A DNA stretch of 64,000 bases, from assembly GCA_000497835.1 (NCBI GenBank), contig KI547171.1, positions 254,866 to 318,865 on the forward strand. The letters run 5' to 3'. The notes under the pieces are model-generated. The model did not search any database and was not told the origin of the DNA. It worked only from the letters and a program-made list of their open reading frames with translations. This DNA is from a gamma proteobacterium L18 (GTDB taxonomy: Bacteria; Pseudomonadota; Gammaproteobacteria; Pseudomonadales; Pseudomonadaceae). The translations under genes were made by a program, and so were the position numbers. This document shows, piece after piece, positions 1 to 64,000 of the stretch (position 1 is its first letter; each line of letters begins with the position of its first letter).

Positions 1-158
1 CGATTTCATGAACGCCACATTCCCCAAGACATGCACCTCTTGCAGACGCCACCAACCCTGTAGCCGCTGCCGCCAGGCTGCGGGATTGCGTTAGGGCCTC
101 CAAGTGCATGTCGTTGGTGGTGCAGCGTTCATGAGATCGAGCGCCGCCCGCGCGGCGC
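1..158 (-). repeat. Dispersed structured repeat element, copy A
   Basis: Non-coding stretch before the first gene. Its reverse complement shares long blocks with the loop of the large inverted repeat at 25380-25675: a block with CGCAATC and GGCGGCAGCGGCTA, then GAGGTGCATGTCTTGG, then GGCGTTC. It ends at 133-158 in a GC-rich block (GAGATCGAGCGCC onward) also found in both arms of that repeat. The two halves here are partly complementary, so the copy is itself a palindrome. Element identity is unknown; similarity between the two copies is directly visible. Confidence 0.6.
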
Positions 159-248
159 TTCCCGAGCTTTGCTCGGTCCCACATCTGTTTCGGGCCAGTT
201 TTGTCTGTGGCATCACCTGTTCCGCCTTGGTGGCATGGCTTCAGGTCT

Positions 249-1991
249 TCATCCGAAGGTGAACGCGTACGCTGCCACCCCGGAATCGAGAAATTCGATG
301 CTGAAGGTATGTTCAGCAATATCTCCCGACTGCCGCACCAACTGGTACAACCGCTGCTCGGTCACCTGGCCGCTGCCGTCCGGCGCCACGTCGGTGCCGT
401 GGGCGTCGCCGGGAGCCTTGCCGTCGATCATCACCTTGAAGCGCACCGGCTTGCCATCGGCGCCAGGGCCCAGCACCAGGTGCAGGTCGCGGGCCTGGAA
501 GCGGTAGGCGATGCGGCCGTTGGCCTGGTTCAGGGTGGCTTGCTCGGGGCCGATGCTCCATTGGCCTTCCACGCCCCATTGGTTCAACTGCGGCGTGGCC
601 GGCAGTTGGTAATGGGCCTCATGATCGGGGTTCAGCGCCGGCGTGGAGGCGAAGTTCTCCGAACGGCGGTAGCCCACGTAGGTTTCCGGGGAGCGCATGT
701 CGCGGTTGTCGGCGGCTTGCTGCACGCCCTGGGCATTGATGTTGACCAGGTCGTTGTTGACCTGGTTTTGCCCGGCTTCGCGCAGCAGTTGCTGGATGAC
801 GCGCTCGGACTGCTCGTACTCACCCTCGCCGAAATGGTGGAAGCGGATCTTGCCCTGGGCGTCTACGAAGTAATGCGCCGGCCAGTATTCGTTGTCGAAG
901 GCGCGCCAGATCGTGTAGTCGTTGTCGATGGCCACCGGATAAGTGATGCCCAGCTTTTTCATGGCTGCGGTGACATTGCCCACGTCGCGCTCGAAGGCGA
1001 ACTCGGGGGCGTGCACGCCGATCACCACCAGGCCCTGGTCATGGTATTTGGCGGCCCAGGCCTTGAGGTAGGGCAGGGTGCGCAGGCAGTTGATGCACGA
1101 GTAGGTCCAGAAATCCACCAGCACCACCTTGCCTTTCAGGGCCTCGGCGGTCAGCGGCGGGGAGTTGAGCCATTGTACGGCGCCACTCAGGGACGGCAGA
1201 TCGCCCTCCACGGTCAGGGGCTGGTTGTCGGCCACCTTCACGGCCGAGGCCTGGTTGGGGCGATTCTTTTCGCCCAGCACGCGGTCCACCAGGTGCTGTT
1301 CCAGCCCGCCCGTGGAGGCCGTGGACAGTTGCGCCAGCACGCCGGTGTCCAGGCCCAGGGCAATGGCGGCCACGCCGGCCAGCATCAAGGCCCCCAGGCC
1401 CCGGCGAATCCACTCGCCCACCCCCAGCGCACGTTTCATCGCCGCGAACAGCTTGCCGCCCACCAGCAGCGCAGCGGCCAGCGAAGTAGCGGCGCCCGCG
1501 GCGTAGGCCAGCAGCAACAGCGTGGTGCCGACGCTGGCACCCTGTAGGGCCGCACCGGTCAGTACCAGGCCCAGGATGGGGCCGGCGCAGGGCGCCCACA
1601 GCAGGCCGGTGGCCACGCCGATCAGGAACGAGGCGCCGGGGCGCGGCTGGCTGTCGGTGCCGGCCGCCTCGGACAGGCGGCTGCCCGCCGCCACCAGTGG
1701 CCGGGTCAGGCGCTCGGCCAGTTGCGGCAGCAACAGGGTCAAGCCGAACAAGGCCACGAACACCAGGGCCAGCCAGCGTCCATACTGGTTCAACTGCACC
1801 ACCCAGGCGCCGCCCACTGCGGCCAGAGAAGCCACCAACGCGAAGGTCACGGCCATGCCGGCCAGCAGCGGCAGGCCGCTTTTGACAAAGGGCTGGCCGG
1901 TGCGGGCGAAAACGAAGGGCAGCACGGGCAGGATGCAGGGGCTGACGATGGTCAGCACCCCCCCTAGGTAGACGATCAATAGCAGCAGCAT
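249..1991 (-). CDS. DipZ-like CcdA/thioredoxin fusion protein (thiol-disulfide transfer)
   Basis: Predicted 580-aa inner-membrane protein. The N-terminal half is a CcdA/DsbD-type transmembrane domain with the two expected redox cysteines in SPCILP (Cys19) and WAPCAGP (Cys135). A TlpA-like thioredoxin domain follows with a C-x-x-C site at Cys299-Ile-Asn-Cys302 (SCINC), then a C-terminal beta-rich domain. Known role of the family: moving reducing power from cytoplasmic thioredoxin to the periplasm. The start at 1991 was chosen over longer in-frame starts because MLLLLIVYLGG begins the first membrane helix and AAGGA lies just upstream. Divergent from the M24 peptidase gene. Confidence 0.85.
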   Translation of the reverse strand: MLLLLIVYLGGVLTIVSPCILPVLPFVFARTGQPFVKSGLPLLAGMAVTFALVASLAAVGGAWVVQLNQYGRWLALVFVALFGLTLLLPQLAERLTRPLVAAGSRLSEAAGTDSQPRPGASFLIGVATGLLWAPCAGPILGLVLTGAALQGASVGTTLLLLAYAAGAATSLAAALLVGGKLFAAMKRALGVGEWIRRGLGALMLAGVAAIALGLDTGVLAQLSTASTGGLEQHLVDRVLGEKNRPNQASAVKVADNQPLTVEGDLPSLSGAVQWLNSPPLTAEALKGKVVLVDFWTYSCINCLRTLPYLKAWAAKYHDQGLVVIGVHAPEFAFERDVGNVTAAMKKLGITYPVAIDNDYTIWRAFDNEYWPAHYFVDAQGKIRFHHFGEGEYEQSERVIQQLLREAGQNQVNNDLVNINAQGVQQAADNRDMRSPETYVGYRRSENFASTPALNPDHEAHYQLPATPQLNQWGVEGQWSIGPEQATLNQANGRIAYRFQARDLHLVLGPGADGKPVRFKVMIDGKAPGDAHGTDVAPDGSGQVTEQRLYQLVRQSGDIAEHTFSIEFLDSGVAAYAFTFG

Positions 1992-2102
1992 GGACGTGTC
2001 CTTTCTTTGAATGACGATGCGTGGGAGCCGATGGTAGGCAGCCTGCGCTCGTGAAATCCTCACGAGCAGTTAAACAATTTGTGATATTCGAGGCGAGCTT
2101 TC

Positions 2103-2128
2103 TCGCTATATAGTTATTCATATAGCGA
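2103..2128. promoter_or_regulatory. Palindromic operator candidate, copy 1
   Basis: TCGCTATAT, an 8-base spacer, then ATATAGCGA: a perfect 9-bp inverted repeat in the divergent region between the DipZ-like gene and the M24 gene, about 30 bases before the latter's start. The same arms and spacer length recur at 3847-3870. A dimeric repressor site is the natural reading; no cognate regulator is adjacent. Confidence 0.55.
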
Positions 2129-2156
2129 TACCGGAACGATAAAGGAAATCACCGTG

Positions 2157-2816
2157 ATGAATGCATTCTCAAAAGAGGCCGTCGGCCCGTCGTATAACCT
2201 GGCGTCCATGCAATACGCCCAAGCCATGACCTGGCAGGCCATCGAGCGCCTGTCCCAGCGCATTGTGCCCGGCATGCTCGAATCCCAGGCGCGCGAGCTG
2301 GGCAAGCAGGTGCTGGCCGAGCTGGACATGCAGCGCATCTGGCACCCGCTGCTGGTGCGCTTCGGCGCCAACACCCTGAAGACCTTCAAGGAGCGCTCCG
2401 AGGGTGATCCGCAACTGGGCGAGAACGATATCTACTTCATCGACATGGGCGCGGTGTGGCAGGGCCACGAGGGCGATGCCGGGGCCACCTTCACCACGGG
2501 CAATGACCCGCAGCAGGTGGCGTGCGCGGCGGCCGCCAAGACCCTGTTCGATCGCGTGGAAGCCTTCTGGCGCAGCGAAAAGGTCACCGGCCTTGCGCTG
2601 TACGAATACGCCGAGGCCCAGGCCCGCGACATGGGCTGGGTGTTGAACCTGAACATCAAGGGCCACCGCGTCAGCGACTTCCCCCACGCCATCTACCGCG
2701 GCGGCGACCTGGGCGACTTCGAGCAGGCGCCGGGCGCGGGGCTGTGGATTCTGGAAATCCAGATCGCCCACCCCACGCTGCCGTACGGCGCGTTTTACGA
2801 AGACCTGTTGGTGTAG
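2157..2816 (+). CDS. M24 family metallopeptidase (aminopeptidase P/methionine aminopeptidase fold)
   Basis: Predicted 219-aa pita-bread-fold protein. Metal-ligand motifs of the M24 family are present: the aspartates in IDMGAVWQGHEGDAG (about Asp96 and Asp107), a histidine in GHRVSDFPH and a glutamate in LWILEIQIA. It lacks the N-terminal creatinase-like domain of prolidases. The substrate cannot be told; many such stand-alone proteins are annotated only as Xaa-Pro peptidase-like. Start: ATG 2157 sits about 10 bases after AAAGGAAA; a GTG directly before it (2154) is also possible. The upstream palindrome 2103-2128 suggests repressor control. Confidence 0.8.
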   Translation: MNAFSKEAVGPSYNLASMQYAQAMTWQAIERLSQRIVPGMLESQARELGKQVLAELDMQRIWHPLLVRFGANTLKTFKERSEGDPQLGENDIYFIDMGAVWQGHEGDAGATFTTGNDPQQVACAAAAKTLFDRVEAFWRSEKVTGLALYEYAEAQARDMGWVLNLNIKGHRVSDFPHAIYRGGDLGDFEQAPGAGLWILEIQIAHPTLPYGAFYEDLLV

Positions 2817-2878
2817 CGCTGGGGGCTGCCACGCCTTGGATCAAGGCCTCGCACATTATTCCGGGCGTGGCCGACTGA

Positions 2879-3796
2879 TCACATCAGCACGCCGTCCACC
2901 GGCTCCTCGGGCTGCGCCGCCGGTTCGTCCAGCAGCTCCTGCACGGCAATCTCGATGCCGCGGCACATGGCGTTGAGGGGCAAGTCGTTGGGCTGCAGGT
3001 CGAACGGGTCGGCGATCTGGTCACCCAGGGCGTCCAGACCGAAGAAGGTGTAGGCCAGGATGCACACCGCCACCGGGGTGAACCAGCCGATGCTGTCGAT
3101 CAGGCAGAACGGCAGCAGGAAGCAGTAGATGTGCACGGTGCGGTGCAACAGCAGAATGTAAGGGTAGGGGATGGGCGTGTTCTTGATGCGCTCGCAGCCG
3201 CCCAGCACGTAGGACAGGCGCGTGAACTGCTGGTCGATGGCCACCTGCACCTGTTCGCCCGCGCCGGCCTGGCGCGCGGCTTCCTGATAGCGCTTGCCCA
3301 GCAGGCCCAGCAACGCACTGGGTGGGTTCTGGTGGCCCAGCACGGCGTGGCGGGCGTGTTCGTCCAGGCGCGCCAGGGTCTCGGGCGCCGTGGCCTCGCG
3401 GCGCAGGGTGTGCTTGAGCACGTAGGCGAAGGCGGTCAGCCCGTGCCCCAGTGCGGCACGTTGCGCCGGTGCCAGGGTGGGCAGCAGGCTCAGGGTCTGG
3501 CGGGTCAGGTTGCGGCTGACGATCAGCAATTCCCCCCACAAGGTGCGCGCCTCCCAGAAGCGCTGGTAGGCCACCGTATTGCGAAACCCCAGGAAAATCG
3601 CCAGCGTCAGGCCCCACAGGGTAAAGGGCGTTGCGGTGAGCACCACCTTGAAATGAAACAGCGTGCCGTGGATGGCCACCACCGCCGAACTGATCAGCAC
3701 CGTGAACAGCACCTTGCGCCAGATGGCCGGGATGATCGAGCCCTTGAGGGAAAACAGCAGCGTCAGGGCGGACGGGTTGTGGGGGCGGATGATCAT
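2879..3796 (-). CDS. Bestrophin family anion channel (UPF0187/YneE-like)
   Basis: Predicted 305-aa membrane protein. It has the bacterial bestrophin layout: an N-terminal pair of helices with FRNTVAYQRFWEARTLWGEL, a charged cytoplasmic region, then a second helix pair and a DxLGDQIADPFDLQPNDLPL stretch that matches the family's conserved acidic C-terminal segment. Bacterial homologues form pentameric ion channels; ion preference cannot be predicted here. It is divergent from the 88-aa gene at 3921, with the shared palindrome 3847-3870 between them. Confidence 0.85.
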   Translation of the reverse strand: MIIRPHNPSALTLLFSLKGSIIPAIWRKVLFTVLISSAVVAIHGTLFHFKVVLTATPFTLWGLTLAIFLGFRNTVAYQRFWEARTLWGELLIVSRNLTRQTLSLLPTLAPAQRAALGHGLTAFAYVLKHTLRREATAPETLARLDEHARHAVLGHQNPPSALLGLLGKRYQEAARQAGAGEQVQVAIDQQFTRLSYVLGGCERIKNTPIPYPYILLLHRTVHIYCFLLPFCLIDSIGWFTPVAVCILAYTFFGLDALGDQIADPFDLQPNDLPLNAMCRGIEIAVQELLDEPAAQPEEPVDGVLM

Positions 3797-3846
3797 GCGT
3801 GCTTCGGGCTCCTGTGGGCGTGGGGATTTGCGGTAGGGGGGCGAAG

Positions 3847-3870
3847 CGCTATATCATTTTGTATATAGCG
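3847..3870. promoter_or_regulatory. Palindromic operator candidate, copy 2
   Basis: CGCTATAT, spacer CATTTTGT, ATATAGCG. Same 8-bp arms and same 8-base spacing as the palindrome at 2103-2128, with a different spacer sequence. It lies between the divergent bestrophin and 88-aa genes, so one protein could control both directions. Confidence 0.55.
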
Positions 3871-3920
3871 AAGGCCCGCTGTGCATCCTACCCGTTCATT
3901 CTGGCCCCTGGAACGCTGCA

Positions 3921-4187
3921 ATGCGCGAAAGAATCTACCCCTACACGGCCTGGCTGCTGACCCGCAGCTTCCAGCCCCTGCAAATCGAGCTGATTGGTCC
4001 CGGTTACGCCGCCAGTGGTTATGACCGTACCGAGTCAGGGCGTAACTACCATGTGGATGAGTTGTACCCCAGCCTTGCCGCGGCGATTGCCTGTGGGGAG
4101 GGCAAGTTGGCGGAGCTGGCGGCTGACATTGCCAAGCGCCAGGCGAGCCTGGACAAGCGGCGCGATGCGCTGGCGCGGTTTAAGTAG
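3921..4187 (+). CDS. Small hypothetical protein (88 aa)
   Basis: Predicted 88-aa soluble protein starting MRERIYPYTAWLLTRSFQP and ending in a charged helix rich in Lys, Arg and Ala. No family is recognised. Codon use and GC resemble the neighbours, and the shared palindrome 50 bases upstream supports a real promoter. The gene ends 12 bases before the truncated sugar-binding protein remnant. Confidence 0.65.
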   Translation: MRERIYPYTAWLLTRSFQPLQIELIGPGYAASGYDRTESGRNYHVDELYPSLAAAIACGEGKLAELAADIAKRQASLDKRRDALARFK

Positions 4188-4199
4188 GGGCGACACACA

Positions 4200-4868
4200 T
4201 CAGCCCGGCTGCATGCCGGCCTGCTTGATGGCCATGGCGGCGCCGATCGCCATCTCGTCGGCGTTGGCCGCCACGGCGTCGATTTTCTTGCCCGAGACAA
4301 TCCAGTTGTTCATCAGGTCCATGGCCTTGCTGCGTTGCCAGTCGGCAGTCTGCTCCTCCACCACGTGGATGTCGGGGTAGTCCTTGAGCACGGTCTTCAC
4401 GCCCAGGGTGCGGTTGTGGGTGGCGTTGTTGGAGAGCAGCCCCAGCATGATCGCCAGGTTACCCTTGCCGCCCATCTTGTCAGCCAGGTAACGCATCTGC
4501 AGCTCGCCGGCCTTCACTTCATCCGAGCCCACGTAGCCCACCCCAGCTGGCAGCGGGTCGCCATCGGGGCGGCGGTTGACGTACACCAGCGGGATCTTGG
4601 CCTTCTGCGCGTCGGCGGTGATCTTGGCGGTGGCAGCAGTGTCCACCGGGTTGACGATGATGGCGTCCATGCCCTGGGCGGTGAAGTTCTGCACCTGGTT
4701 GAGCTGGCGCACCACGTCGCCCTGGGCGTCTTCGAACTGCAGGGTCACGCCTTGCAACTGCTTGGCGTGGGCCGCCATGTAATCGCGCATCTGCGCCAGG
4801 AACACATCGTCGACCTGGGCGATGCTGACGCCGATGTGGGTGTCAGCCAAGGCCAGGGGCGAAAGCAT
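4200..4868 (-). pseudogene. Truncated periplasmic sugar-binding protein (ribose/inositol ABC type)
   Basis: About 222 residues match the periplasmic-binding-protein type 1 fold used for ribose or myo-inositol: THIGVSIAQVDDVF, VNPVDTAATAKIT, IPLVYVNRRPDG and YVGSDEVKAG are typical. Both ends are missing. Only the last part of a signal peptide (LSPLALA) remains, and the protein stops at KQAGMQPG, before the final strand-helix units (roughly 70-90 residues short of the usual length of about 310). No permease or ATPase is nearby. Probably a dead remnant. Confidence 0.7.
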
Positions 4869-5262
4869 GATGGGTTTCCGCGCCTGGTTGCGCGGGCATG
4901 CCGAGCATTTGCAGGTGCTGGACATCAGCGGTGGCTACGGGGTGAATGCCAGCACGTTCGAGCGGGTGGTGCAGGCCTTGCAGCACAACCCCCTGTACAG
5001 CGTGGACGGTGGTAACCGGGCGATTGTCGATGCCTTCGCAGCCCTGGGGCGCGAGTTGGACGTGTTCATCGGCCATGACCTTGATGAAGAAAACCGGCAG
5101 CTGCTGGAAGAGCGCAAGGTGGCGGCGATCTTCGATCACAACCTGCAGATCGATGCGCGCAATGTGTTCCTGCATATCCTGCAGTACCACCGGGTGTGGA
5201 AAGCGGCGCCGCTCGCCGCCTCGCAGGTGCAGATCGTGACGCCATTCAATTTGCCAATGTAG
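4867..5262 (+). pseudogene. LacI-family regulator remnant (C-terminal ligand-binding half)
   Basis: The open frame reads as the C-terminal part of a LacI-type regulator: YSVDGGNRAIVDAFAALG, DVFIGHDLDEENRQLL, and VAAIFDHNLQIDARN. There is no HTH domain and about half of the protein is missing. It faces head-to-head with the truncated sugar-binding protein, and the two fragments meet at about 4867. This fits one deletion that removed the shared promoter region, the regulator's N-terminus and the binding protein's 5' end. Confidence 0.6.
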
Positions 5263-5306
5263 CCGCTGCCGAAGGCTGCTACAGGGGAGAGTGCATTCTG
5301 TCGATC

Positions 5307-5386
5307 GCGTCGCCTGCATCGCGACTAAAGTCGGCTCCTACGCCGTACGTGGTAGGAGCCGGCCTTGGCCGCGATGCAGGCGACGC
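5307..5386. repeat. Type-1 palindromic repeat (REP/BIME-like)
   Basis: Inverted repeat whose left half holds CGCCTGCATCGCGACTAAAG and whose right half holds GGAGCCGGCCTTGGCCGCG followed by ATGCAGGCGACGC. It ends 2 bases from the tetR stop codon. Full copies recur at 11953, 19014, 19303, 46011 and 47693, all in intergenic DNA. Confidence 0.85.
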
Positions 5387-5388
5387 CG

Positions 5389-5991
5389 TTACGGCGCCAA
5401 CCCATCGAACAACATCTGCGTCATCTTGCGCACCCGCTCGCCATGCGCCTCGAAATCCGGTAGGTCTTGCTGCACCAGCCGCATGAATTGCATTGAGCTG
5501 TAGTCATTGAGGAAGTACGCGACAAAATCCACGTCGATGGCCTGGCTCAACAACCCGCGACCCTGCAGTTCACGCAGCAAGCGGCCAATCTCTTCCACCA
5601 ACCGCGCATTCAACGGCAACACGGTCTGCGGCGTCGGCCCCAGCAAGCCCAATGGCAGCAACTCGCGCCAGATGGTCGGCGGCAGGACTTCCAACTCATG
5701 CCGCACAATCAGCGCTTCCAGGTGGCACATGGCGTCCACGGCGTTATCGAACGCCGGCATCGACAGCTGGGCATCGGTCACCGCGCGCAAATCCGCCTGC
5801 TCCACCACGGCCAGCAAAATGTCCTGCTTGCTGCCGAAGTAGTTGAACACCGTGGGTATCGACACCCCCGTGCGCTCGGCGATCTGCTCCACCGTGGTGG
5901 CGGCGAAACCCTGGTCTTCGAACAGGCCCAGCGCCGCCACCAGGATGGCCTCGCGCCGTTGCTGCTTCTGCCTTTCTCGCAATCCGCTCAT
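5389..5991 (-). CDS. TetR/AcrR family transcriptional regulator
   Basis: Predicted 200-aa repressor. The N-terminal TetR HTH is clear (REAILVAALGLFEDQGFAA, then TVEQIAERTGVSIPTVFNYF and GSKQDILL). The C-terminal ligand domain is divergent, as is normal for the family. Divergently placed 128 bases from the serine hydrolase gene, so it probably controls the 6.1-11.9 kb hydrolase set. A CTAAT-N6-ATTAG palindrome lies in the shared intergenic region. Confidence 0.88.
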   Translation of the reverse strand: MSGLRERQKQQRREAILVAALGLFEDQGFAATTVEQIAERTGVSIPTVFNYFGSKQDILLAVVEQADLRAVTDAQLSMPAFDNAVDAMCHLEALIVRHELEVLPPTIWRELLPLGLLGPTPQTVLPLNARLVEEIGRLLRELQGRGLLSQAIDVDFVAYFLNDYSSMQFMRLVQQDLPDFEAHGERVRKMTQMLFDGLAP

Positions 5992-6027
5992 GTCCGTTTT
6001 CCGGCTCCCAAGGTTAAGTCGTTGATT

Positions 6028-6043
6028 CTAATCGAAGCATTAG
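6028..6043. promoter_or_regulatory. Possible TetR operator
   Basis: CTAAT-CGAAGC-ATTAG inverted repeat, 37 bases upstream of the tetR start and about 77 bases upstream of the hydrolase start. Position fits an operator for the adjacent TetR protein; the arms are short, so the call is weak. Confidence 0.3.
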
Positions 6044-6119
6044 TAGGGGCAAACATTTTATTTGACTAAAAGCTTTTATCGCAATAAAACTATTCCCACC
6101 ACGACCGAGGGAAGCGTTC

Positions 6120-7358
6120 ATGACCACCGATTTCAACCATGCCCTGCGCGGTGCCTACGCCGCTGAAAGGGCTGAGCCCACCCCACCGCTGATGCAGGGC
6201 TTTCCACCTGAACCGGGTGCGCGGGTCACCTGGCACAACTTCATGCAGCCGCCGCACAACCGCTGGGCGTTCCTCAACCTGGGCCGCATTCGCCCTAGCA
6301 TCAGCGTCACCCGTGGCCAGGCGCTGCCCACGCCGTTGAAGCAGGGGGCGCCGGTACTGGAAGACTTCCAGTTTGAAAGCGCCAGCGGCGCGACGGTGGG
6401 GTTGCATCAGCACCTGCAGGCCAGCTGCACCGACGGTTGGCTGGTGATGAAGGACGGCGCCGTGGTGCAGGAGCACTACTTCAACGGCCACCAGCCGCTC
6501 AAGCGCCACATCATGTTCTCGGTGACCAAATCCCTGATCGGTCTGCTGGCCCAGACTCTGGTGGGGCAGGGCGTGCTGGATGAGCAGAAGCTGGCCCTGG
6601 ACTACGTGCCGGAACTGGCCGGCAGTGCTTTTGGCGATGCCACGGTGCGCCAACTGCTGGACATGGCCGTGGCCATTGATTACGAGGAGGTCTACGACGA
6701 CCCGCGTTCCGGCAGCTCGCAGTTTGGTTACGCCTGTGGTCTGACGCTGCCGCCGGCCGATGTGCAGGCCGCCTACCAGTCGCTGTACGAGTACCTGCCG
6801 GCCACCCGCAAGAAGGGCGAGCACGGCGGCTTCTTCCACTACGTGACCGCCACCACCGAAGCCCTGGCCTGGGTGATGGAGCGCGCCAGCGGCGTCAGTT
6901 GTGCCCAGCAGTTGAGCGCGCTGTGGCAAGGGCTGGGCTGCGAGCGCGACGGCTTCTTTATCGCCGACCCCTGGGGCCGCAATGTGGCAGGCGCCGGCTT
7001 CAACGCCACCTTGCGCGACATGGCCCGCTACGGCGTGATGCTGCTGGCCGGCGGCGTGGCCAACGGGCAGGTGCTGATCCCGCGCAGCGTCATCAGCAAC
7101 GTGCTGGATGGCGGCGACCGGGCGATCTATGCGGCCAACGCCGGCTTTGCGCAATGGAGCCCGGGCGCCACCTACCGCAGCCAGTGGTACGTGTACCCCG
7201 GCGAGGCGATGCTGGCGGTGGGCATCCATGGCCAGTACCTTTACGTGGATTTTTCCCGTGACGTGGTCATCGTCAAGCAGTCCTCGCTGCCGGTGGCCGA
7301 GAGCGTGCTGGACGTGGACACCCTGCGCCTGATCCGGGCCTTGGCGACCGCGCTGTAA
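6120..7358 (+). CDS. Serine hydrolase, class C beta-lactamase fold (NylB-like)
   Basis: Predicted 412-aa protein with the S-x-x-K catalytic motif at Ser134-Val-Thr-Lys137 (FSVTKSLIG) and the NylB/EstB-type sequence YVTATTEALAWVMERASG followed by GFNATLRDMARYGVMLLAGG. Family members hydrolyse amides or esters such as 6-aminohexanoate dimers or D-amino-acid peptides. No signal peptide is seen, so it is probably cytoplasmic. First gene of a same-strand set with a polyamine-type binding protein, a porin, a CocE-type hydrolase and a DUF3237 protein, divergent from tetR. The substrate is unknown; an amine-containing amide or ester is plausible. Confidence 0.82.
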   Translation: MTTDFNHALRGAYAAERAEPTPPLMQGFPPEPGARVTWHNFMQPPHNRWAFLNLGRIRPSISVTRGQALPTPLKQGAPVLEDFQFESASGATVGLHQHLQASCTDGWLVMKDGAVVQEHYFNGHQPLKRHIMFSVTKSLIGLLAQTLVGQGVLDEQKLALDYVPELAGSAFGDATVRQLLDMAVAIDYEEVYDDPRSGSSQFGYACGLTLPPADVQAAYQSLYEYLPATRKKGEHGGFFHYVTATTEALAWVMERASGVSCAQQLSALWQGLGCERDGFFIADPWGRNVAGAGFNATLRDMARYGVMLLAGGVANGQVLIPRSVISNVLDGGDRAIYAANAGFAQWSPGATYRSQWYVYPGEAMLAVGIHGQYLYVDFSRDVVIVKQSSLPVAESVLDVDTLRLIRALATAL

Positions 7359-7383
7359 TCCTGCCCTTGAGTGGAGTGTATCG

Positions 7384-8487
7384 ATGAAACGCTTGTTATT
7401 CGCAGGGCTCGCCGGGCTGTTGCTGATCAGCGCGGGGCTGACCGTGCAGGCCCAACCCATTGGCGGCCAGTTGCACATTTATAACTGGATCGAGTACCTG
7501 CCCAAGGACGTGCTGGAAGACTTCAAGAAGCGCACCGGCATCGAGGTGATCTACGACATCTTCGACAGCCCGCAAACCCTGGAAGCGCGGCTGCTGACCG
7601 GCAACTCCGGCTACGACGTGGCGTTCCCCAGCAGCAGCCAGTTGCCGACGCTGATCAATTCCGGCGCGGTGTTGCCCCTGGACCGTCAGCAGTTGCCCGG
7701 CTGGTCGCACCTGGATGAAAAGCTGATGCACCAGCGCGAAGGCCTGGACCCCGGCAACCGCTTCGCCGTGCCGTACCTGTGGGGCAGCACGCTGATCGGC
7801 TACAACAAGGCCAAGGTCGAGGCGGTGCTGGGTAAGGGCGTCGACATGCGCGACTACGACCTGCTGTTCAAACCCGAAAACATTGCCAAGCTCAGCCAAT
7901 GCGGCGTGGCGATCCTGGACAGTGCCACCGAGGTGTTCCCCATCGCCCTCAACTACCTGGGCCTGAACCCCAGCAGCACCAACCCGGCCGACTACGACAA
8001 GGCCACGGCCCTGCTGCAATCGATCCGCCCGTACGTGCGCTATTTCAACTCGGCCAAGTACCCGCAAGACCTGGCCAACGGTGATATCTGCGTGGCCCTG
8101 GGCTGGTCCGGCGGCATGCTGGCGGCGCGCAACATGGCCAGTGCTGCGCACAACGGCAATGACATCGGCCTGGCGCTGCCACGGCAGGGCACGCTGATGT
8201 GGTCCGACGACATGGTCATTCCCAAGGGCGCGAAGAACCTTGTGCAGGCCCATGCCTTCATGGACTTTTTGCTGCAGCCGGAGGTGATCGCCCGGGTCAG
8301 CAACCAGATCGGCTACCCCAACCCCAACCCGGCCAGCACGCCCTTGATCGACCCGGCATTGCGCGCCGAGGAAAACCTGTTTGTGCCGGACAAGGACCGT
8401 GGGCTGCTGTTCCAGATCGAACCGCCCAGCCTGAAAGTACAGCGCCTGATCACGCGCCTGTGGAGCCGCATCCGCTCGGACGTCTGA
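7384..8487 (+). CDS. Polyamine-type ABC transporter substrate-binding protein (PotF-like)
   Basis: Predicted 367-aa periplasmic protein with a signal peptide (first ~23 residues, ending VQAQP) and the PotD/PotF fold: LHIYNWIEYLPKDVLEDF, GYDVAFPSS, VPYLWGSTLIGYN and DMVIPKGAKN are typical. It starts 25 bases after the hydrolase gene. No permease or ATPase genes accompany it. It may feed a transporter encoded elsewhere or serve as a binding or sensing protein. The ligand is probably a small amine, but the binding-site residues were not modelled. Confidence 0.85.
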   Translation: MKRLLFAGLAGLLLISAGLTVQAQPIGGQLHIYNWIEYLPKDVLEDFKKRTGIEVIYDIFDSPQTLEARLLTGNSGYDVAFPSSSQLPTLINSGAVLPLDRQQLPGWSHLDEKLMHQREGLDPGNRFAVPYLWGSTLIGYNKAKVEAVLGKGVDMRDYDLLFKPENIAKLSQCGVAILDSATEVFPIALNYLGLNPSSTNPADYDKATALLQSIRPYVRYFNSAKYPQDLANGDICVALGWSGGMLAARNMASAAHNGNDIGLALPRQGTLMWSDDMVIPKGAKNLVQAHAFMDFLLQPEVIARVSNQIGYPNPNPASTPLIDPALRAEENLFVPDKDRGLLFQIEPPSLKVQRLITRLWSRIRSDV

Positions 8488-8630
8488 CCCGCTTCACCTT
8501 ATTCCCCCCACAACAAGGCTGGCGCCGGTGCGCACGGTCGGGGGAACGCTGCGCCTTGCGTTACCCATAACAACACAGCTGTCGCTTGAACTTTTCTGCC
8601 ATTTCAACCAAAACAACGGAGCAGAAGTAC

Positions 8631-9425
8631 ATGAACAAGTTGGTCTTTGTGGCCGCGGGGCTCGCCTGCGCGAGTGTCTCGTTGCCCGGTCAGGCGTTTG
8701 ATCTGACCCCGGAGTTGATGCTCAACATCGACGCCACCGCCGCCAGTGATTACCGGGTGGGCGGCTTCTCGCTGACCCAGGGCAACCCCGCGCTGTTGAC
8801 CGCAGCCACCCTGGTGCACAAACCCAGTGGGGTGTTCGCCGGGGTGTTCACCACCAACGTCGACTTCGGCACCACCACGCGCCGGGAATTCGATTACTAC
8901 GCCGGCATTGCCCGGCCCCTGAGCCAGAACACGCGCTTTTCCCTGGCCTACGTGGCCTATGACTACCCAAAAGACAGCTGGGTGAATTTCCGCGAGTGGA
9001 TCGGCACCTTCGGCTTCTATGGCGCCACCCTGGGCGTCAAGTACTCCGACAGCCTGCAGAATCCGCCGGCCCGCGCCGCCCTGGCCGAAGAGCTGGCGCC
9101 CTATGGCGTGGTGATCAAGCCCCGACCCAAGGAGCGGCTGATCACCTGGCTGGAGTACAACGTGCCGCTGCCGTACCAGACCTTGCTCAACGTGCGCTAC
9201 GGCTACACCGACACCCATGACGAGCAGGCCTACCAATCGGGCGACGGCTCGTTCCGCAGCACCTACCGCGACTGGGGCGTATCGATCAGCAAGCCGTGGT
9301 TGGGCGTGCTGTGGAAGGCGGCCTACATCGACACCGACCTGTCCAAGGCCGAATGCTACTCGGCGTTCGGCAGCGCCGGGGACTGTTCTGCCACCGTGGT
9401 GGCGTCGGTGACCAAATCCTTTTAA
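8631..9425 (+). CDS. TorF family putative outer-membrane porin
   Basis: Predicted 264-aa protein with signal peptide (MNKLVFVAAGLACASVSLPGQA) and alternating beta-strand pattern; TAASDYRVGGFSLTQGNPAL and FDYYAGIARPLS fit the TorF/Gcw_chp family, and it ends in Phe as many outer-membrane barrels do (VASVTKSF). The start at 8631 was chosen over 8586 because the signal peptide begins there and GGAG is 10 bases upstream. The 143-base gap before it may hold its own promoter. Likely passage for the substrate of the neighbouring hydrolases (inference). Confidence 0.75.
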   Translation: MNKLVFVAAGLACASVSLPGQAFDLTPELMLNIDATAASDYRVGGFSLTQGNPALLTAATLVHKPSGVFAGVFTTNVDFGTTTRREFDYYAGIARPLSQNTRFSLAYVAYDYPKDSWVNFREWIGTFGFYGATLGVKYSDSLQNPPARAALAEELAPYGVVIKPRPKERLITWLEYNVPLPYQTLLNVRYGYTDTHDEQAYQSGDGSFRSTYRDWGVSISKPWLGVLWKAAYIDTDLSKAECYSAFGSAGDCSATVVASVTKSF

Positions 9426-9439
9426 GCCGAGGCATGCAC

Positions 9440-11290
9440 ATGAAGTTCGCAAAAACATTCAACGCCATTACCTGTGCACTGGCCCTGGCGCTGCTCGCCA
9501 GCCAAGCCACCCTGGCAGCGCAGCCGGGGGCCGAAGAGGGCCCGGCGCGCACCTGGCAAGCCTTCTGGGGCAAGCGGGTCACGGGCTACCTGACCACCGC
9601 CGATGGCACCCAACTGCGCTATTCGGTGCTGCTGCCCAAGGGCGAAGGACGCTTCCCGGTGGTGGTGCGCTACAGCGGCTATGACTCGGGCAGCATCGGC
9701 GGCCCGGCCTACCTGCAAGACAATGAAACCTTCTCGGTGGCCACCGACAAGCAGTTGCTTGAGCATGGGTACGCGGTGATGGGCGTGCAGGCAAGGGGCA
9801 CGGGTTGTTCCCAGGGCACCTTCGATTTCCTCGGCCCGGCCTATGGCACTGATGGTCATGACGCCATCGAGTTTGCCGCTGGGCAGCCGTGGTCCAATGG
9901 CAACATCGGCATGTTCGGCTGGTCGTGGGCCGGCATGTCGCAGCTGATGACCGCCGAAGCGCAGCCGCCGCACCTGAAGGCCATCGCCCCGGGCATGGTC
10001 ATCGGCGATGCGCGCAGCGACAGCTGGGCGCCGGGCGGCGTGCCGGACCAGGCGTTTACCACGTCGTGGCACTGGTTCCTGGACATGCGCTGGCAGGCGG
10101 TGAAGGCCAGTGCCGAGGCCGAGCACGATGAGCGCTGCCTGGCTCAGGTCACCCAGAACCAGGCCAAGGTGGTCAGCACCTCGCTGATGTACAACCTGCT
10201 GCGCCACCCGTTGCGGGACGCTTGGACGATGCAGCGCAGCCCCCGCGAACACGCTGACCGCATCAAGGTGCCGGTGTTGTCCATGCACACTTGGCAGGAT
10301 GAAGCGGTGCTGGCCCGCGAGGGGTATTACCAGGAGCGTTTGGACCCCAAGCAACTGTGGATGGTGGAGTCCAGCGGCGGCCACAACCTGTACGAGTCCA
10401 AGCGATTCCGGCACACGCTGATCGCCTTCCTCGACCGTTTCGTCAAGGGTGAGCAAAACGGTTTCGAGAAAACCCCGCGGGTGGAAATCTGGCAGGAAAC
10501 CGTGGCCGACAAGCGCGAGGGCGGGCGGCACGAGCCCAACGAAACCGCGCGGCCGGGCTGGGTGATCGAGCGTGATCACTACCCGGTCAGCGTCAAACCG
10601 GTGACCTTCACCCTGGGCGAGCACGGCAGCCTGGTGGAGAACGGGCAGGGCGGCGGGGCGCCGGACAGCTACAACTATCCGATCCCGGGGCCCGAGGTGG
10701 ACACCTTCCTCAACGACAATGCCTGGGGGCCGCAGCACCCGGTGTGGAAGCAGGGCAGCCTTGCTTACACCAGCCCGCCGATGCAACGCGACCTGCTGAC
10801 CTACGGCACCGCCAGCGCCGACCTGTGGCTGACCACATTCCTGGCGCCCGACACCGACCTGCAGGTAACGGTCACCGAGGTGCGCCCCGATGGCCAGGAA
10901 GTGTTCGTGCAGCGTGGCTGGCTGCGCATGTCGCTGCGCAAACTGGACGAGGCGCGCTCTACGGTTTTGCGCCCGTGGTTGCTGGATGAGCCGGATGGCA
11001 TTCAACCGATGCTGCCCAACGTGCCGGCCCTGGGCCGTGTCGAGATCCCGCCGTTCTCCCATGCCTTCCGCAAGGGCTCGCGCCTGCGCCTGTGGGTGGA
11101 CACGCCTTCAGGCACCGGTGGCTATGGCTTCAGTTATTTCTCCATCCCCAGCCGCAACACCCTGTTGCATGACCAGGCCCATCCCTCGCGGCTTGTGCTG
11201 GGAGAATTGCCCGGCGTGAGCGTGCCGGCCGCCCGGCCTGCCTGTGGTGCGCTGCTCAAACAACCTTGCCGTCCCGACCCATTGAACTGA
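9440..11290 (+). CDS. CocE/NonD family hydrolase (X-Pro dipeptidyl-peptidase S15-like)
   Basis: Predicted 616-aa secreted alpha/beta hydrolase with signal peptide (ITCALALALLASQATLAA). The nucleophile elbow GWSWAG, the preceding DAIEFAAGQPWSNGNIGMFG, HTWQDE and the later GGHNLYES segment match the CocE/glutaryl-7-ACA acylase group, and the C-terminal jelly-roll (about 400-600) is present. Family members cleave esters or amides, such as cocaine esterase or alpha-amino-acid ester hydrolase. Start at ATG 9440, seven bases after GAGG; an ATG at 9434 is too close to it. The 14-base gap to the porin gene indicates one operon. Confidence 0.82.
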   Translation: MKFAKTFNAITCALALALLASQATLAAQPGAEEGPARTWQAFWGKRVTGYLTTADGTQLRYSVLLPKGEGRFPVVVRYSGYDSGSIGGPAYLQDNETFSVATDKQLLEHGYAVMGVQARGTGCSQGTFDFLGPAYGTDGHDAIEFAAGQPWSNGNIGMFGWSWAGMSQLMTAEAQPPHLKAIAPGMVIGDARSDSWAPGGVPDQAFTTSWHWFLDMRWQAVKASAEAEHDERCLAQVTQNQAKVVSTSLMYNLLRHPLRDAWTMQRSPREHADRIKVPVLSMHTWQDEAVLAREGYYQERLDPKQLWMVESSGGHNLYESKRFRHTLIAFLDRFVKGEQNGFEKTPRVEIWQETVADKREGGRHEPNETARPGWVIERDHYPVSVKPVTFTLGEHGSLVENGQGGGAPDSYNYPIPGPEVDTFLNDNAWGPQHPVWKQGSLAYTSPPMQRDLLTYGTASADLWLTTFLAPDTDLQVTVTEVRPDGQEVFVQRGWLRMSLRKLDEARSTVLRPWLLDEPDGIQPMLPNVPALGRVEIPPFSHAFRKGSRLRLWVDTPSGTGGYGFSYFSIPSRNTLLHDQAHPSRLVLGELPGVSVPAARPACGALLKQPCRPDPLN

Positions 11291-11302
11291 CAGGAAGTAA
11301 CC

Positions 11303-11872
11303 ATGAAGACGATGACCAAGACACTGACCGGCCTGGCCCTGGCCGCCGCTACCCTGGCCAGCACGGCGTTTGCCGCCGAGCTCAAGGAACACATCCCCAA
11401 TCGCCTGACCCATGAACTGGTGATGCAGATCGACGTCAAGCTGGGGCCGCAGGAAGACATGGGCAAAGGCCCGGATGGCGCGCGCATCAACTACCCGATC
11501 ATGGGTGGCACCTTTGTCGGCAAGGGCATGAAAGGCACGGTGGTGCCCGGTGGCGCGGACATGTCGGTGACCCGTGATGACGGGGTGACGATGATCAATG
11601 CGTTGTATCGCCTCAAGACCGACGACGGGCAGATCATCCTGATCAACAACGCCGGCATCTGGCGGTTGAACGAGTCGGGGCTGGCCAAGAAGGCCAAGGG
11701 GCTGGAGATCAAGGACATGAAGGAAAGCGACTTCTACTGCCGCACCGTGCCGTCCTTCAAGACCTCGCCGGGGGCGCATGCGTGGCTCAACGACTACATC
11801 TTCACCGGCACCATTGATGGGGTGAGTGAGCATGAAGTGTTGATCAGCGTGTATCGCGTGGGCGGCCAGTAA
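11303..11872 (+). CDS. DUF3237 domain-containing exported protein
   Basis: Predicted 189-aa protein with signal peptide (ALAAATLASTAFAAE) followed by a DUF3237 domain: MQIDVKLGPQEDMGKGPDG, GTFVGKGMKGTVVPGGAD and VPSFKTSPGAHAWLND are characteristic. The function of DUF3237 is not established. Twelve bases after the CocE-type gene with AGGAAG before the ATG, so it is probably the last gene of the TetR-linked set. Confidence 0.8.
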   Translation: MKTMTKTLTGLALAAATLASTAFAAELKEHIPNRLTHELVMQIDVKLGPQEDMGKGPDGARINYPIMGGTFVGKGMKGTVVPGGADMSVTRDDGVTMINALYRLKTDDGQIILINNAGIWRLNESGLAKKAKGLEIKDMKESDFYCRTVPSFKTSPGAHAWLNDYIFTGTIDGVSEHEVLISVYRVGGQ

Positions 11873-11888
11873 CGCCTCGCCGTGCGTG

Positions 11889-12127
11889 GCAGGAGCCGGC
11901 CTTGGCCGTGATACAGGCGCCGCCGTCCTGTATCAGCAACTGTCTTGAAATGGCGTCGCCTGCATCGCGACTAAAGTCGGCTCCTACACCGTCCGGGGTA
12001 GGAGCCGGCCTTGGCCGCGATGCAGGCGCCGCCGTCCTGTAGCAGCTGCCGAAGGCGGCGTCTGGCGCACGCGGTGTATCAGATACTCCGCAGCGCCTGT
12101 GACGCGGCCTTCGGCCGCTGCTACAGG
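11889..12127. repeat. Cluster of type-1 and type-2 palindromic repeats
   Basis: Between the convergent DUF3237 and siderophore-receptor genes. Contains a half copy of the type-1 repeat (11889-11925), a full type-1 palindrome (11953-12032), and a type-2 palindrome (12036-12127) bounded by CCTGTAGCAGCTGCCGAAGG and CGGCCGCTGCTACAGG. Position between convergent stops fits a bidirectional terminator or mRNA-stabilising role. Confidence 0.8.
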
Positions 12128-12142
12128 ACAGTGGGCAAAGCG

Positions 12143-14461
12143 TCAGAACGAATAATCAGCCGTCAAAATCGCTGCCCGACCATCACCCGGCACGGCCCAG
12201 CCGTTGTTGCGGATGCGGGTCAGGTAGTGCTTGTCGAACAGGTTGTTGACGTTCAGGCGCAGGTCCAGGTTGCGGTTGACCTTGTAGCCCAGCATGGCGC
12301 GGTGCACGGTGTACCCCGACGCGGTCGGGGCGTTGTCGGCGCTGGCCAGGTACTGCTTGCTTTGGGTGGTCAGGCCATAGCCTACCTGGAAGTTGTTGGG
12401 CAGGTCGTACAGGGTCCACAGGCTGGCGGCATTGCGCGGGGTGAAGGTCAATGGCTTGCCTTTTTGCGCGTCGATGCCGGTGCTTTCCTTGGTGAAGTCA
12501 CTCACGCTCTGCAGCACCTGGGTGTTGAGGTAGGTGTAGTTGGCAAACACCTTCCACTTGTCGGTGATGGCGCCGGTCAAACCCAGGGTGGCGCCATCAA
12601 CACGGGCCTGGCCGTCCAACGCCTGCTGGCCGGACAGGTTGCTTGGGTCATTGCTGGCCACTTTGTAATTGGTGCGGTCGTTGCGGAACACCGAGGCACT
12701 CAGCGACAGGGCATCGTCGAAGAAGTCCCACTTGGTGCCGATTTCATAGGTGATCGACTTTTCCGGGTCGGCGTCGCAGTTGTTGCTGGCTTTGGTGGTG
12801 CCCCGCGCGGCGGTGAAGCAGCTGCCGTTGACGGTGGCCTGGGACGGTGTCTTGCTGTTGCCATAGGCTACGTAGATGCTGCCGTTTTCCGCCGGTTTGT
12901 AGACGATGGCCATGCGGTACGAAGTCAGGTCATCGCTGTTGTGGTAGCGCGTGCCGGGAGTGACCACGCCAGTGGTGGCAATGGCGTCGGTCACCGAGCT
13001 GCCTTCGTTGCGCTCGTAACGCACGCCACCGTTCACTTCCCATTGATCGTTGAGCTTGAGGGTGTCAAACGCATAAGCGGCGCGGTTGTTCAACTCGCCG
13101 TCGATGTGGGCGGTCTTGGTGAAGTTCACCGGGCCGTTCCAGGTCGAGTCCGGGTTGCTGATGCTCACCGGTGGCGCAACGACGGTAGCCCCGCTGCTGG
13201 TGCGCATCCAGTTGCCGGTGTCAGCTTCGTATTCTTCGCGGGTCAGGGCGATGCCGGTCACCAGGGTGTGCTGGATGAAGCCGGTGTTGAAGTGGCTGGT
13301 GACATCCGTCTGGTTGGTGAAAATCTTGTTCTGCGTGCGGCGAGCGTTGCCCAGCGAACCGCCGCTTGGCTGGAAGTAACCCGGTGCCAGGCCACTGGCG
13401 CAGGCCGCGCCGGTGATGGTGGTGCCACTGGCCAGGCAGGCGGTGGACGCGCCTTCAGGGCCGGAAACGAAGCTCTCCTGGCGCACGCGCGCCGCGCGGC
13501 TGAAGTTGCGGATCGATACGTCGTCGTTGAAATCATGCTCCAGCTTGAGGCTGAAGGCGTCGGTGCTGATTTCCTGCTTGTTGACGTTGTGGTAGCCGTA
13601 ATAGTCATCCCAGCCCGCGCCCGGCAGGCGCTTGCCGTTGTAGATGGGGATGCCGAACTGCGGGGTGTTGTCGTCTTTCTGGTGCTCGTAGCTCAGGGTC
13701 ACGCGGGTGGGGGTGCCCAGGCCGAAGGCGATCGACGGCGCCACGCCCCAGCGCTCGTAGTCTTCGTAGTCGCGGCCGGGCACGTCGTTGCCGTGGGCCA
13801 TCAGGTTGAGACGGAACGCGGTGGTGTCCGACAGCTTCTGATTGGTGTCAATCGTGGCGCGCTTGTAGTTATCGGTGCCCACGCCGCCGCTGATCTTGGT
13901 GAAGTCGCGCAGCTGCGGGCTTTTGGTGACGATGTTGATGGTGCCGCCCACCGATCCCGATCCCGAATACACGGAGCTGGCGCCGTTGACCACTTCCACC
14001 TGCTCCAGGTTGAAGGGGTCGGTGCGGCTGTACTGGGCGCTGTCCTTCACGCCGTCGACGTAGATGTCGTTGCTGGCCGAAAAGCCGCGCAGGTTGATGC
14101 TGTCGCCATAGCCGCTGCCGCCTTCACCCGCGCCAAACGTGATGCCTGGCACGGTGCTGAGGATCTGCTGCATGGTCAGCAGGTTCTGGTCTTCGATCAC
14201 TTCCTTGGGAACAACGGTGATGGTCTGCGGCGTGTCGCGCAGCGCCTCGGTGTACTTGGCCGAGGCCGGGGCGCTGGGCTTGTAGGTGCTGTCGGATTGA
14301 CCCTCGACGGTGGTGGCGCCCAGTTGCAGGGTGCCGTTGCCTTCGTCGGTGTTTGTATCGGCAGCGAATACATATCCGCCTTGGGCGGCGACCGCCAAGC
14401 CAACGGCTGTGGCCAGCAGGTGACGCTGGGAATACAGGGTTGACTCTGTTCTTGTTGCCAT
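12143..14461 (-). CDS. TonB-dependent siderophore receptor (catecholate type, Fiu/PiuA-like)
   Basis: Predicted 772-aa outer-membrane receptor. After a signal peptide come the plug (RDTPQTITVVPKEVIEDQN, INLRGFSASNDIYVDGVKD, VNGASSVYSGSGSVGGTINI) and a 22-strand barrel ending in ADYSF. Overall similarity is to Fiu/PiuA-type receptors, which import iron-catecholate complexes and admit siderophore-conjugated beta-lactams. The divergent Sel1-repeat gene is the usual neighbour of this receptor in Pseudomonas. Iron/Fur regulation is expected from the family; a clear Fur box was not found by eye. Confidence 0.88.
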   Translation of the reverse strand: MATRTESTLYSQRHLLATAVGLAVAAQGGYVFAADTNTDEGNGTLQLGATTVEGQSDSTYKPSAPASAKYTEALRDTPQTITVVPKEVIEDQNLLTMQQILSTVPGITFGAGEGGSGYGDSINLRGFSASNDIYVDGVKDSAQYSRTDPFNLEQVEVVNGASSVYSGSGSVGGTINIVTKSPQLRDFTKISGGVGTDNYKRATIDTNQKLSDTTAFRLNLMAHGNDVPGRDYEDYERWGVAPSIAFGLGTPTRVTLSYEHQKDDNTPQFGIPIYNGKRLPGAGWDDYYGYHNVNKQEISTDAFSLKLEHDFNDDVSIRNFSRAARVRQESFVSGPEGASTACLASGTTITGAACASGLAPGYFQPSGGSLGNARRTQNKIFTNQTDVTSHFNTGFIQHTLVTGIALTREEYEADTGNWMRTSSGATVVAPPVSISNPDSTWNGPVNFTKTAHIDGELNNRAAYAFDTLKLNDQWEVNGGVRYERNEGSSVTDAIATTGVVTPGTRYHNSDDLTSYRMAIVYKPAENGSIYVAYGNSKTPSQATVNGSCFTAARGTTKASNNCDADPEKSITYEIGTKWDFFDDALSLSASVFRNDRTNYKVASNDPSNLSGQQALDGQARVDGATLGLTGAITDKWKVFANYTYLNTQVLQSVSDFTKESTGIDAQKGKPLTFTPRNAASLWTLYDLPNNFQVGYGLTTQSKQYLASADNAPTASGYTVHRAMLGYKVNRNLDLRLNVNNLFDKHYLTRIRNNGWAVPGDGRAAILTADYSF

Positions 14462-14588
14462 TCGGTGTTGCTCCCCATGTGTGAATGGGATGCGATCGTA
14501 ATTGAAACTAATTCCCAGTTGAAGTACTTTGTAAAGAAATTGTAAGCGTTAGCAAATATTTCTGATTTCCAGGGGCTTGGGGGCAACA
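14462..14588. promoter_or_regulatory. Divergent promoter region of receptor and Sel1 genes (possible Fur site)
   Basis: AT-rich 127-base divergent region. The segment near 14498-14516 (GTAATTGAAACTAATTCCC) agrees only partly with the 19-bp Fur consensus, about 11 positions by eye. Other AT-rich stretches downstream could also serve. Confidence 0.25.
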
Positions 14589-15299
14589 GTGACGGACGTT
14601 TCAGCCAATCTGCAGGACAACCCTCGGGCGTACGCAAAGGTGGTCATGCGTGCTGCCTCGCTGGGGGACAGCGACGCCCAGGCTACCTTGGGGCAACTGT
14701 TGCTGGACGGGCAGGGTATAGCACGCGATGCCCGGCTGGCGCTGACCTGGTTCCGGATTGCCGCGCGCCAGGGGCATACCATGGCCATCAACATGACCGG
14801 TCGCTGCCTGGAGCATGGTTGGGGCTGCGAGGTGGATTTGCCGGGCGCTGCGTTTGAGTACCGCAAGGCCGGCGGGCTGGGGCTGGACTGGGGGCTGTAT
14901 AACTTTGCCCAACTGCTGACCCGCGGGCGCGGTGTGGAACAGGACCTGGCCGCGGCCTACGGGTTGTTTCGCCAGGCGGCCAACCTGGGGCATGCCAAGT
15001 CGATGAACCTGCTGGGGCGTTTCCATCACGAGGGTGTGGTGGTGGCGCGGGACGAGGCCCAGGCCGAGCACTGGTACCGGCTGGCGGCGCTGGGTGGCGA
15101 CTTTCGTGGGCAATACAACCATGCGGCGGTGCTGGTACAGCGGGGGCGGGTGGAGGAGGCGTGTGGCTGGCTGGAAAAAGCGTTGGCCAGCGCCACGCCG
15201 GGGTTTCTACAGGCTGCTGGGCCGGTGCTGGTTGCCTCAGGCCACGCAGCGATCCGGGCAATGGGCGAGCGCTACCTGGGCACCCGCTCGCCGGCGTAG
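14589..15299 (+). CDS. Sel1-like (TPR) repeat protein
   Basis: Predicted 236-aa protein of tandem Sel1-like repeats: GDSDAQATLGQLLLDGQGIA, WFRIAARQGHTMAINMTGR, NFAQLLTRGRGVEQD, LFRQAANLGHAKSMNLLGRF and WYRLAALGGD are successive units. Such solenoids mediate protein-protein contacts; no enzymatic role is expected. The GTG start at 14589 is preferred to TTG 14577 because a G-rich ribosome-binding stretch precedes it. In Pseudomonas this gene type sits beside the Fiu/PiuA receptor, as here. It ends 10 bases from the convergent oxidoreductase stop. Confidence 0.78.
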   Translation: MTDVSANLQDNPRAYAKVVMRAASLGDSDAQATLGQLLLDGQGIARDARLALTWFRIAARQGHTMAINMTGRCLEHGWGCEVDLPGAAFEYRKAGGLGLDWGLYNFAQLLTRGRGVEQDLAAAYGLFRQAANLGHAKSMNLLGRFHHEGVVVARDEAQAEHWYRLAALGGDFRGQYNHAAVLVQRGRVEEACGWLEKALASATPGFLQAAGPVLVASGHAAIRAMGERYLGTRSPA

Positions 15300-15309
15300 C
15301 CGCGAAATA

Positions 15310-16311
15310 TCAGACCAGGTCGTGCGGCTGCATCGTCAGGATGATCTTGCCTACGTTCTCCGCCGATTCCATGCGCCGATGCGCATCGCCGGCGCGGGCC
15401 AATGGAAAGGAACTGTCCACCACCGGTTCGAGGCTGCCGGCGCCGTCAAAACGCTCCAGCCAATGCGCCCGAAAGCGTTGCACCATGGCGTGTTTTTCCG
15501 GCTGGCTGCGCGACTTCATGACCGTGCCCATGATCTGCAAGTGCCGGTAGAGGATGTGCTCCAGCGCCACACTGACCTCACCGCCGCCCCCCATGATACC
15601 CACCTGCACCAGCCGCCCGCCGTTGGCCAGCGAGGCGATGTTGCGGGCAAAGTAGGGTGCGCCGACAAAGTCGATGATCACGTCGACGCCACGCCCGTTG
15701 GTCTTGTCCGCGATCACCGCCGCGAAATCCTCGGCCTTGTAGTCGATGGCCACGGCGGCGCCCAGGTGTTCGACCCGCGCCGCCTTGCTGGCTTCGGTGG
15801 TGGCGTAGACGGTGGCGCCGGTGGCGTAAGCCAACTGCACGGCCGCCGAGCCTACGCCGCCGGCCGCGGCATGAATCAATACACTGTCACCGACTTTCAA
15901 TCGTCCCAAGTGCAGCATCGCTTCGTGGGCGGTGACGAATACCTCAGGAATCGCTGCGGCATGCACGTAATCCAGCTGCGCCGGGATCGGCAGGGCCATG
16001 CGGTAATCGATGCGCGCCAGTTCTGCGTAGGCACCGCCGCCGACTACGCCCATTACCCGGTCGCCCACCTGGTAGCCGACTACCTCACTGCCGATGGCGA
16101 CAACCTCACCAGCGATTTCCAGGCCCATGAGGGTCGAATCGCCGAAATGGGGCCGGCCATAGCCGCCGGTGCGATGGGTCAGGTCGGCGCGGTTGACGCC
16201 GGCGGCGTAAACCCGCACCAGCAGGTCGGTGGCACGCACCTCAGGTGCTGGCGCGTCGGTCAGGCGCAATACGTCGGCATCGCCGAAGGTGTCGAAGGTG
16301 ATCGCTTTCAT
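15310..16311 (-). CDS. Zinc-independent quinone oxidoreductase (MDR superfamily)
   Basis: Predicted 333-aa NAD(P)H-dependent enzyme of the medium-chain dehydrogenase family. The GroES-like N-domain (VRVYAAGVNRADLTHRTGGY), the cofactor-binding HAAAGGVGSAAVQLAYATGA, and the absence of the zinc-binding cysteine cluster point to the quinone reductase subgroup (PIG3/QOR-like). The 10-base gap after the aldehyde dehydrogenase gene implies co-transcription. Substrate unknown. Confidence 0.82.
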   Translation of the reverse strand: MKAITFDTFGDADVLRLTDAPAPEVRATDLLVRVYAAGVNRADLTHRTGGYGRPHFGDSTLMGLEIAGEVVAIGSEVVGYQVGDRVMGVVGGGAYAELARIDYRMALPIPAQLDYVHAAAIPEVFVTAHEAMLHLGRLKVGDSVLIHAAAGGVGSAAVQLAYATGATVYATTEASKAARVEHLGAAVAIDYKAEDFAAVIADKTNGRGVDVIIDFVGAPYFARNIASLANGGRLVQVGIMGGGGEVSVALEHILYRHLQIMGTVMKSRSQPEKHAMVQRFRAHWLERFDGAGSLEPVVDSSFPLARAGDAHRRMESAENVGKIILTMQPHDLV

Positions 16312-16321
16312 GATGGGCTCC

Positions 16322-17758
16322 TCAAATCTGGCTGATGAATTTGTTGGTCAGGTAATGCTCGATGCCTTCGGTGCCGCCTTCCGAGCCATGGCCGCTTTCT
16401 TTCAGGCCGCCAAAGGGCAGTTCGGTGGCGACGATGCGGTACTGGTTGATGCCGATCATGCCGGCCTCCAGGCCGTCGGCCACATCGATGGCGGTGCGGG
16501 CATCGCGGGTGAAGGCATAGGCCGACAGCCCATAGGGCAGGCGATTGGCTTCAGTGAGGCCGTCGGCCAGGGTGTCGAAGGGCATCAGCACGGCAATGGG
16601 GCCGAAGGGTTCTTCATGCATGACGCGGGCGTTCATGGGCACGTCGGCCAGCACCGTCGGTTCGAAGAAAAAGCCCGGGCCCTCGATGCGCTTGCCACCG
16701 GTCAGCACCCGGGCGCCGCAGGCCACGGCGTCGTCGACCAGGTCCTGCATTTTCTGCAACTGGCGGGGGTTGGCCAGCGGGCCTACCTGCACGCCGGCCT
16801 GCAAACCATCGCCAACCTTGAGTGCCTGGGTGGCCCTGACGAAATGCGTGGCGAAGCGTCCATAGGATTCGCGCTGGATGAGAAAACGCGTGGAAGAAAT
16901 GCACACCTGACCGGTGCCGCGAAAACGATTCGCTGCACCCTCCACGGCGGCCTTCTCAACGTCGCCGTCGTTGAACACCAGCACCGGACCATGCCCACCC
17001 AATTCCAGGGTGATGGGCTTCACCCCTTCGGCGGCCCGCGCCGACAGCAAACGGCCAATCGGCACAGAACCGGTAAAGGTAACCTTGCGGATTACCGGCG
17101 AGGCGATCAGGTGTTTGGACACCTGGTCCGGCACGCCGAACACCACTTGCAGCACGCCCTTGGGCAGCCCCGCATCGTCCAGCGCGTGGGCCAGGGCCAA
17201 GGCGGTGGACGGGCTTTCTTCGCCCGGCTTGATGATCACGCTGCAGCCGGCTGCCAGTGCTGCCGACAGCTTGCGCGCCGGGGTGATGGCCGGGAAGTTC
17301 CACGGTGTGAAGGCTGCGACAGGGCCGATGGCCTGACGCTTGACCAGTTGCAGCACGCCGGGGCGATTGGCGGGCACGACACGGCCATCGATGCGCCGCG
17401 CGCTTTCGCCGAACCATTCGAAGTACTCGGCGGCCCGTTGCACCTCGTCGCGGCTTTCAGCCAGGGGCTTGCCTTCTTCCAGGGTCATTTGCGTGGCGAT
17501 GTGCTCGGCGCGCTCGCGGATCAGGTCGGCGGCTTTTTTCAGCACGCGGGCCCGTTCGGCAGGGGGCGTTTGCCGCCATGCGTCGAACGCTGGTCCCGTG
17601 GCGGTGAGTGCACGGTCCAGATCCGCCTGGGTCGCCAGCGGCACACAGCCCAGGGTTTGCTGGTTGGCGGGGTTGATCACGGGCGCTGTGGCGCGTTCGC
17701 CAGCGCTGATCCATTGACCATCGATGAAGAGGTGTAGCGGAGCGTAGAGAGCATTCAT
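16322..17758 (-). CDS. NAD(P)-dependent aldehyde dehydrogenase, succinate-semialdehyde type (GabD-like)
   Basis: Predicted 478-aa aldehyde dehydrogenase. The cofactor/oxyanion segments FTPWNFPAITPARKLSAALA, FTGSVPIGR, the general base in LELGGHGPVLVF and the catalytic cysteine in GTGQVCISSTRF are all present; the C-terminal GGLKESGHGSEGG is typical of succinate-semialdehyde dehydrogenases. Start at 17758 by AAGGTG and alignment with the family N-terminus. Paired with the quinone oxidoreductase and divergent from a LysR regulator, so the pair is probably induced by a carbonyl compound. The true substrate may not be succinate semialdehyde. Confidence 0.82.
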   Translation of the reverse strand: MNALYAPLHLFIDGQWISAGERATAPVINPANQQTLGCVPLATQADLDRALTATGPAFDAWRQTPPAERARVLKKAADLIRERAEHIATQMTLEEGKPLAESRDEVQRAAEYFEWFGESARRIDGRVVPANRPGVLQLVKRQAIGPVAAFTPWNFPAITPARKLSAALAAGCSVIIKPGEESPSTALALAHALDDAGLPKGVLQVVFGVPDQVSKHLIASPVIRKVTFTGSVPIGRLLSARAAEGVKPITLELGGHGPVLVFNDGDVEKAAVEGAANRFRGTGQVCISSTRFLIQRESYGRFATHFVRATQALKVGDGLQAGVQVGPLANPRQLQKMQDLVDDAVACGARVLTGGKRIEGPGFFFEPTVLADVPMNARVMHEEPFGPIAVLMPFDTLADGLTEANRLPYGLSAYAFTRDARTAIDVADGLEAGMIGINQYRIVATELPFGGLKESGHGSEGGTEGIEHYLTNKFISQI

Positions 17759-17949
17759 GGGGGCACCTTCGTTCAGCCAGGGGAAGCGCAAGCTGCGCTG
17801 TTGCAACGAAGTCTAGGGAGCGGGCGTCCGGGGATTAAGCCGTGCCCGAGGGAATCAATCTTCCACCCGAAGGGAAAGTGACGCCTTGCCTGCCCGGGCG
17901 TTTCGGATGGATGATGCGCGGCACCATGATCAGGGCGAAGGGGTAGGCA

Positions 17950-18897
17950 ATGGACAAGCTGTCGAACATGGCGGTGTTCGCCAAAGTGGTGGAGATGGGC
18001 AGCTTCACTGCCGTGGCCAACTTCCTCGACACCACCGTGAACAACGTCTCGCGGGCGGTCTCGGGGCTTGAGGAGTCACTGGACACCAAGCTGCTGCACC
18101 GCAGCACCCGGCGCTTGAGTGTCACCGACGCCGGACGGCGTTTTTACGAGCGCTGCACCACGATCCTGGCCGACCTTGAAAACGCTGAGGCCGAGGCCCG
18201 CAATGCGCTCCATGAGCCGCGCGGCACCTTGCGCGTGCATTGCGTGCCGGGTCTGGCGCGGCACCTGGCGACCAGGGCGGTGCTGGCCTACCGCGCGCAA
18301 TTCCCCGACGTCAGCGTGGAGCTGCTGCTGTCCCAGCGTATGCCCAACCTGCTGGAAGACCAGTTGGACCTGTCGATCGTGATTGCCCGCACGCTGCCGG
18401 ATTCGGCCTATGTGTGCCAGCAGATCGGTGTCAGTCATTGTGTGCTGGCCGCATCGCCGGAATACCTGGAGCGCCACCCGGCCCCCATCACCCCTCAGGA
18501 CCTGGCCGAGCATGCCTGCGTGCGGTTGGGCACCGTGGATTACAGCCCGGATGCATGGCAGCTTCGCAGCGACCAGGACAGCGCCACGTTCAACCCGGTA
18601 GGCCCGCACCTGAGCGTCAACGACATGGAAGCCATGGCCGTGGCCTTGCGCGAAGGGGCCGGCATCGGCTTGCTGGCGGGCTTTGCCGCCTATGACGACC
18701 TGCGCAGTGGTGCGTTGGTGCGGGTACTGCCGCAGTATCACACTGACGCACGTAACGTGTACGCGGTCTACACCTCGCGGCAGTTCGTGGATGCCAAGAT
18801 CAAATCCTTTGTCGACCTGCTGAAAACCCAGGTGGGCGGCGCGCTGCAACACCATGCCAGTGTCCTGATCAACCCTGCGCCGGCCCCCGTCCCGTAG
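17950..18897 (+). CDS. LysR family transcriptional regulator
   Basis: Predicted 315-aa LysR regulator with N-terminal winged HTH (FAKVVEMGSFTAVANFLDT, RAVSGLEESLDTKLLHRSTR, SVTDAGRRFYERC) and a periplasmic-binding-like effector domain. Belongs to the CrgA/DmlR-like group by its N-terminal pattern. Divergent from the aldehyde dehydrogenase/oxidoreductase pair, which it most likely regulates. Confidence 0.88.
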   Translation: MDKLSNMAVFAKVVEMGSFTAVANFLDTTVNNVSRAVSGLEESLDTKLLHRSTRRLSVTDAGRRFYERCTTILADLENAEAEARNALHEPRGTLRVHCVPGLARHLATRAVLAYRAQFPDVSVELLLSQRMPNLLEDQLDLSIVIARTLPDSAYVCQQIGVSHCVLAASPEYLERHPAPITPQDLAEHACVRLGTVDYSPDAWQLRSDQDSATFNPVGPHLSVNDMEAMAVALREGAGIGLLAGFAAYDDLRSGALVRVLPQYHTDARNVYAVYTSRQFVDAKIKSFVDLLKTQVGGALQHHASVLINPAPAPVP

Positions 18898-18905
18898 GCC
18901 AAACC

Positions 18906-19004
18906 CGCGAGGCCATCGAGTACATCCGGCAGATGGGCATTGTGCTGTGGAAGCATCACTTCCGCGAAGTCACCACCCGCGCTGAAATGCTGGGCGCCCT
19001 GTAG
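18906..19004 (+). pseudogene. Unidentified C-terminal coding remnant
   Basis: Directly after the LysR stop, a frame reads REAIEYIRQMGIVLWKHHF, continues with REVTTRAEMLGAL and ends at TAG 19004. It looks like a helical protein C-terminus with coding-like composition but has no start or upstream continuation. The parent family was not recognised. It is bounded by palindromic repeats. Confidence 0.3.
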
Positions 19005-19013
19005 CTGCAAACC

Positions 19014-19092
19014 GCGTCGTCTGCATCGCGACTAAAGTCGGCTCCTACACCCTCCGTGGTAGGAGCCGGCCTTGGCCGCGATGCAGGCGACA
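19014..19092. repeat. Type-1 palindromic repeat
   Basis: Same halves as at 5307-5386. First of four palindromes in a 600-base gene-free stretch (18898-19498). Confidence 0.8.
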
Positions 19093-19116
19093 CCGTCCCG
19101 TAGCAGCAACTGTCTA

Positions 19117-19205
19117 TGTGGGAGCGGGTTCTACCCGCGAAAAGCACACCGCGGTATGCCAGGAAGTCCGCGTTACCTTCTTCGCGGGTAGAACCCGCTC
19201 CCACA
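19117..19205. repeat. Type-3 palindrome with perfect 25-bp arms
   Basis: Left arm TGTGGGAGCGGGTTCTACCC plus GCGAA at 19117-19141; its exact reverse complement at 19181-19205. The 39-base centre is unrelated to the other repeats. Confidence 0.8.
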
Positions 19206-19208
19206 CGG

Positions 19209-19298
19209 CCTGTAGCTGCCGAAGGCTGCGTCTGGCGCACGTGGTGTATCAGATACTCCGCAGTGCCTGTGACGCGGCCTGGCGGCCGCTGCTACAGG
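19209..19298. repeat. Type-2 palindromic repeat
   Basis: Bounded by CCTGTAGCTGCCGAAGG and CGGCCGCTGCTACAGG; related to copies at 12036-12127, 43719-43810 and 46830-46921. Confidence 0.75.
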
Positions 19299-19302
19299 GA
19301 AT

Positions 19303-19397
19303 CGCGTTGTCTGCATCGCGACTAAAGTCGGCTCCTACAGTCGGCTCCTACGCCGTCGGTGGTAGGAGCCGGCCTTGGCCGCGATGCAGGCGACGCG
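19303..19397. repeat. Type-1 palindromic repeat with internal 13-base duplication
   Basis: As the other type-1 copies, but AGTCGGCTCCTAC is present twice in tandem at the centre, lengthening it to 95 bases. Confidence 0.75.
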
Positions 19398-19457
19398 ATA
19401 TATCCTGTAGCCGCAGCCTATCGGCAGCGGCGACGGGACAAGGGATTGTTCGGCGGC

Positions 19458-19488
19458 AAAAAAAACGGCACCCACCGGGTGCCGTTTT
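19458..19488 (-). terminator. Rho-independent terminator of the acetolactate synthase gene
   Basis: Stem CGGCACCC/GGGTGCCG (19466-19473 with 19477-19484), 3-base loop. Read on the minus strand it is followed by an uninterrupted T run (eight A on the plus strand). Starts 10 bases after the stop codon of the gene ending at 19499. Confidence 0.88.
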
Positions 19489-19498
19489 CATTCAGCGA

Positions 19499-21142
19499 TT
19501 AAACCAGCGCGCTACGACGCTTGAGTTCGCTGTTGAGAATGAAGTCATTCTCGGAGTAATCGACCGGGCAGTCGATCACGTGCACGCCCGGGGTGGACAG
19601 GCACTGTTCCAGCAGCGGCAGGAAGCCTTCGGCGCTTTCCACGCGGTGGCCCTTGGCACCGTAGGACTGCGCGTACATCACGAAGTCCGGGTTGCCGTAG
19701 TCCAGGCCGTAGTCGGTGAAGCCCATGTTCGACTGTTTCCAGCGGATCATGCCGTAGCCGTCGTCACGCAGGATGATGACCACCAGGTTCATCTTCAGGC
19801 GTACCGCGGTTTCCAGTTCCTGGCTGTTCATCATGAAGCCGCCATCGCCGCACACGGCAACCACCGGACGGTCCGGGTACACCAGGTGCGAGGCCATGGC
19901 CGACGGCAGGCCGGCGCCCATGGTGGCCAGGGCGTTGTCCAGCAGCACGGTGTTAGGCTTGTGGGCCTTGTAGTTGCGCGCGAACCAGATCTTGTAGATG
20001 CCGTTGTCCAGCGCCACGATGCCTTCGGACGGCAGGGCGCGACGTACGTCGGCGACCATGCGCTGCGGGTAGATCGGGAAGCGGTTGTCGTCGGCGCCTT
20101 CGGCGATCTGTGCCTCGTTGGCCTCACGGATGGTCATCAGGCGGCTGAAGTCCCAGTGCGGCTGAGGCTCCAGGGCTTCGCTGATTTGCCAGACGGCGTT
20201 GGCGATGTCGCCCACCACTTCGATCTGCGGGAAGTACACCGGGTCCACTTCAGCCGAACGGAAGTTGATGTGGATGACTTCGGTACCGCCACGCACCATA
20301 AAGAACGGCGGCTTCTCGATCACGTCGTGACCGATGTTGACGATCAGGTCGGCCGCTTCGACAGCGCGGTGCACGAAGTCACCGGCCGACAGCGCGGCGT
20401 TGCCCAGGAAGCGCGGGTGGCGCTCGTCGACCACACCCTTGCCCATTTGCGTGGTGACAAATGGCACGTTGGTCTTGTCGATCAATTGGCGCAGGACCTT
20501 GGCGGTCATCTTGCGGTTGGCGCCGGCGCCGATCACCAGGATGGGGGCGCGGGCAGCCTTGAGCTTGGCAACGGCCGCTTCGATGGCCTTGTTTTCGGCC
20601 AGCGGGCGGCGGTGCAGGCTTGGGGTAATCGGCATGCTGTCGGTCTGTTCGGCAGCGATGTCTTCTGGCAGTTCCAGGTGCACGGCACCGGGTTTTTCTT
20701 CTTCGGCCAGGCGGAAGGCTTCACGGACGCGCGACGGGATGTTGTCGGCGGAAGCCAGTTGATGCGTGTACTTGGTCAGTGGCTGCATCATGCCGACCAC
20801 GTCCAGAATCTGGAAGCGGCCCTGCTTGGACTTTTTAATCGGCTTTTGGCCCGTAATCATCAGCATCGGCATGCCGCCCAGGTAGGCGTAGGCACCGGCG
20901 GTCACCAGGTTGGTGGCACCAGGGCCCAGGGTCGACAGGCTGACACCCGTCTTGCCGGTCAGGCGGCCATAGGTGGCGGCCATGAAACCGGCGGACTGCT
21001 CGTGGCGGGTCAGAATCAGCTGGATGTCGGACTTGCGCAGCGATTCCAGCAAGTCCAGGTTTTCTTCACCGGGGATACCGAACACATACTTGACGCCTTC
21101 GTTTTCCAGGCATTGAACGACGACATCTGCGGCCTTGGCCAT
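19499..21142 (-). CDS. Acetolactate synthase large subunit (TPP enzyme, stand-alone)
   Basis: Predicted 547-aa thiamine-diphosphate enzyme. TPP-activating Glu48 lies in LTRHEQSAGFM; STLGPGATNLVTAGAYAYLG and the TPP/Mg motif CGDGGFMMNSQELETAVRLK with downstream DGYGMIRWKQ are as in acetolactate synthases. No regulatory small subunit gene is adjacent, as for catabolic (AlsS/BudB-like) forms. Expected reaction: two pyruvate to 2-acetolactate plus CO2. No acetolactate decarboxylase is in the window. A strong terminator follows. Confidence 0.82.
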   Translation of the reverse strand: MAKAADVVVQCLENEGVKYVFGIPGEENLDLLESLRKSDIQLILTRHEQSAGFMAATYGRLTGKTGVSLSTLGPGATNLVTAGAYAYLGGMPMLMITGQKPIKKSKQGRFQILDVVGMMQPLTKYTHQLASADNIPSRVREAFRLAEEEKPGAVHLELPEDIAAEQTDSMPITPSLHRRPLAENKAIEAAVAKLKAARAPILVIGAGANRKMTAKVLRQLIDKTNVPFVTTQMGKGVVDERHPRFLGNAALSAGDFVHRAVEAADLIVNIGHDVIEKPPFFMVRGGTEVIHINFRSAEVDPVYFPQIEVVGDIANAVWQISEALEPQPHWDFSRLMTIREANEAQIAEGADDNRFPIYPQRMVADVRRALPSEGIVALDNGIYKIWFARNYKAHKPNTVLLDNALATMGAGLPSAMASHLVYPDRPVVAVCGDGGFMMNSQELETAVRLKMNLVVIILRDDGYGMIRWKQSNMGFTDYGLDYGNPDFVMYAQSYGAKGHRVESAEGFLPLLEQCLSTPGVHVIDCPVDYSENDFILNSELKRRSALV

Positions 21143-21461
21143 TTCACTTCCTCTACATCAAAGAACGCTTGCGCGGGTTGAACCGGTAATTTAACGGGGT
21201 TGAACCTTTTTTTCACGCGTTGAATGCCTTAAATCACGTGCTTGAGCGCGATCCAGTCCGGTAGTCGAACAGCAATGGGCATGCATCGTCCGTCAGCCAC
21301 CGCCATTGGCCGTGATATCGCGTTGCTGGAGGTCCGAAAACCGATCGGGACGCAGGCTTGGCCCTTGCGCTTTCCTTGACCCGCCTTTCACCTGCTTTTG
21401 ACTGTGTACCCTCCATGATGGCGAAGTGTTATCGACCTTCACTTTTGCTGGAGCTGTACCG
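21143..21461. other. Intergenic region, nothing specific seen
   Basis: 319 bases between the divergent acetolactate synthase and PAP2 genes. No repeat, convincing operator or coding frame was recognised; it must contain both promoters. Confidence 0.5.
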
Positions 21462-22058
21462 ATGGAAGCCCTCAACCGTTCGCTGTTCCTGTGGCTCAAT
21501 GCAGGCGATCACCCGCCCCAACTGCTGATCGATCTGGCCACCTTTGTGGCGCAGTGGCTGGTGGGCGGGTTGGGGGTGTTGTTGCTGGCGTTGTGGCTAT
21601 GGGGCGGTCGGACGAGCAGGGCGGCGGTGTTGGTGGCGGTGCAGACGGTGGCACTGGGCATGGCGTGCAACCTGGTGATCGGGCAGTTCTTCATGCATCC
21701 GCGCCCGTTCATGATCCCGCTGGGGCACACCTACCTGGCGCACGCACCCGAGACGTCCTTCCCCAGTGATCACGCGGTGGTGTTTTTCGCCGTAGGGCTG
21801 GGGTTGTGCCTGTACCGGCGTGCGCTGGCGGCGGTGGTGATGGCGCTGGGCGTCGCGGTGGGCACCGCGCGGGTTTACCTGGGCGTGCATTTCCCGTTCG
21901 ACATCGTCGGCTCGTTGCTGGTGGCCATTGCCAGTTACTGGGTGGTGGCGGCGTTAATGTATCCGGCTGCGTTCCAGGCGCAATTGCTCACTGGCCTGGA
22001 AGTTGTTTATCGACGCTTGTTTGAACCGGCCATTAAACGTGGCTGGGTTCAGGCTTAG
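21462..22058 (+). CDS. PAP2 family membrane phosphatase (undecaprenyl-diphosphatase/BcrC-like)
   Basis: Predicted 198-aa protein with about five membrane helices. PAP2 motifs: HPRPF (Arg81), FPSDHAV with catalytic acid His104, and ARVYLGVHFPFDIVGS with Arg137 and nucleophile His143. BcrC-type enzymes recycle undecaprenyl diphosphate at the outer face of the inner membrane; lipid A or phosphatidylglycerophosphate phosphatases are alternatives. The lysine usually seven residues before the first Arg is not evident. Start at ATG 21462 with GGAG upstream. Confidence 0.82.
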   Translation: MEALNRSLFLWLNAGDHPPQLLIDLATFVAQWLVGGLGVLLLALWLWGGRTSRAAVLVAVQTVALGMACNLVIGQFFMHPRPFMIPLGHTYLAHAPETSFPSDHAVVFFAVGLGLCLYRRALAAVVMALGVAVGTARVYLGVHFPFDIVGSLLVAIASYWVVAALMYPAAFQAQLLTGLEVVYRRLFEPAIKRGWVQA

Positions 22059-22126
22059 TTGAAACAAGGTAAATGCCCTATTAAGTTTTCCAACTTTTTA
22101 ACGGGGCGTTGACAACTTTTTGATGT

Positions 22127-22390
22127 TTGATTGCTGGTGAAAGGTTTCTATCGACCGGTGGACCCCTGCGCAATGCCAAAGCGGCCAGCCAGGCCAGCGG
22201 CTTGAACTATGAGGGCGCCGACTACGTGCCCGAGCAGCACACCGAGTACGACATCGAGCTGAACTACGTTATCCAACTGACCCAATGGCTCAATGTCCGC
22301 CCCAACCTGCAGTGCATCGTCCATCCTGGCGGTGTGCGTGAGGTGCAGAACGCCCTGGTGGCGGGCCTGCAGGTACAGTCGACCTTCTGA
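22127..22390 (+). pseudogene. OprB-type carbohydrate porin remnant (C-terminus)
   Basis: The last ~80 residues resemble the C-terminal barrel strands of OprB: EQHTEYDIELNYVIQLTQWL, VRPNLQCIVHPGGVREVQNA, and a terminal Phe. The signal peptide and about 350 upstream residues are missing, and no normal start is present. A remnant rather than a functional porin. Confidence 0.6.
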
Positions 22391-22395
22391 CCCCC

Positions 22396-22429
22396 ACACC
22401 CCCTGCCGCCCGGAGGCAACAGGGGGTGT
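22396..22429. terminator. GC-rich hairpin after the porin remnant
   Basis: Perfect 10-bp stem ACACCCCCTG/CAGGGGGTGT with 14-base loop, six bases after the porin-remnant stop. No T run follows, so it is probably a retained porin 3' hairpin or attenuating structure rather than a classic terminator. Confidence 0.45.
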
Positions 22430-22485
22430 GCTACCCTTGCCCTCAACGCCGCCTGTTAGAGCGGCGATTATCAGAGGGGCAAGGA

Positions 22486-23163
22486 ATGCACGTACTGATC
22501 GCAGAGCACCATCAACCACTCCGCTTCACCCTCCACGACTTCCTCAGGTCCAGGGGCCATCAGGTCACCTGCGCGGCAGACGGCATCACCGCGCTGCACC
22601 TGGCCGCGACTCGGGAATACGATGCGGTCGTCTTCAATGCAGCGCTGCCCGGCATCGGTGGCCATCAGGCCTGTGAACGCTTGCGCAGCGCGGGCCGCAC
22701 GCAACTTCCGTTGATACTCACGGCCGCTTCCCATCAACTGTGCGACGTGTTGCAAGGGTTCAAGCTGGGCGCGGACGATTACCTGACCGGGCGGTTTGAC
22801 CCCGCAGAGTTGCTGGCGCGCCTGGAGGCGATAGCACGCAGAATGGCCACGCCCAGGGCGCGGGTGTTGGAAGTTCATGATTTGAGTTACGACCTGGACA
22901 CCCTGAGCGTCAAACGCGCAGACCAGGTGATCAACCTCAATCCCACCTCGTTGCACTTGTTGGAATTGCTGATGCGCAAAAGCCCCACGGTAGTGTCGCG
23001 CAAGGAAATGCTCGACTCGGTGTGGGGCGGGGCCGCCCCCAACAGCGACAGCCTGCGCAGCAATGTGCACTTGTTGCGTCGCGGGGTGGACAGACCGTTT
23101 TTCACGCCGCTGATCCATACCTTGCACGGTGTGGGGTATCAACTGGCGTGTCGGCAGGGGTAA
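22486..23163 (+). CDS. Atypical OmpR/PhoB-type response regulator (degenerate receiver)
   Basis: Predicted 225-aa regulator: receiver (1-115) plus winged-helix DNA-binding domain (RKEMLDSVWGGAAPNSDSLR, HTLHGVGYQLAC). Key receiver residues are altered. The phospho-acceptor Asp is Asn51 (VVFNAALPGIGG), the acidic pair is Glu7-His8, and the Lys-Pro pair is Gly102-Arg103 (DYLTGRFDP). Thr79 is kept. It is therefore probably not phosphorylated. No histidine kinase is adjacent, and the nearest downstream gene encodes a large secreted protein. Start at 22486 from AAGGA. Confidence 0.8.
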   Translation: MHVLIAEHHQPLRFTLHDFLRSRGHQVTCAADGITALHLAATREYDAVVFNAALPGIGGHQACERLRSAGRTQLPLILTAASHQLCDVLQGFKLGADDYLTGRFDPAELLARLEAIARRMATPRARVLEVHDLSYDLDTLSVKRADQVINLNPTSLHLLELLMRKSPTVVSRKEMLDSVWGGAAPNSDSLRSNVHLLRRGVDRPFFTPLIHTLHGVGYQLACRQG

Positions 23164-23601
23164 GAGGGAATAGATCGCTATAGGGCGCGCTCTTTGCCCA
23201 TTGATAAATAAACTACTTCACACGTTGAGAATGCGCACGTCGGGGGACTATTCCCCGATAGTGCGTCACTGTTCCCGTTAGTGGGGGGGATAAATAATGG
23301 CGCTGTTCTTATATGGAGTGTGCTGCGGCAAAGTCTGTATGCGCATTTCGATCGGTTAATAAGTTCGGCATGACAACTGCTTGTAAGGGCATAGGCCCGA
23401 AGTAATCAGAATGGGTGAATGGGGTAACTGCCGGGGAGTATTTGAGATGGATTGGCAGTTGCGCCTGGAAGTATAACTTCACTGCAACGTTTCGCTGTGT
23501 TCGGGACCTGATATTCGACGTGGTGTTGCTCATGCGCGGCTGCGCATGAGCGATCGACGCGTCGCCAGCCAACCGTTGAGCCGCAGACTCTGGAGTACAC
23601 C
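23164..23601. other. Long AT-richer intergenic region with a perfect hairpin
   Basis: 438 gene-free bases, less GC-rich than the surroundings. A perfect 10-bp hairpin GCTCATGCGC/GCGCATGAGC lies at 23528-23551, about 50 bases before the start of the secreted-protein gene. Small inverted motifs lie near 23238-23285 (GGGGACTATTCCCC and nearby). It could be a regulated promoter with a structured leader; no known class was recognised. Confidence 0.4.
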
Positions 23602-25341
23602 ATGAGGTTATTCGGATACGCACACCCTTCAGCCATTCCGCTGTTTTACCCGCGCAATCACCGTGCTTCGCTGCTGGCGTTGGCCGTCGCCTTTACCCTG
23701 GTGGCAGGCGGGGCCGGTGATGCCCTGGCCAAGGGCGGCACGGCCAAACCACCCACCAAGGGCGCCACTGCGCCGTTCGCCACGCCCACCTTGCCTGACC
23801 CGGTGTTCGCCGATCCCACTGCCATCCACGGGTTTTCCGACACCGGCTTCATTCAGTCCATGACCCTGGACAACAGCAACACCGGCTGCCCCAACACCAC
23901 CGACCCCGGGCGGTTTGGCGGTACCGTGAAGGTCAATGGCAATACCATGATCGTGCCATGCAACACGGTGCTGCAGATGCCGGCCAACACCCTGACCTGG
24001 GCGCAGTTTGTCCAGGGCGGGCAACTGGCGCTGGACAAGCCGGGGACCTATCCCTCGTTCGAGGTCCATGTGGTGGGTAACCTGGTCGGCACGCGGCGCA
24101 TCGCCGGGCTGATCACCGTCTCCCAGCAAGCCGCCAACAGTGGCAGCGGCTTTATCAGCCGCATCGACTACGCCACCGGCAACATCGAGGTGGATACCGG
24201 CAACCCGGCGCAGCCTACGGTGATCCAGATCAACGACCCCAATGGGCGCTTTGGCCGGGCGCAAAGCCCCGACCCGCGCTTTTCGGTGGACGACGCCAAC
24301 CCCACCATCCATGCCGCCACCGGCTACCCCATGTGCGTGCCGCGCACCGCAGGTGACGACGCCCTGTGCCCGGAAAAGAACCGGCCCAAAGTGGTGACCC
24401 CGACCACCACCAACAACTGCCGCAACTTCGCCCAGGCCGGCGTTACGCCACCGGTCAGTGGTGAGTTGTCGCCGCCGCTGGCCAACCAGCGCTATTGCAG
24501 CCAGTACGTGATGAAGCGCTTCGGCGACCCGGCCCGCACGGCCACCGACCCTGATCCCACCCAGCAGGCGCCGTTTGAAGTAGGGGACTTCATTACCTAT
24601 TCCGGTACCTTGTTCAAGTCGACCAATAACGGCGGCCCGGATTTCATCTCGGCGCACACCATCGAGGCCAATGTCGGCATCTACACCCAGCCCGGCAGCC
24701 AGCCCAGCTATGTGGCGATCGGCGACTTCGGTATCGGCACCGCGGACCCGGCGGCCACGGCAGTCAGTGGTGTTGCCCAGGAGACCCAGGACCGCATGTT
24801 CCTGGAAGCGCTGACCACCGACATCAAGACCCCGGTGGACATCTACCTGATCGACGTTGACGGCAATACAGGGGCGCAAACCAACCGCTGGGTGACGCCG
24901 TTCGAGATGACCGGCGAATGCGACCCTTCCGGTACTTTGGCGACCAACTGCTTCGGGGTGTCGGGGGGCATCACCACCCAGAACATCGGCCCGCAACCGC
25001 AGCGCGCACGGCTGCGCGCTACCAAGGCGCCTACCGGCCTGCTCAGCCAGCCCACGCGCAATCTGCGGGTGATCCAGCGCTCCCTGTGCGTGCCGCAATC
25101 CACCTCTCTGGCCCAGCCAGCGGTGGACGCCTGCCTGCAGAATGCCAGCCGGCAGACGGTGGCCAATGGCCTGGTGGCGGGGCAGTACACGGCGCCGGTG
25201 TTTGAGTTCATCTTCCCCGAGGGGGTAAAACCGGGCGACCCGGTGGTGCCCAATGACTTCTGGCACCTGCCCTTCATCCGCAATGGCGAAGGCACCAGCA
25301 CCCCCACCGGCGTCGGCCCGCTGGAACCGACACCTTGGTAA
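23602..25341 (+). CDS. Large secreted protein of unknown function
   Basis: Predicted 579-aa exported protein. A long N-terminal signal region (LLALAVAFTLVAGGAGDALA, about residues 25-45) is followed by a Pro/Thr/Lys linker. The rest is a beta-rich body with many Asn, Asp, Gly and Thr and several cysteines, suggesting disulfides (NTGCPNTTDPGR, MCVPRTAGDDALCPEKN, GECDPSGTLATNCFG, RSLCVPQ). No catalytic motif, anchor or repeat was found, and no family was recognised. It follows the atypical response regulator after a 438-base promoter region and is followed by a giant inverted repeat. GGAG precedes the ATG. Confidence 0.7.
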   Translation: MRLFGYAHPSAIPLFYPRNHRASLLALAVAFTLVAGGAGDALAKGGTAKPPTKGATAPFATPTLPDPVFADPTAIHGFSDTGFIQSMTLDNSNTGCPNTTDPGRFGGTVKVNGNTMIVPCNTVLQMPANTLTWAQFVQGGQLALDKPGTYPSFEVHVVGNLVGTRRIAGLITVSQQAANSGSGFISRIDYATGNIEVDTGNPAQPTVIQINDPNGRFGRAQSPDPRFSVDDANPTIHAATGYPMCVPRTAGDDALCPEKNRPKVVTPTTTNNCRNFAQAGVTPPVSGELSPPLANQRYCSQYVMKRFGDPARTATDPDPTQQAPFEVGDFITYSGTLFKSTNNGGPDFISAHTIEANVGIYTQPGSQPSYVAIGDFGIGTADPAATAVSGVAQETQDRMFLEALTTDIKTPVDIYLIDVDGNTGAQTNRWVTPFEMTGECDPSGTLATNCFGVSGGITTQNIGPQPQRARLRATKAPTGLLSQPTRNLRVIQRSLCVPQSTSLAQPAVDACLQNASRQTVANGLVAGQYTAPVFEFIFPEGVKPGDPVVPNDFWHLPFIRNGEGTSTPTGVGPLEPTPW

Positions 25342-25379
25342 TGCGTAGCCAATAGGCTGACAACTCAATCTCACAGGCC

Positions 25380-25675
25380 ATGGTACGTTGCAACAAATGT
25401 AGGAGCTGCGGGGCGGCCATCCGCCGTCAGGCGGCGATGCGCCGCGCGGGCGGCGCTCGATCTCAAGGGCGACCAAAAAACCTCGACTGGCACCTAGTAG
25501 CCCTGACGCAATCTCGTCGCCAGGCGGCAGCGGCTAAGCAGATCGTGCTGGCTATTCGAGGTGCATGTCTTGGGTTTTTATGGCGTTCTTGAGATCGAGC
25601 GCCGCCCGCGCGGCGCATCGCCGCCTGACGGCGGATGGCCGCCCCGCAGCTCCTACAGTTTATTGCAACGTGCCA
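25380..25675. repeat. Giant inverted repeat (about 87-bp arms) around a repeat core, copy B
   Basis: Left arm about 25380-25466 and right arm about 25588-25675 are reverse complements with very few mismatches (for example GGAGCTGCGGGGCGGCCATC against GATGGCCGCCCCGCAGCTCC). The ~120-base centre (25467-25587) shares its conserved blocks with the element at 1-158. An RNA across it would form an ~87-bp stem. It lies between the convergent secreted-protein and histidine-kinase genes. Element class not known to me. Confidence 0.8.
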
Positions 25676-25702
25676 TCGTCTAAGCAGTATGTGTTTGATT
25701 TG

Positions 25703-27613
25703 CTACAGCTTTGCCGCACCGACCGGCAGCACCAGGGTCATGCAGGTGCCGTTTTCATCCGATTGCCACTCGATGCGCGCGCCAATCGCCTGGGCGCGGC
25801 GCATCTGGTTGCTCAGGCCCTTGCCGCCGCGCAGGGTGGCGGCGGGGAGGTGGAAGCCCTGGCCGTTGTCGTGCACGGCCACTTTCACCCACTCGCCGTC
25901 GTGGCGGGTGGTGACGCGGATGTGGGTGGCGCGGGTGTGCTTGATGATGTTGGCGAAGGCTTCCTGCAGAATGCGCAGGATGTGCAGGCTGTTGCACGGG
26001 TCCAGCCACTCAAGGCTGGGGACGTTATGGATGTCCCAGTGCAGCTTGATGCCCGCGCTTTCCAGGCGCGGCGCCAGGCGAAAGCGCAGCGTGGCCAGCA
26101 GCAACAGCAGGTCGGCCTGCACCGGCTCCAGCGAATCAATGGTCAGCTTCAGGTCGTCGATGCAACTTTTCAGCACATCGGTCAGCATCGAGGCGTCCAG
26201 CTGGCCTTTTTCCGCCTGCAGCAGGGCGGTCAGCAGCGAGGAGCCCATGCCGTCGTGCATGTCCTGCATCAGGCGCTGGCGTTCGTTGCTCAGGGTCTGC
26301 CGGTGTTCCACTTCGCGCAGGCGCTGGTAGCTCAGCCGCAGTTCATCTTCCCGGGCCTTGAGTTGCGCCAGCAGGTTGGCGTTGGCCTGGCGCACGCTTT
26401 CGTTGGCGGCCAGGTAGCGGCGGAAGATGATGTACATGAAGATCAGGAACGCGGCGATGTTGCTGTAGGGGCCCAGGTACAGGTTTTCGATGCTCACGTA
26501 GTTGTTCTGCAGCAGCCAGTCGTACGCCCCCAGCAGCATCCCGACCACGGCCCAACCGCTCAGCAGCATGCCATCACGCGAGCCGGCCCGACGTGACTCG
26601 TACAGGCCATTGACGGCGACCAGGGTGCCGGTGGCCAGCAGGCCCAGGTAGGTCAGCGGCGCCAGGCCGTAGGCGTCGACCACACCCGAAAGCAGCGGCA
26701 GGGTCAGCAGGCCCACCCCCAGGGTGATCAGCGTCAGCACGCGGTTGAGCCGGGGCTTGAGGCGGCCGTGCAGCTCATTGAGGAAGAAATGGGTGGCCAG
26801 CACCATCCAGAACAGCGAGTTGATGGTCAGCCAGGTGAACCAGTCCTCGGGGATCGGCAGTTTCTGCTCGCCCACGTGATAGTGCAGGGTGCGCACGAAG
26901 GAACAGGTGGAAATGAAGAAGAACAGCGGGTACACCCGCGCGTGCCGCAGGCACACCCACACAATCAGCGAAAACAGCCCCACCGCCAGGAAGGCGGCGC
27001 TGCTGGTATAGGGCAGCTCCACCTGCAACAGGTAACGCAGGCGGTAGCGCCAGCTGGGCGCCTCGCGATCGGCCAGCCACAGTGAGGACAGCCCGCCGCC
27101 CGTGCCCTGGGGGCGGACGATGCGCAGCACCAGGTCGTGGGCGGTGCCTTGCAGCGGTATCCACAAGGGGATGTTCCAGCCATTCCAGTCGATGCCGCCG
27201 TGGGACTGGTACAGCAGGCGACCGTCGCCGTACACCGCCAGCTGGCCATCGGTTTTCCAGCGTGGGATGTACAGCGAATCGGTGGGTGCCTGGGCAGGTA
27301 CCGCCACGCGATACCAAGTGATGACCGTCGGGGGGCTGGCCGTATCCAAGGCTGTGGGCGCAATGATCAAGGGGCGCTTGAGCGCGTGGGGCAGGGTGAC
27401 TGTCTCCCACGTCGAGGGCTGCAACGGGGTGTCGAGCGTCAGGGGCGCGGGTGGGTAACCGTGGCTGTCGACGCTGGCCACCTCGGCCTGGGTGAGGTGC
27501 CAGTCGGGTTCTGCGCCCCAGGCCACCAACGCGTTGCAGAGGCTCAGCACGGTGAGCAGCAGCTGCCAGCGCCGCCGTTCAACCACCGAGCAGGCCCTGG
27601 CTGCGCGCTTCAT
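25703..27613 (-). CDS. Membrane sensor histidine kinase, 7TM-DISM type
   Basis: Predicted 636-aa kinase. N-terminal signal peptide and periplasmic beta-sandwich domain (about 35-190), seven membrane helices (about 200-385), a short coiled coil, then a HisKA_3-type dimerisation domain with phospho-accepting His453 (MQDMHDGMGSS). An ATPase domain follows with N (EAFANIIKHT) and G boxes (VHDNGQGFHLP, GGKGLSNQMRRA). DISM domains are thought to sense carbohydrates or other small ligands. Its start overlaps the end of the response regulator gene by 35 bases, so the two form a two-component pair, downstream of wssI. Confidence 0.87.
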   Translation of the reverse strand: MKRAARACSVVERRRWQLLLTVLSLCNALVAWGAEPDWHLTQAEVASVDSHGYPPAPLTLDTPLQPSTWETVTLPHALKRPLIIAPTALDTASPPTVITWYRVAVPAQAPTDSLYIPRWKTDGQLAVYGDGRLLYQSHGGIDWNGWNIPLWIPLQGTAHDLVLRIVRPQGTGGGLSSLWLADREAPSWRYRLRYLLQVELPYTSSAAFLAVGLFSLIVWVCLRHARVYPLFFFISTCSFVRTLHYHVGEQKLPIPEDWFTWLTINSLFWMVLATHFFLNELHGRLKPRLNRVLTLITLGVGLLTLPLLSGVVDAYGLAPLTYLGLLATGTLVAVNGLYESRRAGSRDGMLLSGWAVVGMLLGAYDWLLQNNYVSIENLYLGPYSNIAAFLIFMYIIFRRYLAANESVRQANANLLAQLKAREDELRLSYQRLREVEHRQTLSNERQRLMQDMHDGMGSSLLTALLQAEKGQLDASMLTDVLKSCIDDLKLTIDSLEPVQADLLLLLATLRFRLAPRLESAGIKLHWDIHNVPSLEWLDPCNSLHILRILQEAFANIIKHTRATHIRVTTRHDGEWVKVAVHDNGQGFHLPAATLRGGKGLSNQMRRAQAIGARIEWQSDENGTCMTLVLPVGAAKL

Positions 27614-28259
27614 AGATGGCTTCGGTCTTGGAATGCACTTCCAGCTTCTTGTACACCCGGCGCACGAAAGTCAGCACCGTATGGCGCGACACGGCCATCA
27701 GCCCGGCGATTTCCTCGGCGGTAAAGCCCTTGGTGATGTACTCCAGCACCTCCTGCTCGCGGGCTGACAGCACCGCGCGGGGCTTGTCCTGGCTAGGCGG
27801 TTGGAGGGGGGCGGCGGGGTTGCGGAAACGCTGCAGGATCTGCCGCGCGATCAGCGGGCTGATCGGGCTGCCGCCTTCATGCAGGCTGCGGATTTCGGCG
27901 GCGATGCAGGCGGGCGTGCTGTCCTTGAGCAGATAGCCGGAAGCACCGGCTTCCAGCGAGCGCATCACGTGCATTTCGTCGCCGAACGCCGTGCTGACCA
28001 TGATGTTGCAGGCAGGCCAACACTGATGTGCGGCCTGGATCACGTCGATGCCCGAGCCGTCGGGCAGGCCCAGGTCCACCAGCAGCACGTCCACCGCTGC
28101 TTGCTCCAGCATGGCCAGGCCGGCGGCGCGGGTGCTGGCCACCGAGGCCAGCTGCAGGCCGGGCGAGCTTTGGATGCTGGTGCGCAGGGCCTCTTGGAAC
28201 AGCACATCGTCCTCGACCATGGCGATGCGGATGGAGGGCGTGTCGGCGGGACTTTGCAT
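27579..28259 (-). CDS. NarL/LuxR-type response regulator
   Basis: Predicted 226-aa regulator with intact receiver (acidic pair Asp17-Asp18, phospho-acceptor Asp62 in LLVDLGLPDGSG) and a LuxR HTH (LSAREQEVLEYITKGFTAEE, VSRHTVLTFVRRVYKKLEVH). The start at 28259 is chosen because the receiver begins soon after; the upstream in-frame extension has no family match. Cognate of the overlapping 7TM histidine kinase. It lies 87 bases after wssI on the same strand and may be co-transcribed with the cellulose operon or act on it (inference). Confidence 0.87.
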   Translation of the reverse strand: MQSPADTPSIRIAMVEDDVLFQEALRTSIQSSPGLQLASVASTRAAGLAMLEQAAVDVLLVDLGLPDGSGIDVIQAAHQCWPACNIMVSTAFGDEMHVMRSLEAGASGYLLKDSTPACIAAEIRSLHEGGSPISPLIARQILQRFRNPAAPLQPPSQDKPRAVLSAREQEVLEYITKGFTAEEIAGLMAVSRHTVLTFVRRVYKKLEVHSKTEAIYEARSQGLLGG

Positions 28260-28346
28260 GCGATTACCGGGCCGTGAAGCAGGGAGTGGAAGGGAAGGCG
28301 GATGCTTTCCTGCCCTGGCCACTCCCTGGCCATCTGTCACCGCAGC

Positions 28347-29408
28347 TTAGCGCAGCTTGGCCTCGCCATCATAGGGCGTTTGCAGGTCGCGCTCGGGTAT
28401 TTCCCACACGATCAGACCGGGGGGTGTCTGGGTGAAGGCGGGGCTGTCGAAATAGGCCTTGGCCGCCCCGGAAAACTCGCCGCCGTCCTTGGCGAAACTG
28501 CCCACCGGTGCGTTCAGCGCATGCTCCAGAAAGCCCAGGAAGTTGGAGTTGTGCGAGAACGAGGTGCCGATCAGCGCGGTGTTGGGCAACTGCGCATCCC
28601 CGAACAGGTCATCGACGTTGTCACCGCTGGCCTGGGCGGTGGAGCTGACCTGGGTGGCCGCCACGGTTTCCGGCTGCGGTTGCAGCGACAGCGGCAGGCC
28701 ATCGATGCCGGCCAGATGTACCAGGTCGCCGGGGCGCAGGGCAGGCGGCTGAGGTTTGAGCTCGAATGCCTGCTGCGGCGAGGGGGCGAAGCCCACGCCC
28801 AGCACCGCCTGGGCCACGCGCTCGGCGGCGGCGCGGGCGCCGGCTTCGCTCCAGTGGGTGTCGGTGCGCAGGTAGGCAGCGTCGCCCAATGGCTGCAGGG
28901 TCGGTGTGAGGTCCACGGCGGTGACGCCCGCAGCGTTCAGCACCATCAGCCAGTGGGCAATGCGTGGCGCCAGGGACGCCGGGCGGGTCAGGCCGCACAG
29001 TTGCGCTGCCGCGATGCGGCTTTTGTCCGGCACCACCGCCACCACCAGCTTGATGCCGCGCTGGGCCAGCGCCTGTTGCAGGGTAAACACCGCATCGGCT
29101 TTGGCCCGCGCATTGGCGTCGGCCGCAGGGTTGAGGCGCAATTCATCAGTCAGGAACAGCCAGCCCGGGCAGCCCTGGCGTACCCGTGGCCCCAGGTCGC
29201 CCAGCAGCAGCCAACTGGTGGCGCGCTCAAGCGAAGCGGCTTCGCGGGGCACCGCAGCGTCGGACAGGGTCTTGGCAAAGCGGTGGGTGATGTCGCCGTG
29301 CAGCAGTGCGTCCCGGGTGACGGTGTTGGGCATGAACGGGGCCGTGCCCTTGATCATCAGCCAGGCGCAGGACAGCCCGGCCACGGCAAAGAACAGTACC
29401 ATCACCAC
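28347..29408 (-). CDS. wssI: WssI: AlgJ/AlgX-like cellulose acetylation protein, apparent N-terminal frameshift
   Basis: The frame encodes one N-terminal membrane helix (VLFFAVAGLSCAWL) and a periplasmic SGNH-like domain with the DTHW box (RTDTHWSEAGARAA) and a GTSFSHNSNF serine motif, as in AlgJ/WssI acetyltransferase-associated proteins. The natural start should be ATG 29488, overlapping the wssH stop as TGATG. From there MTETAHSPSTAPTPPSAVAL reads out of frame and hits a stop next to the membrane helix. One extra base in the G run at about 29408-29411 would join the two frames, giving about 380 residues. Otherwise translation would have to begin at GTG 29408 without a good ribosome-binding site. 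Either a real mutation or a sequencing error. Confidence 0.75.
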   Translation of the reverse strand: MVMVLFFAVAGLSCAWLMIKGTAPFMPNTVTRDALLHGDITHRFAKTLSDAAVPREAASLERATSWLLLGDLGPRVRQGCPGWLFLTDELRLNPAADANARAKADAVFTLQQALAQRGIKLVVAVVPDKSRIAAAQLCGLTRPASLAPRIAHWLMVLNAAGVTAVDLTPTLQPLGDAAYLRTDTHWSEAGARAAAERVAQAVLGVGFAPSPQQAFELKPQPPALRPGDLVHLAGIDGLPLSLQPQPETVAATQVSSTAQASGDNVDDLFGDAQLPNTALIGTSFSHNSNFLGFLEHALNAPVGSFAKDGGEFSGAAKAYFDSPAFTQTPPGLIVWEIPERDLQTPYDGEAKLR

Positions 29409-29487
29409 CCCGCCAGGGGGCTGGCGCGCAGGGCCACGGCGCTGGGCGGGGTGGGGGCGGTCGACGGGGAGTGCGCGGTTTCAGTCA

Positions 29488-30903
29488 TCAGAATTGGAAG
29501 TACAGAAAGGGCACGGCTTCGCGGCTGGCGATCAACGAGAACGACAGCACGAACCCACACACGGGCCAAAGGGCGGCAGCCAGCGCAAACATCGCGTTGC
29601 CTGCCAGTCGACGCTCACAACGCGCTTGCAACAGGGGCGCCAGGATGCACACCACCCCCAGCAACGCCGCCACGCCATGCACCGGGCGCAGGGTCACGGC
29701 CAGGGCCTCGCCCAGCGCCACGCCGTGCAGGCCGAACTGGCCGGCGTACATGTCCAGGGCGGTGGCAAAGTCCGGCGAGCGGAACAGCGTCCAGGCCAGG
29801 CACACGAACAGCAGCGTGCCGGTGTGCGCAGCCCAGGCCGGGATGCGCGGCAGGCTGGAGCGCGACCAGGCGCGGTCCACGCACAGCGCCACGCCGTGGG
29901 CCGAGCCCCACAGCAGGTAGTTCCAGCTGTCGCCGCCGTGCCACAGGCCGGCAATGGCCATGGTCAGGAACAGGTTGCGGTAGGTCTTCCACACGCCCTT
30001 GCGGTTACCGCCCAGGGCGATGTACAGGTAGTCGCGCAGCCAGCTGGACAGCGACAGGTGCCAGCGGCGCCAGAAGTCCTGGATGCTGTTGGCCAGGTAC
30101 GGCCGGTTGAAGTTCTCGGGAAAGTGAAAGCCCAGCATCAGGCCCAGGCCGATGGCCATGGCGCTGTAGCCGGCGAAGTCGAAGAACAGTTGCAGCGAGT
30201 AGGCCAGGCAGCCGATCCAGGCATCCACCAGCGACGGCTGATGCAGGTGGAAGGCCACGTCCACCAGCGGCGACAGGGTGTCGGCCACCAGCACTTTCAT
30301 GCTCAGGCCGACCATGAAACGCCGGGCGCCCAGAGCAAAGTTGGGCCAGTTGAAGTAGCGCTGGTTCAGCTCGCGACGCACCCAGTCATAGCGAATGATG
30401 GGCCCGGCAATGGAGTGGCCGAACATGGAAATGTAGGTGGCGTAGTTGACGAAGCTGCGCTCCACCGGCACCACGTGGCGGTGCACGTCCACCAGGTAGG
30501 AGATGGCCTGCAGCACGATGAACGACAGCCCGGCCGGCAGCGCCACCCGTTGCCAGGCCATGGGCATGGCACCGTAGTAGGTAATCAGCTGATTCCAGGT
30601 GCCGGCCAGGATATTGGCGTACTTGTACCAGCACAACACGGCGGTGTTGATCACGATCAGGCTGATCAGCAGACGCACCCGGCCACGGCCGTCCTCGCGC
30701 GAGCGGTCGACCAGCAGGCCGCCCACCCACGCCAGCACGGTCAGGGCCATGTGCAGCATCAGGAACAGCGGGCTCAGCCAGCCATAGAACAGCCAGCTGC
30801 CGATCAACAGGATGACGTTGCGCCACGCCGGCCGTGCCAGTGCGTACACCAGCAGGAAGGCAGGCAGGAACAGCGTCAGGAACTCGAGCGAGGCGAAGAC
30901 CAT
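29488..30903 (-). CDS. wssH: WssH: MBOAT O-acetyltransferase (AlgI-like)
   Basis: Predicted 471-aa multi-pass inner-membrane protein of the MBOAT family. Signature segments are RRWHLSLSSWLRDYLYIALG and the catalytic-histidine motif AGLWHGGDSWNYLLWG; SYLVDVHRHVVP is also typical of AlgI. Known role in Pseudomonas fluorescens: moving acetyl groups across the membrane for acetylation of cellulose. Its stop overlaps the intended ATG of wssI, so the two are translationally coupled. Confidence 0.9.
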   Translation of the reverse strand: MVFASLEFLTLFLPAFLLVYALARPAWRNVILLIGSWLFYGWLSPLFLMLHMALTVLAWVGGLLVDRSREDGRGRVRLLISLIVINTAVLCWYKYANILAGTWNQLITYYGAMPMAWQRVALPAGLSFIVLQAISYLVDVHRHVVPVERSFVNYATYISMFGHSIAGPIIRYDWVRRELNQRYFNWPNFALGARRFMVGLSMKVLVADTLSPLVDVAFHLHQPSLVDAWIGCLAYSLQLFFDFAGYSAMAIGLGLMLGFHFPENFNRPYLANSIQDFWRRWHLSLSSWLRDYLYIALGGNRKGVWKTYRNLFLTMAIAGLWHGGDSWNYLLWGSAHGVALCVDRAWSRSSLPRIPAWAAHTGTLLFVCLAWTLFRSPDFATALDMYAGQFGLHGVALGEALAVTLRPVHGVAALLGVVCILAPLLQARCERRLAGNAMFALAAALWPVCGFVLSFSLIASREAVPFLYFQF

Positions 30904-30921
30904 GGTGGCGCACGTTTCCCT

Positions 30922-31587
30922 TTAGTTGGCGACGCTGTCGGTGACCGCGACCAGGTGCGGCCCGGCAGGCGAGGGCACCAGCAGCAGGCTGTAGCGCTTG
31001 TTCGCCTCCAGCGGGCCCAACTCCACGGCCGGGCCGACGTTGGCGCCGGCGCACACCAGTTGCACCGCCAGTTGCGCGCGCGGGTTGAGCTCCTGGCGGC
31101 GCGGGTTGCCGGCGGGCGCTTTCTGGAACAGGTCCAGGTCCTTGCCGGCGACGTTGACCTTGGCATCGGTGCAGCGCGCGTCGGTATTGAACAGCGCCAC
31201 CGAGGCCTTGAGCTGGTTGGGCAGGTCGAACGGCTCGGTCACCACTTGCTGTTGAATGCCGCCGTCGGCGGCCGGCAGGGCGAACACCGTGGCGAAATCG
31301 CCCGGCGCCACGGTCACCGCCAGCGGCACGTGGTGGCCGTCGCGGGTCAGGGTGCCCTTGGCGGTCTTGCCGCCCGGTACGGCGATGAAGTCGGTGGCGA
31401 CCTTGTCACCGGCCAGCTTCAACGTGGCCTTGGAGCCATCGGGCGCCAACTCCAGGGGGCTGGCGGACACGTTGATCAGGCGCAGGTAGGCCGAGTCCTG
31501 GGCCGGGCCGGTGGGGTACAGCGGGATGTCAGCGCTGAACGCCTGGGCGCTCAGCGCCAGGCCGCCGAGCAGCAGGGCCAGGCGCAT
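30922..31587 (-). CDS. wssG: WssG: AlgF-like periplasmic cellulose acetylation protein
   Basis: Predicted 221-aa exported protein (signal LALLLGGLALSAQAFSA) resembling AlgF: IPLYPTGPAQDSAYLRLINV at the mature N-terminus and two beta-rich halves. AlgF-like proteins work with the MBOAT and AlgJ-like partners in periplasmic acetyl transfer. The ATG at 31587 overlaps the wssF stop by one base (TAATG), the reason for choosing this start over the longer frame. Confidence 0.85.
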   Translation of the reverse strand: MRLALLLGGLALSAQAFSADIPLYPTGPAQDSAYLRLINVSASPLELAPDGSKATLKLAGDKVATDFIAVPGGKTAKGTLTRDGHHVPLAVTVAPGDFATVFALPAADGGIQQQVVTEPFDLPNQLKASVALFNTDARCTDAKVNVAGKDLDLFQKAPAGNPRRQELNPRAQLAVQLVCAGANVGPAVELGPLEANKRYSLLLVPSPAGPHLVAVTDSVAN

Positions 31588-32267
31588 TATTTGCCACCCA
31601 CGGCGCTGGCCGGCAGTTCGCTGATGGACTTGCCGATGGCCGCGGCCCACAGCTTGTAGCCGGCGATGGTGAAGTGCTGGCCGTCGGAGGTGATCCACTC
31701 ACCCGGCTTGGAGAACTTGGTGGAGTCGATGTAGGTGCACGGCGCGACCATGTTGGCCAGGGTGCCGGCCACCAGCTGGGTGCGCACCTGGTTCTTGCCG
31801 TAGGTGTTCTCGTAGATGTTGCTGCCGTTGGCCTTGCCCCAGGCCGGGCCTACCCACACGCACTTGGCGCCGGTGTCGGCGATCTGCTTGGTCAGCGCGG
31901 TCACGCTCTGGTACGCCCACACCTTGGGGAACGGCGTGGTTTTGTACGAGGCCATGGTGTCACCCATGATCAGCACCACCAGGTTGGGCTTGTCCTTGGC
32001 GATCACGTCCTTGATCGGCTGGGTGTCCATGGTGCCGCGGCTCATCACCTTGATTTTCTCGCCCGGCTCGCGGGTGGCGCCGCAGTCCAGTTTCAGTTTC
32101 GGCGTGACCCAGTCGGCCGGGTTGGCACCGCAGGCGCCGATGGCGTGGACTTGCGCGCCCTGCTGGGTAAGGTTGTCGTACAGCGGATTCATCAGCGAGT
32201 CGGGGAAACTCATGTGGCTTTCGCCGATCACGAGCAGGGTCAAACCAGCGATTACAGAAGCAGCCAT
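31587..32267 (-). CDS. wssF: WssF: SGNH-type cellulose acetylation protein
   Basis: Predicted 226-aa exported protein with N-terminal signal/anchor (VIAGLTLLVIGESH). SGNH-like motifs: GESHMSFPDSLM near the N-terminus and SDGQHFTIAGYKLW near the C-terminus supply the Ser and Asp-x-x-His of the family. Part of the acetylation sub-cluster (wssF-I) that distinguishes wss operons from plain bcs operons. GAGG lies 8 bases before the ATG. Confidence 0.82.
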   Translation of the reverse strand: MAASVIAGLTLLVIGESHMSFPDSLMNPLYDNLTQQGAQVHAIGACGANPADWVTPKLKLDCGATREPGEKIKVMSRGTMDTQPIKDVIAKDKPNLVVLIMGDTMASYKTTPFPKVWAYQSVTALTKQIADTGAKCVWVGPAWGKANGSNIYENTYGKNQVRTQLVAGTLANMVAPCTYIDSTKFSKPGEWITSDGQHFTIAGYKLWAAAIGKSISELPASAVGGK

Positions 32268-32285
32268 GAAATAGTCCTCGTTGAA

Positions 32286-35200
32286 TCAGTTCGAATAAGG
32301 GGATGCGTAAGGGCTGACGGGCAAGTCCATCGGGCCGCTGATGTCTTCCAGGGTGTAACGCACGTACAGGCCGGCGGCGATCTGCCGGTAGTCACTGGCG
32401 TTGTCGGCGGCCAGCGAGCCGCCCAGCACGAAGTTGGAGGTCAGCCGATACTCGCCGGCCGCGCTCAGGCTGTAACCGATGCCGGTGCTGCTCTGGCTGT
32501 CGTAGCCGGTGAGGCCTGCGGCCGTGGCGCGCGAATTGAGTTCGCTGTGGCCGGGGAACACGTCGGCGCTGTCCTGGCCGATGTGCTGCACGCCCACCGA
32601 GCCCTTGATGCGGTAGGTGAAGCGGCCGCTGCGTTGCGACCAGCTGACCGGCACGCCCAGGGACAGGAACGTCTGCGGGCTGAAGTAGCCGCCGTTGCCG
32701 TAGGTGTAGAAGTCCTGGTTGTTGGAGTAGGTCAGCGCCGATCCGCTCAGGCCCACGGTGAGGGTGCTGTCGGCGGTGTTGGCCAGGTACCAGTACACGC
32801 CGCTGCCCAGCTCGAAGCGGTTGTTGGATTCCACGTTGTGGCCCAGCAGCTTGTGCGCCGAGGCGTAGCCGTACACGCCCACCTGCTGGTCGTCGTGGCT
32901 CAGCTCGCCGCGCACGCCGTTGGCGGTCACGCCGCCCCAGCTGTCGCCGGTGCGCGAGTCGCGCGAACCGGCGAACGAGGTGACGCTGTCGGTGACCATG
33001 CGCCGCGACAGGCTGACGCCATAGCGGTAGTTACTGTCGCCGGCGAACGGCCGGTTGACGCTGACGCCGCCCACCGGGGTGCTGTAGGTGAAGCCCAGGG
33101 GGCTGGTGCCCACGTCGGCCTTGATGCCCTGGTCCTTGCTGGTGTAGGCCACGGCTACGCCGACGCCGGTGTCCTTCTGTGAACCCACGGCATCGTCGCC
33201 GCTGGCGCCGAACCGGGCGCGGGCGTTGCTGCCCGGGGCGCCGGCGCTGAGGGTCACCGGGGTGACCTGCGCGGCCACGGTGTCGGTGCCGTCGCCCACG
33301 GGCATGCGCACTTCGAGCGGCGTTTGCACGTCGGTCAGCTTGCTCAGGCCTTTTTCACCGTTGTTGCTGCGCACGGTCAGGCCCTGGGTGACCTGCGCGG
33401 TGCGGTCACGCAGGATGTCGTTGAGCGCCAGTTGCGCCGGGCTCAGGTCGGTGCGCGGCGCGGTGTCGTCTTCGCGGGCATAGACCTTCTGGAACGGGTT
33501 GGCGGCGGTTTTGCTGGCCGCGCCCGCTGCCGAGGGCGGTACGTCCGCGGTATCGGCCACGCTGTCGGCACCGCCCACCGGTGGCGGGATCAGGCGGTTG
33601 CTGGCCAGCATCGTGGCCTGGCGACGTTGCCCGCTGAGCCCCACGAAGGGGTTGTCCGACACCGGCGCATCGCCCTTGACCGCCGTGGTGGCATACACCG
33701 TGGTGCGCTGGCTGTTTTCGATGTCGACGGCCTTGCGCAGCAGGCGGGCGGCCTCACCACTCTGGCCGATGCCGCGGTACACGCGGGCGGCGGCGGTGAG
33801 GGTCAGGGGCACGCCGGGCTCCAGGTCCAGGGCCTTTTTCGCCGAGCGTTCGGCCAGGTCGAAGTCGCGGCCCTGCAGGGCGATGTCGGCCAGGCCCAGT
33901 TGCAGCTTGGCGTTGTGCGGGTCGCCCTTGATCAGCGGCTCGTAGAGCTGCCGCGCTTTGTCGACGTTGCCGCTGGCGGCGTACATGCGCGCCAGCGACG
34001 ACACCGCCAGGCTGTCGTGGGGCCGTTGTTTGAGGGCTGGCGCGAGCATGTCGTAGGCGGCCACCAAGTCGTTTTTCTCGCGCAGCTCATCGGCCTGCTT
34101 GACCCGGTACAGGTACACCAGATCCTCGTAGCGGCGCGTGGTGGCGTCGCTCATGGCCGTGCCCTGCAGTTGGCGCAGGATGTCGCTGGCTTCGCTGTCG
34201 TGATCGGCCTTGAGCAGCACGCCGGCGTACAGCAGTTGCAGGTCGGGCGTGGACGTGGAGCGGTCCATCAGGGCGCGCATCAGGCTGACGGCCTGGTCGG
34301 GGTTACCGGCTTCGGCGTAGGCGCTGGCCAGCACCGCCATGCGCTCGGGCTTGCCTTGCGCCAACGGTTCGCTGCGCGCCAAAAGCGCCCAGGCGTCCTG
34401 GCGCTGGCCTCGGCGGGCCACGTCCACGGCCAGTTCGGTCTGCACGTGCAGGCGCACGTCCAGCTCCATGGCGTTCATGTCGGTGGTGCGGTTGGCGGCC
34501 GGGATGCGTGCCAGGGTGGCCTGGGCCTTGGTCCATTCGCCCAGCTCGGCCGACAGCAGGGTGCTGGTGTACAGCGCGTCCGGGCGGTCGGGTTGCTGCT
34601 TGACCAATGCGTCGATCAGGTCACGGGCCACTTGTACCTGGCCGTTGTGCAGGTACACCCGGGCCAGGGCAAAGCGCGTCCAGGGGTTGCTCGGGTCGTC
34701 CGCCAGGGCCAACTGATAGTTCTGCTGCGCGGCCGTCCAGTCACCCCGGCGCTCGGCCAGCTTGGCGGTCTGCGCGGCGCGCAGGCTGCGGATATGGATG
34801 GTGGGCGACAGGCGCGCCTGTTGCGCCGGCGTCAGGCCGTCGATCAGGCGCAGGGCCTCGTCGGACTTGCCTTCGCGGGCCAGGGTGCCGATCAGGCCGT
34901 TGATGGCGTCGGCGTAGTCGGGGGTGCGTGCCAGGATCTGCCGGTAGGCGGTTTCGGCCGCGTCCAGCTCGCCCGCCTGCATCAGCAGGCCGGCGCGGGC
35001 GGTAGGGCCGGCCAGCTGGGAAGGGTTCTTGGCAATGGCCTGCTCGATGTACTCGCTGGCCTGGCTGTAGCGGCCCACGCGCTGGGCGGCCTCGGCCTGG
35101 TCCAGCAGCAGCCAGTAGCGCACGTCGTCCAGGGCTTTTTTCCACTGGCCGCCACCGGGCGCGCGGCTGGCCTGCACCAGGTAGTTCTCGGCGTCGTTCA

Positions 35201-36176
35201 GGCGTTTCTGGTGCTGGCGCACGATGCCCATGCCGCCCAGGGCGTCGAAGTCGTTGGGCGCCTCTTTCAGGCGGGCCTGGAATGCCTGTTCGGCGGTGGC
35301 CATGTCGTCGACGTCCAGCGCCTTGAGGCCACTGGCCACGTGCGGGTCACGCTGCCAGCCGCCGGTGGCGCCGCTGCGCGCCTGGGCCACGCCCTTGTCC
35401 ATCAGTGCACGGATTTCGTCGTCCTGGGGGTGGGCTTGCAGGTATTGCTGGAACAGCGACACCTGATCGCGCGAGGGCGGGCCCAGCCACTGCAGGGCGA
35501 AGCGCCAGGTTTCGTCGGCGTTGCCGCCGATGTCCGGGTTGTGCGACAGGCGCGCCAGGGCGCGGATGCCCTCGGGGCGGCTGTCGGGGTTGCGCGCCAG
35601 GTGCAGGGCCAGCCACAGGTCGAGGATCTCGTCGTTGGGCCGCTCACGGCGCAAGCGCTCAAGGCCCTTGCGCGCCTCGGGCCAGCCGCCGGTGGCGAAG
35701 CCCAGGGTGTTGTAGTACTCGCGGGCGATCAGGCCCTGGGGCTCGTGGCCGTCGAACAGTTGGCGGTACAGGGCCACGGCCTGGTCGCGCTGGTCGGCGT
35801 CACTGGCTTCGCGGGCCTGCTCCAGCAGCTTCTGCTTGTCGTCCGGGCTCAGGGCGATGTCCTGCTGCAGTTGCAGGGCCTGGCGCGGCAATGGCGACAG
35901 CGCTTGCAGGCGCGCCAGGTAGCGTTGCGCACCGGCAAGGTTTTTGCGTTGCAGCTCGATCAGGCCCAGGCCGTAGAGGGCGTCAGGCTGTTCGGGCGCC
36001 AGCGTCAGCACCTTGGTCCAGGCTTCCTGGGCACGGTCGGGCTGGCTTTTGGTCTGCCAGTAGTAGCCTTGCTCGATCAGCAGGGCCTGGGGGGTGCTGG
36101 CCGGCGCTTCGGCGCCCACGCCGGCCGTTGAGGCCAGGGCGGCGCAGATCGCCAGAGCTAGGGTTTGCTGGCGCAT
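32286..36176 (-). CDS. wssE: WssE/BcsC: TPR and outer-membrane cellulose export protein
   Basis: Predicted 1296-aa protein: signal peptide, then a long TPR superhelix (about 30-850; for example EAWTKVLTLAPEQPDALYGL and AFQARLKEAPNDFDALGGMG). A linker follows, then a C-terminal BcsC beta-barrel (about 960-1296; VGTSPLGFTYSTPVGGVSVN, GVYWYLANTADSTLTVGLSG). It exports the cellulose chain through periplasm and outer membrane. ATG 36176 follows GGAGG and overlaps the wssD 3' end by 19 bases. Confidence 0.9.
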   Translation of the reverse strand: MRQQTLALAICAALASTAGVGAEAPASTPQALLIEQGYYWQTKSQPDRAQEAWTKVLTLAPEQPDALYGLGLIELQRKNLAGAQRYLARLQALSPLPRQALQLQQDIALSPDDKQKLLEQAREASDADQRDQAVALYRQLFDGHEPQGLIAREYYNTLGFATGGWPEARKGLERLRRERPNDEILDLWLALHLARNPDSRPEGIRALARLSHNPDIGGNADETWRFALQWLGPPSRDQVSLFQQYLQAHPQDDEIRALMDKGVAQARSGATGGWQRDPHVASGLKALDVDDMATAEQAFQARLKEAPNDFDALGGMGIVRQHQKRLNDAENYLVQASRAPGGGQWKKALDDVRYWLLLDQAEAAQRVGRYSQASEYIEQAIAKNPSQLAGPTARAGLLMQAGELDAAETAYRQILARTPDYADAINGLIGTLAREGKSDEALRLIDGLTPAQQARLSPTIHIRSLRAAQTAKLAERRGDWTAAQQNYQLALADDPSNPWTRFALARVYLHNGQVQVARDLIDALVKQQPDRPDALYTSTLLSAELGEWTKAQATLARIPAANRTTDMNAMELDVRLHVQTELAVDVARRGQRQDAWALLARSEPLAQGKPERMAVLASAYAEAGNPDQAVSLMRALMDRSTSTPDLQLLYAGVLLKADHDSEASDILRQLQGTAMSDATTRRYEDLVYLYRVKQADELREKNDLVAAYDMLAPALKQRPHDSLAVSSLARMYAASGNVDKARQLYEPLIKGDPHNAKLQLGLADIALQGRDFDLAERSAKKALDLEPGVPLTLTAAARVYRGIGQSGEAARLLRKAVDIENSQRTTVYATTAVKGDAPVSDNPFVGLSGQRRQATMLASNRLIPPPVGGADSVADTADVPPSAAGAASKTAANPFQKVYAREDDTAPRTDLSPAQLALNDILRDRTAQVTQGLTVRSNNGEKGLSKLTDVQTPLEVRMPVGDGTDTVAAQVTPVTLSAGAPGSNARARFGASGDDAVGSQKDTGVGVAVAYTSKDQGIKADVGTSPLGFTYSTPVGGVSVNRPFAGDSNYRYGVSLSRRMVTDSVTSFAGSRDSRTGDSWGGVTANGVRGELSHDDQQVGVYGYASAHKLLGHNVESNNRFELGSGVYWYLANTADSTLTVGLSGSALTYSNNQDFYTYGNGGYFSPQTFLSLGVPVSWSQRSGRFTYRIKGSVGVQHIGQDSADVFPGHSELNSRATAAGLTGYDSQSSTGIGYSLSAAGEYRLTSNFVLGGSLAADNASDYRQIAAGLYVRYTLEDISGPMDLPVSPYASPYSN

Positions 36177-37342
36177 GCGGCCTCCCACGACACGTTCAGC
36201 GTGCCGTCTTTATTGAACTGGTAACGATGCTCGGTCCATCCCAGGGAGAACAGGCTCAGCATGACGTGGTAGTACTGAGGCTGGCGGTACGCCGGGTCGG
36301 CCGGGTCGCTGAAATGCGCGATGGCCTGGTCGACAATGCGCTGCTGCTGGTCGGCCAGCTGCGGCAGGCCCTTGGCCCGCAGGTACGGCACCAGCGAGGC
36401 GGAGTAGCCGTAGGGGCCGGTGCCTTCGGTGGCGCCGGTGATTACGTTGACCTTCTCCGGCGGTACGCCCACCGAGGCTGTGGACTGGGCCATGCCGTCG
36501 AGGTTGTCCAGGATCGGCTTGGCCAGCGGGTCGGCCGGCGAGGTCAGCCCGGCCCACAGGTAGGCGCGGATGGCGTCGTAGCTGCCCAGGGGGTTGGAGA
36601 ACTTGTCCACCACGAACATGCCCTTGTTGACGTCGGTGCCACGGTAGGCCACCCAGTCAGGCACGAAGCCGAAGCGGTTCATGTTCTTGTCGGCGATCAT
36701 TTTCGCAGTGCTGTCGGCCACGGCCTTCCAGGGGCTTGTCGGCGACTCCCTGGTGAAGCGGCGCAGCAGCGGGATGGGCAGGTAGCTGGCGTTGAAGCGC
36801 CACAGCTGGTCCGGGTGCTCGTAGCCCACCGGCCCTGGCAGCAGCATCTTGCCCAGGCCGGGGATATCGCGGATCAGGGTGTGCTCCACGTTGCCCAGGA
36901 TCAGCAGGGCATCGGCGCGGTAATGCGGCTTGTGCCACAGGCGGTCGGCCTCCAGCAGCGCGTAGGCCATCCACAGGTCGGCGTCGCTGGCCGAGTTCTT
37001 GTCCAGCAGGCCCCAGGTGCCGTTGCCGGCCGAGCCCCACAGCCAGCCGGGCAGGTTCTGCCCGGGGTTGGCGCCGCTCAGGTTGTCGCGGGTCCAGCGC
37101 CACAGGTTGTCGAAGGTCACCGGGTCGTTCGCCACCAGGGCGAAGAACATGCCGTAGGACTGGCCTTCGGAACTGCTCTGGTTGGGGTCCATGCTGGAAC
37201 CCAGCATGCGCCCGTCCTTCTGCACGAAACGCTCGGCATACTGGGTCCACAGCGGCCAGTTCTGCGTGCTGCAGCCCTGTGCCTGGGCCAGCCCGGGCAA
37301 CAGGGTGGCCAAGGCCAGCGCGCTTAGCAGGGCGGCTTTCAT
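36158..37342 (-). CDS. wssD: WssD/BcsZ: periplasmic endo-beta-1,4-glucanase (GH8)
   Basis: Predicted 394-aa exported glycoside hydrolase family 8 enzyme. Signal peptide ends near GLAQAQG; SSEGQSYGMFFALVANDPVT carries the family's catalytic glutamate region, and SASDADLWMAYALLEADRLW the conserved acidic residue. BcsZ trims cellulose during synthesis and is needed for proper polymer assembly. ATG 37342 overlaps the wssC stop as ATGA. Confidence 0.9.
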   Translation of the reverse strand: MKAALLSALALATLLPGLAQAQGCSTQNWPLWTQYAERFVQKDGRMLGSSMDPNQSSSEGQSYGMFFALVANDPVTFDNLWRWTRDNLSGANPGQNLPGWLWGSAGNGTWGLLDKNSASDADLWMAYALLEADRLWHKPHYRADALLILGNVEHTLIRDIPGLGKMLLPGPVGYEHPDQLWRFNASYLPIPLLRRFTRESPTSPWKAVADSTAKMIADKNMNRFGFVPDWVAYRGTDVNKGMFVVDKFSNPLGSYDAIRAYLWAGLTSPADPLAKPILDNLDGMAQSTASVGVPPEKVNVITGATEGTGPYGYSASLVPYLRAKGLPQLADQQQRIVDQAIAHFSDPADPAYRQPQYYHVMLSLFSLGWTEHRYQFNKDGTLNVSWEAACASKP

Positions 37343-39633
37343 GACAGACGCTTCTGGGCGCGCGAGCGCAGGAACAGGTACAGCAGGCCGCTGACCAGCA
37401 GGATGCCGAACACAGTCACCAGCAGCATCCAGTGCAAGTTCTGCGACAGCGTCCACTGCACGCGCTTGAACAGGCTCAGGTCGCCCACGTAGTACTGCTC
37501 GTCCGCCACCAGCGAATTGATCTGGTTGCCCTGCACCACGGCCAGGCTGCCTTGCAAGGTGTCCTTGTACTGCTCGCCGCCGATCAGCGCGTTGGTGGCG
37601 TCGCTGAGGCCCTCAGGGCGGCCGCTGGCAATCACCACCACGCTGCGCGAGGCCTTGAGCGGCGACTCGAAACCGGCCAGGTAGGTGCTGCTGTTGGCGC
37701 CGCTGTAGGTCACGGTCAGGCGTGGCTTGCGCTGGTTGGCCGCCGGGTCCGGGCTGATCCAGTCACGCATGCGCAGGGCCAGGTCGGACACGTTGAAGCG
37801 GTGCAGGCTGCCGTCGCCTTCCACCGGCAGGTGCGCCGCCCACTGGGTCAGCAGTGGCTGGTTGGCGCCGGAGGCCAGCACCACCAAATCCTTGTCGGCC
37901 ACCGATTGCACGGCGTCGGCCTGCACCACGGTAACGGCGGTGGCCGGGTAGCCGGTGGACAGGCCGAAGCGGCCCAGCACGGTCAGGTAGGCGCCCCATT
38001 CGGCGGCGCCGCTGTTGTCGGGCATCACCACGGCGCTTTGCGACAGGTCGGCCAGGCGGGTGAACGGGAAGCCGCTGTCGTTGAACACGCCCAGGTTGGG
38101 CAGCGCGATGTAGTGGTTGTAGCCCGACAGGTCCAGGCTTGAATCCGGGTCGATCAGGCCGCGCATGTTGTCGATGATGATGTCGCGGCATTGGCCCTGT
38201 TTGACGTAGTCGAACATGTAGCGCAATTGCAGCTCCGAGCGCGCCGAGGCCAGGTCCAGCGGCAGCAGCACGCTGGCCTCGCGGGGCAGGCTCTCGTCTT
38301 TCTTCAGCATGGCCAGCAGGTTGTCGCCACCGTCCAGGCTTTTCAGCGAGGGCAGGGGCATGGACTTCATGAAGTTGCCGTTCATGCTCACCAGGAGCGA
38401 GGAGTTGGTGGACTCCTGCTGTGGGGTGTAGCGGTATTTGAGGTCCAGCGGCACCCCGGCTTCACGCCAGTTGAACAGGTCCGGCGGCAGGTGCAGCGGG
38501 ATGGTGATGTAGCCGGGGTTGTAGCCCGAGACGCTGAGGCGCTTGGTGTCGATCAGTTCGCCCAGGCGTACCGGGCGGTTGGACGGCAGCCAGTTGGGCG
38601 CATCGTAGGGTTTGCGCGGGGCCACGGCGTCCAGGTGGTCGATGACCACGCTGTTGCCCACCAGGGTCTTGTTGCCCAGGGCCACGGCGTCGGCGGCAAG
38701 CTTGAGCTCGGCGGCGTTGCGGCCGGCCACGATCAGTACTTTGCCGTGGGCATCGTTGGGGTTGGCCATGATCGCCACGGTCGGGCCTTTCAGCTCGCCC
38801 AGGCCCAGGTTGCCCAGTGCCTGCACGTCGTCCTGGCCTTCGACCAGCACGATGGCGCTGCCGGTGGCCGGCAGTTGCGCCACCGTGGTGCTGAAACGCG
38901 CACCGCGATAGCCGGCCAGCGCGCCGATCCACGACGACAGGGCGCCGGCGGCCTCCAGGGCGGCGTTGTCCGGCGCCTTGGCGAACACGAACGGCAGGTT
39001 CACCTGGCTGGCGTCACGACGGTCGAAGAACGGCATCGGCAGAATCGACAGGTCGTCCTTGAGCTGCACCGGCGACACGGTGAGGTTCAACTGCGTGGTG
39101 TTGTTGATCTTCGCCCACAGGCTGCTGTGCTGCGGGTCCTCGCACTCGATGGTGTAGTGGCCGATGAACTGCAGGCGCAGGTGGTTGTACTCGGTGATCA
39201 GTTGCGGGGCGATCTGCACCACGGTCTGTTGCGGCTTGCCGGCACCGTCCTTGGGCAGTGCCAGGCTGGCGGCCACCTGGTCGTTGACCAGTACGTTGAT
39301 CTGCGACAGGTCGGCCAGCAGCGCTGGGGAGTAGCTGTAGTCCAGCACCAGCGAGGCACCGTTGACCACTTCATCGGCGCGCACGCTGAAGTCGACGCTG
39401 TCGGAAGACTCGGTGCCCTGCAGGTTCATGGTCTCCAGGTGGCCCAGCTGCTTGAGGGTGATGCTGCGGCTGTAACTGCCAGCCGGGGCGCTATCGGCAA
39501 CCGGGGTGACCACGGCGGTGGCCTCCGGCGCTGGGGCTGCCGCGTAGGCGTTATGCACCAAGGTAGCCAGGCACAGCACGGACGAAGCCAGGCGCATGAA
39601 CGGGCGACGCGAAGAAGAAAGTTTCAGGGTCAT
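37339..39633 (-). CDS. wssC: WssC/BcsB: cellulose synthase periplasmic regulatory subunit
   Basis: Predicted 764-aa protein with signal peptide (LASSVLCLATLVHNAYAA), alternating carbohydrate-binding and flavodoxin-like domains (GSYSRSITLKQLGHLETMNL, CRDIIIDNMRGLIDPDSSLD) and a single C-terminal membrane helix (WMLLVTVFGILLVSGLLYLF) that docks on BcsA. It guides the nascent glucan through the periplasm. Overlaps wssB by the ATGA arrangement. Confidence 0.9.
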   Translation of the reverse strand: MTLKLSSSRRPFMRLASSVLCLATLVHNAYAAAPAPEATAVVTPVADSAPAGSYSRSITLKQLGHLETMNLQGTESSDSVDFSVRADEVVNGASLVLDYSYSPALLADLSQINVLVNDQVAASLALPKDGAGKPQQTVVQIAPQLITEYNHLRLQFIGHYTIECEDPQHSSLWAKINNTTQLNLTVSPVQLKDDLSILPMPFFDRRDASQVNLPFVFAKAPDNAALEAAGALSSWIGALAGYRGARFSTTVAQLPATGSAIVLVEGQDDVQALGNLGLGELKGPTVAIMANPNDAHGKVLIVAGRNAAELKLAADAVALGNKTLVGNSVVIDHLDAVAPRKPYDAPNWLPSNRPVRLGELIDTKRLSVSGYNPGYITIPLHLPPDLFNWREAGVPLDLKYRYTPQQESTNSSLLVSMNGNFMKSMPLPSLKSLDGGDNLLAMLKKDESLPREASVLLPLDLASARSELQLRYMFDYVKQGQCRDIIIDNMRGLIDPDSSLDLSGYNHYIALPNLGVFNDSGFPFTRLADLSQSAVVMPDNSGAAEWGAYLTVLGRFGLSTGYPATAVTVVQADAVQSVADKDLVVLASGANQPLLTQWAAHLPVEGDGSLHRFNVSDLALRMRDWISPDPAANQRKPRLTVTYSGANSSTYLAGFESPLKASRSVVVIASGRPEGLSDATNALIGGEQYKDTLQGSLAVVQGNQINSLVADEQYYVGDLSLFKRVQWTLSQNLHWMLLVTVFGILLVSGLLYLFLRSRAQKRLS

Positions 39634-41867
39634 GACTTGTCCAGAGTGGGTTCGAGTGCCAGCGCAGGGGCGGTGCGGGTGCGGGTGAGGGCGGGCTTGC
39701 TGCTGACCAAAGCCTTGAGCAACGCGGCCAGGCCCAACAGGCCGATGCCGGTGACTTCGCGCAGGGCCGACAGCGGCGTGTCGAGCTTGCCGGCGCCCCA
39801 GCTGGCGGCCCAGGTGTCGGCGCGCGAGAAGGTCATGCGCACCAGGTCGCTTTGCTGGCGCAGGGTCAGCGGGTCGAAGCGCACGCCCACGTACTGCTCG
39901 CGGCTGAAGGCCACGGTGGTGTCGAAATCCGCTTCGGTGCTGCGCGTCGATGAGTTGCGGAACAGCGTCACCCGCAAGCGCTCGCCGGCCTGGGCACTGG
40001 TGCCCACCGGCAACTTGAAGCCCAGGCCGTGTTGCGAGAAGTCCTGGGTGGTGCAGATGACGCGGGTGCCGTCCGGCCATTGCACGCGCACCGGCAACTC
40101 GGCGCGTACCCGGGGTTCGGCGCGTACCTGACGGGTTTCACTGGCCACCGCCACGGCGGCGCTGATGATGATCAGGTTGTACAGGGTCCAGGTGCCGTTG
40201 ATGATCACCGTGATGGCGGTGTCCGGCGCGCCCCACACCAACTGATGCACCGCAAAGCCCAGGCCCACCAGGTTGAGCACCAGCAGCACGATGTACGGCC
40301 GTGCCAGTTTCCAGGCGAAATATTCCTCGGCGATGATGCCGCCCTTGTCGGTCACGTTGAAGCCGCCGAAGGAGGGTTTGACCAGCGCCATCAGCACTGG
40401 CGGCATGATGTACCAGGCCAGCACGGTCTCGTACACCTCGTTCCAGAACGAGTGGCGGAAGCGCCCCTGGATTTTCGAGTTGGTGAGGTTGGAGTGGAAC
40501 AGGTGCGGCAGGGCGTAGGCGGTGATCATCAGCGCCGAGGCGTGGAAAATCTGCGCGCCGAAGATCAGGTACGCCAGGGGCGCGGTGAGAAACACCAAAC
40601 GCGGCAGGCCATAGAAGAAGTGCAGCATGGCGTTGGCGTAGCACACCCGCTGGCCCAGCTTGAGACCCTTGCCCATCAGCGGGTTGTCGAGACGGAAGAT
40701 CTGCGCCATGCCGCGTGCCCAGCGGATGCGCTGGCTGATGTGCCGCGACAGGCTTTCGGTGGCCAGGCCCGCGGCCTGGGGGATGGCCAGGTAGGCGGTG
40801 TTGTAGCCGGCGCGGTTGAGCTTGAGCGCGGTGTGGGCGTCTTCGGTGACGGTTTCCACGGCCACGCCGCCCACTTCTTCCAGGGGCTTGCGGCGCAGGA
40901 TGGCGCACGAGCCGCAGAAGAAGGTGGCGTTCCACAGGTCGTTGCCGTCCTGCACCAGGCCGTAGAACAGCTCGCCCTCGTTGGGCACGGCGCGGAAGGT
41001 GTTGAGGTTTTTCTCGAACGGGTCGGGCGAGAAGAAGAAGTGCGGCGTCTGCAGCATCGCCAGCTGCTCATCCTTGAGGAACCAGCCCATGCCGATCTGC
41101 AGGAAGGAGCGCGTGGGCACGTGGTCGGCGTCGAACATGGCGATGTATTCGCCATCGGTGATTTTCAGCGCCGCGTTGAGGTTGCCGGCCTTGGCGTGGT
41201 CGTTGTTGTCGCGGGTGATGTAGTTGACGCCGATGGCCTGGCAGAAGCGCTTGAAGTCGTCGCGACGGCCGTCGTCCAGCACGTGGATGCGCAGCTTGTC
41301 CTTGGGCCAGTCCATCGCCTGGGCGGCGAAGATGCTCAGTTTGACGATGTTCAAAGCTTCGTTGTAGGTGGGGATGAACACGTCCACCGTCGGCCATTCA
41401 CTGGGGTCGCCGGCCAGCAGCACGGGTTGTCGGCGCAGCGGCCAGGCGGTTTGTACGTAGCCGAACAACAGCACCACCAGGGCGTAGATTTCCGCCGCCA
41501 TCAGGCCATAACCGAACACGGTGTCCAGCCAGCCTTCAAAGCCCAGGGTGTCGGTGAGGCGCCAGTAGGTGTAGCGCAACGACGCCACCAGCGACAGCAT
41601 GATCAACCCCAGCACCGGCAGACGCCCCGGCAGGCGCTTGATGAACAGCGCCGAGAAGAAACACAGGGCGGCAAACAGGCACTGGGTGTACAGGTCCAGC
41701 GGCGCGCTGACGATGCTGACCAGCAGCAGGGCGGCGATGGCCGTGCTGCCCAGAATCAGGCTCCAGCGGGCGATACCGCGCAACTGATGAAAGCGCGTCA
41801 GCCAAGCGTTCAGGCGCACTTCGGCGCGCCCCGTGACGCGGGGCGTGGGGGTCGTGTTGTCAGTCAT
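39630..41867 (-). CDS. wssB: WssB/BcsA: cellulose synthase catalytic subunit with PilZ domain
   Basis: Predicted 745-aa membrane glycosyltransferase (GT2). Motifs in order: VFIPTYNEALN, LDDGRRDDF, the UDP-glucose-binding FDADHVP, the TED motif in VTEDAHT and QRIRWARG (QxxRW). A C-terminal PilZ domain (RAEPRVRAELPVRV, then QDFSQHGLGF) has the Arg and Asp-x-Ser-x-x-Gly elements that bind cyclic di-GMP, so synthesis should be activated by that messenger. The start at MTDN is favoured by family length. Confidence 0.93.
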   Translation of the reverse strand: MTDNTTPTPRVTGRAEVRLNAWLTRFHQLRGIARWSLILGSTAIAALLLVSIVSAPLDLYTQCLFAALCFFSALFIKRLPGRLPVLGLIMLSLVASLRYTYWRLTDTLGFEGWLDTVFGYGLMAAEIYALVVLLFGYVQTAWPLRRQPVLLAGDPSEWPTVDVFIPTYNEALNIVKLSIFAAQAMDWPKDKLRIHVLDDGRRDDFKRFCQAIGVNYITRDNNDHAKAGNLNAALKITDGEYIAMFDADHVPTRSFLQIGMGWFLKDEQLAMLQTPHFFFSPDPFEKNLNTFRAVPNEGELFYGLVQDGNDLWNATFFCGSCAILRRKPLEEVGGVAVETVTEDAHTALKLNRAGYNTAYLAIPQAAGLATESLSRHISQRIRWARGMAQIFRLDNPLMGKGLKLGQRVCYANAMLHFFYGLPRLVFLTAPLAYLIFGAQIFHASALMITAYALPHLFHSNLTNSKIQGRFRHSFWNEVYETVLAWYIMPPVLMALVKPSFGGFNVTDKGGIIAEEYFAWKLARPYIVLLVLNLVGLGFAVHQLVWGAPDTAITVIINGTWTLYNLIIISAAVAVASETRQVRAEPRVRAELPVRVQWPDGTRVICTTQDFSQHGLGFKLPVGTSAQAGERLRVTLFRNSSTRSTEADFDTTVAFSREQYVGVRFDPLTLRQQSDLVRMTFSRADTWAASWGAGKLDTPLSALREVTGIGLLGLAALLKALVSSKPALTRTRTAPALALEPTLDKS

Positions 41868-41872
41868 GGCAT

Positions 41873-42928
41873 TCAGGACTCTTGCGTGCCTAGCGTCAGC
41901 AGGTGGCACAGCGATTCAATGAGGTCGAGGGTATCCTGGCAGCCTCGGGTGCTTGGGGTGTGCGCCAGCGGATTGCGGTCGTACGCCAATGACTCGCCCA
42001 GGAAGTGGTCCTGATGGATCACCCCCAGCAGCGGCAGGCTTGTTCTTGTTTTCAGTACAGCGAACATGTCGAGGCTGAATTGCCGGGAGGTATCCAACTG
42101 GTTGACCACAACGCCGCACTGCACGGCATCGGGGCGTTGGCGGTAGGGCGCGAGCAAACGGTCCATCTGGTCAAGGGCGGCGTAGGCGGCCGCGTCGGCG
42201 TGGGTGACGACCACTGCCACGTCAGCGATTTCCAGCGCCTGGGCCAGGTACACCGAGGCCCCGGGTGGGGTGTCGATGATCACCGTGTCGTGCTCGCTCA
42301 GGTCCAGGGCGGCCAGCTGGCGGCCCAGCCACAGCGGATCCTCCGCCAGCTGTTGTTCGAAGGCCAGGCGCTGCGGCTCGCTGGCCGCGCCAAAGGCCAG
42401 GCACTGGCTGCCGCCGTAGCCCTCGCGCAGCAATTGGCGCGGGTCGCGGTCGTGCGGGTAGGCCTGGGCCAGGCCGGGCCATTGCTCGCCGCCGCCCAGG
42501 TGCAGGCACAGGGCATTCTGGGGGGACAGGTCCACGGCCAGGGTGGTGCCGCCCATGCGCTTCAGGGCGCTGCCCAGGGCACCGGCCAGGGTGCTTTTGC
42601 CCACGCCGCCCTGGGTTGAGACCAGCGCGATCACCTTCGCCTTGAGCGCGGCACGGCCGGCATCCAGGGTGTGGCTGTCTTGGGCTTCGCGTTCGCGCTG
42701 CTGTTCCAGTTCGCGCAACAGGCGGCTCAGAGGGCGGCTGTCGTTGGGCTCAGTGGTTGCGAGGGCTTCGGCAGCCGGGGCGGGTACGTTTGCGCTGGCG
42801 CTCACGGGGCGGTGCGCTACAACGGCCACGTCCTCGTTGTAGTCGTACTGCGGCTCTATTTCCTGATAAGCGCCCACACTTGCGCCGAGTCTGTTGAACA
42901 GGTTCGCAATATCATCAGAACGGTGCAT
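41873..42928 (-). CDS. wssA: WssA/BcsQ: MinD-like ATPase of the cellulose operon
   Basis: Predicted 351-aa protein. The N-terminal 30 residues (HRSDDIANLFNRLGASVGAY) resemble the short BcsP-like motif found at the head of such operons; a MinD/ParA ATPase follows with deviant Walker A STQGGVGKSTLAGAL and DTPPGASVYLAQAL. It is involved in locating or assembling the cellulose machinery. First gene of the operon; an in-frame ATG at 42937 is an alternative start and neither has an ideal ribosome-binding site. Confidence 0.87.
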   Translation of the reverse strand: MHRSDDIANLFNRLGASVGAYQEIEPQYDYNEDVAVVAHRPVSASANVPAPAAEALATTEPNDSRPLSRLLRELEQQREREAQDSHTLDAGRAALKAKVIALVSTQGGVGKSTLAGALGSALKRMGGTTLAVDLSPQNALCLHLGGGEQWPGLAQAYPHDRDPRQLLREGYGGSQCLAFGAASEPQRLAFEQQLAEDPLWLGRQLAALDLSEHDTVIIDTPPGASVYLAQALEIADVAVVVTHADAAAYAALDQMDRLLAPYRQRPDAVQCGVVVNQLDTSRQFSLDMFAVLKTRTSLPLLGVIHQDHFLGESLAYDRNPLAHTPSTRGCQDTLDLIESLCHLLTLGTQES

Positions 42929-43125
42929 TGGAGGCATCCCTGTGTATGGATAGGTACAACTCAAAAACAATTGCGTACAAAAATTAAGCATAAAAAAAGA
43001 GTCAACAAACTTGCGTCAGGACATCGACGGAAGTTGGTGGACTCGAATTCGTCTAGATCATGGCAATATGGCATCGTCAATGTTTTGCTGTCAAACGCAT
43101 TTGTTGAGAAAAATTCTGTGGCGCT

Positions 43126-43139
43126 GTCAACAAATTGAC
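43126..43139. promoter_or_regulatory. FleQ-like binding site upstream of wssA
   Basis: GTCAACAAATTGAC, a near-perfect inverted repeat that closely follows the published FleQ box (GTC-N-ATAAATTGAC-like). It lies about 200 bases before the wssA start in AT-rich DNA. FleQ is a known cyclic-di-GMP-responsive regulator of Pseudomonas cellulose genes. Confidence 0.6.
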
Positions 43140-43550
43140 TTATTTGGCGTAAGGCCTTGATCTAGAGCGGTTTCTAGTCATGGGCAGGTGTCGAGAAAAA
43201 AGGCTGCGGGCTGGACCGTTGGGCGATCTAGTGTCGTCTGTGGTTTTTTTAGCCGGGGCGCAGGAGTAACGACGAGCACTTTCGAGGTGTTCGCGTTAGT
43301 TGTTTGACGTCAGAAAAAGATCATGTTGTGTGGCATTAACGGCGAGAATGATTGCAGAGTTAGTGGGTAATCACCATGGTAGTTGGTGTGGGTATTGGTA
43401 CTTGCTTGTCACCTGTTTTGGGGACAGCACCTTGCTTGCTATTTGCTGTCATCGTTCGGGCTACAGGTGCCGGGGTGAACCCGACGCAGCCTTCGGCAGC
43501 TTCACCATCCTGTGGGAGATTCTATGGTTGTGGGCAACCTGCACCGGCCT

Positions 43551-43634
43551 CTCGCGAGCAAGCTTTGCTCCCACAGCGGTGAGCCAGCAATCGATGTAAG
43601 GCTTTACACGGTGGGAGCAAAGCTTGCTCGCGAT
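43551..43634. repeat. Type-4 palindrome with perfect arms
   Basis: Left arm CTCGCGAGCAAGCTTTGCTC plus CCAC at 43551-43574; right arm GTGGGAGCAAAGCTTGCTCG from 43611. Same arm sequence as the palindrome at 56516-56603. Confidence 0.8.
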
Positions 43635-43660
43635 AGCATCGACGCCATTGTCCAGAAAAC

Positions 43661-43810
43661 CGCGTCGCCTGCATCCCGGCCAAGGCCGGCTCCTACCCCG
43701 CACGGCGTTGCATCATTCCTGTAGCAACGGCCGCCAGGTCGCGTCACGGGCGCCGCGCAATGCCTGGTGCACCGTGGGGCACATGACGCAGCCTTCGGCA
43801 GCTGCTACAG
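43661..43810. repeat. Half type-1 repeat followed by a type-2 palindrome
   Basis: 43661-43697 is a single half of the type-1 repeat (CGTCGCCTGCAT onward); 43719-43810 is a type-2 palindrome bounded by CTGTAGCAACGGCCGCCAGG and CGGCAGCTGCTACAG. Confidence 0.7.
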
Positions 43811-43921
43811 AGGCACGGCGATACGTAATGAGCGCTGCTCATCAGTTCGATTAGCTACGCTCAGTAATAAGCGCACCTGCCCCCCGGTAGAATCCTGCGT
43901 TTGTCCACGCCAGGAGCCCCC

Positions 43922-44836
43922 ATGCACATCAGCCGCGCCAACCTGGCCGACTTTGTCTATTTTCTCGCCATTGCGCGGCACAACAGCTTCAGCCGCGCCG
44001 GGATCGAAGTGGGCATCAGTGCGTCGGCCCTGAGCCACGCCATGAAAGGGCTGGAGGCGCGCCTGGGCGTTCGGCTGCTTAACCGCACAACGCGCAGCGT
44101 GACCCTGACGGCCGCCGGCGAGGCGCTGCACGGCATGATCGGTGCGCCTATCGAAGAAATCGGCCAGGCCATGGCCGCCCTAGAGCGCTTGCGCGATGAG
44201 CCCGGTGGCCGCATTCGCCTCAACCTGTTGGGCGATGCCGCCGAGCTGCTGCTGGGGCCGGTGCTACCGGTGTTCAATGATCGCTACCCAGAGGTGGAAG
44301 TGGACTTGACCGTCACCAACCGCATCGTCGATGTGATTGGCGGTGGCCATGATGCGGGCATTCGCTACGGCGGCACGGTGCCCGAAGACATGATTGCCCA
44401 GCGGCTTTCACCCGATATCCGCTGGGTAGTGGTGGGCGCTGCGGCTTATCTGCAGCGATTCGGTGTGCCTGCCCACCCCACGGACCTGGCCGCGCACCGC
44501 TGCCTGCGCATCCGCCTGGGCAACGACCGGATGTACGACTGGGAATTCGAGCAAGGCAGCCAGCAACTGGCAATCGCGGTGCCCGGCGCCATCACCATCG
44601 ACGAAACCCGCACGGGCGTGGCCCTGGCCCGCAATGGGGCAGGGCTGATGTATGTGCCCGAGCCCGTCGTCGCCCCACTGGTCAAGGCCGGTGAGCTGGT
44701 GCGCGTGCTGGATGACTGGGCCAGCGTGGCGCCGGGATTCTACATGTACTACGCCAGCCACCGGCAGTTGCCGGTGGGGCTGCGCCTGCTGATTGACCTG
44801 ATTCGCGAGTTGCAGCCGTTAGGTGCTATTGCGTAG
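43922..44836 (+). CDS. LysR family transcriptional regulator
   Basis: Predicted 304-aa LysR regulator. HTH: DFVYFLAIARHNSFSRAGIE, ASALSHAMKGLEARLGVRLL, NRTTRSVTLTAAGEAL. The effector-binding domain has the DmlR-like pattern GGHDAGIRYGGTVPEDMIAQ. AGGAG is six bases before the ATG. The SDR gene follows 136 bases downstream on the same strand and is its likely target. Confidence 0.88.
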   Translation: MHISRANLADFVYFLAIARHNSFSRAGIEVGISASALSHAMKGLEARLGVRLLNRTTRSVTLTAAGEALHGMIGAPIEEIGQAMAALERLRDEPGGRIRLNLLGDAAELLLGPVLPVFNDRYPEVEVDLTVTNRIVDVIGGGHDAGIRYGGTVPEDMIAQRLSPDIRWVVVGAAAYLQRFGVPAHPTDLAAHRCLRIRLGNDRMYDWEFEQGSQQLAIAVPGAITIDETRTGVALARNGAGLMYVPEPVVAPLVKAGELVRVLDDWASVAPGFYMYYASHRQLPVGLRLLIDLIRELQPLGAIA

Positions 44837-44972
44837 CGGCTGCATTGATGAGTGCGGCTCATCGCGACATCCTGATTTCACCCCGTACTCAAGCGCACAG
44901 GCGTTGCGTAGTGTGAGGCGCATTCACGGCAGCAGCCGCTGCCGGGCTTCAACTTGAGACGAGGTAGATAGC

Positions 44973-45737
44973 ATGGGTTTTGTCTTTGCAAACCAGGTGG
45001 CACTGGTGACGGGCGCTGCGTCCGGTATCGGTCTGGCAACCGCCAGGGCATTCGCCGAGGCAGGCGCTGCGGTGGCGCTGGCCGACGTTAACCGCGAAGC
45101 CGTTCACGCGGTGGCAGGGGAACTGAGTGCTGCGGGGCACAAGGTGATTCCCATCGGCTGCGACGTCAGCGACATCACACAGGTGCAAGCGATGGTGCGG
45201 CAAACCGTGGCCGAGTTCGGGCGCCTGGATGCAGCCTTCAACAACGCCGGCATCCAGAACCTGCTGGCGGAAACCGCCGATGCCACCGCGGAGGACTATG
45301 ACCGCGTCATGTCGGTGAATTTGCGCGGGATGTGGGCGTGCATGAAGTTCCAGTTGCAGCACATGCGGGAGCAGGGCAGCGGCAGCATCGTCAATTGCTC
45401 ATCGCTGGGCGGGCTGGTGGGCGGCGCCGAACGGGCCAACTACCATGCTGCCAAGCATGGCGTGATCGGCCTGACCAAGAGTGCGGCCCTGGAGTACGCG
45501 GCGCGCAATATCCGCGTGAACGCGGTATGCCCCGGGCTGATCTGGACGCCCATGGCCGAGCAGATGGTGGCGGCCGGGCAGGGCGAGGCGCTGGAAGGGA
45601 TGGTGAAGAGCATTCCCATGGCCCGCCATGGCCGGCCTGAGGAAATCGCCGATGCGGTGCTGTGGCTCAGCAGCCGCCGTGCCAGTTATGTGACCGGTCA
45701 GTCTATATCCGTGGATGGCGGTTTCATTATGCGTTGA
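44973..45737 (+). CDS. Short-chain dehydrogenase/reductase (classical SDR)
   Basis: Predicted 254-aa SDR. Cofactor motif TGAASGIG (13-20), NNAG (90-93), and catalytic Ser144, Tyr157 and Lys161 (NYHAAKHG) are intact; VTGQSISVDGGF is the usual C-terminal signature. Asp38 after the second strand (LADVN) suggests NAD preference. Many relatives are annotated glucose 1-dehydrogenase, but the substrate is unknown. Preceded by the LysR gene. Confidence 0.87.
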   Translation: MGFVFANQVALVTGAASGIGLATARAFAEAGAAVALADVNREAVHAVAGELSAAGHKVIPIGCDVSDITQVQAMVRQTVAEFGRLDAAFNNAGIQNLLAETADATAEDYDRVMSVNLRGMWACMKFQLQHMREQGSGSIVNCSSLGGLVGGAERANYHAAKHGVIGLTKSAALEYAARNIRVNAVCPGLIWTPMAEQMVAAGQGEALEGMVKSIPMARHGRPEEIADAVLWLSSRRASYVTGQSISVDGGFIMR

Positions 45738-45754
45738 GTGCTGCCCTGTACGTC

Positions 45755-45916
45755 TCAGCTTTCGGTGAAACTGGTCGCCTGAGTGTCGGCTTCGGACGCC
45801 ATTTTTGCCCGGTCGGCTTTGCTGATGTACTTGTCCTTGCTCTTGGGGGCGAGTTTGGCGCTGGCTTTCTTGGCGTTGGCCTTGAGCAGTTGGTTGATTT
45901 TCTTGCGGCGGTTCAT
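45755..45916 (-). CDS. DUF2986 small basic protein (53 aa)
   Basis: Predicted 53-aa protein beginning MNRRKKINQLLKANAKKASA and continuing with KYISKADRAKM, the pattern of the DUF2986 family of small Lys-rich proteins of gamma-proteobacteria. Function unknown. Convergent with the SDR gene, 17 bases away. Missed by length filters but supported by clear family resemblance. Confidence 0.75.
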   Translation of the reverse strand: MNRRKKINQLLKANAKKASAKLAPKSKDKYISKADRAKMASEADTQATSFTES

Positions 45917-46010
45917 GGGGGACGGCTCGGTGTGTTGAGTGCGGGCATGATATCAGCTTGGGGGCTGGAACCCGATACCTGCCTCTGCACTGACCCGTAT
46001 GCCTTGAAAT

Positions 46011-46092
46011 CGCGTCGTCTGCATCGCGACTAAAGTCGGCTCCTACGCCGTCCGTGGTAGGAGCCGGCCTTGGCCGCGATGCAGGCGACGCG
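46011..46092. repeat. Type-1 palindromic repeat
   Basis: Full copy with both halves as at 5307-5386. It lies between the DUF2986 gene and the structured leader, in a 468-base gene-free stretch (45917-46384). Confidence 0.85.
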
Positions 46093-46189
46093 GTCAAGGG
46101 GGGTAATCGTGTTCGGGCCGCGATGTTGCGTTTTGATACAGATCTGTAGGACCGCCTGTAGGACGATTCTGATTTGCTCCGGTAAGGTT

Positions 46190-46384
46190 GTGATCCCTGT
46201 GTGGCAGCCCTAATCTGCGCCGGTTGTTGAATCTTCAGCAGCCGGGTGTGGTAGCCCGAGGGAAATTACGCAACGTCGCTTGATGGTGGCGTGCGTAGGG
46301 CACGTTCGCGTGCGCCGGTCATTTCCCCGGTCTACCAACCTGCGCATTGCCACCGCCTTTTGTTTGGTAGCGAAGGGTTTCTCC
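46190..46384 (+). promoter_or_regulatory. Structured 5' leader candidate of the DUF3077 gene
   Basis: Contains GTGGCAGCCCTAATCTGCGC, GGTAGCCCGA, a GCACG-TTCG-CGTGC tetraloop hairpin (46300-46313), CCGGTCTACCAACC and TTGGTAGCGAAGGG. GGTAG at 46250 and 46366 can each pair with CTACC at 46332, allowing two alternative folds just before the ribosome-binding site. As I recall, near-identical leaders precede many small Pseudomonas genes of this type; I cannot name an Rfam family. Confidence 0.5.
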
Positions 46385-46699
46385 ATGATGGAACAGGAAA
46401 TGAATATGAATTTCGAACTACCGACTCAACTGCCCACCACTGCCAGCACGCCCTTTGGCACTTGTGATTCCCTTGACCAGCCTTTCTACACCGTCCGCGA
46501 AGGCATACCGCTGGAAGATGCTCTGCTGCAAATTTCGCTGTTGCTAAAGTACGCCAACGAATCCGCCTACGAGTTGACTGATGGTGATCAGGTTCAGCGC
46601 GGGCTTGTGTGGTCGGCGTTGCATCAGATGGAATCGGCAAAAGCGATCACGGATGCGCTGATCGATGGTCTTTCGATACGCAGACGGGCCCTGATTTAA
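46385..46699 (+). CDS. DUF3077 family small protein
   Basis: Predicted 104-aa protein (PFYTVREGIPLEDALLQISL followed by LLKYANESAYEL), matching the Pseudomonas-specific DUF3077 family, whose function is unknown. AAGGG is seven bases before ATG 46385; ATGs at 46400 and 46406 are alternatives. Preceded by a structured leader that may control translation. Confidence 0.72.
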   Translation: MMEQEMNMNFELPTQLPTTASTPFGTCDSLDQPFYTVREGIPLEDALLQISLLLKYANESAYELTDGDQVQRGLVWSALHQMESAKAITDALIDGLSIRRRALI

Positions 46700-46829
46700 C
46701 CCGCTGCCGAAAGCTACGCTGGCCGGTGTGAACCCTGAAGCTCTAGGGCGAGGCGCAGGGCCAGCGCAACCTGGCGGCAGCTACAGAGGCGGGGTACACA
46801 CTGTGGGAGATTCTATGATGCTGGGCAAC

Positions 46830-46921
46830 CTGTAGCAGCGGCCGTCAGGTCGCGTCACAGGCGCCGCGCGCTTACTGACCCACCGCGTCGCCTGTGACGC
46901 AGCCTTCGGCAGCTGCTACAG
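46830..46921. repeat. Type-2 palindromic repeat
   Basis: Imperfect palindrome from CTGTAGCAGCGGCCGTCAGG to CTTCGGCAGCTGCTACAG. It lies in a 488-base stretch (46700-47187) that holds only repeats and the NTF2-like fragment. Confidence 0.7.
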
Positions 46922-46982
46922 AGGCGAGGCGTACACTGGGGGAGCAAAGCTTGCACCTCCACAAGTCATTTGCTGCTACAGA

Positions 46983-47105
46983 TCAAAACATCGTATTGCC
47001 ATTGGCCGACTGCTCCGGCACCGCCTGGATGACGTCCCAATGCTCGACGATCTTCCCGTCCCTGACCCGGAAGATGTTGACGATGGCTCGCCCGCGATCC
47101 GCCGA
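46983..47105 (-). pseudogene. SnoaL/NTF2-like protein remnant (C-terminus)
   Basis: The minus strand reads RAIVNIFRVRDGKIVEHWDV, then IQAVPEQSANGNTMF and a stop, the hallmark C-terminus of SnoaL-like nuclear-transport-factor-2 family proteins. Only about 40 residues remain; the N-terminal two-thirds and a start are missing. A decayed gene next to repeats. Confidence 0.6.
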
Positions 47106-47187
47106 TTGTTCTGGTCATGGGCCCCTCCCAAGGTTTAGATTCCCGAGCGCCCGGCCAGGGCGTTCATTCAACCAAGAGCAAAGCACC

Positions 47188-47685
47188 ATGACGCACCCGC
47201 TTCAAATCCAAAGCGTGCAGCCAGCGGACATTCCCCAGGTACTGGATTTTGTAATGGCGGCGCGGGAGGTCATGTTCCCCAAGCTGCACGATGCGCCCAT
47301 GCCGGTGGATCTGGCCGAGTTCGAGCGGGTGTATGTGGAGGGGGCGGGCTGTTTCCTGATAGCGCGTGATCAAGGGCGCATCGTCGGGGCGATCGGTTAC
47401 TTGCCTTATGATCGCCGCTTCCCGGGCCTGGATTACCCAGGGCTGGAGGTGGTGGAGGTGGTGCGGCTGTTCGTATTGCCGGAATACCGCCGGGCCGGCC
47501 TGGCTCGCGCTTTGTACGCTGCCTTGCAGGGCGCGGCGCACGCGGTGGGTGTGCAGGTGATGTACCTGCATACCCACCCGTTTCTGGCGGGGGCGGTGGA
47601 GTTTTGGCAGCGGCAGGGGTTTGAAGTAGTGCGCGTCGACCCCGACCCGCAGTGGCAAACCACCCATATGCAGGTGCACCTATAG
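47188..47685 (+). CDS. GNAT family N-acetyltransferase
   Basis: Predicted 165-aa acetyltransferase: GCFLIARDQGRIVGAIGYLP, then the acetyl-CoA-binding RLFVLPEYRRAGLARALYAA and a C-terminal VEFWQRQGFEVV typical of GNAT enzymes. Acceptor unknown. The start at 47188 is set by the domain beginning; the longer open frame upstream runs through repeats. Confidence 0.82.
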   Translation: MTHPLQIQSVQPADIPQVLDFVMAAREVMFPKLHDAPMPVDLAEFERVYVEGAGCFLIARDQGRIVGAIGYLPYDRRFPGLDYPGLEVVEVVRLFVLPEYRRAGLARALYAALQGAAHAVGVQVMYLHTHPFLAGAVEFWQRQGFEVVRVDPDPQWQTTHMQVHL

Positions 47686-47692
47686 ACCGGTG

Positions 47693-47768
47693 GCGTCTGC
47701 ATCGCGGCCAAGGCCGGCTCCTACACGGACGGCGTAGGAGCCGACTTTAGTCGCGATGCAGGCAACGC
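47693..47768. repeat. Type-1 palindromic repeat, inverted orientation
   Basis: Same halves as the other type-1 copies but in opposite order. Fills the space between the convergent GNAT and flavoprotein genes. Confidence 0.85.
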
Positions 47769-47782
47769 GATTCCAAGGCAGG

Positions 47783-49513
47783 CTACGCTTCGTAGCCCTG
47801 GGCGCCAGCCGCATGGCGGCCAGCCACGTAGCCGAAAGTCAGCGCCGGGCCCAGGTTGATGCCGCCCGAAGGATAAAAACCACCCATCACGCTGGCCATG
47901 TCGGTGCCCACGGCGTACAGGCCGGTGATCGGTGAGCCTTCGCTATTCAGCACCTGGGCATTGCCGTTGGTCTTCAGCCCGGCGAAGGTGCCGAAGCTGC
48001 CCGGCCGCACCTTCACCGCATAGAACGGCCCGGTCTCGATAGGCCCCACGCACGGGTTGCCCTCGGTGATCAACGGGTCGCCCATCTTGCGGTTGTAGGC
48101 AGTGGAGCCACGACCAAACTCCGGGTCTTCACCACGCCGTGCATGCTCATTGAACTGCTGGACCGTCTGCACCAACGCCGCGCCGTCGATGCCGCACTGG
48201 GCGGCCAGCGCCTGCAAGGTATCGGCGCGCTTGAGGTAGCCGCTGCGCACCGCCGGGCCCACCGGCAGCGGGAACGGCCGCGAGTAACCCAGCCCGAAAC
48301 GGCGCTGGAAGCGGTGGTCGCAGATCAGCCACGAGGCCACCTCTTCACCGGCCGGCGCGCCCGCGACCATGGCGGCAGTGTAGTCGTAGTAACCGTCGGC
48401 CTCGTTGCAGAAGCGCTTGCCGGTGGACAGCACACCGATGATGCCCGGCTTGCCGCGTTCGATGATGTGCGGGAAGTGCCCGGTGCTGCCATCGCGATGC
48501 TGCACCAGCGACACCGGGGCCCAGGCCGCCGGGGAGGCGACGTCGGTTTCCAGCACGCCACCGGCCGATTCCCCCAGGCTGATGCCATCGCCCGAGCAGG
48601 ACTGCGGTGGCAGCGCCAGGTGCTCCTGGCCGGTGGGCGTGCGCGGGAACAGGGCCTGGCGACGCTGTATGTCGTTGGGGAAACCGCCAGCGGCCAGCAC
48701 CACGCCCTTGCTGGCGCGAATGGTCATCGGACCGTTGGGGGTGTCGACCCGTGCGCCCTGAACCTTGCCGTCATCCAGCAGCAGCTCGCGGGCGGGCGCC
48801 GATTCGATCAGGATCACGCCCAGGTCCTCGGCGGATTTGGCCAGGCGGCCTACCAGCGCCACGCCGTTGACCAGGTGCATGGCGCGGCCGTGGAAGGCCA
48901 GGTCGCGCAGGTGCGCCAAGAAGCGCTTGGTGACGTGCACGAACGACTTCAGCGAGCGCGTCATGGTCAGGAACGCGCCCAAATCGGCGCCCGCCATGAT
49001 CGGCATGCCCAAGAAGGACGTCTCGCGCATGGTCTTGCGCATGCGCTTGACCAACTTGCCCATCTCGCGACCATTGAACGGCGCGGCGATCACTTGATGG
49101 CCCTGGGTGGCGGCGCCTTCGACCTTGCCGTGCACGTCGGGGATGCCGTTGCCGTCCACCCATTGCAGGGCGGTGTGTTGCTCGAAGAAGGCGACCATGT
49201 GCGGTGCGTTGTCGAGAAAGGCGTCCACGCGTTCGGCGTTGTAGCGCTCGCCCAACTCGTTTTTCAGGTAGGTGCGCGGCTGCTGCGGGTCCTCGTGGAT
49301 GCCGGCCCGTTTGGCCAGCGGATTGCCGGGCACCCAGGCCCAGCCGCCGGACCAGGCCGTGGCGCCACCGAAACTGTCATGTTTTTCCACGACGACCACG
49401 CGCAGCCCATGCCAGGCGGCGGTCACTGCGGCGGCAAGGCCGGAGGCGCCGGAGCCGATGACCAGCAGATCGCAGTCAATCTGGCGGGCGTGCTGGGAGT
49501 GGGGCGTTGTCAT
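47783..49513 (-). CDS. FAD-dependent oxidoreductase (KstD/fumarate-reductase flavoprotein family)
   Basis: Predicted 576-aa flavoprotein. N-terminal FAD motif VIGSGASGLAAAVTAAWHGL (18-37) followed by VVVEKHDSFGGATAWSGGWAW, as in 3-ketosteroid delta-1-dehydrogenase and fumarate reductase-like enzymes. The C-terminal SVMGGFYPSGGINLGPALTF closes the FAD domain. No signal peptide. Such enzymes oxidise or reduce a C-C bond next to a carbonyl. The isomerase/epimerase gene is divergent across a twin operator, so the two are probably co-regulated. Substrate unknown. Confidence 0.82.
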   Translation of the reverse strand: MTTPHSQHARQIDCDLLVIGSGASGLAAAVTAAWHGLRVVVVEKHDSFGGATAWSGGWAWVPGNPLAKRAGIHEDPQQPRTYLKNELGERYNAERVDAFLDNAPHMVAFFEQHTALQWVDGNGIPDVHGKVEGAATQGHQVIAAPFNGREMGKLVKRMRKTMRETSFLGMPIMAGADLGAFLTMTRSLKSFVHVTKRFLAHLRDLAFHGRAMHLVNGVALVGRLAKSAEDLGVILIESAPARELLLDDGKVQGARVDTPNGPMTIRASKGVVLAAGGFPNDIQRRQALFPRTPTGQEHLALPPQSCSGDGISLGESAGGVLETDVASPAAWAPVSLVQHRDGSTGHFPHIIERGKPGIIGVLSTGKRFCNEADGYYDYTAAMVAGAPAGEEVASWLICDHRFQRRFGLGYSRPFPLPVGPAVRSGYLKRADTLQALAAQCGIDGAALVQTVQQFNEHARRGEDPEFGRGSTAYNRKMGDPLITEGNPCVGPIETGPFYAVKVRPGSFGTFAGLKTNGNAQVLNSEGSPITGLYAVGTDMASVMGGFYPSGGINLGPALTFGYVAGRHAAGAQGYEA

Positions 49514-49560
49514 GAGCAGTCACCTGAAGTCAGCGCAGGTCCGGGGGACCGAGGTAGCGA

Positions 49561-49642
49561 TTATTTTGGAACAGAGTTCCACTTTAGTGAAATGTTGTCA
49601 ACGTGACCCTTGCATAAAAGTGGAACTGAGTTCTAAATAATC
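49561..49642. promoter_or_regulatory. Twin palindromic operator between flavoprotein and isomerase genes
   Basis: Two 15-bp palindromes of form TGGAAC-NNA-GTTCCA: TGGAACAGAGTTCCA (49568-49582) and TGGAACTGAGTTCTA (49622-49636). With flanking ATTATTT and CACTTT they form a larger inverted repeat about 54 bases centre to centre. This fits cooperative binding by one dimeric regulator controlling both divergent genes. The regulator is not adjacent; IclR-type proteins often use such sites (inference). Confidence 0.6.
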
Positions 49643-49687
49643 TGGCGCGGGCCCACTTGCCCTTCACCCATGCCGAGCGAGACCACC

Positions 49688-50497
49688 ATGAGCGAACAGA
49701 TTTATTCCCTGGCAGCCCTGACCGTACTGGAGCTGTCGCCCCCCGACATGGTCGAGGCTGCCGCCCGCGCGGGCTACAGCCACGTCGGCCTGCGCCTGGA
49801 ACCGGCCACGCCGCAGGAATATCACTACCCCTTGGTGGCCGACCTGGCACTGCGCCGGCAGACCGCCAAAGCGCTGAGTGACACGGGGATCAAGGTGCTG
49901 GACATCGAAATCCTGAGGTTGAAGCCCGAGACTCGCGTGCGCGATTTCGAGATATTCCTGCAGGTAGGCGCCGAGTTTGGCGCCACCGAGCTGCTGGTGG
50001 CGGGCAATGATCCGGACGAAGCTCGCATGACAGCCCACTTTGCCGAGCTGTGCGACCTGGCGCTGCCTTACGGCATCTACCCGCACCTGGAGTTTATGCC
50101 CTGGACCGACGCGCCTGACCTGACCAAGGCACTGCGCATCGTCGAAAACGCAGGGCGCAGCAATGGCTGCGTGCTGGTGGATGCGTTTCATTTCAACCGT
50201 TCACGTTCGTCGCTGGACGAGCTGAAGGCGGCGGTGCAGGCCAACCCGCAGCGTTTCCGCTACGCGCAGATGTGCGACGTGGCGGGGCCGGTGCCGGACA
50301 GCATGGATGAGATCCTGCGCCAGGCGCGCAACGAGCGGCGCTTTCCGGGCGATGGCGATTGCGACCTGCGCGGGTTGTTGCAGGCGTTGCCGCGCCGCGT
50401 GCCGATCAGCGTCGAAGCGCCGACCCGCCAGGAGCCGCCGCTGGATGGTTTCCAACGCGCCGAGGTAGGCCTGCGCAAGATGCAGGCGCTGATGTAA
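49688..50497 (+). CDS. Sugar phosphate isomerase/epimerase-like TIM-barrel protein
   Basis: Predicted 269-aa AP-endonuclease-2-type TIM barrel. It begins YSLAALTVLELSPPDMVEAA, then GYSHVGLRLEP, LPYGIYPHLEFMPWTD, GCVLVDAFHFNRS and RFRYAQMCDVAGP, in which conserved Glu, Asp and His residues form the divalent-metal site of the family. Members include xylose-isomerase-like epimerases, 3-dehydroshikimate dehydratases and C-glycoside-cleaving proteins. ATG 49688 is preferred to ATG 49670. Divergent from the flavoprotein gene. Confidence 0.8.
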   Translation: MSEQIYSLAALTVLELSPPDMVEAAARAGYSHVGLRLEPATPQEYHYPLVADLALRRQTAKALSDTGIKVLDIEILRLKPETRVRDFEIFLQVGAEFGATELLVAGNDPDEARMTAHFAELCDLALPYGIYPHLEFMPWTDAPDLTKALRIVENAGRSNGCVLVDAFHFNRSRSSLDELKAAVQANPQRFRYAQMCDVAGPVPDSMDEILRQARNERRFPGDGDCDLRGLLQALPRRVPISVEAPTRQEPPLDGFQRAEVGLRKMQALM

Positions 50498-50533
50498 CCC
50501 GTAGCCGCAGCCTTCGGCAGCGGTTACCCCTTT

Positions 50534-50815
50534 TTGTGGGACCGGGCGAAGCTCGGGAAGCGGTCAACTCGCTTTCCGCGCTGGACCCTTCCCGAGCTTC
50601 GCCCGGTCCCACAACACGAATCGCGTGTAGCCGCTGCCGTTAGGCTGCGCTGGCCCTGCGCCTCGCTGGAGATTTTCAGGGTTCACCCCGGCCAGCGCAG
50701 CCTTCGGCAGCGGCTACGGTTATGGTTGCTCCTTTTTGTGGGACTGGGCGAAGCTCGGGAAGCGGCCAACTCGCTTTCCGCGCTGGACCCTTCCCGAGCT
50801 TCGCCCGGTCCCACA
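50534..50815. repeat. Tandem pair of palindromes around a third palindrome
   Basis: Two near-identical palindromes (50534-50614 and 50737-50815) with arms TGTGGGACCGGGCGAAGCTC and identical centres, separated by a third (50627-50717) with arms starting GTAGCCGCTGCCG. This fills the 353-base gap between the convergent isomerase and GH3 genes. Confidence 0.85.
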
Positions 50816-50850
50816 CGTGAATCGCGAGTAGCCGCTGCGGCTACGGGGTA

Positions 50851-53079
50851 TTACGCGCCGGCGGCCAACAGGCGTTTGCCCAGGCTGAACGAGGCCTTCA
50901 GACCGTGCGCATCGCGCGAAGAGCCGCCCACGGTCAACGACGCTTCGCCCTGCGGCACAAACCAGCCATCGTTCCACACGCTGAACCGCGCGGCCGGCAA
51001 TGTGAGGTTGAGCTTGCGGGACTCACCCGCCTTGAGGAACACCTTCTGCCAGCCCACCAGCCGCTGCGGCGGCTCACCGCTGTCCACCGGCAGCCCGGCG
51101 TAGAGTTGAGCCACCTCGGCGCCCGCCCGCGGGCCGTCGTTGGTCAGGGTGAAGCTGACGCTGACGTCGCCATTGGCGTAAGGGGTGACGTGCAGGCCGG
51201 TGTAGCTGAAGTGGGTGTACGACAAGCCATGGCCGAACGCGAACAGCGGTGTGCGCTTTTGCGCATCGTAGCGGCGGTAGCCCATCAGCAGCCCTTCGTC
51301 GTAGTCGACATCGGGGTTGGTGCTGCTGATCGCGCGCTGCGGCAGGTCCTGTTCAGAGGCCGGGAAGGTGATGGGCAGCTTGCCGGACGGGTTGACCTCG
51401 CCGAACAGAATGCTGGCAATCGCCGGCCCTCCTTGTTCCCCCGGGAACCAGGCGGCCAGCACCGACTGCACCTTGTCCACCCACGGCATGGTCACGGCGG
51501 TGCCGTTTTCCAGTACCACGATAGTGTTGCGGGCGCGGCGGGCAATGGTGTCGATCAGTGCGTTCTGGTCGTAGCCCTGGTTGGCCGGGTCACGCGTGGC
51601 GTCGGGCAGGGACAGGTCCGGCAGGTCCACTTGCTCCATGGTGTACTGCGTGGCGAAGACGATGGTGGCATCGGCTTTGGCAGCAGCGGCCGCCGCGGCG
51701 GCTGCATCGCTGCCGTCAAAATAGGTGACGGTAGCGCCCGGCAGGCGTGCACGGATGGCCTCCAACGGTGAGGACTTATGCCAGATCGCGCACAGGTCGA
51801 AGATGTGGATCACCGAATCCTTCGCCCCCGGCGTGCGGCACGGTACGGCGTTGCCGTCGCGGGCAGGCACCGAGGCGGAGCCGCCGCCACCCATGACACC
51901 GGCATCGGCGTGGCCACCGACGACCACGACGTTGTGCAAATGGGCTGCGTCCAGCGGCAGGGGTGCGTGCTGGGAGGTGCCGGGTTTGGGCGCATTTTTC
52001 AGCAGCACCATCGACGATTCGGCGGCGTACAACGCCAGTTTGTCGCCTGCAGCCCTGTCAACCTGGCCACCGGGCACGGGCGGTGCGTCCATGATGCCGT
52101 GGCGGTAGAGCATGGTCAGCTTGCGGCGCACCATGTCGTCCAGGCGCTGGGGCGCCACCGTGCCGTTTTGCAGCGCCGCCGCAAGCTTCTGGTTGAACCA
52201 GGTGCCGCGGCCCATCAGGCCCGGTTCGTTGTCATTGGCCGAGCCGGGTTCTTCTTCGTCGGTGCCGCTGTTGGCGGCGCGCGCGGTGTCAGTGACGGCC
52301 ATCACCCAGTCGGACTGCACATACCCGTCAAAGCCCCACTCACCCTTAAGGATGTCGCTGAGGATGTGTTTGTTCTCGCAGGCTTTCTCGCCGTTGACCT
52401 TGTTGTAGGCGCACATGACGATGGCGGGCTGGCCGTCCTTGACGGCGATTTCGAACGGGCGCAGGTACAGCTCGCGCAGCACGCGCTCGCTGACCACCGA
52501 GTTGGAGTTGAAGCGATCGGTTTCCTGGCCGTTGACCGCAAAGTGCTTGGCCATGCCCAGGATGTGCTGGGCCTGGGTGCCCTTGGTGCGTTCGGCCAGC
52601 AGGGTGCCGGCCAGCAGTGGGTCTTCGCCCAGGTATTCGAAGGTACGGCCGTTGCGCGGCTCGCGGGCCAGGTTGGTGCCGCCGCCCAGGCCCCCGGCAA
52701 AGCCCAGGGTGCGCAGTTCGCTGCCGATCAGCGTGCCGTAGCGGTGGGCCAGGGCCGGGTCCCAGCTGGCGGCCAGCGCCAGGGTGGCGGGCAGGGCCGT
52801 GGTGTTTTTGCCCATCAGGTTGATGCCCGAACTTGAGTCGGCATAGTTGATGGGCGGGATACCCAGGCGTTCGATGCCCGGCACGAAGCCCCCGCCGCCG
52901 ATGGGCGAGGTGAAGAAGCCGGCGCCGTGGACCAGGCTGATTTTTTCTGCCTCGGTCATTTTGGCCAGCAGTTGGTTGGCCCTGGCGGTGTTGTCCGCTT
53001 CGCTGGCATGGCCAGCGGCACACAGGGTGGCGCCGATGGCCAAGGCCAGCAGCGGGCGAATCGGTTTGCATCCAAGCAT
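50851..53079 (-). CDS. Glycoside hydrolase family 3, beta-glucosidase-like
   Basis: Predicted 742-aa exported enzyme: signal peptide (LLALAIGATLCAAGHASE), GH3 N-terminal barrel with nucleophile Asp257 in the SDW motif (YVQSDWVMAV), KHFAVNGQETDR, the C-terminal sandwich domain (VVVGGHADAGVMGGGGSASV) and a fibronectin-III-like tail. Expected activity: removal of terminal beta-linked glucose or similar from oligosaccharides or plant glycosides. Start at 53079 from AGGTG and the signal peptide. Same strand as the GH106-like gene, 124 bases downstream of it with a hairpin repeat between. Confidence 0.87.
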   Translation of the reverse strand: MLGCKPIRPLLALAIGATLCAAGHASEADNTARANQLLAKMTEAEKISLVHGAGFFTSPIGGGGFVPGIERLGIPPINYADSSSGINLMGKNTTALPATLALAASWDPALAHRYGTLIGSELRTLGFAGGLGGGTNLAREPRNGRTFEYLGEDPLLAGTLLAERTKGTQAQHILGMAKHFAVNGQETDRFNSNSVVSERVLRELYLRPFEIAVKDGQPAIVMCAYNKVNGEKACENKHILSDILKGEWGFDGYVQSDWVMAVTDTARAANSGTDEEEPGSANDNEPGLMGRGTWFNQKLAAALQNGTVAPQRLDDMVRRKLTMLYRHGIMDAPPVPGGQVDRAAGDKLALYAAESSMVLLKNAPKPGTSQHAPLPLDAAHLHNVVVVGGHADAGVMGGGGSASVPARDGNAVPCRTPGAKDSVIHIFDLCAIWHKSSPLEAIRARLPGATVTYFDGSDAAAAAAAAAKADATIVFATQYTMEQVDLPDLSLPDATRDPANQGYDQNALIDTIARRARNTIVVLENGTAVTMPWVDKVQSVLAAWFPGEQGGPAIASILFGEVNPSGKLPITFPASEQDLPQRAISSTNPDVDYDEGLLMGYRRYDAQKRTPLFAFGHGLSYTHFSYTGLHVTPYANGDVSVSFTLTNDGPRAGAEVAQLYAGLPVDSGEPPQRLVGWQKVFLKAGESRKLNLTLPAARFSVWNDGWFVPQGEASLTVGGSSRDAHGLKASFSLGKRLLAAGA

Positions 53080-53131
53080 GGAGTTCACCTGTAGACGGTG
53101 GAGGGGCAGGGTAGAAGTGGGATCTGTTCGC

Positions 53132-53197
53132 TGTGGGAGCTGGCTTGCCAGCGAGCTGTTGAGGCCCGAAAAGCTCGCTGGCAAGCCAGCTCCCACA
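53132..53197. repeat. Perfect palindrome with 26-bp arms
   Basis: TGTGGGAGCTGGCTTGCCAG plus CGAGCT (53132-53157) and its exact reverse complement (53172-53197). It ends six bases from the stop codon of the GH106-like gene, so its transcript would form a strong 3' hairpin. Confidence 0.85.
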
Positions 53198-53203
53198 CCA
53201 GCA

Positions 53204-55909
53204 TCAGCGACCCAATTGCACGGTCAGCGGGCCTTGCAGGCCGTACGACTGGAACGGCAGCGGGCCGTAGATGGCGGCTTCCTGCTGCTTCATGCGGTTG
53301 TTCAAGGTCGAGGCCATGGTCAGTTCCACGCTATTGCGCCCGGCGTGGGCGTATTGGCTGATCACCACTTCACGCAGGTGCGGGTCTACCGCGACGGCGC
53401 GGCCGTTGACCTTCAATTGCCACACGCCGTCGGCTGCCGGTACGCCTAGCCGCACGGCGGTAGCGCCTGCGGCCAGCTGGAAGCTGCCTTGGTAGGTGGC
53501 GCGGCCCGACAGGTTGCGCAGGCCGTCGACGTCGGACCATGGGCCTTGCGGTGCTGCGCCCACATCCTTGCGCTGCACGCGCATGCCGTAGCCGTCCGCC
53601 GCCGGGCTCCAGTCCTCCAGTTGCAGCGTGGCGTTGCTCAAGGCTACCGGGGCTTGCCATTGCACGGCAGGCGCTGCGGTGGCTGTGAAGTGATCACCCA
53701 AGGCGAAGGCCATCGCCTGACCGGGTTGCAGCTCCACCTCCGTGCCCAGGCTGTCCGCCTGCTGCGTGAACGCCACGGGCACCACCTTGCCGCTCCAGGC
53801 ATCCAGTTGCACCAGCTTGCCCTGGCCACGCAGGGCGATCTGCGCCTTGTAGGCCTGCTTGCCGGTGTTGACCAGCCAGTAGTAGTCGTTGCCGGCGTCG
53901 CGGCGGTGCACGCTGTACACGCCTGCCACGCCCGGGACGAAGCCAGGTTGCACGTGCAGTGCTTGCAGGGTGGTCAGGGCTTGCGGGTAGTCGTCGACGC
54001 GCGTTGCGCCCTCCAGCGCCAGGTTGCCACCGATCACCAGCACCGGTGCGCCTTGGGCGATCACGGCTTGCAGCCGTTGCTGAACATCCATGGTCAGCGG
54101 TCGGCTGCCGTCAACCAGCAGCGCCTGCCATTGTGCATGGCCCATGGTCAGACGCTTGCCCTGCCAGGCGAGGCCATGGCTGAGCACCTGCTGGCTGCTG
54201 ATGAATCCATAGTGGTAGCCCGCCTGTGCCAACGACGGGTCAGCCAGCAACGGCCCTTCGTGATCCAGTTCGTCGTTGAGCACCACCAGCTCGGTCTGGG
54301 CCGTGCCGTGACGCAGCAGCGCCTGAGTGCGCGCCAGGTAGCCGGTGATCAGCGGCATGTCCGGCCACGACGGCTGGCGCGGCCCCCAGGCTTCGGAGAA
54401 ACCGTTATCGATGTTCGGCGAGAACAGACTTGGCCCGAACGGCTCGAACGGCGACCAGCCCGGCCAGCGCGCCGTGGGCACCTTGCCCGAGTACGGGTAG
54501 CCGTGCACGGTGATCTGGTTGACGCCACCGGCGTAGTGCAGTTGCAGCACATTGAGCATGTCCGGCCAGCTCTGCCGGTAGCTGCCGCCGATCACCGAAC
54601 AGCATTCGGTGGAGAACTGGCTGCGGCCCTGGATTTGCCCGGCGGTGCCCAGCACGCGGAACAGGTCCAGTTCGTTGTTCAGGGTCAGGTTCTCGCCTTC
54701 GGGGGTGTCGGCATGCTCGGCGGCGGCGCCCATGTCCATGGGCTGGCCGTAGGTTTGCACGCGGTAGCCCAGGCCCAGGCTGTGGGCCCAGTTGGCCAGC
54801 GGTTGCAGGTGGTGTTCGCGGTACAGGTCGCTGAGGGTGCGCTCGTAGTCGGTGTAGACATCGCTGGCATGGGGCACGGCGCTGGCCAGCTCGAAGGTGG
54901 GCACGCGGGTGCGCGGGGCCCCGAAGTGGCGCTGGTTGTCGACGATGACCAGCGGCAGCAGCGGTTCCAGGCGGTAGCCGCGGTGCTGGGCGAAGGCGTC
55001 CGGCAGGCCGGGGGTCCAGTTGAGGTGCGAGTCCAGTTCCAGGGAGTCCTCGAACAGGTCGCGGCCGTGCTGGCGGATCAGGCCTTTGAGCGCCGGAGTA
55101 AGGATATTGGATTCCCAGTATCCGGTGACCGCCTGGGTGCCGGCTGCGGCGAAGTGGTCGGGCACATAGGCCTGTGGGGCGCTGGCGGCGGGGTTCTGTT
55201 GCATGATGGCCAGGGCGGCGGTCTGGCCGGTGCCGCGTTGCCAGTAGCCGATGACGATCCAGTGGCCGCCCAGGGGGGCTTGCCAGTGCAGGGTGGCGTC
55301 GGCCTTGAGCTGGACCAGCGAACCGGGTTTCAGGCGGATCGGGGTTTCGGCGCATTGGTCGGCGCACTGCCAGGCCTGGGCCGTTACCAGATGCTGCTGC
55401 GTGATCTGCGGCGCGCGGCTTTTCGCAGGTTCCGGCGCGGGGGCGGCGTAGGTGTCGCCACCGCTCAGCACTTTCCAGCCGACCACCAGTTCCTTGGCCG
55501 CCTGGGCGCCGTTGGGGTCAAGCCCCGGCACCACCACCGGCCAGGCCGGGCCGATGGTCAGCGATACGCGCAAGTCATTCTTGGCGGCGGCGCGCAGGGT
55601 GGCTTCCAGTACCGAGCGCCATGCCGGCGTGCCCCAGCCGTAGCGGTTCGGGTCCACGGGCCCGGCGTTCTGCGGCAGGTCGGCGACCTCGACATTGCCG
55701 AAGCCGGCCTGGGCGATGCTATGCATGTCCTGGGCGATCACAGCGCTGTCGGCCTGGGCGCCGGGCAGCCAGTAGCGGATGCTGGGTTTGAAGGCCTGGG
55801 TGGGCTTTTCCAACAGCGGGCGTAGTTGATTGAAGTCGTCGGCGGCCGCAGGCAGGCCGGCAACCAGGCAGGCGCACGCCAGGGCTCTGGTCAGCAGGGT
55901 GGTAGGCAC
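53204..55909 (-). CDS. GH106-like glycosyl hydrolase (putative alpha-L-rhamnosidase)
   Basis: Predicted 901-aa exported enzyme. Signal peptide (LTRALACACLVAGLPAAADD), then segments typical of the GH106/rhamnosidase-like family: RYWLPGAQADSAVIAQDM, GWGTPAWRSVLEATLRAA, DLFEDSLELDSHLNWTPGLP, STECCSVIGGSYRQSWPDML and NQITVHGYPYSG. It ends in a galactose-binding-like beta domain (YQGSFQLAAGATAVRLGVPA). Rhamnose release from plant glycosides is the most likely activity, but this large family also contains other specificities. The start is a GTG at 55909 with AAGGA upstream. Followed by the GH3 gene. Confidence 0.65.
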   Translation of the reverse strand: MPTTLLTRALACACLVAGLPAAADDFNQLRPLLEKPTQAFKPSIRYWLPGAQADSAVIAQDMHSIAQAGFGNVEVADLPQNAGPVDPNRYGWGTPAWRSVLEATLRAAAKNDLRVSLTIGPAWPVVVPGLDPNGAQAAKELVVGWKVLSGGDTYAAPAPEPAKSRAPQITQQHLVTAQAWQCADQCAETPIRLKPGSLVQLKADATLHWQAPLGGHWIVIGYWQRGTGQTAALAIMQQNPAASAPQAYVPDHFAAAGTQAVTGYWESNILTPALKGLIRQHGRDLFEDSLELDSHLNWTPGLPDAFAQHRGYRLEPLLPLVIVDNQRHFGAPRTRVPTFELASAVPHASDVYTDYERTLSDLYREHHLQPLANWAHSLGLGYRVQTYGQPMDMGAAAEHADTPEGENLTLNNELDLFRVLGTAGQIQGRSQFSTECCSVIGGSYRQSWPDMLNVLQLHYAGGVNQITVHGYPYSGKVPTARWPGWSPFEPFGPSLFSPNIDNGFSEAWGPRQPSWPDMPLITGYLARTQALLRHGTAQTELVVLNDELDHEGPLLADPSLAQAGYHYGFISSQQVLSHGLAWQGKRLTMGHAQWQALLVDGSRPLTMDVQQRLQAVIAQGAPVLVIGGNLALEGATRVDDYPQALTTLQALHVQPGFVPGVAGVYSVHRRDAGNDYYWLVNTGKQAYKAQIALRGQGKLVQLDAWSGKVVPVAFTQQADSLGTEVELQPGQAMAFALGDHFTATAAPAVQWQAPVALSNATLQLEDWSPAADGYGMRVQRKDVGAAPQGPWSDVDGLRNLSGRATYQGSFQLAAGATAVRLGVPAADGVWQLKVNGRAVAVDPHLREVVISQYAHAGRNSVELTMASTLNNRMKQQEAAIYGPLPFQSYGLQGPLTVQLGR

Positions 55910-55944
55910 GATGGCAGTTCCTTCTTCGAAATAAGTCCTGACGC

Positions 55945-56445
55945 TCAGGCAGGCGAGCGGACAGTCAGCGCAGCTTTGAGAATCCACGGCGCGGAAAGCG
56001 CGCCGACGATGGCGGCGTAGACCATCTTGAAGGCCACGAACGGCCAGAACGCCAGGGTGTCCACGGCCAGGGTCATCAGCGCCAGGCAGGTGACGGGCAC
56101 CAGGGCGACGGTCATCAGCACAGCGACGATCACGGTGCGTGCCGGCAGCGGCAGCGAGGCCAGTGCCGAAATCCATGACGAGGGGCGTGCCTGGGGCGGT
56201 GCGATGCGGCCCTGGCGCAGGCGCTGGCGGGTCAACAGCGAGATGGCCAGGCTGCCGAACAGGGTGAGCATGAACACCGTGGGTATCAGGTCGACGGCGA
56301 TGCCCTGGGTGCCCCACAGCGGGATGGTGGGGGTGTTATGGAACAACAGGGCGGCGAAGAACAGGGCGATGGCGGCGTTGATCGCGCAGCCGAGCAGGGT
56401 TTCTCGCTGGATGTAGTGCTGGGCGGGGACGGGCGCTTGGTTCAT
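55945..56445 (-). CDS. Four-helix inner-membrane protein of unknown function
   Basis: Predicted 166-aa protein with four hydrophobic segments (LGCAINAAIALFFAALLF, IPTVFMLTLFGSLAISLL, TVIVAVLMTVALVPVTCLAL and a C-terminal one). It looks like two tandem two-helix units, as in DUF2798-type proteins. It lies 35 bases before the GH106-like gene on the same strand, so it is probably in its operon. No transport or enzymatic motif is seen. Confidence 0.65.
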   Translation of the reverse strand: MNQAPVPAQHYIQRETLLGCAINAAIALFFAALLFHNTPTIPLWGTQGIAVDLIPTVFMLTLFGSLAISLLTRQRLRQGRIAPPQARPSSWISALASLPLPARTVIVAVLMTVALVPVTCLALMTLAVDTLAFWPFVAFKMVYAAIVGALSAPWILKAALTVRSPA

Positions 56446-56515
56446 GGGGTTACACCTGATTTATTGTTAGTGTCCAGGGTGTGGGTACAGACCTATGATT
56501 TGATGAACCAGTGCC

Positions 56516-56603
56516 GGCCTCTCGCGAGCAAGCTTTGCTCCCACAGGCGTACACCTACAGTGGGATTTACATCTGTGGGAGCAAAGCTTGCTCGCGAGAG
56601 GCC
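56516..56603. repeat. Perfect palindrome with 31-bp arms
   Basis: GGCCTCTCGCGAGCAAGCTT onward at 56516-56546 and its exact reverse complement at 56573-56603. It sits 21 bases after the stop of the operon-terminal esterase gene; arms are shared with 43551-43634. Confidence 0.85.
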
Positions 56604-56624
56604 AGTCAGGCTGGCCTCAACCTT

Positions 56625-57512
56625 TCAGGTAACGCGGGTAGTGGCCTCCAGAAAGGTCAGCAGTGGGTCGCTGAGCGTGGTGTCGGCGGTGCCGATGCTG
56701 AAGCCTTGGGAGAAGTGGTTGTGGTTGGGCAGCACCAGCAGTTCGGGGTTGAACCCGTGCTGGCTGACCAGCCGCGCAAACAGCTCGCCGGCCTGCACCT
56801 GCATCTGCGGCAGGTCCAGCTGGGTAAAGCCGATCAGCAGCGGGAAGGGCGCGCTCGACACATGGTCGACGGTGCTGGCACCGTCCCACACCGCCGGGTC
56901 GCTGCCAAAATAGGCTTCGTTGCGCGGGTCGGGGGTGTCGATGCTGAACTGCGCCCGCGCCTTGCCTTCCAGCCGGGCGTTGTAGGGGCCGGATAGCAGC
57001 ACGGCGCCGCGGATGTTCCAGCCTTGCGGTTGAAACGCTTCGCGCAGCGCAACCGCCGCCACATGGGCGGCGCCCGCCGATTCGCCCATCAGCACGATGC
57101 GCGACGGGTCCACGGCAAACTCGCGGCCGTTGTCCTGCAGCCATTGCCACACCTGGCCCACGTCCTGCGGGCCGCACGGCCAGCGGCTTTCCGGCGCCAG
57201 CCGGTAGTTGGCCAGCACCACGGCATAGCCGTGGCGCGCCAGGAAGTGGCCGATGTTCTGCCGATGCGCTTTGCTGCCGCGAATGAAGCCGCCACCGTGG
57301 AAGAACGCCAGCACTGGCCAGCCGCCGGCTGGCGCAGTGCCGGTGGGCGTGAACAGGTCCAGGCGGTGGCGTTCGTGCGCCCCGTAGCTGAGGTCGACGT
57401 GCACGTTCGCAGGCTTGGCAGGCGGGGTGTCAGCGTAGAGTGCGGCAACGGCGGGCAAGTCATTGCCCACCTCGCGAATGCGCGCGGCCAGCGCTTCGCT
57501 CATGCCGCTCAT
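56625..57512 (-). CDS. Alpha/beta hydrolase, hormone-sensitive-lipase (HSL) family
   Basis: Predicted 295-aa cytoplasmic esterase: oxyanion-hole HGGG (AFFHGGGFIRGS), nucleophile elbow GESAG (VLMGESAGAAHVAAV), acid in GFTQLDLPQ and catalytic His in NHNHFSQGF. HSL-type enzymes hydrolyse small acyl or aryl esters. ATG 57512 overlaps the upstream amidohydrolase stop (ATGA), making it the last gene of the six-gene catabolic operon. A role on an ester or lactone pathway intermediate is inferred. Confidence 0.85.
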   Translation of the reverse strand: MSGMSEALAARIREVGNDLPAVAALYADTPPAKPANVHVDLSYGAHERHRLDLFTPTGTAPAGGWPVLAFFHGGGFIRGSKAHRQNIGHFLARHGYAVVLANYRLAPESRWPCGPQDVGQVWQWLQDNGREFAVDPSRIVLMGESAGAAHVAAVALREAFQPQGWNIRGAVLLSGPYNARLEGKARAQFSIDTPDPRNEAYFGSDPAVWDGASTVDHVSSAPFPLLIGFTQLDLPQMQVQAGELFARLVSQHGFNPELLVLPNHNHFSQGFSIGTADTTLSDPLLTFLEATTRVT

Positions 57513-58741
57513 GCCCGTGCTTCCGGGGTTTTGTACAGCTGGCCGTCCTTCATGATCAGGGCGATGTTGTGCTTGTCCTGCAGCACGGTGACGTCCTCGG
57601 TGGGGTCGCCCTTGATCATCAGCAGGTCGGCCAGATAACCGGGCTTGATCAGGCCCAGTTCGTCGCCCATGCCCATGATCTGCCCGCCCAGTTCGGTGGC
57701 GGCCTGCAGCACTTCCAGCGGGGTGTAGTCGAAGTGACGTACCCACAGCTCGAGGTCGCGGGCGTTGCGGCCGTTGGGGTTGAACGGGAAGCCATAATCG
57801 CCACCCGGCAGCAGGCGGATGCCACGGGCGCGCAGCTTGGGCACCAGGGCTTTCTGGTGTTCCAGCACGATGGCAGCGTCGGCCTTCATGTGGCTCATGT
57901 CGAAGTGCGGCGGCGGGTTGGCGTCCAGGGTGGCCTGGATGATGCCGATGGTGGGCGCGACGAAGATCTCGTCCTTGCGCGATTCCAGCAGGTCCAGGCC
58001 TTCTTCGTCGGCGTAGGTGCAGTGGTACAGCACGCGGAAGCCGCTGCGCACGCCGATCTTCACGGCTTCGGCGCCGTGGGCGTGGCCGGTCAGCCAGACG
58101 TTGGACTCGCGCGCCTGCTCGCCGGCGGCCATCAGTTCGTCGGCCTCGTACAGCAGCTCGTGGGAGGCGCCGGGCTTGAGTGCGCTTTCACCGGAGATCA
58201 GGAACTTGACGGCCTTGGCGCCCAGCTCGGCGCACTCCTTGACGAAGCTGCGCATGCCATCGGCACCGCGCTGGTTGCCTTCGACCTTGCCTGGGTCCAG
58301 CTCGGTTTCGTTCGGCGGCTCGCGCTCTACCGACGAGGGAATCAGGCGCGGACCGGGCATGCCGCCGGAAACGATATGGGCGTTGAGGCTGATCTCCAGG
58401 GACTTGCTCAGGGCGCCGGCGGAGTAGGCGCTGGTGAAGCCGTGGTCCAGCAGGATACGGGCGTTGCGGGCGGCGGTCAGGGCCAGTTCTTCGGGCGGCA
58501 GGTACATGCCGGGGACGAACTTTTCCACCGACGTCGGCCAGGTGATGTGGGCGTGGGGTTCGACCAGGCCGGGCATCACCACGTGGTGGGTGCAGTCGAA
58601 GATACGCGCGTCATGGGCCGATACGGTCTGCGGCGCACGGGCCACTTCGGTGATGCGGTTGCCTTCAACGCGGATCTCGCCGGCGAAGGCAGCGGCACCG
58701 CTGCCATCGAAGATGCGGGCATTGCGGAATACGACGTTCAT
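57509..58741 (-). CDS. Amidohydrolase (imidazolonepropionase/prolidase-like metal hydrolase)
   Basis: Predicted 410-aa amidohydrolase-superfamily enzyme. Metal ligands: H-x-H in VMPGLVEPHAHITW, a candidate bridging Lys in AKAVKFLISG, His in WLTGHAHG and VLYHCTYADEEG, and Asp in GGDYGFPFN. The family hydrolyses C-N and some C-O or C-C bonds. It begins 42 bases after the hydroxylase gene with AAGGA before the ATG, and overlaps the esterase gene by four bases. Its step in the pathway is not clear. Confidence 0.82.
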   Translation of the reverse strand: MNVVFRNARIFDGSGAAAFAGEIRVEGNRITEVARAPQTVSAHDARIFDCTHHVVMPGLVEPHAHITWPTSVEKFVPGMYLPPEELALTAARNARILLDHGFTSAYSAGALSKSLEISLNAHIVSGGMPGPRLIPSSVEREPPNETELDPGKVEGNQRGADGMRSFVKECAELGAKAVKFLISGESALKPGASHELLYEADELMAAGEQARESNVWLTGHAHGAEAVKIGVRSGFRVLYHCTYADEEGLDLLESRKDEIFVAPTIGIIQATLDANPPPHFDMSHMKADAAIVLEHQKALVPKLRARGIRLLPGGDYGFPFNPNGRNARDLELWVRHFDYTPLEVLQAATELGGQIMGMGDELGLIKPGYLADLLMIKGDPTEDVTVLQDKHNIALIMKDGQLYKTPEARA

Positions 58742-58783
58742 GGACTGTTCCTTGTAGTTGTAAGCAGTCACGGCTGAATGGGG

Positions 58784-60322
58784 TCAGGCAGTCAAACGGT
58801 GCAGCAGCTCGCGTTGCAGGGTGATCAGCGGGCCGACGCCGGCGGCGGTCGCGTACACATAGTGGTCCGGGCGCACCAGGGCGGCGGTCACGTTGTGGCG
58901 CGTGAACCAGGCGGCCAGCAAGCCGTCTGCTTCGGTCAGCGTCTGGCTGTCGAGCACCACGCGCTGCATGCCGGTGGTGGCTTGCAACTGCGCATCCAGG
59001 CCCAGGCCCGGGTCGGTCACCACCAATCGCCAGCCACCGCCCAGCACGTCATCCATGCGCTGGCGGCTGCCGTCGCGCAGCAACCACGGCTGCGGGAACA
59101 GGCTGCCGGCCGCGGGGCTGTCGACCAGCAGGCCGGTGGTCAGGCGCGGCAGGATATCCTGACGCGGGGTAGGGCGCACGCTGCCGCCTTGCTCGTCCAA
59201 TAGACGTGCATCGCGGGCACGGGCCTTGTCCACGTCGCGCTCGCAAATCACCGCGCCGACTGACTTGATGGTGGTGGTCAGTTGGCGCACGTGTTCCTTG
59301 CGCTCGGTGCTGTAGCTGTCCAGCAAGGCTTCGGCAGCCTGGCCCTGCACGCGGCCGTCGAGCACCGCTCGCAGTTTCCAGATCAGGTTGCTGACGTCAC
59401 GTACGCCCTGGCACATGCCCTGGCCCAGGAACGGCGGTTGCTGGTGCGCGGCGTCGCCGGCGATGAACACCCGGCCCACGCGCCAGTTCTCGGCCACCAG
59501 GGCGTGGAAACGGTAACTGGCCTGGCGCCACAGTTGCGCGTCCTGCGGGCCGATCCAGCGTTCCAATAATGCCCAGGCGCCTTCGGGGGTGGCGGCCTGC
59601 ACCGGGTCTTCACCCGGCTTGAGCGAGATCTCCCAGCGGCGGTGGTTGCCCGGGCCCATGACGAACGAGCAGGGGCGCTCGGGTTCGCAGTACTGCACGC
59701 TGGTGGTGGGCAGCTTGGCCAGGCCCTGTTCGTTGGCCAGCACATCGACCACCAGCCACGGCTCGTCGAAGTCCAGGTCTTGCAGGGTCAGGCCGACCTG
59801 TTCGCGCACGGTGCTGGAGGCGCCGTCGCAGCCGATCAGGTAGCGCGCCTTGACGGTCTTGTGCTCGCCGTTTTCGGCCTTGAGCGTCAAGGTCACGTCG
59901 TCGGCGCTTTGCTGCAGGGTTTCAAGCTTCATGCCGGTTTCAACGGTGACGCTGGCCAGCGTGGCGATCTTGCGGCGCAGCACGGCTTCCACCGGCGGCT
60001 GGGTAAACACCACCGACGGCTGGTGGGCCTGAGGGTAAGGCTCGGGCACCACGGTCATGCGGCGGATCATCTGCCCGTCCAGGCCGTAGTAGCAGGAGTC
60101 GGTGAACGGCTCGCAGTACTGCGCCACTTCCTCGCCGATGCCCAGGTGCTGGAACACCCGCAGAATCTCGTGGTCCAGCGCGATGGCGCGCGGCTTGTCG
60201 TACACGTCATGGGCGCGGTCGCACACATAGACGCTCACGCCCGCCTGGCCCAGCAGCGCGGCGGCAATGGCCCCCGAGGGGCCGAAGCCTGCGATGGCTA
60301 CATCGTAGATATCGGCCGCCAT
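58784..60322 (-). CDS. MhpA-like FAD-dependent aromatic hydroxylase
   Basis: Predicted 512-aa flavoprotein monooxygenase. FAD-binding GFGPSGAIAAALLGQAGVSV near the N-terminus, the DG-type motif in LIGCDGASSTVREQVGLTL, and the second FAD motif with Asp290 in FIAGDAAHQQPPFLGQG. The C-terminal thioredoxin-like domain of the MhpA/PHBH-2 group is present. Such enzymes ortho-hydroxylate phenols with NAD(P)H and O2 to give catechols for ring cleavage; MhpA acts on 3-hydroxyphenylpropionate and related enzymes act on flavonoids. Here it supplies the extradiol dioxygenase encoded in the same operon. Confidence 0.85.
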   Translation of the reverse strand: MAADIYDVAIAGFGPSGAIAAALLGQAGVSVYVCDRAHDVYDKPRAIALDHEILRVFQHLGIGEEVAQYCEPFTDSCYYGLDGQMIRRMTVVPEPYPQAHQPSVVFTQPPVEAVLRRKIATLASVTVETGMKLETLQQSADDVTLTLKAENGEHKTVKARYLIGCDGASSTVREQVGLTLQDLDFDEPWLVVDVLANEQGLAKLPTTSVQYCEPERPCSFVMGPGNHRRWEISLKPGEDPVQAATPEGAWALLERWIGPQDAQLWRQASYRFHALVAENWRVGRVFIAGDAAHQQPPFLGQGMCQGVRDVSNLIWKLRAVLDGRVQGQAAEALLDSYSTERKEHVRQLTTTIKSVGAVICERDVDKARARDARLLDEQGGSVRPTPRQDILPRLTTGLLVDSPAAGSLFPQPWLLRDGSRQRMDDVLGGGWRLVVTDPGLGLDAQLQATTGMQRVVLDSQTLTEADGLLAAWFTRHNVTAALVRPDHYVYATAAGVGPLITLQRELLHRLTA

Positions 60323-60325
60323 GGC

Positions 60326-61192
60326 TCAGGCTCCTTCGGCCAGGATCGGGTTGCGCAGCAGGCCGACGTTTTCGATTTCCACTTCCACCACGTCACCGGC
60401 CTTCATCCACAGTTGCGGGGTGCGCGCCTGGCCGACGCCGGCCGGGGTGCCCATGGCGATGACGTCGCCCGGTTCCAGGGTCAGGCATTCGGACAGCAGC
60501 GAGATGGTTTCGGCCACCGACCAGATCATGTCGCTGGTGGTGGCGTCCTGCATGATCTCGCCGTTCAGGCGGCACTGGATGCGCAGGCCGGTGGCGCCGG
60601 CAGGCAGCTCGTCAGCGGTGACCACGACCGGGCCCAGGGCGCCGGTGTCGTCGAAGTTCTTGCCGATGGTCCACTGCGGGGTGCGCTTCTGGTAGTCACG
60701 TACCGACATGTCGTTGAAGCAGGTGTAGCCGAACACGTAGTCCAAGGCATCGGCCTGGGCCACATGGCGTGGCACCTTGGCGCCGATGACCACGGCAAGC
60801 TCCGCCTCGAAGTCGAAGCGCTCGGAGACCTTGGGCAGGCGGCCGGCCACTTCGTGGGCCATCAGCGAGGTTTTGCCACGGTAGAAGAACCACGGGTATT
60901 CAGGCTTGCCGCGACCGCTTTCGTTGGCGTGGTCGAAGTAGTTCAGGCCCAGGCAGATAGTCTTGCCCGGCTCGGGCACCAGCGGCGCCAGTTGCAGGTC
61001 AATCAGCGGCAGGCGCGGGGCCTGGCTGTCGGCGGCGGCCAGGGCCGCTTCGTTCAGGTCGATGCCTTGTTCCAGTGCCTGGCGCAGGTCGGCCGGTACG
61101 TGGGGCAGGGCGGCGTTGAGGTCGATGACCTGGTCGCCTTCGATCAGGCCCAGGCGTGGGGTGCCATTGTGCAGAAAGGTGGTGAATTTCAT
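60326..61192 (-). CDS. Fumarylacetoacetate hydrolase (FAH) family protein
   Basis: Predicted 288-aa enzyme: TICLGLNYFDHANESG, metal-binding FDFEAELAVVIGAKVP, and VFGYTCFNDMSVRDYQKR match the FAH family that hydrolyses or isomerises meta-cleavage products, such as acylpyruvate hydrolases and hydratase/isomerases. Three bases from the hydroxylase gene and two from the dioxygenase gene. Likely acts directly on the ring-cleavage product. Confidence 0.87.
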   Translation of the reverse strand: MKFTTFLHNGTPRLGLIEGDQVIDLNAALPHVPADLRQALEQGIDLNEAALAAADSQAPRLPLIDLQLAPLVPEPGKTICLGLNYFDHANESGRGKPEYPWFFYRGKTSLMAHEVAGRLPKVSERFDFEAELAVVIGAKVPRHVAQADALDYVFGYTCFNDMSVRDYQKRTPQWTIGKNFDDTGALGPVVVTADELPAGATGLRIQCRLNGEIMQDATTSDMIWSVAETISLLSECLTLEPGDVIAMGTPAGVGQARTPQLWMKAGDVVEVEIENVGLLRNPILAEGA

Positions 61193-61194
61193 TG

Positions 61195-62100
61195 TTATTG
61201 TCCTTGCTCTGGGGAGGTGAAGAAGATGTTGCGCTGGGCGTCCTTGAGGGCCGCTGACGGCGGTTGGGAGATGCCCCACTGGTCCACGCGGCCTTCGGGC
61301 CAGGTCCAGTCGCCCGGCGCGCCGGCCTGGTAGCTGTCGTCGATCTGCTCGACGTCGGCGGTGTATTCGATGACTTCGCCGAACGGGCCGATGAAGTAGT
61401 TGAACGCATTGTTGCCGGGGCCATGGCGGCCTGGGCCCCATTCAATCGGGTGCTGGGCGTCGCGCATGCGGCCACCGCCGCGCATCACCGATTCCAGGTC
61501 GGGCATCAGGAAGGCGATGTGGTTGAGCGCGTCGTTGTCGGTCACGCCCAGGGCGATGGAGTGGTGGTCGCGGTCGCAGTTGAGGAAGGCCATGATCTTG
61601 GTGCGGTCGGACAGGCGGAAGTCCAGCACGCGCTCGAAGAAGGCCTGGGACTGCGCCACGTCGTGGCTGTTGAGTACCGCGTGGGCCAGGCGGATGGGGC
61701 GGTCGCTGGCTTCGAAGGCCTGGCCGCGCTCGTCGCCGTGCACCACGCGCAGGATGCGGCCGTGGGGGTCGCGCAGGGTCAGGGCGATGCCGCCGCCCGG
61801 CTCGCTCACGCTGACCTGGTCTTCAATGATCTGCCCGCCGTTGGCCAGCGCCGCTTCGCGAATCTGCCCCAGGGCGTCGGCATCGCGGGCGCGCAGGGTG
61901 ACGTTGCGGATGGCCAGGTGGTCGGCCTGGTGCAGCGCCAGCAGGTGGTGATCGGCGCCGGTGCCCTTGAGGTAAAGGGCGGTGTCGGTGCGGGCGGCGA
62001 TGTCCAGGTGCCAGACGCGGGTGTAGAAGTCCTCCGCGAGTGCCAGGTCCGGTACGTCCAGCGCAACGCTGCGCAATGCCTGAATCCATTTGGAAGCCAT
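61195..62100 (-). CDS. Extradiol ring-cleavage dioxygenase (type I, VOC family)
   Basis: Predicted 301-aa two-domain VOC protein. The C-terminal domain has the complete 2-His-1-Glu iron site: His140 (RLAHAVLNSHDV), His194 (DALNHIAFLMPD) and Glu245 (GEVIEYTADVEQ). The N-terminal domain is a non-catalytic repeat. This is the architecture of catechol 2,3-dioxygenase and 2,3-dihydroxybiphenyl dioxygenase, opening a catechol next to the diol. Gene order with hydroxylase and FAH hydrolase gives a classic meta-cleavage sequence. Confidence 0.88.
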   Translation of the reverse strand: MASKWIQALRSVALDVPDLALAEDFYTRVWHLDIAARTDTALYLKGTGADHHLLALHQADHLAIRNVTLRARDADALGQIREAALANGGQIIEDQVSVSEPGGGIALTLRDPHGRILRVVHGDERGQAFEASDRPIRLAHAVLNSHDVAQSQAFFERVLDFRLSDRTKIMAFLNCDRDHHSIALGVTDNDALNHIAFLMPDLESVMRGGGRMRDAQHPIEWGPGRHGPGNNAFNYFIGPFGEVIEYTADVEQIDDSYQAGAPGDWTWPEGRVDQWGISQPPSAALKDAQRNIFFTSPEQGQ

Positions 62101-62103
62101 AAA

Positions 62104-63150
62104 TCAACCCCTGCCTGTGTGAGTCGAGAGTGCGAGAAAACGTTGGGCGTTGCCGTGCAGCAGCGCCTGGATATCGGTGTCGTTCAGGCCGCATTCGGCC
62201 AGGCGTGCCACGGGTGTGCGTTCGTGGAAATTGAACGGGTAGTCGCTGCCCAGCAGCAGTTGGCTGGCGCCGAACTTGTCGATCAGGTGGCGCAGGGTCG
62301 GGGCGTCGAATACCTGGGTGTCGAAGTACAGCTGGCGCGCCTGCTCGCTGGGCGAAACGGCGATGCTGTCGCGCAGGGTGGGAAAGGTTTTCCAGCCTTG
62401 TTCCAGGCGCGGCAGCAATGAGGCGAAGGTGCCGCCGCCGTGGCTGAAGGCCAGGCGCAGGCCGGGGCAGTCACGCAGCAGGTTGCCGGTAATCACTGCA
62501 GCGGCGGCCAGGCCGACGTCGCTGGGGTAGGCCAGCACTTGCTGCAACTGCGCAGGGCCGCTGAGGCGGTCCATGCCGCAGGGCTTGAGGGCGTGCACGA
62601 ACACCGGCACGTCCAGCGCCACGCAGGCCTGGAAGAAGGGGCGCAGGCTGGGGTCGGCCAGGGTCAGGCCGTTGATGTTGCTGCCCAGCTCGACCGCGAC
62701 CATGCCCAAGGTGCTCACGGCGTATTCGAGTTCGGCGATGGCCAGGTCAACGTCCTGCAGCGGCACGGCGGCCATGCCCAGCAAGGCACCGCCACTTTCG
62801 TCGCACAGCTGGGCAATGGATTCGTTGATATAACGCAGCAGGGGTTGGGCGTGGTGCGCCGGCATCCAGTAGCTGAGCAGTTCGGGCATCGGCGAGATGA
62901 CCTGGTGCGCCAGGCCCATGCCCGGCAGGTCGGCCAGGCGGCGTGGCAGGCTCCAGCATTGGTCGGACACGGTGCGGTACTGCTTGCCGTCGATCATCAC
63001 GTGGCAGTGGCAATGGCCATCGTGGGAGGGCGCCTGCAGCATGGAGGGCCAGCCGGCAGGTACATGCTTGTCGGCCCAGGCGGGGAACTGGCCGGGGACG
63101 AAGTGGGCGTGGATATCGGTGCCCAGGTCTTTAGCGAGCTGGAAGGTCAT
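62104..63150 (-). CDS. ACMSD-like amidohydrolase (decarboxylase/hydrolase of the amidohydrolase-2 family)
   Basis: Predicted 348-aa protein with ligands H-x-H in DIHAHFVPGQF (His14, His16), His in PVFVHALKPCG, His in AFSHGGGTFAS and Asp in LLGSDYPFNF, as in 2-amino-3-carboxymuconate semialdehyde decarboxylase and related decarboxylases or hydratases. First gene of the six-gene operon, with a 139-base AT-rich promoter region upstream. Decarboxylation or hydrolysis of an aromatic acid or a ring-cleavage product is likely. Confidence 0.83.
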   Translation of the reverse strand: MTFQLAKDLGTDIHAHFVPGQFPAWADKHVPAGWPSMLQAPSHDGHCHCHVMIDGKQYRTVSDQCWSLPRRLADLPGMGLAHQVISPMPELLSYWMPAHHAQPLLRYINESIAQLCDESGGALLGMAAVPLQDVDLAIAELEYAVSTLGMVAVELGSNINGLTLADPSLRPFFQACVALDVPVFVHALKPCGMDRLSGPAQLQQVLAYPSDVGLAAAAVITGNLLRDCPGLRLAFSHGGGTFASLLPRLEQGWKTFPTLRDSIAVSPSEQARQLYFDTQVFDAPTLRHLIDKFGASQLLLGSDYPFNFHERTPVARLAECGLNDTDIQALLHGNAQRFLALSTHTGRG

Positions 63151-63289
63151 GGTGATGGCTGTTTTTATGATTGTGTGGAAAGATCCTATATAAAATGATT
63201 TTTATCGGCAATATAAAATATTAAAAAATGCTGTATCGGTTTTCGTACAACATCCCAGGCCCCGTTCATGGGGGCCTGGACGCTGCTGT

Positions 63290-63715
63290 TCAGCGTGCCG
63301 CCAGGCCCGCCGAGTCGATGCCTGCAGTCACAATCAGCTCGTCCTCATCGCCTGTCCCACCCGATGCGCCAATGGCCCCCAGCACGTTGCCGGAAGCGTC
63401 TAGCACCAGCATTGCGCCGGTTTGCGGAATAAACGGGTGGCTGGAGCTGGTGGCGATCGAGCCGAAGAAAGCTGGCATTTCACTGGCTTTCTTTGCTAAT
63501 AATCGAGTGTTGGCGCCCATGCCGATGGCGGCGCAGGCCTTGCCGGTGGCGATGGTCATGCGCAGGGCGGTGGCCCCATCCTCACGGGCGGCAGTGATCA
63601 CGGTGCCAGCGGCATCCACCACGACAATGGCCATGGGCCGGAACTGATGGCTGCGTGCGGCCTGCAAGGCGCCGCGCAGAGCGGCCTGAGCCTGATCGAG
63701 GGTAAGGGTAGGCAT
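63290..63715 (-). CDS. HbpS/GlcG (DUF336) family protein
   Basis: Predicted 141-aa protein starting MPTLTLDQAQAALRGALQAA with the conserved PMAIVVVDAAGTVITAARED and GAMLVLDASGNVLGAIGASG segments. Family members bind haem or small ligands and often accompany glycolate, diol or aromatic catabolic genes; role poorly defined. Divergent from the GntR regulator. Confidence 0.82.
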   Translation of the reverse strand: MPTLTLDQAQAALRGALQAARSHQFRPMAIVVVDAAGTVITAAREDGATALRMTIATGKACAAIGMGANTRLLAKKASEMPAFFGSIATSSSHPFIPQTGAMLVLDASGNVLGAIGASGGTGDEDELIVTAGIDSAGLAAR

Positions 63716-63823
63716 GACGGTTCCTTTTTATATATTAAATGAACGGTGTGGCTGTATCTGATATGATTGGCTGCGCAATCGCAACCCCGACTGCTTGTTT
63801 TTCATTCTCTGGTGCACCTACCC

Positions 63824-64000
63824 ATGGCTCGAACCCCTGCTGTCAGCATCGATAATCGCCCCTCCACCCGCGCCACCGACCTCTATGATCAGTTGCGCGC
63901 TGACTTGATCAACGGTCAGCTGGAGCCGGGCAGCAAGCTGGTGATCGATGCCTTGGCGGGTCGCTACGCCACCAGCGCCACGCCGTTGCGCGAAGCGCTG
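63824..64000 (+). CDS. GntR family regulator, N-terminal part (runs off the window)
   Basis: The 59 visible codons encode the start of a GntR winged HTH: TDLYDQLRADLINGQLEPGS, LVIDALAGRYATSATPLREA. Probably FadR/FCD subfamily. It is divergent from the HbpS gene and the catabolic operon, the usual place for the controlling repressor. The 108-base intergenic region contains AT-rich stretches (TATATATTAAA and TGATATGAT) that could be its operator. Confidence 0.85.
   Translation, partial: MARTPAVSIDNRPSTRATDLYDQLRADLINGQLEPGSKLVIDALAGRYATSATPLREAL

Follow-up and report, generated by a model that had tools for sequence, protein, structure and literature searches.

The modA gene is a classic target of ModE. 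In Escherichia coli and Pseudomonas aeruginosa, ModE represses modABC when molybdenum is present in the cytoplasm, according to excerpts of a published account (PMC9171197). A consensus for the site recognized by ModE has been published as ATCGCTATATANNNNNNTATATAACGAT, and excerpts of the paper that gives it report that the ModE regulon of Geobacter sulfurreducens was predicted genome-wide from the consensus and includes genes outside molybdate transport (PMC2700814). Geobacter metallireducens, in the same excerpts, has lost ModE, and its sites are said to fade (PMC2700814). In E. coli strain E2865, the modA operator is located 19 bp upstream of the gene and differs by one mismatch from the palindrome CGNTATAT-N8-ATATANCG.

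Here, we analyze two copies of that palindrome in the window, the whole 64,000-nucleotide stretch of DNA under study (G000:C8:254866-318865, where G000 is the window's own genome, a Pseudomonas genome of 6.85 Mb). The two copies are predicted ModE boxes of the same palindrome as the E. coli modABC box, and a further copy in the genome occupies the same place as that box, just before modA. Unlike those of the E. coli box, the arms of the window copies are perfect CGC/GCG palindromes, and the window boxes precede genes for an M24 hydrolase and an 88-aa protein instead of modABC. The consensus used here is the one behind the predicted G. sulfurreducens regulon, but the target genes are different. 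Moreover, unlike the situation in G. metallireducens, the sites of the window's genus are conserved and ModE is present. Judged from sequence, the boxes would be an already known kind of site, and the M24 and 88-aa genes would be new targets. Among the papers listed by searches of the open-licence PMC literature, we found no description of the M24 or 88-aa protein as a ModE target and none of a link between bestrophin and molybdate, for which a paper on CysZ was listed.

RESULTS

Two copies of one palindrome in divergent intergenic regions

An earlier note on this DNA, made from the sequence alone, reported two palindrome copies with identical 8-bp arms, 8-base spacing, and different spacers, and exactly this was found in the window (Table 1). 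The arms CGCTATAT and ATATAGCG are common to boxes 1 and 2, the spacers differ (AGTTATTC versus CATTTTGT), and the distance from box 1 to box 2 is 1,743 bp. The gene order given in that note (DipZ-like gene, box, M24 gene; bestrophin gene, box, 88-aa open reading frame) is correct. The copies lie at 2104-2127 and 3847-3870; the start given in that note, 2103, is one base early.

Table 1. Positions in the window of the two predicted ModE boxes and the four genes that flank them
Feature	Coordinates	Strand	Remarks
DipZ-like thiol-transfer membrane protein	249..1991	-	Pfam Thioredoxin_10, AhpC-TSA; ATG at 1991, 112 bp from box 1
Box 1 (predicted ModE box)	2104..2127	.	CGCTATAT-AGTTATTC-ATATAGCG; exact motif match
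M24 (pita-bread) metallohydrolase, 220 aa	2154..2816	+	PF00557, 54.7 bits; starts 26 bp past box 1
Bestrophin-family channel	2879..3796	-	PF25539, 337 bits; ATG at 3796, 50 bp from box 2
Box 2 (predicted ModE box)	3847..3870	.	CGCTATAT-CATTTTGT-ATATAGCG; exact motif match
88-aa protein	3921..4187	+	Box conserved before homologues; starts 50 bp past box 2

Inverted repeats with an 8-base loop could form a stem, and the boxes might be palindromes that arose by chance or are purely structural, as in a hairpin or terminator, with no DNA-binding protein involved. We give this explanation almost no weight. Across 100 dinucleotide shuffles of the window, there was no match at up to three mismatches, against the two exact matches observed. 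When position 3 of each arm was freed, the shuffles averaged 0.19 matches at up to three mismatches, and at least two matches occurred in 2 of the 100. Moreover, the arms are kept and the spacers vary among the M24 boxes (base frequencies were computed on the 23 distinct sequences among 28 boxes), the position of the box before gene starts is maintained in orthologues, and the orthologue tests on the M24 and 88-aa loci, described below, also speak against such an origin. A terminator scan found nothing at boxes 1 and 2.

Farther along the window, an open reading frame for a sugar-binding protein on the minus strand (4200-4925) is overlapped by one on the plus strand (4822-5262). The latter resembles, by eye, the end of a sugar-regulator-type protein and had no Pfam match at an E value of 1e-5. 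The open reading frames between 4200 and 5262 are possibly gene remnants. A TetR gene at 5389-5991 was considered as a local regulator and was dropped, as there is no box near it.

The palindrome resembles the ModE box

At up to two mismatches to the motif, the 6.85-Mb genome holds five places, and the backwards control of the search tool, which is affected by the self-similarity of a motif that resembles its own reverse shifted by one base, gave one. The five places are the two window copies, which are exact, two copies with one mismatch (before modA and before a TetR gene), and one with two mismatches (C3:295210). The last extends over the initial codons of an open reading frame unrelated to the others and is probably a chance match.

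The copy before modA connects the motif with molybdate. In the modABC operon of the genome (L004), CGCTATAT-N8-ATATAACG lies 25 bp upstream of modA with one mismatch. ModA scored 252.9 bits on TIGR01256, for which the cutoff is 62.5, and modB and modC were assigned from sequence and place only. Of the 22 positions of the published consensus ATCGCTATATANNNNNNTATATAACGAT, box 1 matches 19 and box 2 matches 18; the operator of the genome's own modA matches 19 in its better orientation, and that of E. coli modA matches 16.

The genome also encodes ModE, on another contig and outside the window. The protein was over the cutoff for both TIGR00637 (ModE_repress) and TIGR00638 and consists of an HTH_1 domain and two TOBE stretches. 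Its identity to E. coli ModE is 42%, and the SYKxAWDAI and GGKGGGGA segments, which we take to be the recognition helix and wing of ModE, are nearly the same, such that the helix-turn-helix segments of the E. coli protein are matched in the window's genome. On the E. coli-type full-length model NF007957, it scored 198.9 bits, under the cutoff of 369. The earlier note had proposed a small regulon whose regulator is not encoded locally, and the data support this; the regulator is very probably ModE, acting from another contig. The ArsR-, GntR-, or MarR-type regulator expected in that note gives way to ModE, very probably, on account of the modA copy, the consensus match, and the ModE gene in the genome. 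Likewise, the modA copy and the consensus match point to molybdate instead of redox or anion stress as the signal.

ModE and its box recur across the genus. The exact CGNTATAT-N8-ATATANCG motif was present in 80 of 149 genus genomes, and the backwards control, subject to the self-similarity described above, was zero in all 149. ModE was over its cutoff in 137 of the 149. One of six genomes in which the ModE match was absent or weak (weaker than an E value of 1e-20) carried the exact box, versus 79 of the 143 others (Fisher P = 0.10), a difference too small to tie the box to the presence of ModE. The exception is G037 (locus L013), which has its exact box at modA, yet its best ModE match had an E value of only 1.9e-5; the missing ModE is perhaps a draft gap. 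When exact-box loci were fetched, one per genome, modA adjoined the box in 26 of 30, these 30 being part of all matches; the loci lacking modA were L015, L022, L023, and L029.

The box could instead be the operator of another regulator, such as a RutR-like TetR protein, and its likeness to the ModE box could be due to convergence. A copy beside a regulator gene, as the earlier note had anticipated, does exist: a RutR-like TetR gene of the same genome (L003:1570-2493) has a one-mismatch box 45 bp upstream, and some relatives encode a TetR homologue beside the M24 or 88-aa box (L095, L102, L185, and L186). It is the modA copy, however, that identifies the system. Control by TetR is very unlikely in our view, given that modA adjoins 26 of the 30 boxes fetched and that the box sequence fits the published ModE consensus. 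Apart from this, the L003 record reads N over a stretch within the TetR gene that is flanked by repeated sequence, and the gene on the far side of the box encodes VgrG.

The box is conserved at the M24 and 88-aa genes

Which flanking genes own the boxes was addressed with homologues fetched by protein similarity and not by box, each scored by the best box, of up to three mismatches, in the 250 bp before it. For M24, the sample was the best 30 loci, and an M24-like match occurred in 55 of 149 genomes, including fusion proteins of roughly 38 to 40% identity. A box preceded 28 of the 30 M24 orthologues (25 at up to two mismatches), in every case 15 to 41 bp ahead of the aligned start. The two orthologues counted as boxless had four mismatches (L071, from a genome in which M24 is paired with molbindin) and five mismatches (L085). 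For the 88-aa protein, five of six homologues in the genus sample had a box, and the one left over is a fragment that contains a stop codon. By comparison, only 3 of 30 DipZ orthologues had a box, all beside M24, and 3 of 30 bestrophin homologues had one, all beside the 88-aa gene.

A reversed-sequence control, which gave 33 boxes forward and 23 reversed, was set aside for the self-similarity of the motif, and 60 permuted motifs were used instead. Their means were 0.5 of 30 for M24, 0.03 of 6 for the 88-aa gene, 0.12 of 30 for bestrophin, and 0.03 of 30 for DipZ. The highest count for any permuted motif at the M24 loci was 11 of 30 at three mismatches; at two mismatches it was 1 of 30, versus 25 observed.

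A set of 88-aa loci from GTDB genomes gave a similar picture. The box was directly upstream in 11 of 13 (permuted mean, 0.15; highest, 2), where 12 of the loci are titled Pseudomonas, one is a Paucimonas MAG, and four genomes are shared with the genus sample. In the other two loci (P. defluvii and P. laurentiana), the 88-aa gene lies about 16 bp past M24, and an exact box lies before M24. The box links the M24 and 88-aa genes, and in two species the two are also neighbors in a gene pair.

The M24 box is also kept in other neighborhoods, such as L096, with genes for a tRNA pseudouridine synthase and a PRA isomerase, and L095, with a TetR gene. At an E value of 1e-30, M24 was not found in the 273 other genomes of a class sample of 274, and conservation of the M24 box is confined to one genus. 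The earlier note had taken conservation upstream of orthologues as a check on its reading, and such conservation holds for M24 and the 88-aa gene but fails for DipZ and bestrophin. Because the box is conserved at the former pair and not at the latter, support for a role as target extends only to M24 and the 88-aa gene.

Alternatively, ModE might repress both sides of each box, such that all four genes are members of the regulon, with DipZ perhaps supplying periplasmic reductant and bestrophin an oxyanion channel at low molybdenum. Both boxes do sit in divergent intergenic regions, and the distance to the gene start is 50 bp for bestrophin and 112 bp for DipZ. Three genomes keep the bestrophin/88-aa pair (G000, G051, and G086), three keep the DipZ/M24 pair (G000, G086, and G023), and Pseudomonas sp. 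dw_358 (L180) has an exact box separating DipZ from the 88-aa gene. However, a box is lacking at 27 of 30 DipZ homologues and at as many of the 30 bestrophin homologues, and in G051, DipZ has neither an M24 neighbor nor a box, while the M24 gene elsewhere in that genome retains its box. We regard membership of all four genes as unlikely. The earlier note had drawn all four into one regulon; M24 and the 88-aa gene stay in it, and the DipZ and bestrophin genes, with boxes only beside those two, probably drop out. A four-gene regulon for redox or anion stress is disfavored by the same orthologue box counts. By sequence conservation, DipZ and bestrophin are probably neighbors only, and we think it fairly probable that they are not regulated by ModE or are regulated only incidentally.

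Products of the genes beside the boxes

M24 metallopeptidases such as prolidase, X-Pro aminopeptidase, and methionine aminopeptidase have the same fold and the same five metal-ligand positions as the M24 protein of the window. At 220 aa, the latter is presumably too short for the N-terminal domain of prolidases. No PDB sequence matched it at an E value of 0.01. Its AlphaFold model (mean pLDDT, 86.9) had prolidase 1pv9 as the best PDB fold match (E value, 2e-8; TM score, 0.75). An alignment of 26 sequences shows no variation at D97, D108, H171, E201, and E216, and we take these D, D, H, E, and E positions to be the ligands of a two-metal site with the expected spacing. Since the two-metal site is apparently intact, M24 is probably an active, metal-dependent hydrolase, as judged from the sequence and the model.

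The 88-aa protein had no Pfam or NCBIfam family at an E value of 0.001 and no PDB sequence match. Structure prediction gave a small sheet and a long helix, with a pLDDT of 89.7 for the best of five models and of 64.6 to 67.0 for the other four. A fold search returned no significant match, only weak Tudor/SH3-like ones (best E value, 0.23). As for the divergent neighbors, the bestrophin matches its family profile and, at E values below 1e-58, bestrophin structures of the PDB, 4wd7 and 4wd8 among them, and the DsbD_TM Pfam match of the DipZ-like protein was slightly below its cutoff.

Molybdenum-related genes near the box in relatives

Molbindins (Mop domain, TIGR00638) are encoded beside M24 in 9 of 30 fetched loci, downstream and on the same strand (one as a partial gene and one 462 bp away), yet no molbindin was found in the window's genome at an E value of 1e-25. 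Five of these nine loci have a second box, at up to three mismatches, before molbindin. The same search found molbindin in 31 of 149 genus genomes. The other 21 of the 30 fetched loci had no M24 nearby, and 2 of the 21 had a box. In two relatives that have the same gene cluster, a molbindin gene with two Mop stretches (TIGR00638, 154.8 bits; cutoff, 55) adjoins bestrophin. The pairing of M24 with molbindin in relatives suggests that M24 helps the cell to handle molybdenum or to cope when it is lacking.

In the two relatives that share the cluster, the 88-aa gene is followed by a Rieske oxygenase gene with an exact box of its own. The nearest solved relatives of this oxygenase are SxtDIOX and SxtT, with the methylxanthine demethylases NdmA and NdmB coming next. 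The Rieske oxygenase could replace a molybdenum hydroxylase, by analogy with hpxDE of Klebsiella, which is described in excerpts of PMC7373994. In two loci (L055:2618-6151 and L048:4695-6284), an exact CGNTATAT-N8-ATATANCG box lies downstream of a rubredoxin-reductase gene and precedes a LysR gene. A Rieske oxygenase gene precedes the rubredoxin-reductase gene in L055, and the genome of L048 (G011) also has a Rieske oxygenase. L055 contains, in addition, a TetR gene with a two-mismatch box.

In three genomes, genes for TonB-dependent receptors are also preceded by ModE-like boxes (L047:5576-5739, L050:6136-6308, and L051:5670-5693), which hints at uptake of a molybdenum carrier. Two loci (L088:2208-3935 and L089:3792-5516) encode fusions of about 575 aa in which a C-terminal M24 domain, 38 to 39% identical to the M24 protein of the window, is joined to an FAD/NAD reductase and a ferredoxin domain of the [2Fe-2S] type; the fusion gene of L088 has a TonB-receptor gene (3969-6305) after it. 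Neither L088 nor L089 had a box at up to two mismatches. Finally, a box in G051 (contig C2; L054:5636-5659) lies about 1.7 kb from an open reading frame whose best match is a PTS transporter of enterobacterial type; the contamination listed for G051 is 9.

DISCUSSION

How the two boxes might act follows from what is known of modABC. We propose that ModE, encoded elsewhere in the genome, would load molybdate and that the molybdate-loaded protein would then bind the box next to the M24 start and the box next to the 88-aa start. Once bound, ModE would most likely repress both genes, as with modABC. When molybdenum is scarce, the M24 and 88-aa genes would be switched on. That the boxes are ModE operators at which the molybdenum-loaded protein binds beside the two starts, most likely as a repressor, is in our judgment highly likely. 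The binding of ModE to the window copies, taken by itself, we regard as somewhat more likely still.

That the effect of ModE on M24 and the 88-aa gene is repression is likely, by analogy to the geometry of the modA operator. The distance from box to start is nearly the same for M24 (26 bp) and for the genome's own modA (25 bp), and with the reported repression of modABC, this modA-like distance makes repression at sufficient molybdate the best reading. It rests on analogy because a promoter scan recognized no sigma-70 promoter near boxes 1 and 2.

Perhaps M24, the 88-aa protein, and molbindin are a molybdenum-starvation module of Pseudomonas, in which M24 either frees molybdenum from a peptide-like carrier or replaces a missing molybdoenzyme, and bestrophin passes molybdate-like anions. 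The idea of release from a carrier comes from the related M24 domain found in fusion with a reductase of the ferredoxin type, next to which a TonB receptor is encoded. We consider such a module doubtful as a whole.

Two uncharacterized genes now probably answer to molybdenum, and their probable regulator has a name. Orthologues separated the probable targets, M24 and the 88-aa gene, from the divergent neighbors, DipZ and bestrophin, a distinction that one genome could not make. Ultimately, with a box before 28 of 30 M24 orthologues, a function in molybdenum handling or in molybdenum-free life may be tested in several Pseudomonas species.
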